Positions 1-42,719 of a DNA stretch of 42,719 nt are shown here, in pieces; position 1 is the stretch's first letter; each line of letters starts with the position of its first letter. The notes under the pieces were generated by a model. The model ran no database searches and was not told the origin of the DNA. It saw nothing but the letters and a program-made list of their open reading frames with translations. A program made the position numbers and the translations under genes. Source of the DNA: Ilyobacter polytropus (GTDB lineage Bacteria; Fusobacteriota; Fusobacteriia; Fusobacteriales; Fusobacteriaceae); the NCBI GenBank assembly GCA_003246855.1, contig QKCP01000164.1, forward strand, positions 1 through 42,719, read 5' to 3'.

Positions 1-35
1 TAGCGTTCTGAAAAATACTTCAAAATTCCGACTGA

Positions 36-599
36 TTAATATACCAGTTCTCCACTTTGATAATTCAGCTGTATATCTAAATTCCCGTTTTCATAGTACC
101 AGGTACTTAACCCATCCAGCCTACCATCTTTATAGTTTTGCTCAGTTTTCAAGTTTCCGTTGCTATAATACCAGGCGCTTAAACCGTCTAATTTGCCATC
201 TTTATAGTTTGATCTAGTCTCTAAATTACCATTATAGTAGTACCAAGTGCTAAGCCCGTCCATCTTGCCGTCTTTGTAGTTTACCACAGTGTCTAAATTA
301 CCATTATTATAGTACCAGGTACTCACACCTTCTAATCTTCCATCTATATAATTGGCTTTAGATTTCACATAACCGTTATCATAGTACCAGGTACTCAGTC
401 CGTCCATCCTTCCGTCTATATAGTTCTGTTCGGTTTCTAACTTTCCGCTATCATAATACCATCTACTAACACCTTGTAGCTTGCCATCTTCGTAATTCAT
501 TATCGATTTCACATATCCGTTATCATGATAAGTTATCTCTTCCTTCGAGTACACACTTAAACTTAAAATAATAAAAAATAGCCCTAATATTTTTTTCAT
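36..599 (-). CDS. MORN-repeat (YwqK-type) exported protein
   Basis: A 187-residue protein made of a short signal peptide (MKKILGLFFIILSLSVYS) followed by about seven copies of a 24-residue repeat of the form YYxNGNLxxxxNYKDGxLDGLSTW, the pattern of MORN_2 / YwqK-type repeats. The repeats run from about residue 24 to the C-terminus, so the protein is essentially all repeat. I chose the ATG at 599 because a GGGAGGG ribosome site lies 6-12 bases upstream of it; an upstream TTG at 614 lacks one. The family is often linked to secreted or surface proteins and to toxin/immunity loci, but no partner toxin is visible here, so the function stays open. Repeat units are also similar at DNA level (72-bp period), which could allow copy-number change. 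A strong promoter lies at 648-676. Confidence 0.85.
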   Translation of the reverse strand: MKKILGLFFIILSLSVYSKEEITYHDNGYVKSIMNYEDGKLQGVSRWYYDSGKLETEQNYIDGRMDGLSTWYYDNGYVKSKANYIDGRLEGVSTWYYNNGNLDTVVNYKDGKMDGLSTWYYYNGNLETRSNYKDGKLDGLSAWYYSNGNLKTEQNYKDGRLDGLSTWYYENGNLDIQLNYQSGELVY

Positions 600-647
600 A
601 ATTTTCCCTCCCAAAATTAATCTAGTATAAAACCCGAGATTAAAGAG

Positions 648-676
648 ATTATACTATACAAGTGTTATCAAATCAA
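648..676 (-). promoter_or_regulatory. Promoter of the MORN-repeat gene
   Basis: On the minus strand TTGATT (676-671) is separated by 17 bases from TATAAT (653-648), about 50 bases before the start codon. The match to the sigma-70 consensus is very good. Confidence 0.75.
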
Positions 677-790
677 ATATAAACTCTTTTAACGAGTATA
701 TCCATAAATTAAAGAATTACATCCAAATAATATTCTGTTGTAAGACTATGTCAATAGATTACAATTAACAAAAATAGCTTATTTCTATCT

Positions 791-985
791 TTATGCTAAA
801 TCTGGATACTTTTCCAGTATTGCAGAAATTTTTTGAATATTTTTTAATTTGGCATCTTTAAAATTATGGATAGGGGATGACTGTATAAACTCTTTTAAAA
901 TTTTTATATCATTTTTCAAACTATGATTCTCTCTCATTATCTTCAATAATACCCTTCTTTCTCTTTTTTTATTTTTATTTCTCAT
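791..985 (-). CDS. Small basic coiled protein, unknown function
   Basis: A 64-residue protein with a very basic N-terminus (MRNKNKKRERRVLLK) and a predicted helical, coiled-coil-like middle. The ATG at 985 has an AAAGGAG ribosome site 6 bases upstream, and an extended -10 promoter lies about 150 bases upstream, which argues for a real gene. There is no signal peptide or membrane segment. I do not recognise a family. The basic start could bind nucleic acid, but that is only a guess. The 262 bases between this gene and the lipase-like gene hold the promoter and no other feature I can support. Confidence 0.6.
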   Translation of the reverse strand: MRNKNKKRERRVLLKIMRENHSLKNDIKILKEFIQSSPIHNFKDAKLKNIQKISAILEKYPDLA

Positions 986-1136
986 CTCATGCTCCTTTCA
1001 AAATAGCTTGGATAATATTTTAATTAAAAATAGTTTTTTCCTTTAATTTTTTTCTGACCATTATCTGTTGCCATTAATATTTTTTCATCTTCAGAATTAA
1101 GCTTTGAGAAAATCCTTATATAAACTCAGCCTACAT

Positions 1137-1145
1137 ATTATAGCA
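1137..1145 (-). promoter_or_regulatory. Extended -10 promoter of the small coiled gene
   Basis: Minus-strand TGCTATAAT (1145-1137) is a perfect extended -10 element. The -35 region is poor (TTCCTG at 17 bases). It would give a leader of about 145 bases before the start at 985. Confidence 0.5.
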
Positions 1146-1247
1146 AAAATTTATAAAAACAGGAAATCCTATTAAATATTATAAATATCAGTTAATGCAT
1201 GTGATTACTGTAAAAAATATCCACTATAAAAAGCGGGGCGAAATTTT

Positions 1248-2783
1248 ATGATAACCGGGATCGAATACCTTTTTCTGAGCAACCTTGCCTACTGCAACTT
1301 CGATAAAAAGGATGTCGGCAATACGCTAAAAAAAATACTTTATGGGACTCAGAATGAAGAAAACAGGAAAAGAATTCTAACTAATAAAAACAACATAATA
1401 AACCGTGATAACTTCAAAGTGGCCTACGAATTTTTCAAGGATTGCATCCAACAGTGGAGTGTTCTGGATATAGAGGATCAAACTGCTGGAAACAGTAGTG
1501 GTTTCAAGCGGGTTTCCGGTTTTTTCGCCATGGCGTTTATCAAAGGAGAGGAGGTAGTAATATCTTATAGGGGCAGCGAAACCGGGTCTCTAGAGGACGC
1601 CTACAGGGATTTTATAGAAAACGACCTGCTGCTTAGCTTCGGAAAGAGACCCCCTCAGTTCGACGAGGGATACAAATTTTATATAAAACTTGTAAAAAAT
1701 GGATTCAACCCAATAAATATAAGGCTCACTGGGCATTCTTTAGGAGGGGGAATAGCACAATATGTTGCTGTGATGTCGCAAAAAGACGGATCTATAGTCC
1801 CAAATACCTGTACCTGGAACTCGGTGGGAATACAAAGAGACGGACTAATAGGCATAGAAGAGTTTATAGATTTCGAAAGTATTCTGCACGAAAAACTAGG
1901 ATTAAAAATAACTCACACCAAACATCTCTCAAAAATTAAATCTGTATATTTCAGTTTCCTGACTAAGAGTTTAAAAAAAAGAAAATACCTTTCGGATAAA
2001 AATATCCTTCCAAGCACTGATTCCGGTTTTAAGTTACAGTTGAGCGACTCTGAAAAATTGGAGTTTGAAAAGTTAACTAAGATAGACGGCTCCTCGCAGA
2101 TTTTAAAAAACCTTAAAATAGATACTGACACCTTCGTCAAAGATCTCCTAAGGATACTTTTCGACGAAGAAATGATTTACAGTGCCCTGCTAAGTCTAAG
2201 CAAAATTCTTAGTAGCTTCAAAGAAAACAAGATATATGAAGATATCGTCTTAAACTTCGTGCACTCAAAAGACCTCACTACAGCGCTTTTTAAGCACATC
2301 GGTACAGTTTATGTGGTGGACCAGGATTTTTCCAAAACTGATAAAACGAGTAACAAATTTTTTAAAAGTTTTTCTCTTTTCTCAAAATCTTTTAAAAACT
2401 ACCACTTAAGCGATATATTCCTGCCATTTATAGTGACAGAGGGACCTGAAACCGGGAAACTGTCAAAGAAGATAAATGACGACTACGTTGTAAGTTCAAT
2501 TAGAAAACTTTTGAGGCTGGAACAACTCTGTACCAAAGAGCTGCTTTTAACTTACTATCGCCTGGACAGATTAAGCCTTGATAATTTTGAGCCTGTCAAA
2601 CTGCTCCTTTTGAACAGCTTTCAACGCATGAATGACGAGATAAAGTTCAAGGAACAGGTAGTTAGTGAAATAGCGAGTGCGGACTTTTACTCTTTGCAAA
2701 AACTTTGGCTAAAAGCACTCCTAAAATTGCCTAGTCCCTATGAATCCAAAGACATCTATGATTACCTCTTGTTTGAAATATAA
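1248..2783 (+). CDS. Class 3 lipase / Mbeg1-like alpha/beta hydrolase
   Basis: A 511-residue protein. The first 200 residues look like the lipase class 3 / DUF2974 (Mbeg1-like) fold: SNLAYCNFD near residue 11, a VISYRGSE strand with likely oxyanion region at 104-111, and the nucleophile elbow TGHSLGGG with Ser at about residue 164. Residues from about 205 to the end (300 residues) match nothing I know and carry several hydrophobic helices but no clear membrane span. There is no signal peptide, so it is likely intracellular, possibly acting on lipids or acyl esters. The ribosome site is weak (GCGGGGCGA at 1233-1241). Efp downstream has its own promoter, so this gene is probably transcribed alone. 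Hydrolase assignment is secure from the motif; substrate is unknown. Confidence 0.85.
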   Translation: MITGIEYLFLSNLAYCNFDKKDVGNTLKKILYGTQNEENRKRILTNKNNIINRDNFKVAYEFFKDCIQQWSVLDIEDQTAGNSSGFKRVSGFFAMAFIKGEEVVISYRGSETGSLEDAYRDFIENDLLLSFGKRPPQFDEGYKFYIKLVKNGFNPINIRLTGHSLGGGIAQYVAVMSQKDGSIVPNTCTWNSVGIQRDGLIGIEEFIDFESILHEKLGLKITHTKHLSKIKSVYFSFLTKSLKKRKYLSDKNILPSTDSGFKLQLSDSEKLEFEKLTKIDGSSQILKNLKIDTDTFVKDLLRILFDEEMIYSALLSLSKILSSFKENKIYEDIVLNFVHSKDLTTALFKHIGTVYVVDQDFSKTDKTSNKFFKSFSLFSKSFKNYHLSDIFLPFIVTEGPETGKLSKKINDDYVVSSIRKLLRLEQLCTKELLLTYYRLDRLSLDNFEPVKLLLLNSFQRMNDEIKFKEQVVSEIASADFYSLQKLWLKALLKLPSPYESKDIYDYLLFEI

Positions 2784-2789
2784 AAGCAA

Positions 2790-2818
2790 TTGATTTTTAT
2801 TAAGAATCATAGTATAAT
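2790..2818 (+). promoter_or_regulatory. Promoter of efp
   Basis: TTGATT at 2790-2795, 17-base spacer, TATAAT at 2813-2818, about 55 bases before the efp start. Confidence 0.75.
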
Positions 2819-2872
2819 TTCTTGGTATTTTGTTAAGTATTGTTAGTGTTAGTATAGGAGGAGAATATACAA

Positions 2873-3445
2873 ATGAAACAAGCTGTTGAGTTAAGAGCCG
2901 GTAGCACTTTTCAAATGGATGGTATCCCTTATATTATATTAAAAGCCGAAAGATACCAGAGCACATCTGGCAAAAAAGCCAAAGCTCCCGAGATGAAGTT
3001 TAAAATAAAAGACCTTATCTCTGGAAAAACTCAGGATATGACAATAGCCGCCAATGATATGATGGATGATATCATTCTCGAAAGGGGGTCTATGCAATTC
3101 CTATATGAGTTGGACGGCCAATACCACTTTATGGATCAGGAAACTTTTGAGCAAATCGCACTTACAAAAGAAGATTTAGAAGATGCAATTAATTACCTCA
3201 AAGATGAGATGGTAATAGACATCCTTTTCTTCGAAGGGAGACCTGTTGGAGTAGAGCTCCCGAACACAGTTGTACTCCAAGTAACTTATACAGAACCTGG
3301 ATTAAAGGGTGATACCACTGGTAAGGCTACTAAACCTGCTACTCTTGAAACTGGGTACACACTTCAAGTCCCTCTTTTTATACAGATGGACGAGCTTATA
3401 AAGGTGGATACCAGAACAGGTAAATATGTCGAGAGAGCTAAGTAG
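2873..3445 (+). CDS. efp: Translation elongation factor P
   Basis: A 190-residue EF-P, the factor that rescues ribosomes stalled at consecutive prolines. All three domains are present: KOW-like domain I (1-65), OB domain II (65-130) and C-terminal OB domain III with the family signature GLKGDTTG...KPATLETG and the ending KVDTRTGKYVERAK. Start ATG has GGAGGAG 9 bases upstream. The odd part is the domain I loop that reaches the P-site tRNA: the usual PGKG (modified Lys 34 in E. coli) reads SGKK here, and the loop is about 4 residues longer (STSGKKAKAPE at 30-40). The lysine in register is kept. No EpmA/EpmB, EarP or other known EF-P modification gene is in the window. Identity is certain, modification chemistry is not. 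Confidence 0.97.
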   Translation: MKQAVELRAGSTFQMDGIPYIILKAERYQSTSGKKAKAPEMKFKIKDLISGKTQDMTIAANDMMDDIILERGSMQFLYELDGQYHFMDQETFEQIALTKEDLEDAINYLKDEMVIDILFFEGRPVGVELPNTVVLQVTYTEPGLKGDTTGKATKPATLETGYTLQVPLFIQMDELIKVDTRTGKYVERAK

Positions 3446-3602
3446 GCCGAATTTTCAAACGTCGCTGCATGCGGTCTTTTTTAGACCCTATATTTTTTTC
3501 ATTTTTTTATTTTTACACATTTTTTACATTATATAAAATTGTTTTTTACAATGATTTTATATAATTTTTACACTTTTTAAATATGTTAGTATGGAGGGAA
3601 AT

Positions 3603-5234
3603 ATGATATTTGATGTTTTATTTAAAGTTATCGGTGGGTTGGGAATTTTCCTGTTTGGTATGGAAAACATGTCTGGAGGGTTGCAGAAAATAGCTGGCGA
3701 CAGGCTTAGAAAAATAATAGCTGCCCTTACAAGCAACAGGTTTATAGCCACTTTCATCGGTGTATTACTAACTGCTATCGTGCAATCGTCGTCTGTAACA
3801 ACTGTTATGGTTGTAGGTTTTGTTAATGCATCTCTTATGACTCTGTCTCAAGCTCTAGGAGTTATACTAGGGGCTAACATTGGTACAACTGTTACCGGTT
3901 GGATACTTGTACTTAAAATAGGTAAGTATGGCCTTCCTTTAGTAGGTATTGGCGCTATCATCTATATGTTTGTTAAAAGCGACAGAAAAAAAACAAAAGC
4001 CCTTACTCTTATGGGATTTGGTATGATCTTCCTTGGATTAGAACTTATGAAAGATGGTCTTCATCCTTTAAGATCTATGCCTCAATTCGTAGAAATGTTC
4101 CATAAATTTAACGCTGATACAGTTTCAGGAATGCTGCTTGCTGCTTGCGTAGGGGCGCTTATGACATCCATAGTTCAATCATCATCAGCTACCCTAGGGA
4201 TCACAATTGCCCTAGCTACGCAAGGTCTTTTAGACGGGCACACAGCTGTAGCCCTTGTGCTGGGTGAAAACGTAGGTACAACAATCACTGCCGTACTTGC
4301 ATCTATTGGTGCCAATGCAAACGCAAAAAGAGCTGCGTATGCTCATACTATAGTAAATGTTGTCGGGGTTACATGGGTGCTGTCTATATTCCCATTTTAC
4401 CTGAAGTTTTTAGGTACTCTTGCTGATCCTACTGCAAATATAGCAAGGTATATAGCTACTGCGCACACAATGTTCAACGTTACAAACGTTATAATTTTTC
4501 TTCCTCTGATAACCTTTTTGGCTAAGTTATTGGAAAAATTCGTAAGTGAAAAAGAGGTTAAGGTAGTTAGAGTCACTCATCTAGACAAAAGAATGTTAGA
4601 GACTCCAAGCCTTGCAATAGAGCAAGTAAAAAAAGAGATCTTCAGTACAGGACATGATATCTTAGATATGATGAATAAATTTAAAGAGACACTTCAAAAT
4701 AATTATTCAAAAAATCACGAGTACGTAACAGATGTCTTTAGTAAAGAGGAAAAGATTGATCTGGTGCAAAAGGAGATCTCCGAGATAAATTCAGATTTAT
4801 TGGCTTTGGATATGGAGCATGCTCTTATAGACGATACCGGTAAAAACCACAGCATCTGTGACGAATATGAATCTGTAAGCGACTATATAGAAAGACTTAT
4901 GAAAAGTCATTTAAAGCTAAATGAGCTGGAACTTGAATTAAACAGTGGCCAAAAAAATGATCTTGCAGTTCTTCATGAAAAAATATTTGATTTCTTCAAA
5001 TATGTTAATGAGGCGTATAATGGTAGTAAAAAGGATGTCCTTTTAGAAGCTATGAAAAAAAGTGGCGAAATAGTAAGAGAGTTCAAAAATGCAAGAAACG
5101 AGCATTTGAATAGAATGGCACAGTCAAAAACTGATGTAAGAATCATCACAAATTACCTAGACATGATAAACAGCTATAGAAAAATAAACGAGCATACAAT
5201 GCATGCTGTAGAAGCCATGGTAGGCGAAAAATAA
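3603..5234 (+). CDS. Na/Pi cotransporter family protein
   Basis: A 543-residue membrane protein of the NptA/YjbB (PNaS) family, expected to import phosphate with sodium. The N-terminal 310 residues contain two inverted repeats, each with a QSSS motif (TAIVQSSSVTTVMV near residue 57 and TSIVQSSSATLGIT near residue 194) and a GANIGTT / GENVGTT segment, both hallmarks of the family. The C-terminal 210 residues are soluble, helical and PhoU-like, as in YjbB-type members. A start at 3591 (ATG GAG GGA) is inside the GGAGGG ribosome site, so I place the start at the next ATG, 3603. Alone in its transcript, with a terminator directly downstream. No Pho box was seen. Confidence 0.93.
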   Translation: MIFDVLFKVIGGLGIFLFGMENMSGGLQKIAGDRLRKIIAALTSNRFIATFIGVLLTAIVQSSSVTTVMVVGFVNASLMTLSQALGVILGANIGTTVTGWILVLKIGKYGLPLVGIGAIIYMFVKSDRKKTKALTLMGFGMIFLGLELMKDGLHPLRSMPQFVEMFHKFNADTVSGMLLAACVGALMTSIVQSSSATLGITIALATQGLLDGHTAVALVLGENVGTTITAVLASIGANANAKRAAYAHTIVNVVGVTWVLSIFPFYLKFLGTLADPTANIARYIATAHTMFNVTNVIIFLPLITFLAKLLEKFVSEKEVKVVRVTHLDKRMLETPSLAIEQVKKEIFSTGHDILDMMNKFKETLQNNYSKNHEYVTDVFSKEEKIDLVQKEISEINSDLLALDMEHALIDDTGKNHSICDEYESVSDYIERLMKSHLKLNELELELNSGQKNDLAVLHEKIFDFFKYVNEAYNGSKKDVLLEAMKKSGEIVREFKNARNEHLNRMAQSKTDVRIITNYLDMINSYRKINEHTMHAVEAMVGEK

Positions 5235-5241
5235 TTTTTAG

Positions 5242-5275
5242 GCTCCCTGAAATTTTAAGTTCAGGGAGCTTTTTT
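5242..5275 (+). terminator. Terminator of the Na/Pi transporter gene
   Basis: A 10-bp perfect stem (GCTCCCTGAA / TTCAGGGAGC) with an 8-base loop, followed by six T. Confidence 0.92.
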
Positions 5276-5280
5276 ATTCT

Positions 5281-5309
5281 TTGTATTTTATACACAGTGA
5301 TGATATAAT
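5281..5309 (+). promoter_or_regulatory. Promoter of the nuclease-MATE-thiN operon
   Basis: TTGTAT (5281-5286), 17-base spacer, TATAAT (5304-5309), 30 bases before the start codon. Confidence 0.7.
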
Positions 5310-5338
5310 CTAATATCTCTCTACAAGGAGTTGTCGCT

Positions 5339-6163
5339 ATGAGAATTTTATGTACTTTTTCTATCTTTATCCTGCTATGTTCCCAGGTATTCTCGGACTC
5401 AGGGGTAATAGCAAGCTTTAATGCAAAGCACCTCGGCTGGGGCAAAAAAGACTACTCTAGACTAGCCGAAATTCTATCTTTATTTGACATAGTTGGGCTA
5501 GAAGAGGTTATGAACAGGGGTGGCGTAGAAGCTCTAGAAAGAGAACTGGAATCCCTTACTGGAGAGGAATGGGATTACCGCATCTCCTACACAAAAGTTG
5601 GGGACTATAAATATAGCGAATATTTTGCATATATTTGGAAAAAAGACAAAGTAAAATTCTTAAACAACAGAGGATTTTATCCTGATAATGATGGGGCTTT
5701 CTTTAGACCACCTTACGCCTGTGATTTCAAAATAGGCGAGTTCGATTTTACCTTTATCCTGGCGCACATTATTTTTGGTGATAAAAAAAGTCAAAGGCAG
5801 GCCGAGGCCCTGTCGCTACCTCTAGTCTACGACTACTTCCAAAAACTAAATGGAAATGAACAAGATATTCTAATCGCCGGTGACTTTAATCTGCCGGCAT
5901 ACGATGACAGCTTTAAAAACCTTTTTTCTCACCAAGACAGTATCTTCTATGCGGTAAATCCTGCAAACAAAACTACCATTGGAAAAAGTGGGCTGGCATC
6001 TAGCTACGACAATATCTTCTACTCTTTTAAGTACACTTCTGAATATACCGGTAGGAGTGGCGTTCTGGATTTTACAAATTCCGATTATAAGCTTTCTCGG
6101 GAAAAAATCTCAGACCACCTTCCAGTATTTATAGAGGTAGACACAAGTTATGACGACGACTAG
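5339..6163 (+). CDS. Secreted endonuclease/exonuclease/phosphatase family protein
   Basis: A 274-residue protein of the DNase I-like metal-dependent hydrolase superfamily. A signal peptide (hydrophobic 5-17, likely cut after VFS at 19) sends it to the periplasm or outside. The catalytic motifs of the fold appear in order: Asn in SFNAKHLG (28), Glu in GLEEV (55/56), His in LAHI (143), GDFN (181-184) and SDHLP (258-262). It could degrade DNA or hydrolyse a phosphodiester lipid or nucleotide; the motifs do not decide. Lone secreted DNases of this type can serve in nutrient scavenging. First gene of an operon with a MATE exporter, 22 bases downstream. Start ATG has AAGGAG upstream. Confidence 0.88.
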   Translation: MRILCTFSIFILLCSQVFSDSGVIASFNAKHLGWGKKDYSRLAEILSLFDIVGLEEVMNRGGVEALERELESLTGEEWDYRISYTKVGDYKYSEYFAYIWKKDKVKFLNNRGFYPDNDGAFFRPPYACDFKIGEFDFTFILAHIIFGDKKSQRQAEALSLPLVYDYFQKLNGNEQDILIAGDFNLPAYDDSFKNLFSHQDSIFYAVNPANKTTIGKSGLASSYDNIFYSFKYTSEYTGRSGVLDFTNSDYKLSREKISDHLPVFIEVDTSYDDD

Positions 6164-6185
6164 TTTTATATAATCGGAGGTTTTT

Positions 6186-7553
6186 ATGTTAAAGGAATTG
6201 AGCATTAAGAATGCTCTTGGGGATAAGGCGTTCCAAAAGAAGATTTGGTCTATAGCCTTGCCCATAGCCCTTCAAAATCTAGTGATCTCCTCAATAAATA
6301 TGGCAGATGTATTTATGGTGGGGAAATTAGGCATTAGCGAAATTGCCAGCCTTGGCATAGCTAATCAGATTAGCTTTTTGCTGATTCTCTATCTTTTTGG
6401 TGTAAATAGCGGAACTGGCATCTTTACTGCACAGTTTTATGGTAAAAATGACTTTAAGAATATACATAAAGTTTTAGGTATCTCCCTGGTAATGAGTATT
6501 TTGGGTGCTCTATTATTTTTGGCTGCTAGTTTTTTCATGCCTGAGCAGCTAATAAGAATCTTCTCAAAAGATAAGGATGTCATCCACTTTGGGGCAAATT
6601 ATTTAAAAATAATAGGGCTTTCATTTCCAGTAACAGCTATTTCCTTCGTTTACGCCATACAGCTACGGAACATCGGAAAGAGTAGAATACCACTTTTAGC
6701 AAGTTTTTTTTGCCTGTTCTTAAATATCGGTATGAACTATCTGCTGATATTCGGAAAATTTGGTTTTCCAAAACTCGGAATAGAAGGTGCAGCCATTGGT
6801 ACCCTCATATCACGTTTTTTAGAATGTGTGGTGCTTTTAATTATGTCACGAAAAACTGAACTTTCATGCAGGCCAATGGAGATGCTGGTCTCGGATACAA
6901 TATTTTTGAAAAAAATTGTGGGCACTGCCATGCCCGTAATATTCAACGAGATGCTATGGTCTCTTGGAATAACGGCTCATAGCGTTGTATACGCAAGGCT
7001 TGGAACAGAAGAGATAGCGTCTGTAAACATCGGAATGAGTATAGACAGGATCGCATTTGTTGCTTTTATAGGCCTAGCAAGTGCATCTGGTGTTATGATA
7101 GGGCACAAGCTTGGCGAGGAGGATGAAGAGGCTGCGTATGACTACTCTATAAAACTTTCCATAGTGACTGTTGCCTGTGCTTCTGTAGTAGGTGCAATGC
7201 TCATAGTTTTTTCAACTCCAATATTATCTATGTACAGCATAAATAATACGGTTTTTAGGTTCTCTAAGAACATAATATTGGTAATGGCTATAGTTCTGCC
7301 TTTCAGGTCTTTCAACGCTACAAATATAGTCGGCATCTTAAGGTCTGGCGGGGATACAAGGTACTGCCTGTTGTTGGAGGTGCTGTGTCTCTGGCTAATA
7401 GGTGTTCCATGCTCTATTATAGGGGGCCTTTATTTGAAACTCCCGGTGTACTTTGTGTTCCTGTTGGCAGCTTCTGAGGAACTCTTAAAATTCTTCATTG
7501 GAGGAAAAAGAATGTTTTCTAAAAAATGGATAAAAACCCTGGTAAACTACTAA
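6186..7553 (+). CDS. MATE family multidrug/toxin efflux transporter
   Basis: A 455-residue integral membrane protein with about 12 predicted helices in two similar halves, the MATE (NorM/DinF-like) architecture. The start of each half carries typical segments (IALPIALQNLVISSINMADVFMVGKLG near 17-44; AMPVIFNEMLWSLGITAHSVVYARLG in the second half). Family members export cationic drugs, flavins or other small molecules using a Na+ or H+ gradient. The substrate here is not visible. It begins 22 bases after the secreted hydrolase, with GGAGG as ribosome site, and ends 19 bases before thiN, so the three are co-transcribed. Confidence 0.92.
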   Translation: MLKELSIKNALGDKAFQKKIWSIALPIALQNLVISSINMADVFMVGKLGISEIASLGIANQISFLLILYLFGVNSGTGIFTAQFYGKNDFKNIHKVLGISLVMSILGALLFLAASFFMPEQLIRIFSKDKDVIHFGANYLKIIGLSFPVTAISFVYAIQLRNIGKSRIPLLASFFCLFLNIGMNYLLIFGKFGFPKLGIEGAAIGTLISRFLECVVLLIMSRKTELSCRPMEMLVSDTIFLKKIVGTAMPVIFNEMLWSLGITAHSVVYARLGTEEIASVNIGMSIDRIAFVAFIGLASASGVMIGHKLGEEDEEAAYDYSIKLSIVTVACASVVGAMLIVFSTPILSMYSINNTVFRFSKNIILVMAIVLPFRSFNATNIVGILRSGGDTRYCLLLEVLCLWLIGVPCSIIGGLYLKLPVYFVFLLAASEELLKFFIGGKRMFSKKWIKTLVNY

Positions 7554-7572
7554 GATGCTTACGGAGGTATTT

Positions 7573-8199
7573 ATGAAAAAATGTATTATTCTTTTAAGCG
7601 GGTCTATAGACACAGAAAATCCATTCTACTCTGAAATTATAAAGGGGGCAGATATATTCTGCGCAGATGGCGGGGCAAACCACTTATTCAAGCTAGGCGG
7701 TATACCTAAGCTAATCTTGGGAGATTTGGACTCTATTACCCCTAGTGTCCTCGAATTCTACACAGATAAAGGCGTAAATTTTATTAAGTTTCCATGCCAT
7801 AAAAATGAAACCGATGGTGAACTTATAATTAGAGAGGTGGAAAAACTCAATTATGATGAAGTGCTTGTCCTAGGAGCTCTAGGTGGAAGGACAGACCACT
7901 TTCTTACCAATATAAACCTGCTCTCTAAATTTAAAAATATAAAATTGGTAAGTGAACATGAAGAAATATTTTTTATACATAAAAATCATTTCCTACATAA
8001 CAAAAGTGGCCTGGAGATATCCTTTATCCCTTTAAGCGACGTAGTAATTTCCCTTTCCCTGAAAGGCTTTGAATATACTCTGGAAAACTTCCACTTGGAA
8101 AGAGGGTCTTCTAGATGCACTAGCAACAGGGTGGCCTCTGAAAAAGCACTTATATCATATGATGAAGGCATACTCATAGGTATAATAAATAAATATTAG
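7573..8199 (+). CDS. thiN: Thiamine pyrophosphokinase
   Basis: A 208-residue enzyme converting thiamine plus ATP to thiamine pyrophosphate. Family motifs are complete: CADGGANHL (30-38), LGDLDSI (49-55), KNETDGEL (77-84), GALGGRTDHFLTN (101-113) and the C-terminal thiamine-site element RGSSRCTSNR. I start it at ATG 7573, which follows GGAGG by 5 bases; an ATG at 7555 is upstream of that ribosome site and has none itself. Length matches the family. It is the last gene of the operon with the MATE exporter. No TPP riboswitch is seen, so it is likely a salvage kinase expressed constitutively. Confidence 0.95.
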   Translation: MKKCIILLSGSIDTENPFYSEIIKGADIFCADGGANHLFKLGGIPKLILGDLDSITPSVLEFYTDKGVNFIKFPCHKNETDGELIIREVEKLNYDEVLVLGALGGRTDHFLTNINLLSKFKNIKLVSEHEEIFFIHKNHFLHNKSGLEISFIPLSDVVISLSLKGFEYTLENFHLERGSSRCTSNRVASEKALISYDEGILIGIINKY

Positions 8200-8311
8200 A
8201 AATCTTATTAAATTTTAAATTTTTTTAACAGGATTTTATACTATTAGTTGTATAATAGATTTATAAGGGTGCATTAAAAAATTTTATTCCTGCTAAAGCG
8301 AGGTGATTCAT

Positions 8312-8584
8312 ATGAGTCTTTTAATTTTAGGAATAGTTGCAGCGGTTATATTTGTCTTATATGTCGGAGCTATTTTAGTATTTACCCCTGATGAAAAGGA
8401 TGATAAATACGTATTGAACATCCTGAGGTTTGCATTCAGGATGCACGATAAATCCATAGGTAGGAAAGGTCTTCGAAAAAATTTCTTCGATTTTTTCTCT
8501 ATTGCATTTTTGATTTTTGACTATAGCATCTTAAGAAATAGAGACAAAATGACATCGGGACATAATAAATTCAAGGAGGTTTAA
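8312..8584 (+). CDS. Small membrane protein, unknown function
   Basis: A 90-residue protein with one clear N-terminal transmembrane helix (LLILGIVAAVIFVLYVGAIL, residues 3-22) followed by a basic cytoplasmic-looking tail and a second, weaker hydrophobic stretch (FFDFFSIAFLIFDY). The ATG at 8312 has GCGAGGTGA 6-7 bases upstream; the GTG at 8303 lies inside that site. Not recognised as a named family. Its stop codon lies inside the loop of its own terminator hairpin. Confidence 0.7.
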   Translation: MSLLILGIVAAVIFVLYVGAILVFTPDEKDDKYVLNILRFAFRMHDKSIGRKGLRKNFFDFFSIAFLIFDYSILRNRDKMTSGHNKFKEV

Positions 8585-8598
8585 CCCTCCTTTTTTTA
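8573..8598 (+). terminator. Terminator overlapping the end of the small membrane protein gene
   Basis: AAGGAGG (8573-8579) pairs with CCTCCTT (8586-8592), six-base loop containing the TAA stop, then a T run to 8597. Coding sequence and terminator overlap. Confidence 0.85.
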
Positions 8599-8633
8599 CG
8601 CACATTTTTAAAAACCTAGATAGGAGGATCCAC

Positions 8634-9767
8634 ATGTTGACACTACTTAAAAACTGTAAAGTTTATACTCCAGATTATATCGGAACAAAAGACATCTTAA
8701 TCTCTGGAAAAAAGATAGCGCAAATTTCAGACAGCATAGTGCCTGGAAAAGGCTTGACGTTTGAATTCATAGACATTAACGGGAAGTATCTGGTGCCAGG
8801 TTTTATTGACCAGCACGTCCACTTGGCAGGCGGAGGAGGTGAGGCTGGATTTGGTAGCAGGATACCGGAGCTTAATTTTATGGAACTATTAAAATCAGGC
8901 ATAACTACGGCCGTAGGCCTTCTCGGGAGTGACTCTATCGGGAGAAACTTGGAGAACTTACTGTTCAAAGCAAGAGAATTAGAAGAAAAGGGTATTACGA
9001 CCTTTATACATACAGGGGCATATGAATTCCCAAGTCCAAGCATCACCGGAAGTATAAAGAAAGATATTTGCCTGATAGATAAGGTCATCGGAGTCAAAGT
9101 CGCGCTCTCTGACCACAGGGCTTCGCACATTTCAAGCAGCGAACTAACGAGGCTAGCCAGTGAACTTAGGCAGGGGGGGCTACTTTCAGGTAAAGGTGGA
9201 AGGATGGCTGTGCACGTTGGAAACGGCAAGGAAGGGCTCTCCAAAATTTTTGAAGTGATAAAGGGTTCGGATATACCTGTTAGGCACTTTTTACCAACCC
9301 ACCTCAATAGAAATATGGAAGCCTTCTCTCACGGCATACAGTTCGCTAAATTGGGAGGGTATATCGACTTTACCACAAAAATAGAGGAGTTTCCTGCAAG
9401 CAGAGCTCTCGTAGAAGCTGTCGATTTAGGTGTCCCGCTGGAACAGATAACCTTCAGCTCTGACGGAAACGGCAGCAAGCCATTTTATGATGAGCAGGGC
9501 TTTCTGATTCATATGGCAATCTCGAAATTCGACGACAACCTAAGTCAGTTTAAAAAACTTTTTTTTGATGAAAAACTGAGTTTAGATCAGGCTTTAAAGC
9601 CTCTTACATCTAATCCCGCAAAGGCACTGAATATATATCCAAAAAAAGGCGGAATTATAGAATGGGAGGACGCTGATATGCTGGTTTTGGACGAAAAGTT
9701 GGACATAGAAGCTGTAATTCTCAAAGGTAATTTTATAAAGTTGGATTCTTTAGACCAAATCCAGTAA
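8634..9767 (+). CDS. iadA: Isoaspartyl dipeptidase (beta-aspartyl peptidase)
   Basis: A 377-residue amidohydrolase-superfamily enzyme that cleaves isoaspartyl dipeptides left from damaged protein. The binuclear zinc site is complete and sits at a near-constant 7-residue offset from E. coli IadA: H61 and H63 (DQHVHLAGGGGEAG), bridging carboxylated K155 (GVKVALSDHR), H194 (AVHVG), H223 (PTHLNR) and D277 (SSDGNGS). The GGGGEAG substrate loop is also kept. Start ATG follows TAGGAGG. It stands after a terminator and before the promoter of the thioesterase, so it is probably a single-gene transcript. In an amino-acid-fermenting anaerobe it may also serve nutrition, which is inference. Confidence 0.96.
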   Translation: MLTLLKNCKVYTPDYIGTKDILISGKKIAQISDSIVPGKGLTFEFIDINGKYLVPGFIDQHVHLAGGGGEAGFGSRIPELNFMELLKSGITTAVGLLGSDSIGRNLENLLFKARELEEKGITTFIHTGAYEFPSPSITGSIKKDICLIDKVIGVKVALSDHRASHISSSELTRLASELRQGGLLSGKGGRMAVHVGNGKEGLSKIFEVIKGSDIPVRHFLPTHLNRNMEAFSHGIQFAKLGGYIDFTTKIEEFPASRALVEAVDLGVPLEQITFSSDGNGSKPFYDEQGFLIHMAISKFDDNLSQFKKLFFDEKLSLDQALKPLTSNPAKALNIYPKKGGIIEWEDADMLVLDEKLDIEAVILKGNFIKLDSLDQIQ

Positions 9768-9782
9768 TTAGCTTGATTTACC

Positions 9783-9811
9783 TTGACATTCAAGGGTATA
9801 TATAGTAAAAT
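9783..9811 (+). promoter_or_regulatory. Promoter of the thioesterase gene
   Basis: TTGACA (9783-9788), 17-base spacer, TAAAAT (9806-9811). Confidence 0.7.
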
Positions 9812-9846
9812 CTTTTGGATTGTTAAAATTCCAAAGGAGGTAGGCT

Positions 9847-10224
9847 ATGCTTAAAGAAGGAATAAATTTTAATCTGACAAAAATCGTGAATGAAGACGAA
9901 ACAGCGGCAAAAGTAGCATCTGGAGCTTTAGAAGTTTTTTCTACTCCGTCACTAATCGCGTTTATGGAGAATACGGCGTTTCAGTGTGTTCAAAGATTTC
10001 TAGACGAGGGTGACACAACTGTCGGCATATCTGTTAACATGAAGCACCTGAAGGCAAGTTTAGTAGGGGATACTGTGGAGTGCGAGGCAAAACTTGTTAA
10101 AATAGAGGGGAAAAAATTATTTTTCGATATAACTTCTACTTCAAATGGTGAGATCATAGGTACAGCAGAGCATATAAGATACATCGTTAATCAGGAAAAA
10201 TTCTTAAGCAAACTTAACGGTTAA
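9847..10224 (+). CDS. FlK-like hot-dog thioesterase
   Basis: A 125-residue hot-dog fold protein of the FlK-like acyl-CoA thioesterase family. The catalytic residues of fluoroacetyl-CoA thioesterase FlK (Thr42, Glu50, Gly69, His76) are matched with identical spacing by Thr33, Glu41, Gly60 and His67. The residue in register with FlK Phe36, tied to fluoroacetyl discrimination, is Ala27, so a general short acyl-CoA substrate is more likely. Start ATG follows AAAGGAGG. Single-gene transcript with its own promoter; a weak hairpin with a T run follows. Product class is secure; physiological acyl-CoA is not known. Confidence 0.88.
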   Translation: MLKEGINFNLTKIVNEDETAAKVASGALEVFSTPSLIAFMENTAFQCVQRFLDEGDTTVGISVNMKHLKASLVGDTVECEAKLVKIEGKKLFFDITSTSNGEIIGTAEHIRYIVNQEKFLSKLNG

Positions 10225-10253
10225 GTACCTCCGGGTATTTGACCTTTTTTTTT
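10223..10253 (+). terminator. Weak terminator after the thioesterase gene
   Basis: AAGTACC pairs with GGTATTT (one wobble), a GACC gap, then nine T. The stem is short, so termination is likely partial. Confidence 0.45.
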
Positions 10254-10298
10254 GATGTTAAATATATTTAAATAATTTTTTTAAGGAGGAATATGGTA

Positions 10299-11525
10299 AT
10301 GACCAAGGATTTAAATATTAAAACAAAATATTTGCTTGGGCTACAGCATGTGCTTGCTATGTTTGGTGCTACAGTTCTAGTGCCTTTTTTAACAGGCCTA
10401 AACCCTTCCATAGCACTGCTTTCAGCCGGAATAGGTACCCTTCTTTTTCATTACTGCACAAAAAAGATTGTGCCGGTATTTTTGGGATCTAGTTTTGCAT
10501 TTATTGGTGCTCTTACACTTGTCCTAAAGGATGAGGGCATAGCTTCGGTAAAGGCAGGGGTTATCTGTGCTGGACTAGTCTATATTTTAATGTCTCTTCT
10601 AATCAAAATATTCGGGGTAGACAAGATAAAATCATTTTTCCCGCCTATAGTTACTGGGCCAATCATCATGGTTATCGGGTTAAGACTTAGCCCTGTAGCC
10701 CTCAGCATGATAGGGTATAGCAACAACAAGTTTGATTTAAAGAGCCTATCTATAGCTCTGGTGGTTATAATTTCCATGATACTTATATCTATTTTGGAAA
10801 AATCATTCTTTAAGCTTGTTCCGATATTAATATCCGTGACACTTGGCTACCTTGTTTCCATCCCATTCGGTATGGTAAATTTTACAGCCATAAAATCGGC
10901 AAATTGGATAGGTTTGTCTGCCGATGCACTGCATGACCTTACTGCCATTCCTGATTTTACATTCACTGGGATTCTTGCTATTGCACCGATAGCGCTTGTC
11001 GTTTTCATTGAGCATATTGGGGATATAACAACTAATGGGGCTGTTGTTGGAAAAGATTTCTTCAAAGAGCCTGGAATCCACAGAACCATGCTAGGAGACG
11101 GCATAGCCACCATGACCGCTGGTATTTTGGGAGGTCCTGCTAACACTACTTATGGAGAAAATACCGGTGTACTTGCCGTTACCAAGGTATATGACCCTAG
11201 TATTTTAAGAATTGCTGCTGGTTATGCTATCGCCCTAAGCCTTATAGGAAAATTCGGTGCCATACTTCAAACTATACCTGTACCTGTTATGGGCGGAGTG
11301 TCTATTCTGCTTTTCGGTATGATTGCAAGTGTTGGGGTTAGGACACTCATTGAAGCTGACTTGGACTTTGGGCACTCTAGAAACCTTATAATAGCTTCCC
11401 TTATATTCGTTTTGGGAATAGCCATCGACAACATTGCCATCTGGAAGACAGTTTCTATATCAGGTCTTGCTATAGCAGCCCTTGTAGGAGTTGTACTCAA
11501 CAAAGTCCTGCCACAAAATATATAA
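10299..11525 (+). CDS. uraA: Uracil permease (NCS2 family)
   Basis: A 408-residue membrane transporter of the nucleobase/ascorbate (NCS2) family, most like UraA/PyrP uracil:proton symporters. It starts with GLQHVLAMFGATVLVPFL, and the two ligand-binding glutamates of E. coli UraA (Glu241, Glu290) are matched by Glu238 (FIEHIGD) and Glu287 (NTTYGENTG) with the same 49-residue spacing. About 14 helices are expected. I prefer ATG 10299 (9 bases after GGAGG) to ATG 10293 (3 bases). No PyrR site or riboswitch was seen upstream. Specificity for uracil rather than xanthine is inferred from length and motif. Confidence 0.93.
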   Translation: MTKDLNIKTKYLLGLQHVLAMFGATVLVPFLTGLNPSIALLSAGIGTLLFHYCTKKIVPVFLGSSFAFIGALTLVLKDEGIASVKAGVICAGLVYILMSLLIKIFGVDKIKSFFPPIVTGPIIMVIGLRLSPVALSMIGYSNNKFDLKSLSIALVVIISMILISILEKSFFKLVPILISVTLGYLVSIPFGMVNFTAIKSANWIGLSADALHDLTAIPDFTFTGILAIAPIALVVFIEHIGDITTNGAVVGKDFFKEPGIHRTMLGDGIATMTAGILGGPANTTYGENTGVLAVTKVYDPSILRIAAGYAIALSLIGKFGAILQTIPVPVMGGVSILLFGMIASVGVRTLIEADLDFGHSRNLIIASLIFVLGIAIDNIAIWKTVSISGLAIAALVGVVLNKVLPQNI

Positions 11526-11531
11526 AAATAC

Positions 11532-11555
11532 AAAAAACCCTTCTGGGTTTTTTAT
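11532..11555 (+). terminator. Terminator of uraA
   Basis: AAAAAACCC / GGGTTTTTT, four-base loop TTCT, stem 9 bp ending in T. Confidence 0.85.
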
Positions 11556-11584
11556 TTTACAAAAGTAACAAAATATCTTATAAT
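11556..11584 (+). promoter_or_regulatory. Promoter of the SDR-phosphatase operon
   Basis: TTTACA (11556-11561), 17-base spacer, TATAAT (11579-11584), 29 bases before the start. Confidence 0.72.
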
Positions 11585-11612
11585 TTTAGTAACTATAAGG
11601 GGGGGTGTCGCT

Positions 11613-12347
11613 ATGAAGTATTATATTATTACAGGGGCTTCCAAAGGGCTTGGAAAAAGTTTTTTGGAACTATTAAACCATAAAAACGAAAAAATAGTCG
11701 CCATATCTAGGTCTTTCGACAATGCACTTTTAAATGACAACGTAAGATGGGTCCCGATAGATTTAAGTAATATAGATGAACTTCTTGGTAAATTAGACAT
11801 CATCTTCTCGGACATAAAAACAGATGAAATTGAAAGCATAACCCTTATTAATAATGCTGCTGGTGTTGGAAAACCAGGGGATATAAGCATTTCTAGCCCA
11901 CAGGATATACAAAAAGTGATAAACCTAAACTTTACATCTGCCAGCATCCTAATAGGCGAATTTTTAAAAAGGTACAATGATTTTCCGTTCAAAAAAAACA
12001 TAATCAATATAAGCTCCGGTGCTGCTTCAAGAATCATTTCAGGCCTTTCACTTTACTGTTCAACAAAGGCAAGTCTAAATATGCTTACAAAGGTCGTGGC
12101 TGAAGAGCAGAGAACTAAAAAATATCCTGCCAAGATTTTCGCTATCTCTCCTGGCATGATAGAAACCGATATGCAAAAAAAACTTAGAGACACAAACGAG
12201 GCTTCATTCAGAAATAAAAAAATTTTTTTAGAGGCTAAAAAAGACGGCATAGTTAGATCACCTATAGAGGCCGCAAAGTTGATACTTAGTTGTTTGGATA
12301 ACGCAATAGAGATTGGTGAAATTGTGCATATTAATGATTTGCTATAA
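11613..12347 (+). CDS. Short-chain dehydrogenase/reductase
   Basis: A 244-residue classical SDR. The NAD(P)-binding TGASKGLG (7-14), NNAAG (80-84), catalytic Ser near 134-135 and YCSTK (Tyr148, Lys152) are all present, as is SPGMIETDM after the active site. It resembles the sepiapterin-reductase / YueD-type subgroup, which reduces carbonyl compounds with NADPH, but the substrate cannot be read from sequence. It starts after GGGGGTG and ends 9 bases before an inositol-monophosphatase-family gene, so the two are co-transcribed. Confidence 0.9.
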   Translation: MKYYIITGASKGLGKSFLELLNHKNEKIVAISRSFDNALLNDNVRWVPIDLSNIDELLGKLDIIFSDIKTDEIESITLINNAAGVGKPGDISISSPQDIQKVINLNFTSASILIGEFLKRYNDFPFKKNIINISSGAASRIISGLSLYCSTKASLNMLTKVVAEEQRTKKYPAKIFAISPGMIETDMQKKLRDTNEASFRNKKIFLEAKKDGIVRSPIEAAKLILSCLDNAIEIGEIVHINDLL

Positions 12348-12356
12348 GGAGGATTT

Positions 12357-13139
12357 ATGATAAATTTAAATGAAGTTTTAAGCGAGGTTAAAAGCTGGGT
12401 TTTAGAAGTAGGTAAGCTTCAGAAAGATAATTTTAGGAGAATTGATTTAGCTATAGATACCAAATCAACGATAACAGATCTGGTAACAGAGATTGATAAA
12501 AAATCGGAAGAATTTATTATTGAAAAAATAAAGGCTTTATACCCTGACCACGCTATCTTGGCTGAGGAAACCGGGAAGCAGGACAAAGACTCTGATTATC
12601 TTTGGGTAATAGATCCTCTTGACGGTACCAACAACTATGCTCAGGGGATACCCATATTTGTAATCTCAATCGCCCTCCAATATAAAGGGGACTCTGTCCT
12701 AGGAGTGATATATGCTCCTTATTTGAACGAACTTTTTTATGCCGTAAAAGGTCAAGGGGCCTACTTCAATAACAAAAAACTCAAAATAAGCGATAAAACA
12801 GATTTAAACCAGTGTATTCTAGCTACTGGATTTCCATATGATAAAAACATTTCTGAGTTCAACAATACCAAATATGTTTCGAATATACTTCCAGAGCTTA
12901 GGGGGCTTAGGAGAATGGGAGCAGCAGCCTTTGATCTAGCTTATGTTGCAGCATCTCTGCTCGATGGTTATTGGGAGATGAATTTGAACCTTTGGGACGT
13001 TGCTGCTGGCATGCTTTTAGTGGAGGAAGCTGGTGGAAAAATAATTCATTTCAGGAACGACAGAAAAATATCCATCATTGCAGCAAATAACATAATATCT
13101 GATAAAATTCAAAATATCATTATAACTTGTGATAAATAA
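12357..13139 (+). CDS. suhB: Inositol monophosphatase family protein
   Basis: A 260-residue Mg2+-dependent phosphatase. Metal-site motifs are intact: LAEETG (Glu70/Glu71), WVIDPLDGTNNYAQG (Asp86, Asp89, with the signature DGTxNY) and LWDVAAGMLLVEEAGG near 213. It would hydrolyse inositol-1-phosphate or related sugar or nucleotide phosphates (CysQ-like use is also possible). The symbol suhB is by family similarity only. Start follows AAGGAGG, 9 bases after the SDR. Confidence 0.9.
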   Translation: MINLNEVLSEVKSWVLEVGKLQKDNFRRIDLAIDTKSTITDLVTEIDKKSEEFIIEKIKALYPDHAILAEETGKQDKDSDYLWVIDPLDGTNNYAQGIPIFVISIALQYKGDSVLGVIYAPYLNELFYAVKGQGAYFNNKKLKISDKTDLNQCILATGFPYDKNISEFNNTKYVSNILPELRGLRRMGAAAFDLAYVAASLLDGYWEMNLNLWDVAAGMLLVEEAGGKIIHFRNDRKISIIAANNIISDKIQNIIITCDK

Positions 13140-13170
13140 TTAGGACTGGCAGTTGCCAGTCCTAATCTTA
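13140..13170. terminator. Convergent terminator between suhB and the metal ATPase gene
   Basis: An 11-bp stem (TTAGGACTGGC / GCCAGTCCTAA) around a four-base loop lies just after the suhB stop, and a few bases beyond the ATPase gene's stop on the other strand. T-tracts are short on both sides, so it may act in both directions. Confidence 0.65.
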
Positions 13171-15723
13171 TTTCATATTTAAAACCCTCATTGAATTTAA
13201 TACAGCTAAAAACGCCACCCCTACATCTGCAAATATAGCCTCCCACATATTTGCAAAACCGGCTGCCCCCAAAGAAAGCACCAAAAGTTTTATCCCCAGT
13301 GCAAATACTATATTTTGAATAACTATCTTTCTGGTCTTTTCAGCTATTCTAAACGCACTCTCAAGTTTGGAGAGTTCATCCGTCATAAATACTATGTCGG
13401 CAGCTTCTATGGCAGCATCAGAGCCGAGAGCTCCCATGGCTACCCCTATGTCAGCCCTTGCAAGTACAGGGGCATCATTTATGCCATCACCTACAAATAT
13501 TATCCCCTCTCTGCGCTCACCCTTTATCTTCTCAAAGTAGCTCACCTTTTCGTGCGGCAAGAGGCTTGAGTATATCTTGTCTATTCCCAGATATCCCCCT
13601 ATGCTGCTGGCAACCTTTTCATTGTCGCCCGTAAGCATATAAGACTTTATACCACGTTTTTTCAAAGCTTCTATAGTTGATTTAGAATCCTCTTTTACCT
13701 CGTCTGATATGACGATATAGCCTATGAAAGTTTTGTCGCTAGCTATATATACCACTGTACCGAGCTCATCAAGAACCTCATAAGGGACAGCATGACTTTC
13801 CATCAGCTTATGGCTGCCAGCCAGAATTTCCTTACCCTCAAAACTAGCCCTGATTCCATACCCCTCTATTTCCTCATAATTTTCCACTTTCGACATATCT
13901 ACCGTGCTATCATAGTAGTCTACAATAGATTTAGCAACGGGATGATTAGAAAGTTTTTCTACATGAACCCCTATACGCAATACTTCAGCTTCAGAATATC
14001 CATTTTTTGCCACAACCTTGGCTACTTTAAAAATACCCTTTGTAAGCGTGCCGGTTTTATCAAAAACCACCCTTTTCACACCGTTTAACGCTTCTAGATA
14101 ATTGCTGCCTTTTATGAGTATACCGTGATGCGAAGCACTCCCTATACCACCGAAAAAAGCCAGTGGTATAGAGATTACCAAGGCACACGGACAAGAAATT
14201 ACCAAGAATATTAACGCTCTATAAAACCATTCGGAAAAGCTGGCCCCGCTTATTAAAACAGGCGGTAAAACAGCAAGCATTATAGCCAAAGCTACTACTA
14301 CAGGAGTGTAGTACTTTGCAAATTTACTTATGAATTTTTCGGTCTTGGCCTTTTTTGTCCCTGCATTCTCCACAAGATCCAGTATCTTTGCTATAGTAGA
14401 ATCGTAAAAGGGTTTTGTGACCTTTATTTCTAACAGGCCACTTTTATTTATAGATCCACTAAGTACCTCACTTCCGGCCTCCACGTCAACCAGCATCGAT
14501 TCACCGGTCAAGGCTGAAGTGTCAAGCGAACTGTAACCGCTTAGGATAAACCCATCAAGAGGTACCTTCTCACCAGGTTTTACATAGATACTCTGTCCAA
14601 CAGAAATCTCTTCAGGGTAAACCTTTATAAGTTCCCCTTCGACTTTTATATTTGCCGAATCAGGCTTTATGTCCATGAGCTTTTCTATAGATCTTCTAGA
14701 AGATGAAAGTGCCCTTTCCTGGAAATACTCCCCTACCTTGTAAAAAAGCATTACAGCAACCGCTTCAGGATACTCACCTATAATAAAGGCCCCAAACGTA
14801 GCTATAGTCATAAGGAAGTTTTCGTCGAATAAATTGCTACCCTTTCTAAATGCCTTTGCTACTATATCCCCGCCTATCAGCAGGTAAGCTATTAAAAACA
14901 TTGGCGTACTAAGGTAAGTTTTATCTTTTAAAATAAGTGCAGATACAAATATTATCACACCTGAAATTGCCATAGTCAGCTCTTTTTTAGAAAACTCCTC
15001 AGCATATGTCAGTTCTTTTTCAATCTTGTGCCCGTCCTTTATGCTGGCTATAACCCCAGGCTCCATCTGGTCAACTATACCCTGTATTTTTTTAATGAAC
15101 TCTTCTTGATCTACCCATTTTTCTATCTCCAGGCTGAATAAACCGTTTGAAAAATTATACGCCCCCTTGTAGACCTCATTTAAATTTTTCACCTTTTCCT
15201 CTATTTTAGCAGCACAGTTTGCACAGTTCAAACCCTCCAACTTCACGTTAAGCTTTTTATATCTAAGGCTCAACTCCTCAACCTCTACCTCAGGCTCAAC
15301 TGATTTTACTATAGCTTTTATCTCGTCCAACACTTCTTTTTTCCTACTCTTCTGGACTTTAAAGTTAAGTTTTTTGCTTATGAAACTAAACCTGAAATCT
15401 TTAACCAGATCTCTTTCTAAAATTTTTTCCTCAATCTTATTTGCACAGTGGGCACACCCTAAATTTTCTAGGTATAGCTCAACCTCCATCCAGCTGTCCT
15501 CATCCAAATCCTCTATTTCAACAACGGATTCTATATTCTTTATAAGCTTTTTTACTCTTTGGACTGTCTCTTCATTTCCTTTAGATGACAGCTTTAAACT
15601 AAGCTTTTTGCTTATAAAATTAAGCTTGTGTTCTTCTACATCATGTAGATGCCCAATGGCCTCATCTATCTTATTTGAGCAGTGGGCGCAATTTAAATTT
15701 TTAAGATAAAAATTCTTTTCCAT
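13168..15723 (-). CDS. zntA: Zn/Cd/Pb-exporting P-type ATPase
   Basis: An 851-residue P1B-type ATPase exporting divalent heavy metals. Three N-terminal heavy-metal-associated domains with CAHC (12-15), CAHC (90-93) and CANC (167-170), then membrane helices, TGES (406-409), the transport motif CPC (511-513), phosphorylated Asp555 in DKTGTLT, HP (594-595) and GDGINDAP (745-752). Asp832 in the last helix, in place of copper-type residues, fits Zn/Cd/Pb specificity. Domains 1 and 2 share FISKKL and overall pattern, suggesting duplication. I use ATG 15723 with AAGGAGG upstream; the upstream extension in frame covers the promoter/operator. A cadC-type repressor gene lies just upstream on the same strand. 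Confidence 0.95.
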   Translation of the reverse strand: MEKNFYLKNLNCAHCSNKIDEAIGHLHDVEEHKLNFISKKLSLKLSSKGNEETVQRVKKLIKNIESVVEIEDLDEDSWMEVELYLENLGCAHCANKIEEKILERDLVKDFRFSFISKKLNFKVQKSRKKEVLDEIKAIVKSVEPEVEVEELSLRYKKLNVKLEGLNCANCAAKIEEKVKNLNEVYKGAYNFSNGLFSLEIEKWVDQEEFIKKIQGIVDQMEPGVIASIKDGHKIEKELTYAEEFSKKELTMAISGVIIFVSALILKDKTYLSTPMFLIAYLLIGGDIVAKAFRKGSNLFDENFLMTIATFGAFIIGEYPEAVAVMLFYKVGEYFQERALSSSRRSIEKLMDIKPDSANIKVEGELIKVYPEEISVGQSIYVKPGEKVPLDGFILSGYSSLDTSALTGESMLVDVEAGSEVLSGSINKSGLLEIKVTKPFYDSTIAKILDLVENAGTKKAKTEKFISKFAKYYTPVVVALAIMLAVLPPVLISGASFSEWFYRALIFLVISCPCALVISIPLAFFGGIGSASHHGILIKGSNYLEALNGVKRVVFDKTGTLTKGIFKVAKVVAKNGYSEAEVLRIGVHVEKLSNHPVAKSIVDYYDSTVDMSKVENYEEIEGYGIRASFEGKEILAGSHKLMESHAVPYEVLDELGTVVYIASDKTFIGYIVISDEVKEDSKSTIEALKKRGIKSYMLTGDNEKVASSIGGYLGIDKIYSSLLPHEKVSYFEKIKGERREGIIFVGDGINDAPVLARADIGVAMGALGSDAAIEAADIVFMTDELSKLESAFRIAEKTRKIVIQNIVFALGIKLLVLSLGAAGFANMWEAIFADVGVAFLAVLNSMRVLNMK

Positions 15724-15738
15724 AAAATCCTCCTTTTC

Positions 15739-15758
15739 ATATGAAGAGTTGTTCATAT
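15739..15758. promoter_or_regulatory. Candidate ArsR-family operator of zntA
   Basis: Perfect inverted repeat ATATGAA - 6 bases - TTCATAT, followed by another TCATATAT. It lies just downstream of the -10 of the zntA promoter, where a SmtB/CadC-type repressor would block transcription. Confidence 0.55.
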
Positions 15759-15763
15759 ATTCA

Positions 15764-15792
15764 TATATAACATTTTTTATTCTTAAAGTCAA
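15764..15792 (-). promoter_or_regulatory. Promoter of zntA
   Basis: Minus-strand TTGACT (15792-15787), 17-base spacer, TATATA (15769-15764). The spacer resembles that of the cadC promoter, ending in AAAAAATG before the -10. Confidence 0.72.
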
Positions 15793-15819
15793 GATTTCTA
15801 GGCAAATACTTTTTAAAAT

Positions 15820-15847
15820 AATAATAGAGGGCTGACCCTCTATTATT
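15820..15847 (-). terminator. Terminator of the repressor gene
   Basis: A 12-bp perfect stem (AATAATAGAGGG / CCCTCTATTATT) with four-base loop begins at the stop codon of the repressor gene; the minus strand continues TTTT. It separates the repressor from zntA transcription. Confidence 0.75.
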
Positions 15848-16218
15848 TAACCGCCATGCTTATGATGTTCTATACCCTGAGCCAAAATATTTTTTACATG
15901 CTCATCATCTAGGCTATAGTAGACGACCTTCCCTTCCTTTCTGTTCTTTACCACCCTATACTGTCTAAGCACCCTAAGCTGGTGGGATATCGACGAATGA
16001 GACATATTAAGCACATGTGCTATGTCACATACGCACATTTCCTCCTGAAGGAGCATAGAAACTATCCTAAGTCTGGTTTTATCTGAAAATATTTTGAAAA
16101 ATCTAGATACATCCTCCAAAAGTTCCTCGTCATACATACTTTCTTTTACACGCTCAACTATGTCTTCATGTATAATATTACAGCTACATATATCCTCTGT
16201 TTTACCGTCTTTCCCCAC
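15847..16218 (-). CDS. cadC: ArsR/SmtB-family metal-sensing repressor
   Basis: A 123-residue winged-helix repressor of the CadC type. CSC near the N-terminus (Cys11, Cys13) and CVC at the start of the recognition region (Cys62, Cys64 in MCVCDIAHVLNMSHSSIS) match the cysteine metal site of CadC; a C-terminal DDEH...HHKH could form the second, zinc-type site. The DNA-binding helix is SHSSISHQLRVLRQ. It would repress itself and zntA until Zn/Cd/Pb binds. I place the start at GTG 16218, since GAGGTGAT ends 4 bases before it; GTG 16227 lies within that site. Immediately upstream of zntA on the same strand. Confidence 0.9.
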   Translation of the reverse strand: MGKDGKTEDICSCNIIHEDIVERVKESMYDEELLEDVSRFFKIFSDKTRLRIVSMLLQEEMCVCDIAHVLNMSHSSISHQLRVLRQYRVVKNRKEGKVVYYSLDDEHVKNILAQGIEHHKHGG

Positions 16219-16240
16219 TAATATCACCTCTCATATAGTT

Positions 16241-16269
16241 TATATAGCATTTTTTAATTCTTTTTTCAA
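16241..16269 (-). promoter_or_regulatory. Promoter of the repressor gene
   Basis: Minus-strand TTGAAA (16269-16264), 17-base spacer, TATATA (16246-16241). Followed by CTATATAAACTATATG, a short dyad that could be an operator. The layout copies the zntA promoter. Confidence 0.68.
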
Positions 16270-16279
16270 GTTTTCCAAT

Positions 16280-17180
16280 ACCAATAATAAAAATAAGAGA
16301 GCGCTTTTTCCATCACGTAGGTGAAAAGGATTACACAAACTGCACCCCGTTCAAAATGGTATGGGCTTTTCTTGGGTCGACAAATCATGAAAAATCGAAA
16401 TTAAGTTTTTAAATTAAAGCCTGATCACAAGCTTACAACTATTGAATGAAAACTAGGTGTCTAACTAAAGATAAACGACTTGATGGATTTTCACGAGAAT
16501 ATATACATAAAAAAATCACACACACAACTTCTCCTCAATTAAGAAGGGCGTTAAAGATATTTATGCCCCAAGCTGCATTCTATATGCCGAAGGAAAAAGT
16601 GCTTTTTTCCTACAATGGTGCCTGTTGTTCTTTGATTAACGTATTTTATAACTATAGTCACTGTTTAGACTACCACGCCATAGGCAGCAAAGAAAAGCTT
16701 GGACTGGAAGAAGTATAAAAGGACGCTGAAGACGGTGTGTTATGCTGTAACGCTACCATATAAAGGTTTGTCGAACTCTGGAATAGGATCAAGCCTAAAC
16801 CTTGCTGAGAATTCTTCTCAGCCCGTTTACTACTGGATAGCCGCTAAAAAAATTACGAGGAGGCATTCAAGCTGAACCACATCATAATATATGAAGCTCG
16901 TAATAAACTACTGAAAGCTCTAAAGTAATAAAATGACAATATACCGCCAAAGAGATTAAAAAAGCTATGAAGAAATACATATACACTAAAAAGCGTTTTC
17001 CGATAACCGTGACTTTTTACAAGAATTGCGATGTAGTTACAGAACAGGTAAATCCTTTTGCTAATGAATCGGTTTCAGTTTTTCCACTAACCTGGAGTTA
17101 CGCTGCTTTTATAAACGTAATTCACGTTTATCTGAAAAAGTATGCCGAATTTAAAAAACTGCAATGAAATGTCATAAATT
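16280..17180. other. Gene-poor stretch, possibly decayed DNA
   Basis: About 0.9 kb without an intact gene I can support. Short frames exist at 16446-16718 and 16967-17167 on the plus strand, and another open, start-less frame covers about 16683-16877, but none has a good ribosome site or a family I know, and they lie in different frames. Base composition is closer to coding sequence than to the AT-rich spacers elsewhere, which suggests a decayed gene or element. No terminal inverted repeats or target duplications were recognised, so calling it an insertion-sequence remnant would go too far. Confidence 0.45.
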
Positions 17181-17193
17181 TTTAAAAATTGAA

Positions 17194-17222
17194 TTGACAA
17201 CAAAATATGCTTATGCTAGTAT
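17194..17222 (+). promoter_or_regulatory. Promoter of the hom leader
   Basis: Perfect -35 TTGACA (17194-17199), 17-base spacer, TAGTAT (17217-17222). Confidence 0.75.
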
Positions 17223-17228
17223 TAATTT

Positions 17229-17360
17229 AACTTGTTTTATCAAGAGTGGGCTGAATAATTTATTTAAACCAGCTTAAATTATTTAGCTGAACTGCATTAG
17301 TATTTTACCTGAAACTAGGTTTGTTACGGGGCTTTTTTAGCAAGAAAAAAGCCCTTTTTT
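17229..17360 (+). ncRNA. Structured 5' leader of hom, unassigned attenuator or riboswitch
   Basis: From the expected transcription start to a strong intrinsic terminator, about 130 bases long and 120 bases before hom. Contains a small CTTG/CAAG hairpin, a 13-bp hairpin (GCTGAATAATTTA with TAAATTATTTAGC, one wobble) and then the terminator. A TTATCAAGAGTGG string resembles the 5' end of SAM-I riboswitches, but the SAM-I core (GGAGGGA, GCCC, GGCAACC) is missing. Not a T-box (no GGGTGGTACCGCG) and not lysine class. Probably controls homoserine branch flux; ligand or mechanism unknown. Confidence 0.6.
17329..17360 (+). terminator. Terminator inside the hom leader
   Basis: GGGCTTTTTT / AAAAAAGCCC, six-base loop, then six T. 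Lies between the promoter and hom, so it must be passed for hom expression. Confidence 0.88.
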
Positions 17361-17483
17361 AATATAAAAAATTAAAATATTAAACTTTTATTAATTTTTT
17401 TTTATATTTAAGTATCAATAATTTAATAATATTGTGCTAAAAAATAGAGATATTTTAAAAGATTAAGAATAGGGGTGAACAGT

Positions 17484-18695
17484 TTGAAAATTGGAATTAT
17501 TGGACTTGGTACTGTAGGTGAAGGTACTCTAAAAATACTGCTAAATGAAGCCGAAAAGATTTCTCACAAAGCAAACGCTAATATAGAGGTTAAGTACGCC
17601 TGTGACTTAAACCTAGATAAAGAGTTCTCTTTTGATTTTGATAAAAACATTCTGATAAATGACTATAAAAAAATTATTGAAGATGATGAAATAGAAGTTG
17701 TGGTAGAACTTATAGGTGGGGAAACCATCGCAAAGAAAATACTTTTAGAAGCTCTTGAAAGCGGAAAAAGTGTAGTTACTGCCAACAAGGCACTTATTGC
17801 AAAACACGCTAAAGAGCTTTTTAAAAAAGCTAAAGAAACCAACACTGCCATATACTACGAAGCAAGTGTTGGAGGGGGTATACCTATTATCATACCTCTT
17901 CAAGAAAGCCTTATTGCAAACAATATCCAGAGCATAAAAGGTATCATAAACGGTACTGCAAACTATATTCTGACAGAGATGACTCAAAAAGGCCTAAGCT
18001 TTGATGCAGTTTTAAAGGTTGCTATGGAAAAAGGATATGCAGAGGCAGACCCTACCTACGACATAGAGGGAATCGATACAGCACACAAAATTACAATACT
18101 TGCCTCTATAGCTTACGGTGGCTGTGTTGATTTTGATAATGTTTCAATTAGCGGGATCACAAAAATAAAACCTGAAGATATACAGGCTGCTGATGAGCTT
18201 GGCTACGTTATAAAGCTTGTCGCATCTGCTAGAACTATCGGGGACAGAGTCGAAGTATGCGTAAAACCTACCCTTCTAGAAAAAAGTGAGCAACTTGCAA
18301 ATGTAAACGGGGTTTTTAATGCTATTGAAGTAGAAGGTGATTATGTAGGTAAGACTCTTTTCTACGGTAAGGGTGCTGGAATGGACGCAACGGCATCTGC
18401 AGTTGTTGCTGACATAGTTAAAGGTTGCATAAGAAGCAAGTACGAAGGGGATTTTTACTACAACATCGAAAAACCTATAGATGTAGTGCCTTCGGACGAA
18501 ATCGTATCTAAATTCTACTTGAGGGTAGAAAACGCTGACATCCATCTTTGTGAAGATATAAAAGATGCAGGTATCGAAGTAGAGCACTTCATTAAAAAAG
18601 ACGGTTACATAATAATACTAACAGAAGCTGTTAAAGAAAAGGACATTAAGGCTCACTTAAAAAGTTTTGACTACCTTGCTCTTAACATCAACTAG
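17484..18695 (+). CDS. hom: Homoserine dehydrogenase
   Basis: A 403-residue NAD(P)-dependent enzyme reducing aspartate semialdehyde to homoserine, the entry to threonine and methionine. Dinucleotide-binding GLGTVGEGTL near the start, VVTANKALIAKH, ASVGGGIPII, INGTANYILTEM and GYAEADPTYDIEGIDTAHK are all family signatures. A C-terminal ACT-like region (about 330-403, FYLRVENADI...) is present, which in relatives mediates threonine feedback. I start at TTG 17484, 5 bases after AGGGGTGA; GTG 17475 lies within that site. Preceded by a leader with an intrinsic terminator. Its substrate is made by asd just downstream. Confidence 0.95.
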   Translation: MKIGIIGLGTVGEGTLKILLNEAEKISHKANANIEVKYACDLNLDKEFSFDFDKNILINDYKKIIEDDEIEVVVELIGGETIAKKILLEALESGKSVVTANKALIAKHAKELFKKAKETNTAIYYEASVGGGIPIIIPLQESLIANNIQSIKGIINGTANYILTEMTQKGLSFDAVLKVAMEKGYAEADPTYDIEGIDTAHKITILASIAYGGCVDFDNVSISGITKIKPEDIQAADELGYVIKLVASARTIGDRVEVCVKPTLLEKSEQLANVNGVFNAIEVEGDYVGKTLFYGKGAGMDATASAVVADIVKGCIRSKYEGDFYYNIEKPIDVVPSDEIVSKFYLRVENADIHLCEDIKDAGIEVEHFIKKDGYIIILTEAVKEKDIKAHLKSFDYLALNIN

Positions 18696-18718
18696 TCAAA
18701 TTAAAGGGTAAACTGGCT

Positions 18719-18739
18719 ATGCCCCTATAAAAGGGGCAT
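18719..18739 (+). other. Hairpin after hom
   Basis: ATGCCCCT / AGGGGCAT with a five-base loop, 23 bases after the hom stop. No T run follows, so it is more likely an RNA-stabilising hairpin than a terminator. Confidence 0.4.
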
Positions 18740-18858
18740 ATTCATCTATATACAGCTTGAATTCAAACATATGTATTTTCGCTAGACAATAAAATGCCAA
18801 ATAAAGCTTGTATGCTTTACATAAAAATTTAATCTATTTAAGACAGGGAGAGGATTGT

Positions 18859-19869
18859 ATGAAAAAATATAACGTGGCGGTAGTTGGTGCTACCGGTGCT
18901 GTCGGAGTAGAAGTCCTGAAGGTATTAGAAGACAGGGATTTCCCTCTAAAAGAACTTCATCTTTTTGCGTCTGCTAGATCAGCAGGCAAGACACTTAAAT
19001 TTAAAGGTGAGGATGTAGTTATAGAAGAATTAACGGAAGAGTTCCATAAAGGCATAGACATCGCTATTTTCTCTGCTGGGGCAGATATAACTAAAAAGTT
19101 TGCTCCTATAGCTGCAAAAAATGGTGTAGTGGTAATAGACAACAGTAGTGCCTTCAGAATGGACCCTGAGGTGCCTCTTGTGGTACCTGAAGTTAATCCG
19201 GAGGATGCATTTAAACACAAGGGAATTATTGCAAATCCAAACTGCTCTACAATCCAAATGTGTGTTGCACTTTATCCAATCCATAAAAAATATGGAATTA
19301 AAAAAATAATTGTTTCTACTTACCAAGCTGCTTCAGGCGCAGGTGCTAAAGGTATGGATGAGCTACTTTCTCAAGCAAAACAATTTGTTGATGGAAAAGA
19401 GCTTGATGTATCTGCATTTGCTCACCAGCTTCTTTTCAATGTGATCCCTCACATAGATGTATTTTTAGATAATGATTACTCTAAAGAAGAGATGAAAATG
19501 ATAAATGAAACTCATAAAATTTTCCACGATGATTCGATCAGAATTACAGCTACAGCTGTCAGAGTTCCTGTCCTTAGGGCTCATTCTGAGTCTATTACTC
19601 TTGAGCTTGAAAAAGAGTTTGACGTAAAAGAAGTTAAAGAACTTCTTGCAAATTCTGAAGGTATAATTGTTAAAGACAACCTTGAAAACAAAGAGTACCC
19701 TATGCCTAAAGATGTGGCAGGCAAGTACGAGACATATGTCGGAAGAATAAGAAAAGACCTAGCTTTCGACAACGGTTTATCTCTATGGGTTGTTGCTGAT
19801 CAAGTTTTAAAAGGTGCTGCTTTAAACGCAGTTCAAATAGCTGAGCTTCTAGCTAAAAAAGAGGCTTAA
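18859..19869 (+). CDS. asd: Aspartate-semialdehyde dehydrogenase
   Basis: A 336-residue enzyme making aspartate semialdehyde, the branch point to homoserine (hom, upstream) and to diaminopimelate/lysine (dap operon, 7.5 kb downstream). Nucleotide-binding GATGAVGVEV (10-19), the active-site cysteine in NPNCSTIQM (Cys129) and the substrate segment RVPVLRAHSES are present. The start at 18859 follows GGGAGAGG; the 17-residue upstream extension lacks a ribosome site. Ends at a clear terminator. Confidence 0.96.
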   Translation: MKKYNVAVVGATGAVGVEVLKVLEDRDFPLKELHLFASARSAGKTLKFKGEDVVIEELTEEFHKGIDIAIFSAGADITKKFAPIAAKNGVVVIDNSSAFRMDPEVPLVVPEVNPEDAFKHKGIIANPNCSTIQMCVALYPIHKKYGIKKIIVSTYQAASGAGAKGMDELLSQAKQFVDGKELDVSAFAHQLLFNVIPHIDVFLDNDYSKEEMKMINETHKIFHDDSIRITATAVRVPVLRAHSESITLELEKEFDVKEVKELLANSEGIIVKDNLENKEYPMPKDVAGKYETYVGRIRKDLAFDNGLSLWVVADQVLKGAALNAVQIAELLAKKEA

Positions 19870-19876
19870 TAAACAT

Positions 19877-19907
19877 AAAAAATGCAGCTTTCAGGCTGCA
19901 TTTTTTA
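19877..19907 (+). terminator. Terminator of asd
   Basis: AAAAAATGCAGC / GCTGCATTTTTT, six-base loop, T-rich tail. Confidence 0.92.
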
Positions 19908-19986
19908 TTTCTCTCTGGTCATATTAATCATAATTATTCTATCTTTCCAAACTTTATCCGGACAAGTTTAAACACTCCCGCATCTA

Positions 19987-21705
19987 TCAAGCCTTTAAAT
20001 TCAAAAAATTAAAGTTGCTTACATCAAAAATTCCCTTGTCAGTCAACCTTATTTCCGGTATAACAGGCAGGGAGATAAATGACAGGGTTAAAAAAGGGTT
20101 GAAATTTCCACTTTCCATGATTTTCACTGTATTTTCATGTAACTTTTTCAGACTTTTTACCACTTCACTTGGACTTTTTTCGGTAATGAGTCCTCCTATT
20201 TCGAGTTTTAATTCTGCTTCTACTCTCCCTTCTACGCACAGGACTATCCCCCCACCTATTCTCCTCAGCTCGTTCAAGGCCATTACTAGATCTACGTCAT
20301 CTACCCCAACTGCTATTACATTATGTGAGTCATGGGATACGCTTACTGCTATAGCACCCTTTTTCAATTTGAAACCTTTAACTATTCCCTTTCCTATATT
20401 GCCACTATTTTTATGCCTTTCCACCACCAGCATCTTCAATTGGTCCCTTTCCACTGATGTTTGAAACTTCCCTCTTTTTGTGCACACCTCTTCTACAACA
20501 TGCCTGGTCTCTAACTTGTTCGGAATTATCTCGATTATATTTGCTTTATCTCCCACATCAATGCTAATACTTATATTCGATTTTGAAATTTCACCAAAGT
20601 TCAATGACGAGATAAGTTTTTTCGGAACAGAACAATAGTTCCCGGATCTTTTTATGCATTCTCCGTTTTCCGCCACCAGCTCCCCGTTTTTGAATACTTT
20701 TTCGATTTTCACCCTCTCCAAGTCTGAAACTATTATAAAGTCGGCCTTGTATCCTGGCGCCACAGCCCCCCTGTCTTTTAAACCGTAGCACTCTGCACTA
20801 TTTAAGGTGGCCATTTGGTAAGCAGTGACAGCCGGAATCCCTGCTTCTATAGCTACCCTCACAGCACAGTCTACGCTACCCTCTTCTATAAGATGGTCCA
20901 AGTGCTTATCATCGGTGCAGATACACAGCCTCCTGCTATTCAAAGGGGTAAGCACCTTGGATAGTTCGCGAATGTTTTTGGCTGCTGTCCCCTCCCTCAT
21001 CATGACATACATCCCTCTCCTAAGTCTCTCTTTTGCCTCCTGAGCGCTTTGACACTCATGGTCCGTCTTAATACCCGCGGAAGCATAGGCGTTCATCTCG
21101 TTTACCCTTAGGCCCGCACCGTGCCCATCCACTAGCTTCCCTCTGTTTATGGATCCTGCTATTTTTCTTAGCATGTCCGGTTCGCAGTTTAGTACCGCAG
21201 GATAGTTCATTACTTCCCCTAACCCCAGTACTCTTTCATGAAGATAAAACTCCTCCAAATCATCTGCTGTGAGAGTTGCTCCCGAGCTCTCAAACTGTGT
21301 AGCCGGAACGCAGGATGGCAGCATCATAAAAATATCTAATACTGTTTTTTCTGAGGAATCCAATATATATTTTATACCCTCTTTCCCAGCTACATTGGCT
21401 ATCTCATGTGGGTCGGCTATAACTGTCGTCACTCCGTGCGGAAGAACTGCATCTGAATATGCTGCCGGCGTTACCAGGGAGGACTCTAGGTGCATGTGGG
21501 AATCTATAAATGATGGTGCTATATATTTCCCGCTACAATCTAACTCTTTTTCCCCACTGTACTCGCCAACCCCAACTATACGGCCATCCTGTATGGCTAC
21601 GTCGCCTCTGAAGATTTCCTGCGTAAACACGTCAACTATGTCGGCATTTTTTAGCACCAGCTGAGCTCTGGTTTTCCCACTTGCTGCTTCTATAAACTTT
21701 TTCAT
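19987..21705 (-). CDS. ade: Adenine deaminase
   Basis: A 572-residue amidohydrolase converting adenine to hypoxanthine and ammonia. DSHMHLESSLVTP near residue 67, IADPHEIANVAG, LGLGEVMNYPAVL, DGHGAGL and CTDDKHLDHLI match the metal and substrate motifs of bacterial Ade, and the length is typical. The C-terminal domain (about 400-572) with AVSVSHDSHNVIAVG is also present. Start ATG 21705 follows GGAGG. An adenine-type purine riboswitch and a terminator hairpin lie directly upstream, after guaB, which independently supports the substrate. Its hypoxanthine would feed IMP and thus GuaB and GuaA, encoded just upstream. Confidence 0.97.
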   Translation of the reverse strand: MKKFIEAASGKTRAQLVLKNADIVDVFTQEIFRGDVAIQDGRIVGVGEYSGEKELDCSGKYIAPSFIDSHMHLESSLVTPAAYSDAVLPHGVTTVIADPHEIANVAGKEGIKYILDSSEKTVLDIFMMLPSCVPATQFESSGATLTADDLEEFYLHERVLGLGEVMNYPAVLNCEPDMLRKIAGSINRGKLVDGHGAGLRVNEMNAYASAGIKTDHECQSAQEAKERLRRGMYVMMREGTAAKNIRELSKVLTPLNSRRLCICTDDKHLDHLIEEGSVDCAVRVAIEAGIPAVTAYQMATLNSAECYGLKDRGAVAPGYKADFIIVSDLERVKIEKVFKNGELVAENGECIKRSGNYCSVPKKLISSLNFGEISKSNISISIDVGDKANIIEIIPNKLETRHVVEEVCTKRGKFQTSVERDQLKMLVVERHKNSGNIGKGIVKGFKLKKGAIAVSVSHDSHNVIAVGVDDVDLVMALNELRRIGGGIVLCVEGRVEAELKLEIGGLITEKSPSEVVKSLKKLHENTVKIMESGNFNPFLTLSFISLPVIPEIRLTDKGIFDVSNFNFLNLKA

Positions 21706-21760
21706 ATTTTTCCTCCAGTTTTATATCGCATCATTTTATAAAATTATCTATTTCAAAAAA

Positions 21761-21803
21761 CAAAAAATGGTCTCATTTGAGGCGTACCCTCAAATGAGAC
21801 CAT
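21761..21803 (-). terminator. Terminator in the ade leader
   Basis: A perfect 16-bp stem (21767-21782 with 21788-21803), five-base loop, followed on the minus strand by TTTTTTGTTTTTT. Expression platform of the purine riboswitch, and also the first terminator after guaB. Confidence 0.93.
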
Positions 21804-21830
21804 AAACGGAAAAGAGCACACCAACAGTGC

Positions 21831-21897
21831 TCCATAATCAACAGATTTTTGCTCTGTTGGTAGAAACTCTTTTCGCGTATTAAAAAGATTATATGGA
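21831..21897 (-). ncRNA. Adenine-type purine riboswitch aptamer upstream of ade
   Basis: Minus strand. P1 TCCATA (21897-21892) pairs with TATGGA (21836-21831). J1/2 is TAATC, J2/3 is TTTCTACC, P3 is CAACAG / CTGTTG, and J3/1 plus P1 read GATTATG. The nucleotide that sets specificity (position 74) is U, which pairs with adenine, in line with the adenine deaminase downstream. The usual GG (L2) and CC (L3) loop contact is replaced by GC and GC, a compensating change. Confidence 0.92.
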
Positions 21898-21911
21898 TCT
21901 AATATTTTATT

Positions 21912-23375
21912 CTATTTGTGGTAATTAGGAGCTTCTTTTGTGATACTTATATCATGAGGATGGCTCTCTTGAAGCCCTGCTCCGGTTATTTTAACAAATT
22001 TACCGTTGTCTCTCAAATCCGCAATTGTAGCTGTACCGCAGTATCCCATACCGGCTCTAAGCCCTCCGCAAAGCTGGAATATCACATCGGACAGTTTACC
22101 TTTGTAAGGCACTTTCCCTTCTATTCCTTCAGGAACTAGTTTTTTAGCTTCAGCTTCACTTTGGAAATATCTATCTTTACTTCCTCTTTGCATAGCTGCA
22201 AGTGATCCCATACCAACGTATACTTTGAATCTTCTACCATCATAAAGGATCTCTTCCCCAGGCGCTTCCTCAGTTCCTGCTAAAAGTCCGCCTGCCATTA
22301 CACAGTTAGCACCGGCAGCTATAGCCTTTACAACGTCTCCAGAAAGTTTTATTCCTCCATCAGCTATAACGGGTATTCCGTACTGTTTCGCCAATGTGTA
22401 AACATCATTTACAGCTGATATTTGAGGTACTCCTACTCCGGCTACTACCCTTGTAGTACATATAGATCCAGGTCCTACCCCTACTTTTACTGCGTCTGCA
22501 CCAGCTTCTATAAGCTCTCTTGCAGCTTCGGCAGTTACAATGTTCCCGCCTATAACGTCTAGATTAGGGAAGGCATTTTTTATCTGTCTAACTGTTTCAA
22601 TTACACCGTTTGAATGTCCATGTGCAGAATCGACAGTTATAACGTCTGCACCAGCTTTTACAAGTGCTGCTACTCTTTCAATTGTGTCGTTTCCTACGCT
22701 GACAGCAGCCCCAACTCTAAGCCTGCCTTGTGAGTCCTTACAAGCATTAGGAAACTCCTCTATGTTATCTATATCTTTTATAGTTATTAACCCTTTTAAC
22801 TTCCCGTCCTTACCTACAATAGGAAGTTTTTCAATTCTATTTTCAAGAAGTACTTCTTTTGCTTGCTCTAGTGTAGTCCCCTCAGGAGCAGTTATAAGGT
22901 TTTCTTTCGTCATTATCGATTCCACGCTTTTTGAAAGATCTTTCCTGTATTTGAGGTCTCTATTAGTTATTATCCCAACTAGAGTTCCGTCCTCTTCTAC
23001 AACAGGCAGACCGGATATTCTGTAAGTCCCCATTATCTTGTCAGCATCTTCTAAAGTAGAGTTTCTGCTAAGTATTACAGGGTCTGTTATCATTCCGCTT
23101 TCGTTTCTTTTTACCTTGTCTACTTCAGCAGCCTGCTGTTCTATAGACATATTTTTATGGATAAAACCTATCCCACCTTCTCTAGCCAAAGCTATTGCAA
23201 GCTTAGCTTCTGTTACAGTATCCATAGCCGAGCTTATGAACGGTATGTTCATCTCGATATTTTTAGTAAGTTTTGTTTTTAGGCTAACTTCACTTGGAAG
23301 TACATTTGACTTTTGAGGAACTAAAAGTACGTCGTCAAAAGTAATTGCTTCTTTTATTATCTTCCCGTTTAGCAT
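21912..23375 (-). CDS. guaB: IMP dehydrogenase
   Basis: A 487-residue enzyme oxidising IMP to XMP, the first step to GMP. TIM-barrel with an inserted CBS pair (about residues 93-205; [18 protein letters not shown] and [14 protein letters not shown]). Catalytic cysteine lies in [15 protein letters not shown] near residue 305. The flap/active-site segment [18 protein letters not shown] is present. Start ATG 23375 follows AGGAGG. It has its own promoter after the guaA terminator. No terminator precedes the purine riboswitch that begins 15 bases after its stop, so readthrough transcripts would enter the ade leader. Confidence 0.98.
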
Positions 23376-23401
23376 CTACAACCTCCTGATAGATTTCAAA
23401 T

Positions 23402-23431
23402 TTTATATTTAATTTACATTAATTTATCCAA
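23402..23431 (-). promoter_or_regulatory. Promoter of guaB
   Basis: Minus-strand TTGGAT (23431-23426), 18-base spacer, TATAAA (23407-23402). Confidence 0.55.
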
Positions 23432-23440
23432 GTTTTATTT

Positions 23441-23463
23441 AAAAGGCAGACTCACAGTCTGCC
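23441..23463 (-). terminator. Terminator of guaA
   Basis: GGCAGACT / AGTCTGCC, three-base loop, followed on the minus strand by TTTT. It starts within a few bases of the guaA stop. Confidence 0.8.
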
Positions 23464-23465
23464 GA

Positions 23466-25004
23466 TTATTCCCATTCAATAGTTGCTGGTGGTTTTGAAG
23501 AGATATCATAGGTAAGCCTGTTGATACCGTCAACTTCGTTTATAATCCTGTTGGACACTTTTTCCAAGAATTCGTAAGGAAGATGTGACCAAGTTGCAGT
23601 CATAAAGTCAGTTGTGTCGGCACTCCTAAGAACAGCCGTGTACTCGTATGTTCTTTCGTCCCCCATAACACCTACAGATTTGACAGGCAGCAACACCACG
23701 AAAGCCTGGCTTACTTTGTCATAAAGGTCTTCATTTCTAAGCTCCTCTATGAATATGTCGTCTGCTTCTCTTAGAATATCTGCTTTTTCCTTTGTGACTT
23801 CTCCTAGTATCCTGATACCAAGACCTGGCCCAGGGAATGGATGTCTGTCTATCATGTGGTCTGCGATTCCAAGCTCCCTACCTACTCTTCTAACCTCGTC
23901 CTTGAACAGCTCTCTAAGAGGTTCTAGCAGTTCGAATTCCATATTTTCAGGAAGTCCGCCTACATTGTGGTGAGATTTTATAGTTGCAGAAGGTCCTTTA
24001 ACCGACTGGGACTCTATTACGTCAGGGTAGATTGTTCCCTGTGCTAGGAAATCCGCATCCTTAAACCTTTTCTTTTGCTCTTCAAATATCTCTACAAACT
24101 CACGTCCGATTATCTTTCTTTTTTCCTCTGGGTCGCTTACCCCTTTTAGTTTTGAAAGGAATCTCTCTTCGGCGTTTATGCACTCTATATTCATATGGAA
24201 GTGTTCTCCGTAGGCTTCCATTACCTTCTCAGCTTCATTTTTTCTCATAAGTCCTGTATCTATGAAGAAACAGCTAAGCTGGTCTCCTATGGCTTTATGT
24301 ATAAGTACGGCGGCGACAGATGAATCCACCCCACCTGAAAGGGCAAGTATAACTTTTTTGTTCCCTACTTTTTCTCTTATATTCTTCACTGTATCTTCTA
24401 TGTAGTTTGTCATTCTCCAGTTTTTCTCACATTTTGCTATGTTGAACACAAAGTTGCTTAAAAGCTGTTTACCATAAACAGAGTGAGTTACCTCTGGATG
24501 AAACTGAACTGCATATATTTTTCTAGCTTCGTCTGCCACAACAGCAACAGATGAGTCTGTGTGTGCTATTTTTTCAAACCCTGGTGCAAGTTTTGTAACG
24601 TGGTCGGCATGACTCATCCAAACTTGTGTTTTTTCAGGTATACTGTCAAAAATCAATGAATCTTTTTTATCTATAATAAGCTCTGCTTTTCCGAACTCTT
24701 GTTTGTCTGCTCTGGCTACCTCTCCACCCAATAAGTGTGTAGTAAGCTGCATTCCGTAGCATATGCCGAGTACCGGGATCCCAAGTTCATATACCTTTGG
24801 GTCAACTGTAGGTGCATCTTCTAAATAAACAGAAGCAGGCCCCCCTGACAAGATTATCCCATTCGGCTCCATAGCTTTTACCTCTTCTAGGTCTGTAAAG
24901 TAAGGCACTATCTCTGCATATACTCCCATTTCCCTTATCCTTCTAGCTATCAGCTGGTTGTACTGAGAACCGAAGTCAAGTATTATGATGCTTCCTTTTT
25001 TCAT
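23466..25004 (-). CDS. guaA: GMP synthase (glutamine-hydrolysing)
   Basis: A 512-residue enzyme making GMP from XMP, glutamine and ATP. Class I glutamine amidotransferase domain (1-195) with the nucleophile in GICYGMQ near residue 83 and [11 protein letters not shown] pyrophosphatase domain with LSGGVDSSV near 223; C-terminal dimerisation domain ending in the conserved KPPATIEWE. Start ATG 25004 is preceded by GGAGGG at a somewhat long spacing. The leader carries a guanine-type purine riboswitch, which would lower expression when guanine is plentiful. Confidence 0.98.
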
Positions 25005-25033
25005 TCTTTCTCTTTCCCTCCAAATCGAATAAT

Positions 25034-25081
25034 AAAAAAACTGAATACTCCATTCACCTTCCGCTATGAACGTGAAAGTAT
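25034..25081 (-). terminator. Candidate terminator/antiterminator region in the guaA leader
   Basis: On the minus strand ATACTTTCAC (25081-25072) pairs with GTGAA-(3-base bulge)-AGTAT (25057-25045), followed by CAG and seven T. A competing hairpin, GTATGTA (25107-25101) with TACATAC (25084-25078), uses part of the same strand. This fits a two-state expression platform, though the stem is bulged. Confidence 0.55.
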
Positions 25082-25110
25082 GTACCCAGGTTTTTCGTAC
25101 TACATACCCC

Positions 25111-25178
25111 CACCCATAGAGACTAATTTAACGGTTAGTCGTAGATACGCCAATCCTTATTATTGGCTTATATGAGTG
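25111..25178 (-). ncRNA. Guanine-type purine riboswitch aptamer upstream of guaA
   Basis: Minus strand. P1 CACTCATA (25178-25171) pairs with TATGGGTG (25118-25111); J1/2 TAA; P2 GCCAAT / ATTGGC with loop AATAAGG; J2/3 GTATCTAC; P3 GACTAA / TTAGTC with loop CCGTTAAA; then T, C and P1. The loop GG-CC contact is kept and position 74 is C (guanine class). Departures from consensus: position 48 is A (normally a flipped-out U), L3 has one extra base, and position 73 is U where A is expected. Confidence 0.88.
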
Positions 25179-25334
25179 TATGCTAAGCTATATAATTTTA
25201 AAAAACTCCCTTTATTTTGCCCAAAATTATTGTAAAAGATGATACCACAATTCGTGCTCCATGTCAACTATTTTTAACTAAAACGGGGTATAGTACCATT
25301 TTTTTAGTACTGTGTTGCTAATAAAATATAAACG

Positions 25335-25607
25335 CTAATATTTTATCTTGAAATCACTATGCATCCTTGTTTCTATACTGGACTCGTCTATCCTTGTAAC
25401 CTTTGAAAATCCATTCCCTTTTATGACTGCACTTTTTAAGTTTTTCACATCTCCAGGGTTCCCCTGAGCCAATATCTCTACGGTTCCGTCATCTAGGTTT
25501 TTTACGTATCCGCTTACCCCAAACTCCTTTGCTGTATACTGTATGAAGTACCTGAACCCAACCCCCTGCACTCTTCCATGTAATATCATTATTTTTGAAA
25601 CTTTCAT
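25335..25607 (-). CDS. acyP: Acylphosphatase
   Basis: A 90-residue acylphosphatase hydrolysing carboxyl-phosphate bonds such as acetyl phosphate. The phosphate loop GRVQGVGFR (11-19, catalytic Arg19) and catalytic Asn37 in GYVKNLDDGTVEI are intact. The ribosome site is a run of G (GGGGGG) at the usual distance. It ends about 330 bases after the guaA start and shares the minus strand; the M20 gene upstream may be in the same transcript. Confidence 0.95.
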   Translation of the reverse strand: MKVSKIMILHGRVQGVGFRYFIQYTAKEFGVSGYVKNLDDGTVEILAQGNPGDVKNLKSAVIKGNGFSKVTRIDESSIETRMHSDFKIKY

Positions 25608-25719
25608 AGTAATGCCCCCCTTATTAGCCCCTCTTTTAACAAAAGTTCTAACTCTATTTTTACCCAGTTCGAACTCTTATCCTTTAAAATATTTAAAATT
25701 CCTTATAAAAGAATTTTGA

Positions 25720-26862
25720 CTATATTGCCCCCATCTCTTTTGATACCTCTATGAATACCTTAAGTCCCTCTTTCAACACCACTTCGTCGAAATTAAACCT
25801 GCTGTTGTGCAGAGGATAGCAAAACTCATCAGTCCTAGTCCCGAGCATAAAAAATATTCCCGGAACAGCCTCCTGATAGTATGAAAAGTCCTCAGCAAGC
25901 ATAAGCGGTTCCATCTCGATAAAATTACTTTTCCCTTCAATGGCAGCCTTGAAATGCTCATACAGTTTGCCATCGTTCACCACAGGCGGGTAAAGTGGTC
26001 TTATATCCTCTTTTATCTCCACGCCGTAGGCTAACTCCATCCCCCTGTTTATATCTTTTATCCTCTTAATAATAGTATTATAGACTTCGTTGGAAAAAGT
26101 TCTAACCGTCCCTTCCAATATAACGTCCTGGGCTATTATATTTCTGACGTCTCCACCTCTTATTTTACCTATTGTTATAACCGAACCCTCCACCGGGGAT
26201 AGGCTCCTACCTATTATACCCTGGTAGGCTTCCACCAACTTTGAGGCTACGTATATGGCGTCTATACCTGTGTGCGGCATAGCCCCGTGGGCGCTCTTAC
26301 CTATTACCTTAAAATCTAGTTCGGCTGTCTTTGCCATTAGTGGTCCTCTCTTGCACCCTATTGTCCCCTGATCAAGGTTCGGAAACAAGTGCAGGCCGAA
26401 GATAGCCTTTATGTTGTATTTTTCAAAGATTCCAGTTTCTACTATATCCTTGGCTCCACCCGGACCTTCTTCAGCCGGCTGGAAAACCAGCAGTATTCCC
26501 TTTTTTGGTTTTCCAAAAGTAGAAAGGTATTTTGCAAAGCCCAACAGTATGGACATATGCCCATCATGTCCGCAGGCGTGCATCCTCCCTTTGTGCTCGG
26601 AACTGTAACTTACATCATTTTTTTCCTCTATCTCAAGGGCGTCCATATCAGCACGAAATGCAACCCCGTCCTCTTGCTCTCCATCTATATAGACATAAAG
26701 CCCGGTTTCTGCTATTTTTACAGGCTCATAACCGTACTCTTTTAATTTTGATTCTAAAAAGCTGAGGGTTTTAAATTCCTTAAATCCAGTTTCCGGTATT
26801 TTATGGAGCTCCCTCCTGCAGTAGGTCATCTCTATTTGTAAATTGTTTAAATCCAGGTTCAT
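25720..26862 (-). CDS. M20D amidohydrolase, likely N-acetyldiaminopimelate deacetylase
   Basis: A 380-residue zinc aminoacylase-type enzyme. RRELHKIPETGF near the N-terminus, HACGHDGH (95-102, Cys97 and His99), PAEEGPGGA (Glu131/Glu132), GLHLFP (His158), SAHGAMPH and the late AEDFSYY are family motifs. It could be a general N-acyl-amino-acid or hippurate hydrolase. However, the RRELHKIPExGF start resembles B. subtilis DapL/YkuR, and the gene sits divergently next to a dap operon that contains dapH and patA but no deacetylase. I therefore favour N-acetyl-LL-diaminopimelate deacetylase (DapL). M20D members are hard to tell apart, so the substrate is inference. Confidence 0.82.
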   Translation of the reverse strand: MNLDLNNLQIEMTYCRRELHKIPETGFKEFKTLSFLESKLKEYGYEPVKIAETGLYVYIDGEQEDGVAFRADMDALEIEEKNDVSYSSEHKGRMHACGHDGHMSILLGFAKYLSTFGKPKKGILLVFQPAEEGPGGAKDIVETGIFEKYNIKAIFGLHLFPNLDQGTIGCKRGPLMAKTAELDFKVIGKSAHGAMPHTGIDAIYVASKLVEAYQGIIGRSLSPVEGSVITIGKIRGGDVRNIIAQDVILEGTVRTFSNEVYNTIIKRIKDINRGMELAYGVEIKEDIRPLYPPVVNDGKLYEHFKAAIEGKSNFIEMEPLMLAEDFSYYQEAVPGIFFMLGTRTDEFCYPLHNSRFNFDEVVLKEGLKVFIEVSKEMGAI

Positions 26863-27018
26863 AAAACTTCCCCCTATTATGAAAATTCTTAATTAAATTA
26901 TTATATTCTTAATACAGAGCTTATTTAAAATATAAATTATATATAGGTGTTATTCAAATAATATATTTTTATTAAAGTTGATTTATTGATACAATACTTG
27001 AAAAATGAATACACTTTC

Positions 27019-27192
27019 AGATAGAGGTGCAGAGGGTCAATAGTAAAACTGCAGAGAATGGCAATTCTTTGAAGCAGTATGAAAGGGGCATCTGCCGAAA
27101 GGGAAACTCCAGCCAGGGTTTTTCTTGGGGACCGGGATAATATCCCTGTCACTGTCATTATGTCCATGCCAGAACATAATGGGGGGCTATCA
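27019..27192 (+). ncRNA. Lysine riboswitch upstream of dapF
   Basis: GATAGAGGTGC (27020-27030) opens the aptamer and GGGGGGCTATC (27181-27191) closes it, P1 being GATAG / CTATC. Between them are the lysine-class core elements: AGTA (27042-27045), GAAAGGGGCATCTGCCGAAA (27081-27100) and a long two-arm region. The context (first gene of a lysine/diaminopimelate operon) fits. Lysine should favour the downstream terminator. Confidence 0.93.
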
Positions 27193-27229
27193 GCTTTTGT
27201 GGGCAATTATTTTTACATTTGTATACAAC

Positions 27230-27261
27230 GGTTGATGGCTTTTATGCCGTCAGCCTTTTTT
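27230..27261 (+). terminator. Lysine riboswitch terminator
   Basis: GGTTGATGGC / GCCGTCAGCC, 10 pairs including two wobbles, six-base loop, then six T. Lies 150 bases before dapF. Confidence 0.92.
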
Positions 27262-27407
27262 ATTTCCCAATATTTTTATTTTAAATTTTGCCAAATAAGC
27301 GGGAATGGAATAATATAGTTATATGGACTTGGTCATGCTAAAAAAAATCAACAAAAACAAGAAATATGTAACTGCAGATTGCTTGTTTGCGGTAACGAGG
27401 AGGACAG

Positions 27408-28235
27408 ATGTTAAAGTTTGAAAAATATCACGGCTTAGGTAATGATTTTATAATATTTATGGAAGAGGATGTAGAGAATTTAGACTATTCCGAACTAGCA
27501 AAAAAAGTCTGCCATAGAAACCTAGGTATAGGAGCCGATGGTATGATGATAGTTTCAAAGGATGAAGATAACGGGATGCCAAAAATGCTATTTTTCAACC
27601 AGGACGGTAGCCAGGCTCCTATGTGTGGCAATGGTATACGTTGCTTCTCTCACTACCTTTACGATAAAAAACTCGTCCAAGATAAAAACTTCAAGGTGGC
27701 CACCTTGGGTGGGGTAATGGATATATCCATCTTCCCTGAAGAATTTTTCAATGCAAAAGTTAACATAGGGAAGGCTTTTTTAGAAACTGAAAAGATTCCT
27801 ATGACTACAAAAAAAGCCAGCTTTATTAACCAAAAAATAGAGGTATTAGGCCAGGAATTAGAGCTTTCATCACTTTTTCTTGGTACCACCCACACGGTTG
27901 TGTTTGTAGACAATCTAGAAAATACCCAGGTTGAAAAGATAGGCCCTGCAGTGGAAAATCACCCGCTATACCCGGTGAAAACAAACGTAAACTTCTGTGA
28001 AATAGTAGACAAAAACAAGGTCCTTTTAAAGACTTGGGAAAGAGGAGTAGGAGTCACTTACGCCTGCGGTACCGGTGCCAGCTCAACTGTTTTTGTAGGT
28101 AACCTTTTAGGCAAACTTTCGGATAAGGCTACAGTCGTGTTGCCTTACGGTGAGCTTTTCATAGAAATTGCCGGAAACGATGTCTATATGACCGGTCCAA
28201 GTGAAAAAATAGCAGAAGGTTTTTATAATTATTAG
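27408..28235 (+). CDS. dapF: Diaminopimelate epimerase
   Basis: A 275-residue cofactor-independent epimerase turning LL- into meso-diaminopimelate. Both catalytic cysteines are present in their motifs: Cys73 (MCGNGIRCF) and Cys220 (ACGTGASS). The N-terminus KYHGLGNDFI is typical. Start ATG follows GAGGAGGA. First gene of the lysine-riboswitch-controlled operon dapF-dapA-dapB-dapH-patA. Placing the last pathway step first in the operon is unusual but not unique. Confidence 0.97.
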   Translation: MLKFEKYHGLGNDFIIFMEEDVENLDYSELAKKVCHRNLGIGADGMMIVSKDEDNGMPKMLFFNQDGSQAPMCGNGIRCFSHYLYDKKLVQDKNFKVATLGGVMDISIFPEEFFNAKVNIGKAFLETEKIPMTTKKASFINQKIEVLGQELELSSLFLGTTHTVVFVDNLENTQVEKIGPAVENHPLYPVKTNVNFCEIVDKNKVLLKTWERGVGVTYACGTGASSTVFVGNLLGKLSDKATVVLPYGELFIEIAGNDVYMTGPSEKIAEGFYNY

Positions 28236-28300
28236 ATTTTTATCTTTTTTTATTTATAATAATACACTTAGATGATAAAATGACAAGGAGGATTTATAAT

Positions 28301-29191
28301 ATGAGTATTTTTGTAGGTTCAGGAGTAGCTCTTGTAACACCATTTGATGAAAATAACAGGGTTAATTATGAAAAGTTGAAAGAATTAGTGGAGTACCACA
28401 TTGAAAATGATACTGATGCACTGGTTGTCGTTGGGACAACAGGAGAGGCTTCTACTCTTCCTGACGAAGAACATATATCTGTTATAAAATACTGCGCAGA
28501 TATGGCTGCTGGAAGGCTCCCTATCGTTGCAGGTACAGGAAGTAACGACACAGAGCATGCTGTAAAACTCAGCGTAATGGCGGAAAAAGCTGGGGCAGAC
28601 GCGCTTTTAGTGGTTACACCTTACTACAACAAAACAAACAAAAGCGGGCTTATAAAACACTACGAGGCCATAGCAAACAGTGTAAATATACCTATCATAC
28701 TTTACAACGTACCTGGTAGAACTGGTCTTAGCATTCCACTAGATGTTATGGTTGAGCTAAGTAAAAATGAAAAAATAGTTGGTATAAAAGAGGCCAGCGG
28801 GGACATCAGCTATGTTGGCGAGATAGCTAGGCTTTGCGGAGAGGATTTTGCAATATACTCAGGAAATGATGACATAATAGTACCAGTTATGTCTCTTGGA
28901 GGAAAAGGAGTTATCTCGGTTCTTGCAAACTTTATGCCAAAAGAAACTCACGACATGGTCATCAGCTACCTTGACGGCGACGTTAAAAAATCTAGAGAGA
29001 TGCAGCTAAAGTACAACGATCTTATCCACACTCTTTTCATTGAAACAAACCCAATCCCTGTAAAAAAAGCTATGAATCTACTTGGGATGAATGTAGGAGG
29101 GCTAAGACTGCCGCTTGACGAACTTAGTGAGGCAAGTACTAAAATACTCGCTGAAAAATTAAAAAATTTAGGTTTTGAGGTGAAATTATGA
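28301..29191 (+). CDS. dapA: 4-Hydroxy-tetrahydrodipicolinate synthase
   Basis: A 296-residue TIM-barrel enzyme condensing pyruvate with aspartate semialdehyde. Schiff-base Lys163 (GIKEASGD), Tyr135 and Arg140 (YNVPGRTG) and Thr46/Thr47 (GTTGEAS) match the E. coli residues at a constant offset of 2. The start at 28301 follows AAGGAGG; an upstream in-frame start at 28280 lies before that site. Its stop overlaps the dapB start by four bases (ATGA), so translation is coupled. Confidence 0.97.
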   Translation: MSIFVGSGVALVTPFDENNRVNYEKLKELVEYHIENDTDALVVVGTTGEASTLPDEEHISVIKYCADMAAGRLPIVAGTGSNDTEHAVKLSVMAEKAGADALLVVTPYYNKTNKSGLIKHYEAIANSVNIPIILYNVPGRTGLSIPLDVMVELSKNEKIVGIKEASGDISYVGEIARLCGEDFAIYSGNDDIIVPVMSLGGKGVISVLANFMPKETHDMVISYLDGDVKKSREMQLKYNDLIHTLFIETNPIPVKKAMNLLGMNVGGLRLPLDELSEASTKILAEKLKNLGFEVKL

Positions 29192-29934
29192 AAATAGCTG
29201 TATATGGCTATGGTGCCATGGGTAGGCTCCTTGCCAATGAAATAATAGAGAGACAGGGCATGGAGCTTGTTGCCTGTATCGAAGCAGTAGGAGATATCAC
29301 TGAAAAGTATGTTTTTAAAAGCTTAGAAGAAGTAGGGAAAAAAATTGACCTGATAATCGACTTTTCACACTATTCAAATATCGATAAGGTTATCGACTAC
29401 GCTGCTAAGAACAACACTGCGGTTGTTATAGCCACCACTGGACACAGTGATGAGCAGATCGAAAAAATAAAAGAAGCTTCCAATGTTATTCCCGTGCTTT
29501 TTGCTTCTAATACCTCGCTGGGGATAAATCTTCTAAACGAAATAATGAAAAAAATAGTGCCTATACTTGCAGAAGGGTTCGACATCGAACTTATAGAAAA
29601 ACACCACAACAAAAAGCTGGATTCGCCTAGCGGTACAGCAAAAACTCTTCTTGAGACGATAAATAGCGTACTTGAGGAAGAAAGAACTCTATCACACGGT
29701 AGATTTGGCCTCAAGAAAAGAGAGAAAAACGAAATTGGCGTACACGCTGTAAGGGGTGGAACCATCGTTGGAGAGCACAGCGTAATCTTCGCTGGAACAG
29801 ATGAGATCATCGAGATAAAACATGAGGCGCACTCTAAAAAAGTCTTTGTAGCGGGGGCACTAAAAGCTGCCGAATTCCTATTTGGGAAAGAACCAGGACT
29901 TTACGAAATGAAAGACGTACTAAACTTAGATTAA
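29188..29934 (+). CDS. dapB: 4-Hydroxy-tetrahydrodipicolinate reductase
   Basis: A 248-residue NAD(P)H-dependent reductase, second step of the diaminopimelate pathway. Nucleotide-binding [11 protein letters not shown] (5-15), and the active-site string [16 protein letters not shown] with the catalytic His-His and Lys are present, as is [14 protein letters not shown] in the C-terminal domain. Overlaps dapA by four bases; dapH begins 17 bases downstream. Confidence 0.97.
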
Positions 29935-29951
29935 GGGAGGAACACATTAAA

Positions 29952-30665
29952 ATGTCAAATTTAAACAATGCACAAGAAATTATCAAGTTCATCAAGGAGG
30001 CTAAAAAAGCAACTCCTGTAAAAGCTTATATTAAAGGCGATTTAGACGGAATAGACTTTTCAGAATGTAAAGTTTTCGGAAACGGAAACAGTAGGGTAGT
30101 AATAGGGGACTGGAAAGCTGTCTCTAATATCCTCGAAGAGAACAAAGGAAAAATCGAAGACTACTACATTGAAAACGACAGAAGAAATTCTGCTGTACCT
30201 ATGCTGGACCTAAAAAATATAAACGCAAGAATAGAGCCTGGAGCTATAATAAGAGATAAAGTAAAAATAGGAAACAACGCTGTTATCATGATGGGAGCTT
30301 CTATCAATATAGGTGCAGAAATCGGTGACGGAACTATGATAGACATGAACGTTGTGCTTGGAGGAAGAGCAACTGTAGGTAAGAACTGCCATATCGGTGC
30401 AGGTGCTGTCCTTGCAGGTGTTATCGAGCCGCCTTCAGCAGACCCTGTTGTTGTAGAAGATGACGTAGTTGTCGGAGCAAATGCTGTTGTTCTTGAAGGG
30501 GTAAGAATAGGTAAAGGTTCTGTCGTTGCAGCAGGGGCTATTGTTACTGCAGACGTGCCTGAAGGTGTGGTTGTTGCTGGTAGTCCTGCTAGGATAATCA
30601 AAAACAAGGATGAGAAAACTGCCGGTAAAACAGAGATCATAGAAGATTTAAGAAATTTAGATTAG
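29952..30665 (+). CDS. dapH: Tetrahydrodipicolinate N-acetyltransferase
   Basis: A 237-residue left-handed beta-helix acetyltransferase. The N-terminal 85 residues ([33 protein letters not shown]) and the hexapeptide region ([40 protein letters not shown]) closely resemble B. subtilis DapH, not the succinyl-type DapD of E. coli. It therefore commits the pathway to the N-acetyl branch. Ribosome site GGGAGG is about 11 bases from the ATG. Start of patA follows by 14 bases. Confidence 0.95.
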
Positions 30666-30679
30666 TCTGGTGATTGGCT

Positions 30680-31819
30680 ATGTATATTAATCCTAGAGTA
30701 AAAGAGTTAGAAGTATCTATAATAAGACAAATAGCTCAAAAAGCAGCAAAGATGGACGATGTCATAAACCTAACTATAGGGGAGCCCGACATACCTACTC
30801 CACGTGTTATAGTTGAAAAATCTATAGAATATATGAAAAACAACCAGTTAAAATACGCACCTACAGGCGGACTGGAAGAACTCAGGATTGAAATTGCAAA
30901 ATTTTACGACGAAAAGTATGGTATCAAGTACGACAAAGACGAAGTGTTGATAACCTGCGGTTCTACAGAAGCTCTTTCTACCACCCTAAAGGGTATCCTT
31001 GCAAAAGATGACGAAGTTATAATAATAAACCCGGCTTTTTCCCTTTATGACGCCCTAGTGCATATGTACGATGCAAAAGCTGTACATATAGATGTATCTA
31101 AAAATGACTTTATCCTTACAAGCAGCATGATAGAGGAAGTTATAAATGAAAAAACAAAAGCTATAATATTAAATTACCCTTCAAATCCAAGCGGGACAAT
31201 ACTTCCAAAAGAAAATATAGTAGAAATAGCTAATTTTTTAGCCAATAAAGATATCTACATTATTTCAGATGAGATCTATAGTGAAGTGATATTTGGAAAA
31301 GAGGAGTACTACTCCATAGCAAAATGCGATAACGTCAAAGACAAGGTCATAGTAATAAATGGTTTTTCAAAATCACATTCCATGACTGGGTGGAGGATAG
31401 GGTACCTTCTGGCACCATTAAACATTAGAAAAGAACTTATAAAAGTAAATCAATATACCATCACCTCTCCTTCAACTCTTTCTGAATATGGGGCTATCGT
31501 GGCTCTGCAGGAAGTAAGCGACGTCAGCTCTATGGCGGAAGAATATGGTAGAAGGGCAAACTTAGTCACAAACAGACTTAGAGAACTTGGGTTTGAGGTT
31601 GCAGATGCACAGGGGGCTTTTTATATATTTGCAAATTACAAAAAATTTAGTGACAAAGACTCCCTAACTTTTGTTTTAGATATATTAGAAAAGGCAAAAG
31701 TTGCACTTGTACCAGGCAGCGCATTCGGTGTGGATGGCTACATAAGAGTTGCCTGCACACTCTCTCTAGATAATCTTAAAACTGCTATGGATAGACTTGA
31801 AAAATATTTGAATTCTTAA
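30680..31819 (+). CDS. patA: Class I/II aminotransferase, likely N-acetyl-diaminopimelate aminotransferase
   Basis: A 379-residue PLP aminotransferase of fold type I. Pyridoxal Lys231 (GFSKSHSMTGWRIGYL), NYPSNPSG near 165-172, the DEIY motif (197-200) and the substrate-binding Arg near the C-terminus (GYIRVACTLS) are present. Being last in the dap operon right after dapH suggests the role of B. subtilis PatA, making N-acetyl-LL-diaminopimelate. Aspartate or aromatic aminotransferase activity cannot be excluded from sequence. Start ATG 30680 follows GGTGAT; a TTG six bases earlier has no room for a ribosome site. Confidence 0.87.
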   Translation: MYINPRVKELEVSIIRQIAQKAAKMDDVINLTIGEPDIPTPRVIVEKSIEYMKNNQLKYAPTGGLEELRIEIAKFYDEKYGIKYDKDEVLITCGSTEALSTTLKGILAKDDEVIIINPAFSLYDALVHMYDAKAVHIDVSKNDFILTSSMIEEVINEKTKAIILNYPSNPSGTILPKENIVEIANFLANKDIYIISDEIYSEVIFGKEEYYSIAKCDNVKDKVIVINGFSKSHSMTGWRIGYLLAPLNIRKELIKVNQYTITSPSTLSEYGAIVALQEVSDVSSMAEEYGRRANLVTNRLRELGFEVADAQGAFYIFANYKKFSDKDSLTFVLDILEKAKVALVPGSAFGVDGYIRVACTLSLDNLKTAMDRLEKYLNS

Positions 31820-31824
31820 AATTT

Positions 31825-31853
31825 AAGAAGAGAACTCGTTTCTCTTCTTTTTT
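31825..31853 (+). terminator. Terminator of the dap operon
   Basis: AAGAAGAGAA / TTCTCTTCTT with five-base loop, T run to 31853. Confidence 0.88.
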
Positions 31854-31870
31854 ATAATTTTTAAAAAGCA

Positions 31871-31900
31871 AAATCCAAGAACAATATCTTGGATTTTTTT
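31871..31900. terminator. Convergent hairpin at the end of the minus-strand membrane protein gene
   Basis: AAATCCAAGA / TCTTGGATTT, six-base loop, followed on the plus strand by TTTT. Two bases from the stop of the minus-strand gene, so it may end transcription from both sides. Confidence 0.7.
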
Positions 31901-32405
31901 AATCTTCACTCTTTATTATTTTAAACTTCTCTTTAAAATATTCCTTTAAAACTGCAGCAAACTCAACCCTATTTTTCATTATCAGCGGTATTATTATCTG
32001 TTTTTTATCTTTTGTTACTATAGATATGCAGGCTTCTAATTTTTTTGAGCCAGGAGGTACTATCCTACTAAGTTCCACCTCTTCTACCTCTTCCAAGTTG
32101 ATATCTATGTTCTTATTTTTAAGATGCCCCTTTTCAAAATTCACCTTTAGATTGTAATCATAAGCCATCTTTATATTATAAAATCCTAAAAACGTTACGA
32201 ATGCCGCTAGCAATAAAAGTCCTGTGCTGCCACCCTCCTCAAGGTTAAAGTATAGGTATATCTCAAACATCCCCATCAACAGAAGAGGTATCCCGGTAAG
32301 GAGCCATATCGCCTTTCTCCTAAAATTTAATCCGTAGCTATAGCTGTTCTTTAATTTTATTTTTTTGTTCTCAATCTTCTTTACCAAATCGTCATAAAAA
32401 AACAT
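31899..32405 (-). CDS. Membrane protein with two helices and a PH-like tail, unknown function
   Basis: A 168-residue protein with a basic N-terminus, two adjacent transmembrane helices (about 31-50 and 60-78) and a C-terminal soluble domain of beta-strands and a final helix (LKVNFEKGHLKNKNIDINL...). The layout is like bacterial PH-domain/YcxB-type membrane proteins, but no signature proves it. Start has GGGGAGGG upstream. It follows the glpX terminator by 16 bases, so it is either read through or has a promoter I cannot see. Confidence 0.7.
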   Translation of the reverse strand: MFFYDDLVKKIENKKIKLKNSYSYGLNFRRKAIWLLTGIPLLLMGMFEIYLYFNLEEGGSTGLLLLAAFVTFLGFYNIKMAYDYNLKVNFEKGHLKNKNIDINLEEVEEVELSRIVPPGSKKLEACISIVTKDKKQIIIPLIMKNRVEFAAVLKEYFKEKFKIIKSED

Positions 32406-32420
32406 AAGCCCTCCCCTGTT

Positions 32421-32443
32421 AAAAAAGCAGACCTAAGTCTGCC
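32421..32443 (-). terminator. Terminator of glpX and the long minus-strand operon
   Basis: Minus-strand GGCAGAC-TTAG-GTCTGC followed by six T. Confidence 0.82.
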
Positions 32444-32451
32444 TTATATTT

Positions 32452-33465
32452 TTATTTTATTAGTTCTTTAAGCTCTTCACTTTTATAGTCTAGATTGTGT
32501 ACAGAGTTTATATACCTAATGGTTCTTGTTTTTCCTCTTATTAGAAGTGTCTGGGTAGAAGCTATGTTCCCCCTTATCTTAATTCCTTCTAAAAGGTCAC
32601 CCTTCGTTATCCCTGTAGCTGAAAAGATAACCTCATCATCTTTTACAAGATCATCCATGGTTAGTTTTTTAGTTATATCTATCCCCATCTCCTGGCATCT
32701 TATCTTTTCATAGTTTGAAATCTTGTCATTTTCCAGTGTTATACCTTTTACCTCGCTTCTAAGTTTTAGCCTGGCATTCATTTCCCCACCAAGTGCTTTT
32801 AGAGCAGCAGCTGATATTACTCCCTCTGGGGCTCCTCCTATACCGTATAGCATATCGATATCAGAATCAAATATAGCCGCAAGTACTGATCCAGCTACGT
32901 CTCCGTCTGGAAGTGCATACACCTTAACCCCTAATTTCTGAAGGTCCTTTATTATTTTTTCATGTCTAGGTTTATCAAGTATAACTATAGACAGCTCGTC
33001 TAAAGTTTTTCCAAGCTTTTCCGCCACTCTGTTCACATTATCTATTATAGGGTCATCTAGGTTAATTGCACCCACAGCCCCTGGTCCTACTATAAGCTTT
33101 TCCATGTACATATCAGGCGCTTTCAAGAAAGATCCCTTGTTCCCAACCGCAAGAACCGCTATTGCATTGGGCTGCCCCTGTGCTGTCATCCTGGTCCCCT
33201 CTATAGGGTCTACAGCTATATCTACTTTATGTTCGGATTCTTTATCCCCAAGTCTTTCACCTATATAAAGCATAGGAGCTTCATCTATCTCCCCTTCTCC
33301 TATTACTATCTCCCCATCCATATCGATACTGTTAAGCATACTTCTCATAGCATCTACCGCCGCTTGGTCTGCAAGGTCCTTGTTCCCTCTTCCCACCCAT
33401 TTATAGGCGGCTAGGGCTGCTGCTTCGGTTACCCTGGCAAATTCAAGTGCTAATTCTCTCTTCAT
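32452..33465 (-). CDS. glpX: Class II fructose-1,6-bisphosphatase
   Basis: A 337-residue GlpX-type phosphatase of gluconeogenesis. Metal ligands of E. coli GlpX are matched by Asp33, Glu57 (IGEGEIDEAPM), Asp86 and Glu89 (DPIEGT), and GIGGAPEGVISAAALKALGG is a strong family signature. Start ATG follows AGGAGG and lies 14 bases after the ftsB-like gene, so it is the last gene of the envelope operon. A carbon-metabolism gene in this operon is not explained by function. Confidence 0.96.
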   Translation of the reverse strand: MKRELALEFARVTEAAALAAYKWVGRGNKDLADQAAVDAMRSMLNSIDMDGEIVIGEGEIDEAPMLYIGERLGDKESEHKVDIAVDPIEGTRMTAQGQPNAIAVLAVGNKGSFLKAPDMYMEKLIVGPGAVGAINLDDPIIDNVNRVAEKLGKTLDELSIVILDKPRHEKIIKDLQKLGVKVYALPDGDVAGSVLAAIFDSDIDMLYGIGGAPEGVISAAALKALGGEMNARLKLRSEVKGITLENDKISNYEKIRCQEMGIDITKKLTMDDLVKDDEVIFSATGITKGDLLEGIKIRGNIASTQTLLIRGKTRTIRYINSVHNLDYKSEELKELIK

Positions 33466-33478
33466 TACTTCCTCCTAA

Positions 33479-33754
33479 TTAATTGACTAATCTATATATT
33501 TTTTCATCCTCTTTGACCATATTAAGCCTCTCACGAGAGAGCGTCTCCACGTAAAACTCGTCGTTTAATCTTTCGATCTCTTCCTTTATATCGAAAAGTT
33601 TCTTCTCCATATTTCTATTTTTAAGCAAGAGTTCCTCTTTTTCCTGTTGTAAAACCTCTATCTTCTTGTGGTTGTCGTATATGTTTGGCAGCACATTGTA
33701 CAAAAAAATACCAAGGACTGCAAAAAGGAATATATTCAGCTTATTCTTATACAA
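33479..33754 (-). CDS. FtsB/DivIC-type cell division protein
   Basis: A 91-residue single-pass membrane protein: short basic start, transmembrane helix (NIFLFAVLGIFLYNVLPNIY), a coiled coil rich in Glu/Lys, and the C-terminal ETLSRERLNMVKEDEKIYRL, which is the FtsB/DivIC family motif. It would join the divisome at the septum. No ATG exists. I choose TTG 33754, which overlaps the stop of the DUF368 gene (TTGTATAA) and has G-rich sequence just upstream; TTG 33775 has no ribosome site. The exact start is uncertain by seven residues. Confidence 0.8.
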   Translation of the reverse strand: MYKNKLNIFLFAVLGIFLYNVLPNIYDNHKKIEVLQQEKEELLLKNRNMEKKLFDIKEEIERLNDEFYVETLSRERLNMVKEDEKIYRLVN

Positions 33755-34586
33755 CCTTCCTACCCCTTTTTTCAATTTTGAACATTAAAATAACCAGAGT
33801 AGCCCCCAGACAAAAACTTAAAGCATTAACGCCCAAATCAAAGGCAGCTAAACTGAGTCCAGGCCATATCTCTACAGCAGAAGCAGCTATAAGACCAACT
33901 ATAAAGTAAATTGTAAGCGCCCTGTGGCTTTTTAAAAGGTAGTCCACCACCCTTGAAAATATTAGTATTCCTAACACTGATCCAACGCCAACTATACCTA
34001 TCCCAAATACATTTCTGCTGTTTATAAATCCAAGTACATTATAATACTCTCCTAAAATCATAAGGAGCATAGACCCCGATATACCTGGGATTATCATGGC
34101 TGCTGATGCCAATGCCCCGCAAAATAAAAGTTTCATGGAGTAAGCTGGTGTAAGTTTGGCTGCCACTGTTCCCATACCAGATGCATCCTCGCCGTGGAGT
34201 AGGGAGATAGATACTATCAGTAAAAATCCAAAAAGAAAAAATATCAAGTTCCATTTTTTAGCATTTATTCTTTCTTCGCCTTTTAATATGCCAGGGATTG
34301 AGGCCAGTATAAGCCCCATAAAAAAGAAATTTGTCGCCTGAAAATAATTAGTGTATAGATACTCTATTGTTTTCGCAAACAATAGTATACCCACAACTAC
34401 ACCTATAAAAATTTTTGACAGAAAAAAAGCATATTTAAGTTTCTGCCTGTTGTCCACCACAAAAAACCTACCTATGGCTTCCATCAAATTTTCATATATC
34501 CCCATAATAAGTGCCAATGTCCCACCAGAAACCCCCGGTATTACATTGGCAACCCCTATAACTAAACCTTGTATTATATTTAGCAT
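33747..34586 (-). CDS. DUF368 membrane protein (PopT-like)
   Basis: A 279-residue polytopic membrane protein with about 8 helices. GVANVIPGVSGGTLALIMGIYE near the start and ALASAAMIIPGISGSMLLMILG in the second half are the paired PGxSGG-type motifs of DUF368. Members (PopT) have been shown to recycle undecaprenyl phosphate across the membrane for wall synthesis. This fits its place between mreC and the ftsB-like gene. Start ATG follows AAGGGGAAAG. Overlaps the next gene. Confidence 0.9.
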   Translation of the reverse strand: MLNIIQGLVIGVANVIPGVSGGTLALIMGIYENLMEAIGRFFVVDNRQKLKYAFFLSKIFIGVVVGILLFAKTIEYLYTNYFQATNFFFMGLILASIPGILKGEERINAKKWNLIFFLFGFLLIVSISLLHGEDASGMGTVAAKLTPAYSMKLLFCGALASAAMIIPGISGSMLLMILGEYYNVLGFINSRNVFGIGIVGVGSVLGILIFSRVVDYLLKSHRALTIYFIVGLIAASAVEIWPGLSLAAFDLGVNALSFCLGATLVILMFKIEKRGRKVV

Positions 34587-34603
34587 AACTTTCCCCTTTT
34601 TTA

Positions 34604-35056
34604 CTAGCTTTTTTGCATCTCTTCTATCTCTTTTATGAAAGATTTCACGTCGTCAAACTCCTTGTACACAGATGCAAACCTGACATATGCGACTTCATCT
34701 AAGTCTTTTAACTTTTTCATTATTAATTCTCCAAGCTCCCCTGTACTTATCTCATTTCTCAGGGAATTTTGGATATTTTTTTCAATATCAAGAACTAGGG
34801 TTTCAAGCTCTTCCATGCTTATATTTCTCTTTACTGTAGCCCTTGCTAGTCCCCTCAATATTTTTTCTTTATTGAACTTTTCTCTACTGTTGTCTTTTTT
34901 TACAACGTAAAATGGAATCGGCTCTATCTTTTCATATGTGGTAAACCTTTTACCACATTCAGGACACTCTCGCCTTCTTTTTATAGAGTGCCCTTCCGAA
35001 TATGCCCTGCTATCCACTACCCTCGTATTCTGACAATTGCAAAATGGACAATTCAT
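34604..35056 (-). CDS. nrdR: Transcriptional repressor NrdR
   Basis: A 150-residue repressor of ribonucleotide reductase genes. Zinc ribbon with Cys3, Cys6, Cys31 and Cys34 (MNCPFC...CPECGKRFTTYE), then the ATP-cone domain (about 46-136, VVKKDNSREKFNKEKILRGL). Length is exactly typical. No NrdR box was searched for systematically and no nrd gene is in the window. Starts 12 bases after ptsN. Confidence 0.97.
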   Translation of the reverse strand: MNCPFCNCQNTRVVDSRAYSEGHSIKRRRECPECGKRFTTYEKIEPIPFYVVKKDNSREKFNKEKILRGLARATVKRNISMEELETLVLDIEKNIQNSLRNEISTGELGELIMKKLKDLDEVAYVRFASVYKEFDDVKSFIKEIEEMQKS

Positions 35057-35068
35057 CTTACCACCTGA

Positions 35069-35533
35069 TTACTGCTCTTCTTCATTAATTATCTGAACTA
35101 CCTCTACCTTATCCTTTGCAGTTAATAGCTTGTTTCTAAAGTTTTCATTTCTGATAAGTCTAGAAATTCTAGCTAAAATCTTCAAATAAGTTTTGCTGTC
35201 TTTTAAAGGAGATGCAAATATGAAGAAAATATTTACGTCCTCGTCATCTAGGGCGTCAAAAGCCACCCCGTCCCTGCTGATACCAAATGCAATAGTCAAA
35301 TTTTCCGCATACTCTGTTTTTGCATGCGGTATGGCAACTCCCTTTCCAATACCTGTACTGCCCAGCTTCTCTCTCTCAACCAAAGCATCATAACATTTTT
35401 TCTCGTCATTTATGTTCTCTGATCTACCTAGAATTTCCGAAAGCTCCCTCAATGCCTCATCCTTACTGTTAGCTTTTAAATCTAAACATATTAAGTCGTC
35501 GGACATAAAATCTGTAATTTTAACGATGTTCAT
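35069..35533 (-). CDS. ptsN: PTS EIIA (PtsN-type) phosphocarrier
   Basis: A 154-residue fructose/mannitol-type EIIA domain. Phosphorylated His70 lies in GIGKGVAIPHAKT. As a stand-alone domain not near a sugar permease it resembles regulatory PtsN (EIIA-Ntr) rather than a transport component. Its ATG overlaps the recO stop by one base (TAATG form), so translation is coupled. Confidence 0.9.
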   Translation of the reverse strand: MNIVKITDFMSDDLICLDLKANSKDEALRELSEILGRSENINDEKKCYDALVEREKLGSTGIGKGVAIPHAKTEYAENLTIAFGISRDGVAFDALDDEDVNIFFIFASPLKDSKTYLKILARISRLIRNENFRNKLLTAKDKVEVVQIINEEEQ

Positions 35534-36237
35534 TAAAAGCCCTCCCTTACTATCCGCTTATAATTTATATGTATATTTAAATGGTAATTTAAATAGCCCT
35601 GTAATAACAATACAACATCTTCTATTTCTTGTTTTTTAAACCCCAATCCCCGCAGTTCCTCTATTCTTCCGCGGCTCAGGTTTTCTAAAAATTTCTGCTG
35701 CCTGCTGTTTATGTGCACCCTTTCAGTTGTTTCACCAGATATCTTTGAGCAATCTATGCTAAAGTAGTCTCCTTCACCAATTCTAAACTCTATTCCCTCC
35801 TCTTTTATGAGTCGGAATAAAAAATAGGCTATCAATAGGGTCAGCTCCTGTTCGCTTTCTTCTTTTTCTATATATTCAAAACAGTTAAGCACAAGCTTAT
35901 ACAGTTTTTCACGTTTTTCATGCTCAACTAGTACGTTGTTTAGTATGCTAAGCATATAGATAGATATCCTCGTTTTAAATGAATCCCCCTTTATCCCTAA
36001 AAAAGGGTTTTGAAGCTCTAGGGAGCTCAACACAAGTATATCGGATTTTTTGTACATTGTGAACTTGGACATACTTATCAGTTCGGCCCCATTTCGGTCC
36101 CTACGCTTAGACTTGCGTATTCCCTTTACAGGCAGTACCACGAGTCCATACCTTTCAGTGAATATACTAAGCAATCTGTCCGCTTCATTATAGTCATTTT
36201 TCTTTATGACTATACCGTCTGAATTTAAAAACTTCAT
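35533..36237 (-). CDS. recO: DNA repair protein RecO
   Basis: A 234-residue RecO, loading RecA with RecR at gaps. N-terminal OB domain (DGIVIKKNDYNEADRLLSIFTERYGL) is typical, followed by the helical domain. The four-cysteine zinc motif found in many RecO proteins is absent (only scattered Cys at about 134 and 183), as in some other lineages. The start overlaps the upstream gene stop by four bases. Confidence 0.9.
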   Translation of the reverse strand: MKFLNSDGIVIKKNDYNEADRLLSIFTERYGLVVLPVKGIRKSKRRDRNGAELISMSKFTMYKKSDILVLSSLELQNPFLGIKGDSFKTRISIYMLSILNNVLVEHEKREKLYKLVLNCFEYIEKEESEQELTLLIAYFLFRLIKEEGIEFRIGEGDYFSIDCSKISGETTERVHINSRQQKFLENLSRGRIEELRGLGFKKQEIEDVVLLLQGYLNYHLNIHINYKRIVREGF

Positions 36238-36788
36238 CTTTTGTCTAACCGGAACTGTTTTTCATCTAGTGAGATGTCGAGTTTTACATCGCTAAATTTC
36301 AGTTCAGATATGAGTATCCCATCATCATATATTTTTGCATATTTCGGAAAATTGTATTCCCCGACTTTGTAATGATTTTCGAAAATTATTTCAACGCCGG
36401 TTTCATATTTCAAACTGCGTATCTTGTTACCTTCCTTTAGTATAGTCAAATTTTTTGGTTTTTTCAAATCTTTTATAACCTTTATTATGAAATTTTCGTC
36501 TTCATCTATCTTTTGTGATATGGTCTGCTCCAGCAACGGGTAGTATATAAACTTTTCATTGCCGCTGTACACATATATCTCGCCCTTATTTATCTCAGGG
36601 CTTACAATCTCTTTATATATTCTGTCTGGCAAAATAGATTTTATTTGATACTCTTTCTCTGTTTTCCTGTTGTTATAATAACTAGTCTCGTCTACCAAAC
36701 AACTTATTGTTTTTATCTCGTCTAAATTTTTAGCGTAGACAGAAGAAATCAATATAAAAAATATAAGCTGAACTAATTTCATTCTCAT
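36234..36788 (-). CDS. LolA-like exported protein
   Basis: A 184-residue protein with a signal peptide (MRMKLVQLIFFILISSVYA, likely cut after VYA) and a beta-rich mature part (SCLVDETSYYNNRKTEKEYQ..., YSGNEKFIYYPLLEQTISQK) like the LolA/LolB/outer-membrane-lipoprotein-sorting fold. It could carry lipoproteins or lipids in the periplasm, which would mean an outer membrane. Motif support is general, so lipoprotein carrier is a suggestion. I take ATG 36788, 5 bases after GGGTGGT; the in-frame GTG at 36797 lies inside that site. Stop overlaps recO. Confidence 0.72.
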   Translation of the reverse strand: MRMKLVQLIFFILISSVYAKNLDEIKTISCLVDETSYYNNRKTEKEYQIKSILPDRIYKEIVSPEINKGEIYVYSGNEKFIYYPLLEQTISQKIDEDENFIIKVIKDLKKPKNLTILKEGNKIRSLKYETGVEIIFENHYKVGEYNFPKYAKIYDDGILISELKFSDVKLDISLDEKQFRLDKR

Positions 36789-36803
36789 AATAACCACCCA
36801 TCA

Positions 36804-37607
36804 TCATTTAAGAATTATAACCTCATTTATATCAAAAATATTGTACGGGAGTTCCAGCACAACTTTTTTAAAAAGACGATTTTTATCTTCTACTACCTCT
36901 TTTATTTTACCAACATATATCCCTTTAGGGTATATATCGCTTAGACCTGAGGTATAAACCGAGTCCCCTTTTTTGGTATCAGAATCCACTGTTATATACT
37001 CTAGCTCCAACTGCTTTGAGTTTGCACCCTTCAATATAGAAAGGTTTTTATTGTTTTGGTCTAAAACGCTGGTATATATGTCGGTTTTGGTTATAAGCTC
37101 AACCAGTGCACTATCGCTATATACTTCTTTGACTCTCCCAAGAAGGTTTTCGTTATTTAAAACTACCATATTTTTCTTTATACCCTGCTCCGAGCCTTTA
37201 TCTATGTACATCTCACTGTACACGCTGAACCCATCCCTGAAAGAAATATTGGCCACCATAAAGTCAAGCCCTTTCTCTTGTTTCATCTCCAGAAGTGCCC
37301 TGAGCCTGTCATTTTCAGTCTCGACATGCTTAAACCTAGCGAGAAGCTGTCTATTTTTGGCAAGCTGAAACTTCAGTTTCTTGTTTTCCTTCACCATATT
37401 GTTATAATTAGCTATACTTTGGAACGAACTCTTTATACTATTACTTGTCTGGTATATCCTAGTTTTTATAGGGAGCACAAGCATCCCAATACCTTCAATG
37501 AATTTATTGACCGGCATCCTCAACACCAATATAACCATGAATACAGCTAAAATGTAGTATATTATTTTAACCCTGTTTTTAGAACTACCTATTTTCCTAG
37601 AAAACAT
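36804..37607 (-). CDS. mreC: Rod-shape determining protein MreC
   Basis: A 267-residue elongasome protein: short cytoplasmic start, one transmembrane helix (about 15-32), a coiled coil (about 60-107) and the beta-domain with NISFRDGFSVYSEMYIDKGSEQGIKKNMVVL and GLLGRV-like NLLGRVKEVYSDSALVELIT, which are MreC signatures. mreB and mreD are not next to it in the window. Start overlaps the stop of the M20 peptidase gene by one base. Confidence 0.95.
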   Translation of the reverse strand: MFSRKIGSSKNRVKIIYYILAVFMVILVLRMPVNKFIEGIGMLVLPIKTRIYQTSNSIKSSFQSIANYNNMVKENKKLKFQLAKNRQLLARFKHVETENDRLRALLEMKQEKGLDFMVANISFRDGFSVYSEMYIDKGSEQGIKKNMVVLNNENLLGRVKEVYSDSALVELITKTDIYTSVLDQNNKNLSILKGANSKQLELEYITVDSDTKKGDSVYTSGLSDIYPKGIYVGKIKEVVEDKNRLFKKVVLELPYNIFDINEVIILK

Positions 37608-38713
37608 TACAACTCCCTAACAATTTCCAATAAAAGCCTCGTACAGTTTATGATATCTTCTATCTCCACATATTCCTCTTTTGTATGGACCTTACTCATC
37701 CCTATCCCCAAGTTTAAACATGGAAATCTTTTCCCGTATATGTTTGCATCACTGCCGCCCCCGCAGGATTCCGGCAGATAAATCAGACCTATGTTTTTAC
37801 AAGCCTTGGTGAATACACTCATAATATTAGAATCCAAATCTATATTGAAGCCATCGTAAGACCTCTCCAGCTTTTTCGTAAACTTTGCCTCGAACTTTTG
37901 AGCAGTTTCTTCAAATATTCTTATAGTATCCGCCAAAAGAGATTCCAACTTTTCCTCTTTAAAGCTTCTGGCTTCGTAAGCCATAAAAACTGAAGGCATT
38001 ACCATATTTACAACAGAGCCACCCTTTACAATACCTATATTGCAGGTGGTATCTTCGTCTACCCGTCCTATTTTCAACTGGCTTATGGCATGGGCAGCCA
38101 CATACAGCGCATTAATACCATTTTCCGGCTCTATACCGGCATGCGCAGCCCTTCCTATGACTTCCAGCTTGCCCTTAGCTGCATACGGCGCTTTCACCAC
38201 TACAGACCCAGGCTTGCCGTCGGCATCTAGAACCACTCCATAATCTATTTTCCCAAGCCTATCCAGATCGAGAGCCTTTGCCCCTAAGAGCCCTATTTCC
38301 TCAGCTATACTGAAAACCACGACTATCTCAGGATGCTCTATACGGTTTTCTATTATTACGCTTAACATCTCCAAAATAGCTGCTATCCCTATTTTATCAT
38401 CTCCACCCAAAACTGTTCTGCCGTCGCTTTTCACGATTCCATTTTCAATAACCGGGTTTACACCCTTACATGGCATGACAGTGTCCATATGGGCACTAAA
38501 AAGAACCCTTTTCTTTCCTGGGGCTCTTAGTATTCCTATTATATTTCCAGAACTACCCTTGTACTTGTTTCCTGCATCGTCCTCATAAATTTCAAGTCCC
38601 ATCCCTGTTAAAACAGCTTTGAGGTAGTCTGCCATATCCCTTTCATCTAAAGAAGGAGAAGGTATCCTTACCATATCCATAAACTTTTCAAGTAATCTAT
38701 CCCTGTTTACCAT
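37607..38713 (-). CDS. M20 family peptidase (PepT-like)
   Basis: A 368-residue dinuclear zinc peptidase, closest in pattern to PepT-like tripeptidases. Metal/catalytic residues: HMDTV (His75, Asp77), GGDDKIG (bridging Asp105), AEEIGLLGA (Glu138/Glu139), LDADG (Asp163) and a late His in VHTKEEY. The central GRAAHAGIEPENGINAL marks the dimerisation domain. First gene of the long minus-strand operon; start follows AGGGTGA. Probably a cytosolic aminotripeptidase; substrate not proven. Confidence 0.9.
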   Translation of the reverse strand: MVNRDRLLEKFMDMVRIPSPSLDERDMADYLKAVLTGMGLEIYEDDAGNKYKGSSGNIIGILRAPGKKRVLFSAHMDTVMPCKGVNPVIENGIVKSDGRTVLGGDDKIGIAAILEMLSVIIENRIEHPEIVVVFSIAEEIGLLGAKALDLDRLGKIDYGVVLDADGKPGSVVVKAPYAAKGKLEVIGRAAHAGIEPENGINALYVAAHAISQLKIGRVDEDTTCNIGIVKGGSVVNMVMPSVFMAYEARSFKEEKLESLLADTIRIFEETAQKFEAKFTKKLERSYDGFNIDLDSNIMSVFTKACKNIGLIYLPESCGGGSDANIYGKRFPCLNLGIGMSKVHTKEEYVEIEDIINCTRLLLEIVREL

Positions 38714-38749
38714 ATTTTCACCCTTCTAGAAAGTTTTAAACTATAGAGT

Positions 38750-38778
38750 ATTATATAATATCCGTATTTATTTGTAAA
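38750..38778 (-). promoter_or_regulatory. Promoter of the M20-mreC-recO-glpX operon
   Basis: Minus-strand TTTACA (38778-38773), 17-base spacer, TATAAT (38755-38750), 37 bases before the first start codon. Confidence 0.75.
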
Positions 38779-38881
38779 GAAAAAATACAGAATTCAAAGA
38801 TTTATAGCTAAAATGTTAATACTAGTTTAACTGAAAATAAAAGATTAATTTTTTTTTATCATTTTATGTATAAAGTACGTA

Positions 38882-38910
38882 TTTTAAACTGGACATACTC
38901 TAGTTTAAAA
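38882..38910. repeat. Inverted repeat around the -35 of the surface-protein promoter
   Basis: TTTTAAACT (38882-38890) and AGTTTAAAA (38902-38910), perfect 9-bp arms with an 11-base centre. A further TAGTTTAA lies at 38823-38830. Candidate binding site for a dimeric regulator. Confidence 0.55.
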
Positions 38911-38919
38911 TAGTATAAT
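38890..38919 (+). promoter_or_regulatory. Promoter of the large exported protein gene
   Basis: TGGACA (38890-38895), 18-base spacer, TATAAT (38914-38919). The leader is about 130 bases long and contains a TATGTCG / CGACATA hairpin (38930-38953) without T run. Confidence 0.62.
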
Positions 38920-39057
38920 CATAGCAATATATGTCGTTTTTTTAGCCGACATAGACTGTTGTTTTGAATTGTTTTTTTAAAGTTTACCTTTATCCTTATA
39001 ATAGTAGTTTTGTTTGTCCTATTTTTTTATATTCAGTCTGAAAAGGAGTTGAATTTT

Positions 39058-42000
39058 ATGAGTTTTATGAAAAAAGTGAAAACCGATGTTGCCCTTTTTT
39101 CTATATTTTTAACCATATTTTTGTTAACGAATACTCTAACACCATCTTCAAACGAAGTCAACATGGACTTCGACATAATAATCCCTATAGATCCACAGTA
39201 TGACGAAAATACATTGAAAAAATTGGACGAAGAATTCTTAGACGATATTTTTACTGATACAACTCACACGACCCTAAAGGATCCAACTTCCGTCTTAGCC
39301 ATCTTAGACGGGGGAAATCAAAAATACCCGGAATCTTCCAGAGAATACCAGGTATACGAAGAAATCTATGACACCTATAGCTCAGATAACGTTATGCTTG
39401 TCGACAGCGATGGATACTACTACCCAACCCTTACCCTGTTTATAGGTGGTGGGGATTCAGAGGATATAATAACACTCTCTTTGACACTTACAGAATACTA
39501 CTTGATCGAGTCAAGCGGCACCGTGTCACAAACTGGAGAAGGGACCCCATATGCTAGGATATACAACGCCGTTGTTCCTGCAAATAACTTTAGCGGAAAA
39601 AACATAAAATATGAGATATCTTACCGTTCCTATGACACGGTTGTGGACGATAGCGGTGTGACGCACGATGTCTACCATGTAGTCACCTCTGCCGACGGTT
39701 ATAATAACTGGCTGAGGTTTGAAGACGTTATTATAGCTGACCCAACTATACAGACATCCGATTATACAGCAATAGTAAACGCCTTATCACGGGTTTATCA
39801 TACGCCTGAACCTATTTACAGCAGCTCCCTTGGAGAATATATATGGCCCTACTATCAGGAAATAGACAAATTGAGCCTCATACCGATTACACCTGAAGAA
39901 GATAATGATTACTTTACAGTAACTAAGAAAAGTACAGGTGCAGAAGTAACAAATTTTTCTCTGGTTAATGATACAGAAAATTTTAATGTGCTTATAGAAG
40001 GTGTTTTGCTGGAGCCAAATGCCGTATATTTTGACTTTGTAAATTCAACCATATCAATTGAACCCTATGAACTTGACAGTGTGCAGGCAGAAATATACAT
40101 ATCTGACGGTTCCAGTGATTCCTACTCCGGTACACCAATAATGTATGCTGCAAATTTATCACTTACAGGAATACTGCATCATTTCTCTTTTTATGTCGAT
40201 TACGATACGATGTTGAACGAGATGAATGCAAAAAATGCAGACAGCTTCGACGTCGTCCTTACCGGAAAATCAAAGAGGCTGGGTGACGACGGAAACCAGA
40301 TAAGCGTCACTGTGGTATTAGATGATATCAAGCTTCCGAGAGTTACGATAAACAGCATAAAAGTCACAAATGAAACCACAAAAAATTTGTGGACCTCTAT
40401 GGGGCTGGATTCCACTGCATATTCCACAGCCGACTTTACCGCAAGTGACGGTGATGTATCGTTATTAAGAGACGATAACGGAAACGATGGAAACTACGCA
40501 AAACTGGGGGACAATATCTCAATTTACTTGGACTATGATGCGGTATATGATAGCAGCAAGCATACATTCAATAGTGGTATATGCCTGCTTTACGGAAGCA
40601 AGGTGGTAAATCTGACCCCTACCGGACAGACCTACACCACAACTCTAAGCAGCACATTTTCAGGAAACGGCATAGCCTATCTGGTATTGAAAAACGCAAC
40701 AGACGTTTCATCCATACTGGGTTATGAAAAAAATAGAACAGAAATACTTTACATAGATAATACAGAGGCAACAGATGAGGTAATGTCACTTTCATCTACC
40801 AACACATACATAAAAGAGGACAGCAAGCTCCTATACTCGAGCAATGAAGATGCAGGGTTTGAACCGAACTCCGAAACGCGGAGTACAACAAAAATAAACA
40901 ACGGCCTCAGCGGGACTAGAGCCTACTTAAACATATTCGACTATGACGGCACCAAGTCCGATGCCGAAAGGATAGGATTAACTGGACTAGAACCACACAC
41001 ATCACTTCAATACAACAGCCAGTTCTATAGAGTCATCGATCAAAGTAGTAAATTTTCAGAACTCATAACCTTAGACGGACACAACAATGATGGAGAATAT
41101 ATATCCAGAAAACTTATAGCCATAGACAAGGCAGGGAATATATCCACTATGAACAAAAGTAGCATATCTTCTATCCTAGGAGAACTCTGTTCGTCTCCTC
41201 TTACAGACAGCATCTATGACTACCATGTCGATACGATAGCCCCTACGATAAATTATGTAGCCATGATGAAGACCGCTGATGCAAACGGATTGCCTCTTAG
41301 CGGTGTATTGCCGTTTAAAGGCGGAGATACCTTGAGCTTATCAATAAGCTTCGAAGAATACAGCCCTTACAGTTACTCTGTATCACAATTAGCACCCTCT
41401 CTGAGTTCCGGCTTCCCAAAAATTGAAACCGGCATCACAGGAAGTCCTGTGACGATTGGCTTTACAGTTGAAAACTATAGTGCCAGTGACGACACAGGAT
41501 CTGGTCATAGCTTCGGCGATATCACAGTTGCCGATAAAGCTGGAAATACCGCGACCTCGGACATCACCGGCGAGCTTTACAACACACCTCCTGACAGCGT
41601 CTATCCGGAAACTTACGAGTCTCTTGTAGGCTGGGGAAACAGCGGTATAAGTGGAATTGAAGACCTTAATATAGACGGTACCTACTGGTTCTCTAAAGGG
41701 TCTTCCATATCAGGGGAAAATAAACCAGTTTTCCTGCTTAAATTTACAGGGGATATCTCAAAAGTCGCCTATGCCGATATAACAGTTAACGGGACAAACA
41801 ACTTCAAGGCATATAATCCAAGTACATCGATGGTGAATATCGCCGCAGTAGACACCAATATCTACCTGCAGCCAAACTCTGTAAATACCATTTCAATAAC
41901 TCCTTACACTACATCGGGTAAAGAGGGTGCTACTTTGTCAAAAAATATAGTTGTAGACAACAGCATAAATTCGAGCAGCACCAACAAATTGAACAAAACG

Positions 42001-42492
42001 GCAACTTACAATGCTGCTACAGGGAAATACCAGTTCGAAATAGACCTAAGCAAAGTGTCGGAACTTGCCGGCCTCAAAGGCTACAAGGTAGTGGGTATAA
42101 AAAGTAAGGTAGGAAGCTACGCAGCTACTTCTACCCCTACCGTGGAATATCCTACAGGCGAAAGCGACCTGGGATCAAGTTATGCCAACCACATGGAGCT
42201 CTCTACGACTTCATCCACAACCTTGACCAGTGCAAGTATAATTAAAAATATAAAAATACCAAAAGACGACCTCTTCCCGGGATCAAAATCCACACTTGTG
42301 GTGAGTGTTATAGACAAATTGGGCTCCCAGGAAAACCTGGAGTTTAACTTCTTGATCCCTAACCCAGGGCTCAAACTAAAGGCGAAAACTGGAAATAGCA
42401 ACAGGGTGATGGTAAGTAATGTCAAGATGGTGGGAGAAACAAACCAAGACAAAGGGTTTGAGATAGAGTCGTTAGAAGAAACAGTCGAATAA
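39058..42492 (+). CDS. Large exported protein with Ig-like repeats
   Basis: A 1,144-residue protein, unknown function. A basic start then a hydrophobic segment (VALFSIFLTIFLLTNTL, about 11-27) acts as signal peptide or anchor. The rest is polar, rich in Ser, Thr, Asp, Asn and Tyr, and of beta-type character. Phrases such as AIDKAGNIS, VADKAGNTA and VIDKLGSQE, spaced by roughly 200-300 residues, resemble the ends of bacterial Ig-like domains. There is no LPxTG, no C-terminal beta-barrel and no S-layer motif, so how it is held at the surface is unclear. Start ATG 39058 follows AAGGAG by 9 bases. Adhesin or envelope scaffold is possible. Confidence 0.8.
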   Translation: MSFMKKVKTDVALFSIFLTIFLLTNTLTPSSNEVNMDFDIIIPIDPQYDENTLKKLDEEFLDDIFTDTTHTTLKDPTSVLAILDGGNQKYPESSREYQVYEEIYDTYSSDNVMLVDSDGYYYPTLTLFIGGGDSEDIITLSLTLTEYYLIESSGTVSQTGEGTPYARIYNAVVPANNFSGKNIKYEISYRSYDTVVDDSGVTHDVYHVVTSADGYNNWLRFEDVIIADPTIQTSDYTAIVNALSRVYHTPEPIYSSSLGEYIWPYYQEIDKLSLIPITPEEDNDYFTVTKKSTGAEVTNFSLVNDTENFNVLIEGVLLEPNAVYFDFVNSTISIEPYELDSVQAEIYISDGSSDSYSGTPIMYAANLSLTGILHHFSFYVDYDTMLNEMNAKNADSFDVVLTGKSKRLGDDGNQISVTVVLDDIKLPRVTINSIKVTNETTKNLWTSMGLDSTAYSTADFTASDGDVSLLRDDNGNDGNYAKLGDNISIYLDYDAVYDSSKHTFNSGICLLYGSKVVNLTPTGQTYTTTLSSTFSGNGIAYLVLKNATDVSSILGYEKNRTEILYIDNTEATDEVMSLSSTNTYIKEDSKLLYSSNEDAGFEPNSETRSTTKINNGLSGTRAYLNIFDYDGTKSDAERIGLTGLEPHTSLQYNSQFYRVIDQSSKFSELITLDGHNNDGEYISRKLIAIDKAGNISTMNKSSISSILGELCSSPLTDSIYDYHVDTIAPTINYVAMMKTADANGLPLSGVLPFKGGDTLSLSISFEEYSPYSYSVSQLAPSLSSGFPKIETGITGSPVTIGFTVENYSASDDTGSGHSFGDITVADKAGNTATSDITGELYNTPPDSVYPETYESLVGWGNSGISGIEDLNIDGTYWFSKGSSISGENKPVFLLKFTGDISKVAYADITVNGTNNFKAYNPSTSMVNIAAVDTNIYLQPNSVNTISITPYTTSGKEGATLSKNIVVDNSINSSSTNKLNKTATYNAATGKYQFEIDLSKVSELAGLKGYKVVGIKSKVGSYAATSTPTVEYPTGESDLGSSYANHMELSTTSSTTLTSASIIKNIKIPKDDLFPGSKSTLVVSVIDKLGSQENLEFNFLIPNPGLKLKAKTGNSNRVMVSNVKMVGETNQDKGFEIESLEETVE

Positions 42493-42522
42493 AAAAAGTC
42501 AGCCAGAGGGCTGACTTTTTTT
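42491..42522 (+). terminator. Terminator of the large exported protein gene
   Basis: AAAAAAAGTCAGCC / GGCTGACTTTTTTT, four-base loop; a 14-bp stem starting at the stop codon. Confidence 0.93.
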
Positions 42523-42576
42523 ATTCAATAACAATTTTATGACATAAATATTTTTGAAATAAAAAAAGGAATATTC

Positions 42577-42606
42577 TTGACTTTATTTAATAAAATTAGA
42601 TATGAT
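42577..42606 (+). promoter_or_regulatory. Promoter of the gene at the window end
   Basis: TTGACT (42577-42582), 18-base spacer, TATGAT (42601-42606). Confidence 0.65.
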
Positions 42607-42646
42607 ATTACTTTATGTGCATTAACTTTAAAGGGGGGAGATTTCC

Positions 42647-42719
42647 TTGGTTTTATTAAAACAATCAACTAAAAATTTTATACTAATATTCTTGATGCTT
42701 TTCTCTTTTTTTATGAGCA
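42647..42719 (+). CDS. N-terminus of an exported or membrane protein (cut by window end)
   Basis: Only 24 codons are visible. A TTG start follows GGGGGGAG by 6 bases. The residues form a basic start (LLKQSTKN) and a hydrophobic core (FILIFLMLFSFFM), typical of a signal peptide. It has its own promoter and lies after the terminator of the large Ig-like protein, so it may encode a related surface component. Identity cannot be told. Confidence 0.6.
   Translation, partial: MVLLKQSTKNFILIFLMLFSFFMS

Follow-up and report, generated by a model that had tools for sequence, protein, structure and literature searches.

We have found that a genuine adenine-type riboswitch, judged by its sequence, lies between guaB and ade in Ilyobacter polytropus, and that its expression platform is unlike those of its relatives at the ade and add genes. 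The locus belongs to a 42,719-nt stretch of contig QKCP01000164.1 (hereafter the window, meaning the whole stretch analysed), and ade appears to be controlled by the riboswitch upstream. As for mechanism, we tentatively propose a transcription-attenuating device that would switch ade ON in response to adenine by means of three competing segments, much as in the trp leader; we give this reading not quite an even chance.

The minus strand carries, in order of transcription, a promoter-like site, a guanine-type aptamer, guaA, guaB, the adenine-type aptamer, an intrinsic terminator and ade (Table 1). The identities of guaA, guaB and ade are firm, as all three score above the NCBIfam cutoffs. The ade gene is the last minus-strand gene of the run, and its neighbour beyond is on the opposite strand. 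The stop codon of guaB occupies positions 21914-21912, and P1 of the adenine-type aptamer begins at ~21897. The guaA leader (window 25195-25005, minus strand) has a possible long terminator hairpin 3′ of the guanine-type aptamer, ending in CAGTTTTTTT, which was overlooked by our simple terminator scan. The window also contains a lysine riboswitch aptamer (27014-27197, plus strand, 100.6 bits).

Table 1. Features of the guaA-guaB-ade locus and of the tandem aptamers compared with it
Feature	Position	Strand	Evidence or remark
ade, adenine deaminase, presumed regulated gene	19987..21705	-	TIGR01178, 652.9 bits, cutoff 472.5
Intrinsic terminator: 16-bp stem, 5-base loop, then TTTTTTGTTTTTT	21767..21803	-	-26.5 to -27.0 kcal/mol
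Terminator apex strand, candidate antiterminator partner of linker 21822-21812	21781..21791	-	11 pairs, four G-U
Linker, complementary to P2 3′/P3 5′ strands and to terminator apex	21804..21831	-	
Small hairpin GGAGCAC-UGUUGGU-GUGCUCU, then UUUCCGUUU	21813..21833	-	Folding; weak terminator-like
Purine riboswitch aptamer, adenine type	21815..21916	-	RF00167, 65.1 bits, positions 1-102 of 102
P1 helix	21897-21892/21836-21831	-	Rfam alignment, folding
P2 helix	21888-21883/21873-21868	-	Rfam alignment, folding
P3 helix	21859-21853/21845-21839	-	Rfam alignment, folding
guaB, IMP dehydrogenase	21912..23375	-	TIGR01302, 648.6 bits, cutoff 481.5
Promoter-like site TTGAGA-17-TAAAAT, TG before -10 (extended -10), inside guaB 3′ end	21988..22016	-	Sequence match only
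guaA, GMP synthase	23466..25004	-	NF000848, 833.4 bits, cutoff 400
Purine aptamer, guanine type, upstream of guaA	25097..25195	-	C at specificity position
Promoter-like site of guaA leader, TTGACA-17-TATCAT	25267-25239	-	Sequence match
Tandem adenine-type (U) aptamers L132/L142, upstream of PnrA/BMP-like lipoprotein	G052:C3:142901-143116	-	PF02608 (lipoprotein)

According to a sequence-only reading of this DNA, a purine aptamer lies between guaB and ade and carries U at its specificity position; all three points hold. The Rfam covariance-model check gave a full-length match to RF00167 (65.1 bits; gathering score 37), the gene identities come from the NCBIfam matches, and the specificity base (position 74; C in the guanine class) is U at 21837, within GAUUAUGG. 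U at this position marks the adenine class, a rule restated in PMC11477304, and by its type the aptamer is likely to bind adenine. In an alignment of nine aptamers the purine core (J1/2 UAUAA, J2/3 GUUUCUACC and J3/1) is invariant. The loops are variant, with L2 AAUACGC and L3 GCAAAAA replacing AAUAUGG and CCGUAAA; in the L2-L3 kissing interaction L2 GG/L3 CC has become GC/GC, a compensated change that flips one G-C pair. Within our phylum set (98 genomes) this swapped-pair variant is found elsewhere only in two tandem adenine-type aptamers of a single genome, G052.

Two strands of the aptamer, GAAAAGAG (21874-21867) and ACCAACAG (21861-21854), are exactly complementary to the linker strands CTGTTGGT (21827-21820) and CTCTTTTC (21816-21809); coordinates were checked base by base. 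The 16-pair alternative helix claimed earlier is present, and it extends to ~21 pairs through ACG/CGU, GAAAAGAGU/GCUCUUUUC and UACCAACAG/CUGUUGGUG. The further claim of a strong fold destroying P2 and P3 is borne out by the minimum-free-energy fold (-56.7 kcal/mol, z = -8.6), in which this helix stands beside an intact terminator. The aptamer-linker duplex has an energy of -30.4 kcal/mol, compared with a mean of -14.3 (sd 2.9) for shuffled linkers and -27.9 for the best of 1000 shuffles; the helix is thus far from chance. In folding without ligand the unfolded-aptamer state lies ~10 kcal/mol below the aptamer state, and therefore the ligand would have to be caught during transcription. The small hairpin can coexist with the bound aptamer.

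The terminator begins 29 nt past the aptamer. At equilibrium the full-length terminator prevails in both states, ligand-free and ligand-bound (P 0.93 and 0.96), and forbidding its base costs 10.6 kcal/mol. It could be simply the unconditional end of the guaAB transcript, with the aptamer decayed or serving as a 3′-UTR element and ade expressed from an unrecognised promoter or by leaky readthrough. This would fit a terminator which is among the strongest of the 45 leaders examined, forms in both states and shares no strand with the aptamer. We regard it as unlikely, given an aptamer core that is intact, a kissing-loop change that is compensated and a gap between terminator and ade where no promoter is visible; moreover, a linker with 21 pairs to the aptamer would very unlikely arise by chance.

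The terminator forms part of P1/P3 in adenine aptamers, and this is what makes them the textbook ON switches. In our family set (61 genomes) adenine-type aptamers precede ade in genera g13 and g14 and add (adenosine deaminase) in genera g2, g3 and g14, and in all 11 other scored leaders of this type the terminator 5′ arm starts at -10 or -11, counted from the aptamer end, inside P3/P1. This is the layout of the Bacillus subtilis pbuE type (transcriptional ON), represented in the family by ade of G052, G053 and G058 and by add of G002 and G003. The window leader shares with it an RF00167 aptamer with U, an intrinsic terminator and a purine-degrading gene downstream, but its terminator arm, at +29, overlaps neither the P3/P1 3′ strands nor any other aptamer helix, and its competing helix uses the P2 3′ and P3 5′ strands. 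With the aptamer locked, the probability of the terminator is 0.00 in the pbuE-layout relatives versus 0.96 at the window leader. The arrangement had been called unusual, and it does differ from all other scored adenine aptamers before ade or add in the family; our scoring missed the add leaders of G053-G060, whose stems are imperfect, and miscalled L120, where by eye the terminators also overlap P1. Adenine aptamers with ON-type terminators precede the family's closest ade genes, which are 43-47% identical. None of the other ade loci fetched has guaB beside it. A second sequence with the window leader was not found among the 98 phylum genomes, the genus being represented by one species, and covariation is lacking for this reason.

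Separate terminators are the rule for the family's guanine-type aptamers, where they begin 17 to 87 nt downstream. We found this layout combined with an adenine-type aptamer at two loci only, the window (+29) and the tandem pair of G052 (+28); aptamer type and platform type are thus not tied to each other within one family. The window leader has the aptamer, linker and separate downstream terminator of the B. subtilis xpt type (guanine, transcriptional OFF), but it carries U instead of C and has no P1 3′ strand antiterminator, and the terminator arm takes no part in its alternative helix. The G052 aptamers resemble it in the U specificity base, L3 GAGCAAAAAUC, the L2 AAUAYGC variant and the terminator position; they differ in being two copies upstream of another gene, each with its own terminator and an xpt-like antiterminator formed by the P1 3′ strand AUGGGUGUAU with AUGCACUCAU. 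For the second copy our folding model takes the terminator from 0 to about 1 with ligand, and the pair is predicted to be an adenine OFF switch, doubled.

The direction of switching had been left unsettled by the sequence-only reading, and we agree: two overlaps between aptamer, linker and terminator point in opposite directions. One had been suggested earlier, with the competing fold reaching into the terminator, and its core, P1 5′ strand CCAUA matching UAUGG at the terminator base, with AGA/UCU added across a one-base bulge, is real. The pairing itself (5 to 8 pairs) is weak, as the terminator is favoured over it by ~7 kcal/mol at equilibrium, and near chance (0.053-0.065, about 5-7% of shuffles as good). 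In the free state it stands at ~0.98-1.0 until the visible RNA reaches 137/141 and is then displaced as the last bases emerge.

Through this overlap adenine would turn ade OFF. Without adenine the aptamer would unfold into one long antiterminator, the P3 5′ and P2 3′ strands lying on the linker and then the P1 5′ strand (AGA, CCAUA) on UAUGGUCU; with adenine bound, P1 would retain CCAUA and the terminator would close. The nearly complete free-state pairing up to 137/141 argues for such a switch, as does the terminator distance of 29 nt, which is like that of guanine OFF switches and unlike that of adenine ON switches. Both structure and model assign an xpt-like OFF platform to the sole other aptamers with the same loop variant, those of G052, and elsewhere an adenine OFF switch has been predicted to occur naturally (PMC9481103). 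We nevertheless consider an OFF switch improbable at this locus: what the P1 5′ strand takes of the terminator base is only these 5 to 8 bases, bulged and displaced as soon as the base of the stem emerges, adenine shutting off adenine deaminase is hard to rationalise, and all scored ade/add relatives look ON.

The other overlap, absent from the earlier reading, pairs linker 21822-21812 with the apical strand 21791-21781 of the terminator and is in our opinion the better basis for a mechanism. It is only marginally above chance, since shuffling the terminator stem gives an equally good pairing in 2% of cases and shuffling the linker in 6%; at chance levels of 5-7% and 2-6%, respectively, neither coupling is secure alone. 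In folding, the linker:terminator helix dominates the bound state (P 0.94-0.99) as long as the RNA is visible to 21781-21775; in the free state it never appears. A further match, between the guaB 3′ end and the terminator arm (-16.9 kcal/mol), was dropped as 8% of shuffles were as good.

In the trp operon leader pairing 1:2 permits the 3:4 terminator, and 2:3 is the antiterminator. The proposed logic of the window leader is alike, with segment 1 (P2 3′ strand plus P3 5′ strand) held by a ligand-binding aptamer rather than by a ribosome, the linker as segment 2 and the terminator as 3:4. Without adenine the linker would invade P2 and P3 (1:2, ~21 pairs) and could not reach the terminator, which would close and leave ade off. 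With adenine the aptamer would retain segment 1, and the free linker would pair with the emerging apical 5′ arm and loop of the terminator (2:3, 11 pairs), delaying it so that polymerase may read into ade. Both pairings exist, 1:2 far from chance and 2:3 marginal. Against the ON direction are the equilibrium, which the terminator wins in both states, the four G-U pairs of the 2:3 helix, the lack of covariation and the shortcomings of the folding model described below.

We followed the leader with a simple cotranscriptional model that tracks a population of structures and takes its barriers from findpath. Among the controls the model gave ON for three adenine ade/add leaders and OFF for four guanine leaders and the second G052 tandem aptamer; with L065, L004 and three Bacillaceae leaders it either proved insensitive or gave the wrong result. 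For the window leader, modelled from 21907, ligand reduced the terminator at 18 out of 18 ligand settings (nine speed/rate combinations, two binding energies), with 0.91-0.93 in the free state and 0-0.86 in the bound state, the size of the effect depending strongly on speed and rate constants. When 74 nt of guaB-encoded 5′ sequence were added, all runs were trapped in one misfold, which makes the longer model uninformative; in the cell ribosomes may cover this stretch. We read this as a lean toward ON, a direction that the relatives and the function of adenine deaminase also favour, and not as proof.

The sequence-only reading had also seen no promoter. Here the present analysis disagrees, as a candidate site was found inside the guaB 3′ end (Table 1), with 10 of 12 consensus matches and a score of 11.8 when rated with a matrix derived from 32 riboswitch promoters of the family (~1% of shuffles equal this); its predicted start is near 21981. 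In the 48 bases that precede P1 the same matrix gave no hit, nor did it show a promoter in the gap between terminator and ade, where the score is at the shuffle mean (50% of shuffles as good). With no promoter signal in this gap, ade should depend on passing the terminator, and its expression probably relies on readthrough from guaA or from the guaB-internal candidate promoter. A switch acting instead on ade translation or on processing of guaB-ade RNA, e.g. by RNase III cutting the long helix, seems very improbable to us. The ~21 pairs of the alternative helix would suit processing, and UUUUCC, once freed, could pair with a GGAAAA that we read in the sequence overlapping the ade Shine-Dalgarno region; that pairing would have to span a strong terminator with six pairs, most of them A-U, and nothing else points to this level of control.

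The ON direction makes metabolic sense, with adenine inducing adenine deaminase. The guanine aptamer before guaA is by type an OFF switch, and together the two aptamers would set the operon to ‘guanine scarce AND adenine plentiful’, a state suited to the route adenine to hypoxanthine to IMP to XMP to GMP. The combined proposal, in which the ligand withholds aptamer strands, the linker antiterminates and the two aptamers compute ‘adenine AND NOT guanine’, is more doubtful than the switch direction by itself. With its guanine and adenine aptamers the guaA-guaB-ade operon would be a simple natural two-input design.

The adenine switches known from experiment are of the ON type (Mandal and Breaker, 2004), and the ON logic works by burying pieces of the terminator (PMC2258182). 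An adenine OFF switch in tandem with a T box was predicted, without experimental test, in Clostridium botulinum (PMC9481103); the passages of this survey covered here list tandem guanine pairs and no tandem adenine pairs. Within the open-access literature, no account of an adenine riboswitch preceding ade turned up for this bacterial group. If the three-segment ON switch is true, it is a compact natural inversion of the usual OFF layout; if the OFF alternative is true, natural adenine OFF switches, so far merely predicted, become testable.

Other purine aptamers were observed in the course of the analysis. Guanine-type aptamers (L091, L092 and L102, in G011, G003 and G009) lie directly 5′ of a distant ade paralog (34-37% identical), so that the leaders of this paralog carry the ligand type opposite to that of the nearer ade genes. 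In the genome of the window two further aptamers, L001 and L004 (G000:C94 and C59), are guanine-type and precede an NCS2-like permease (identified by eye) and purL (TIGR01857). One more guanine-type aptamer with a terminator (L002, G000:C102:25416-25517, minus strand) is upstream of a gene seldom associated with this class, that of pyruvate formate-lyase (first 350 residues matched to TIGR01255); the enzyme provides formate for purine synthesis.
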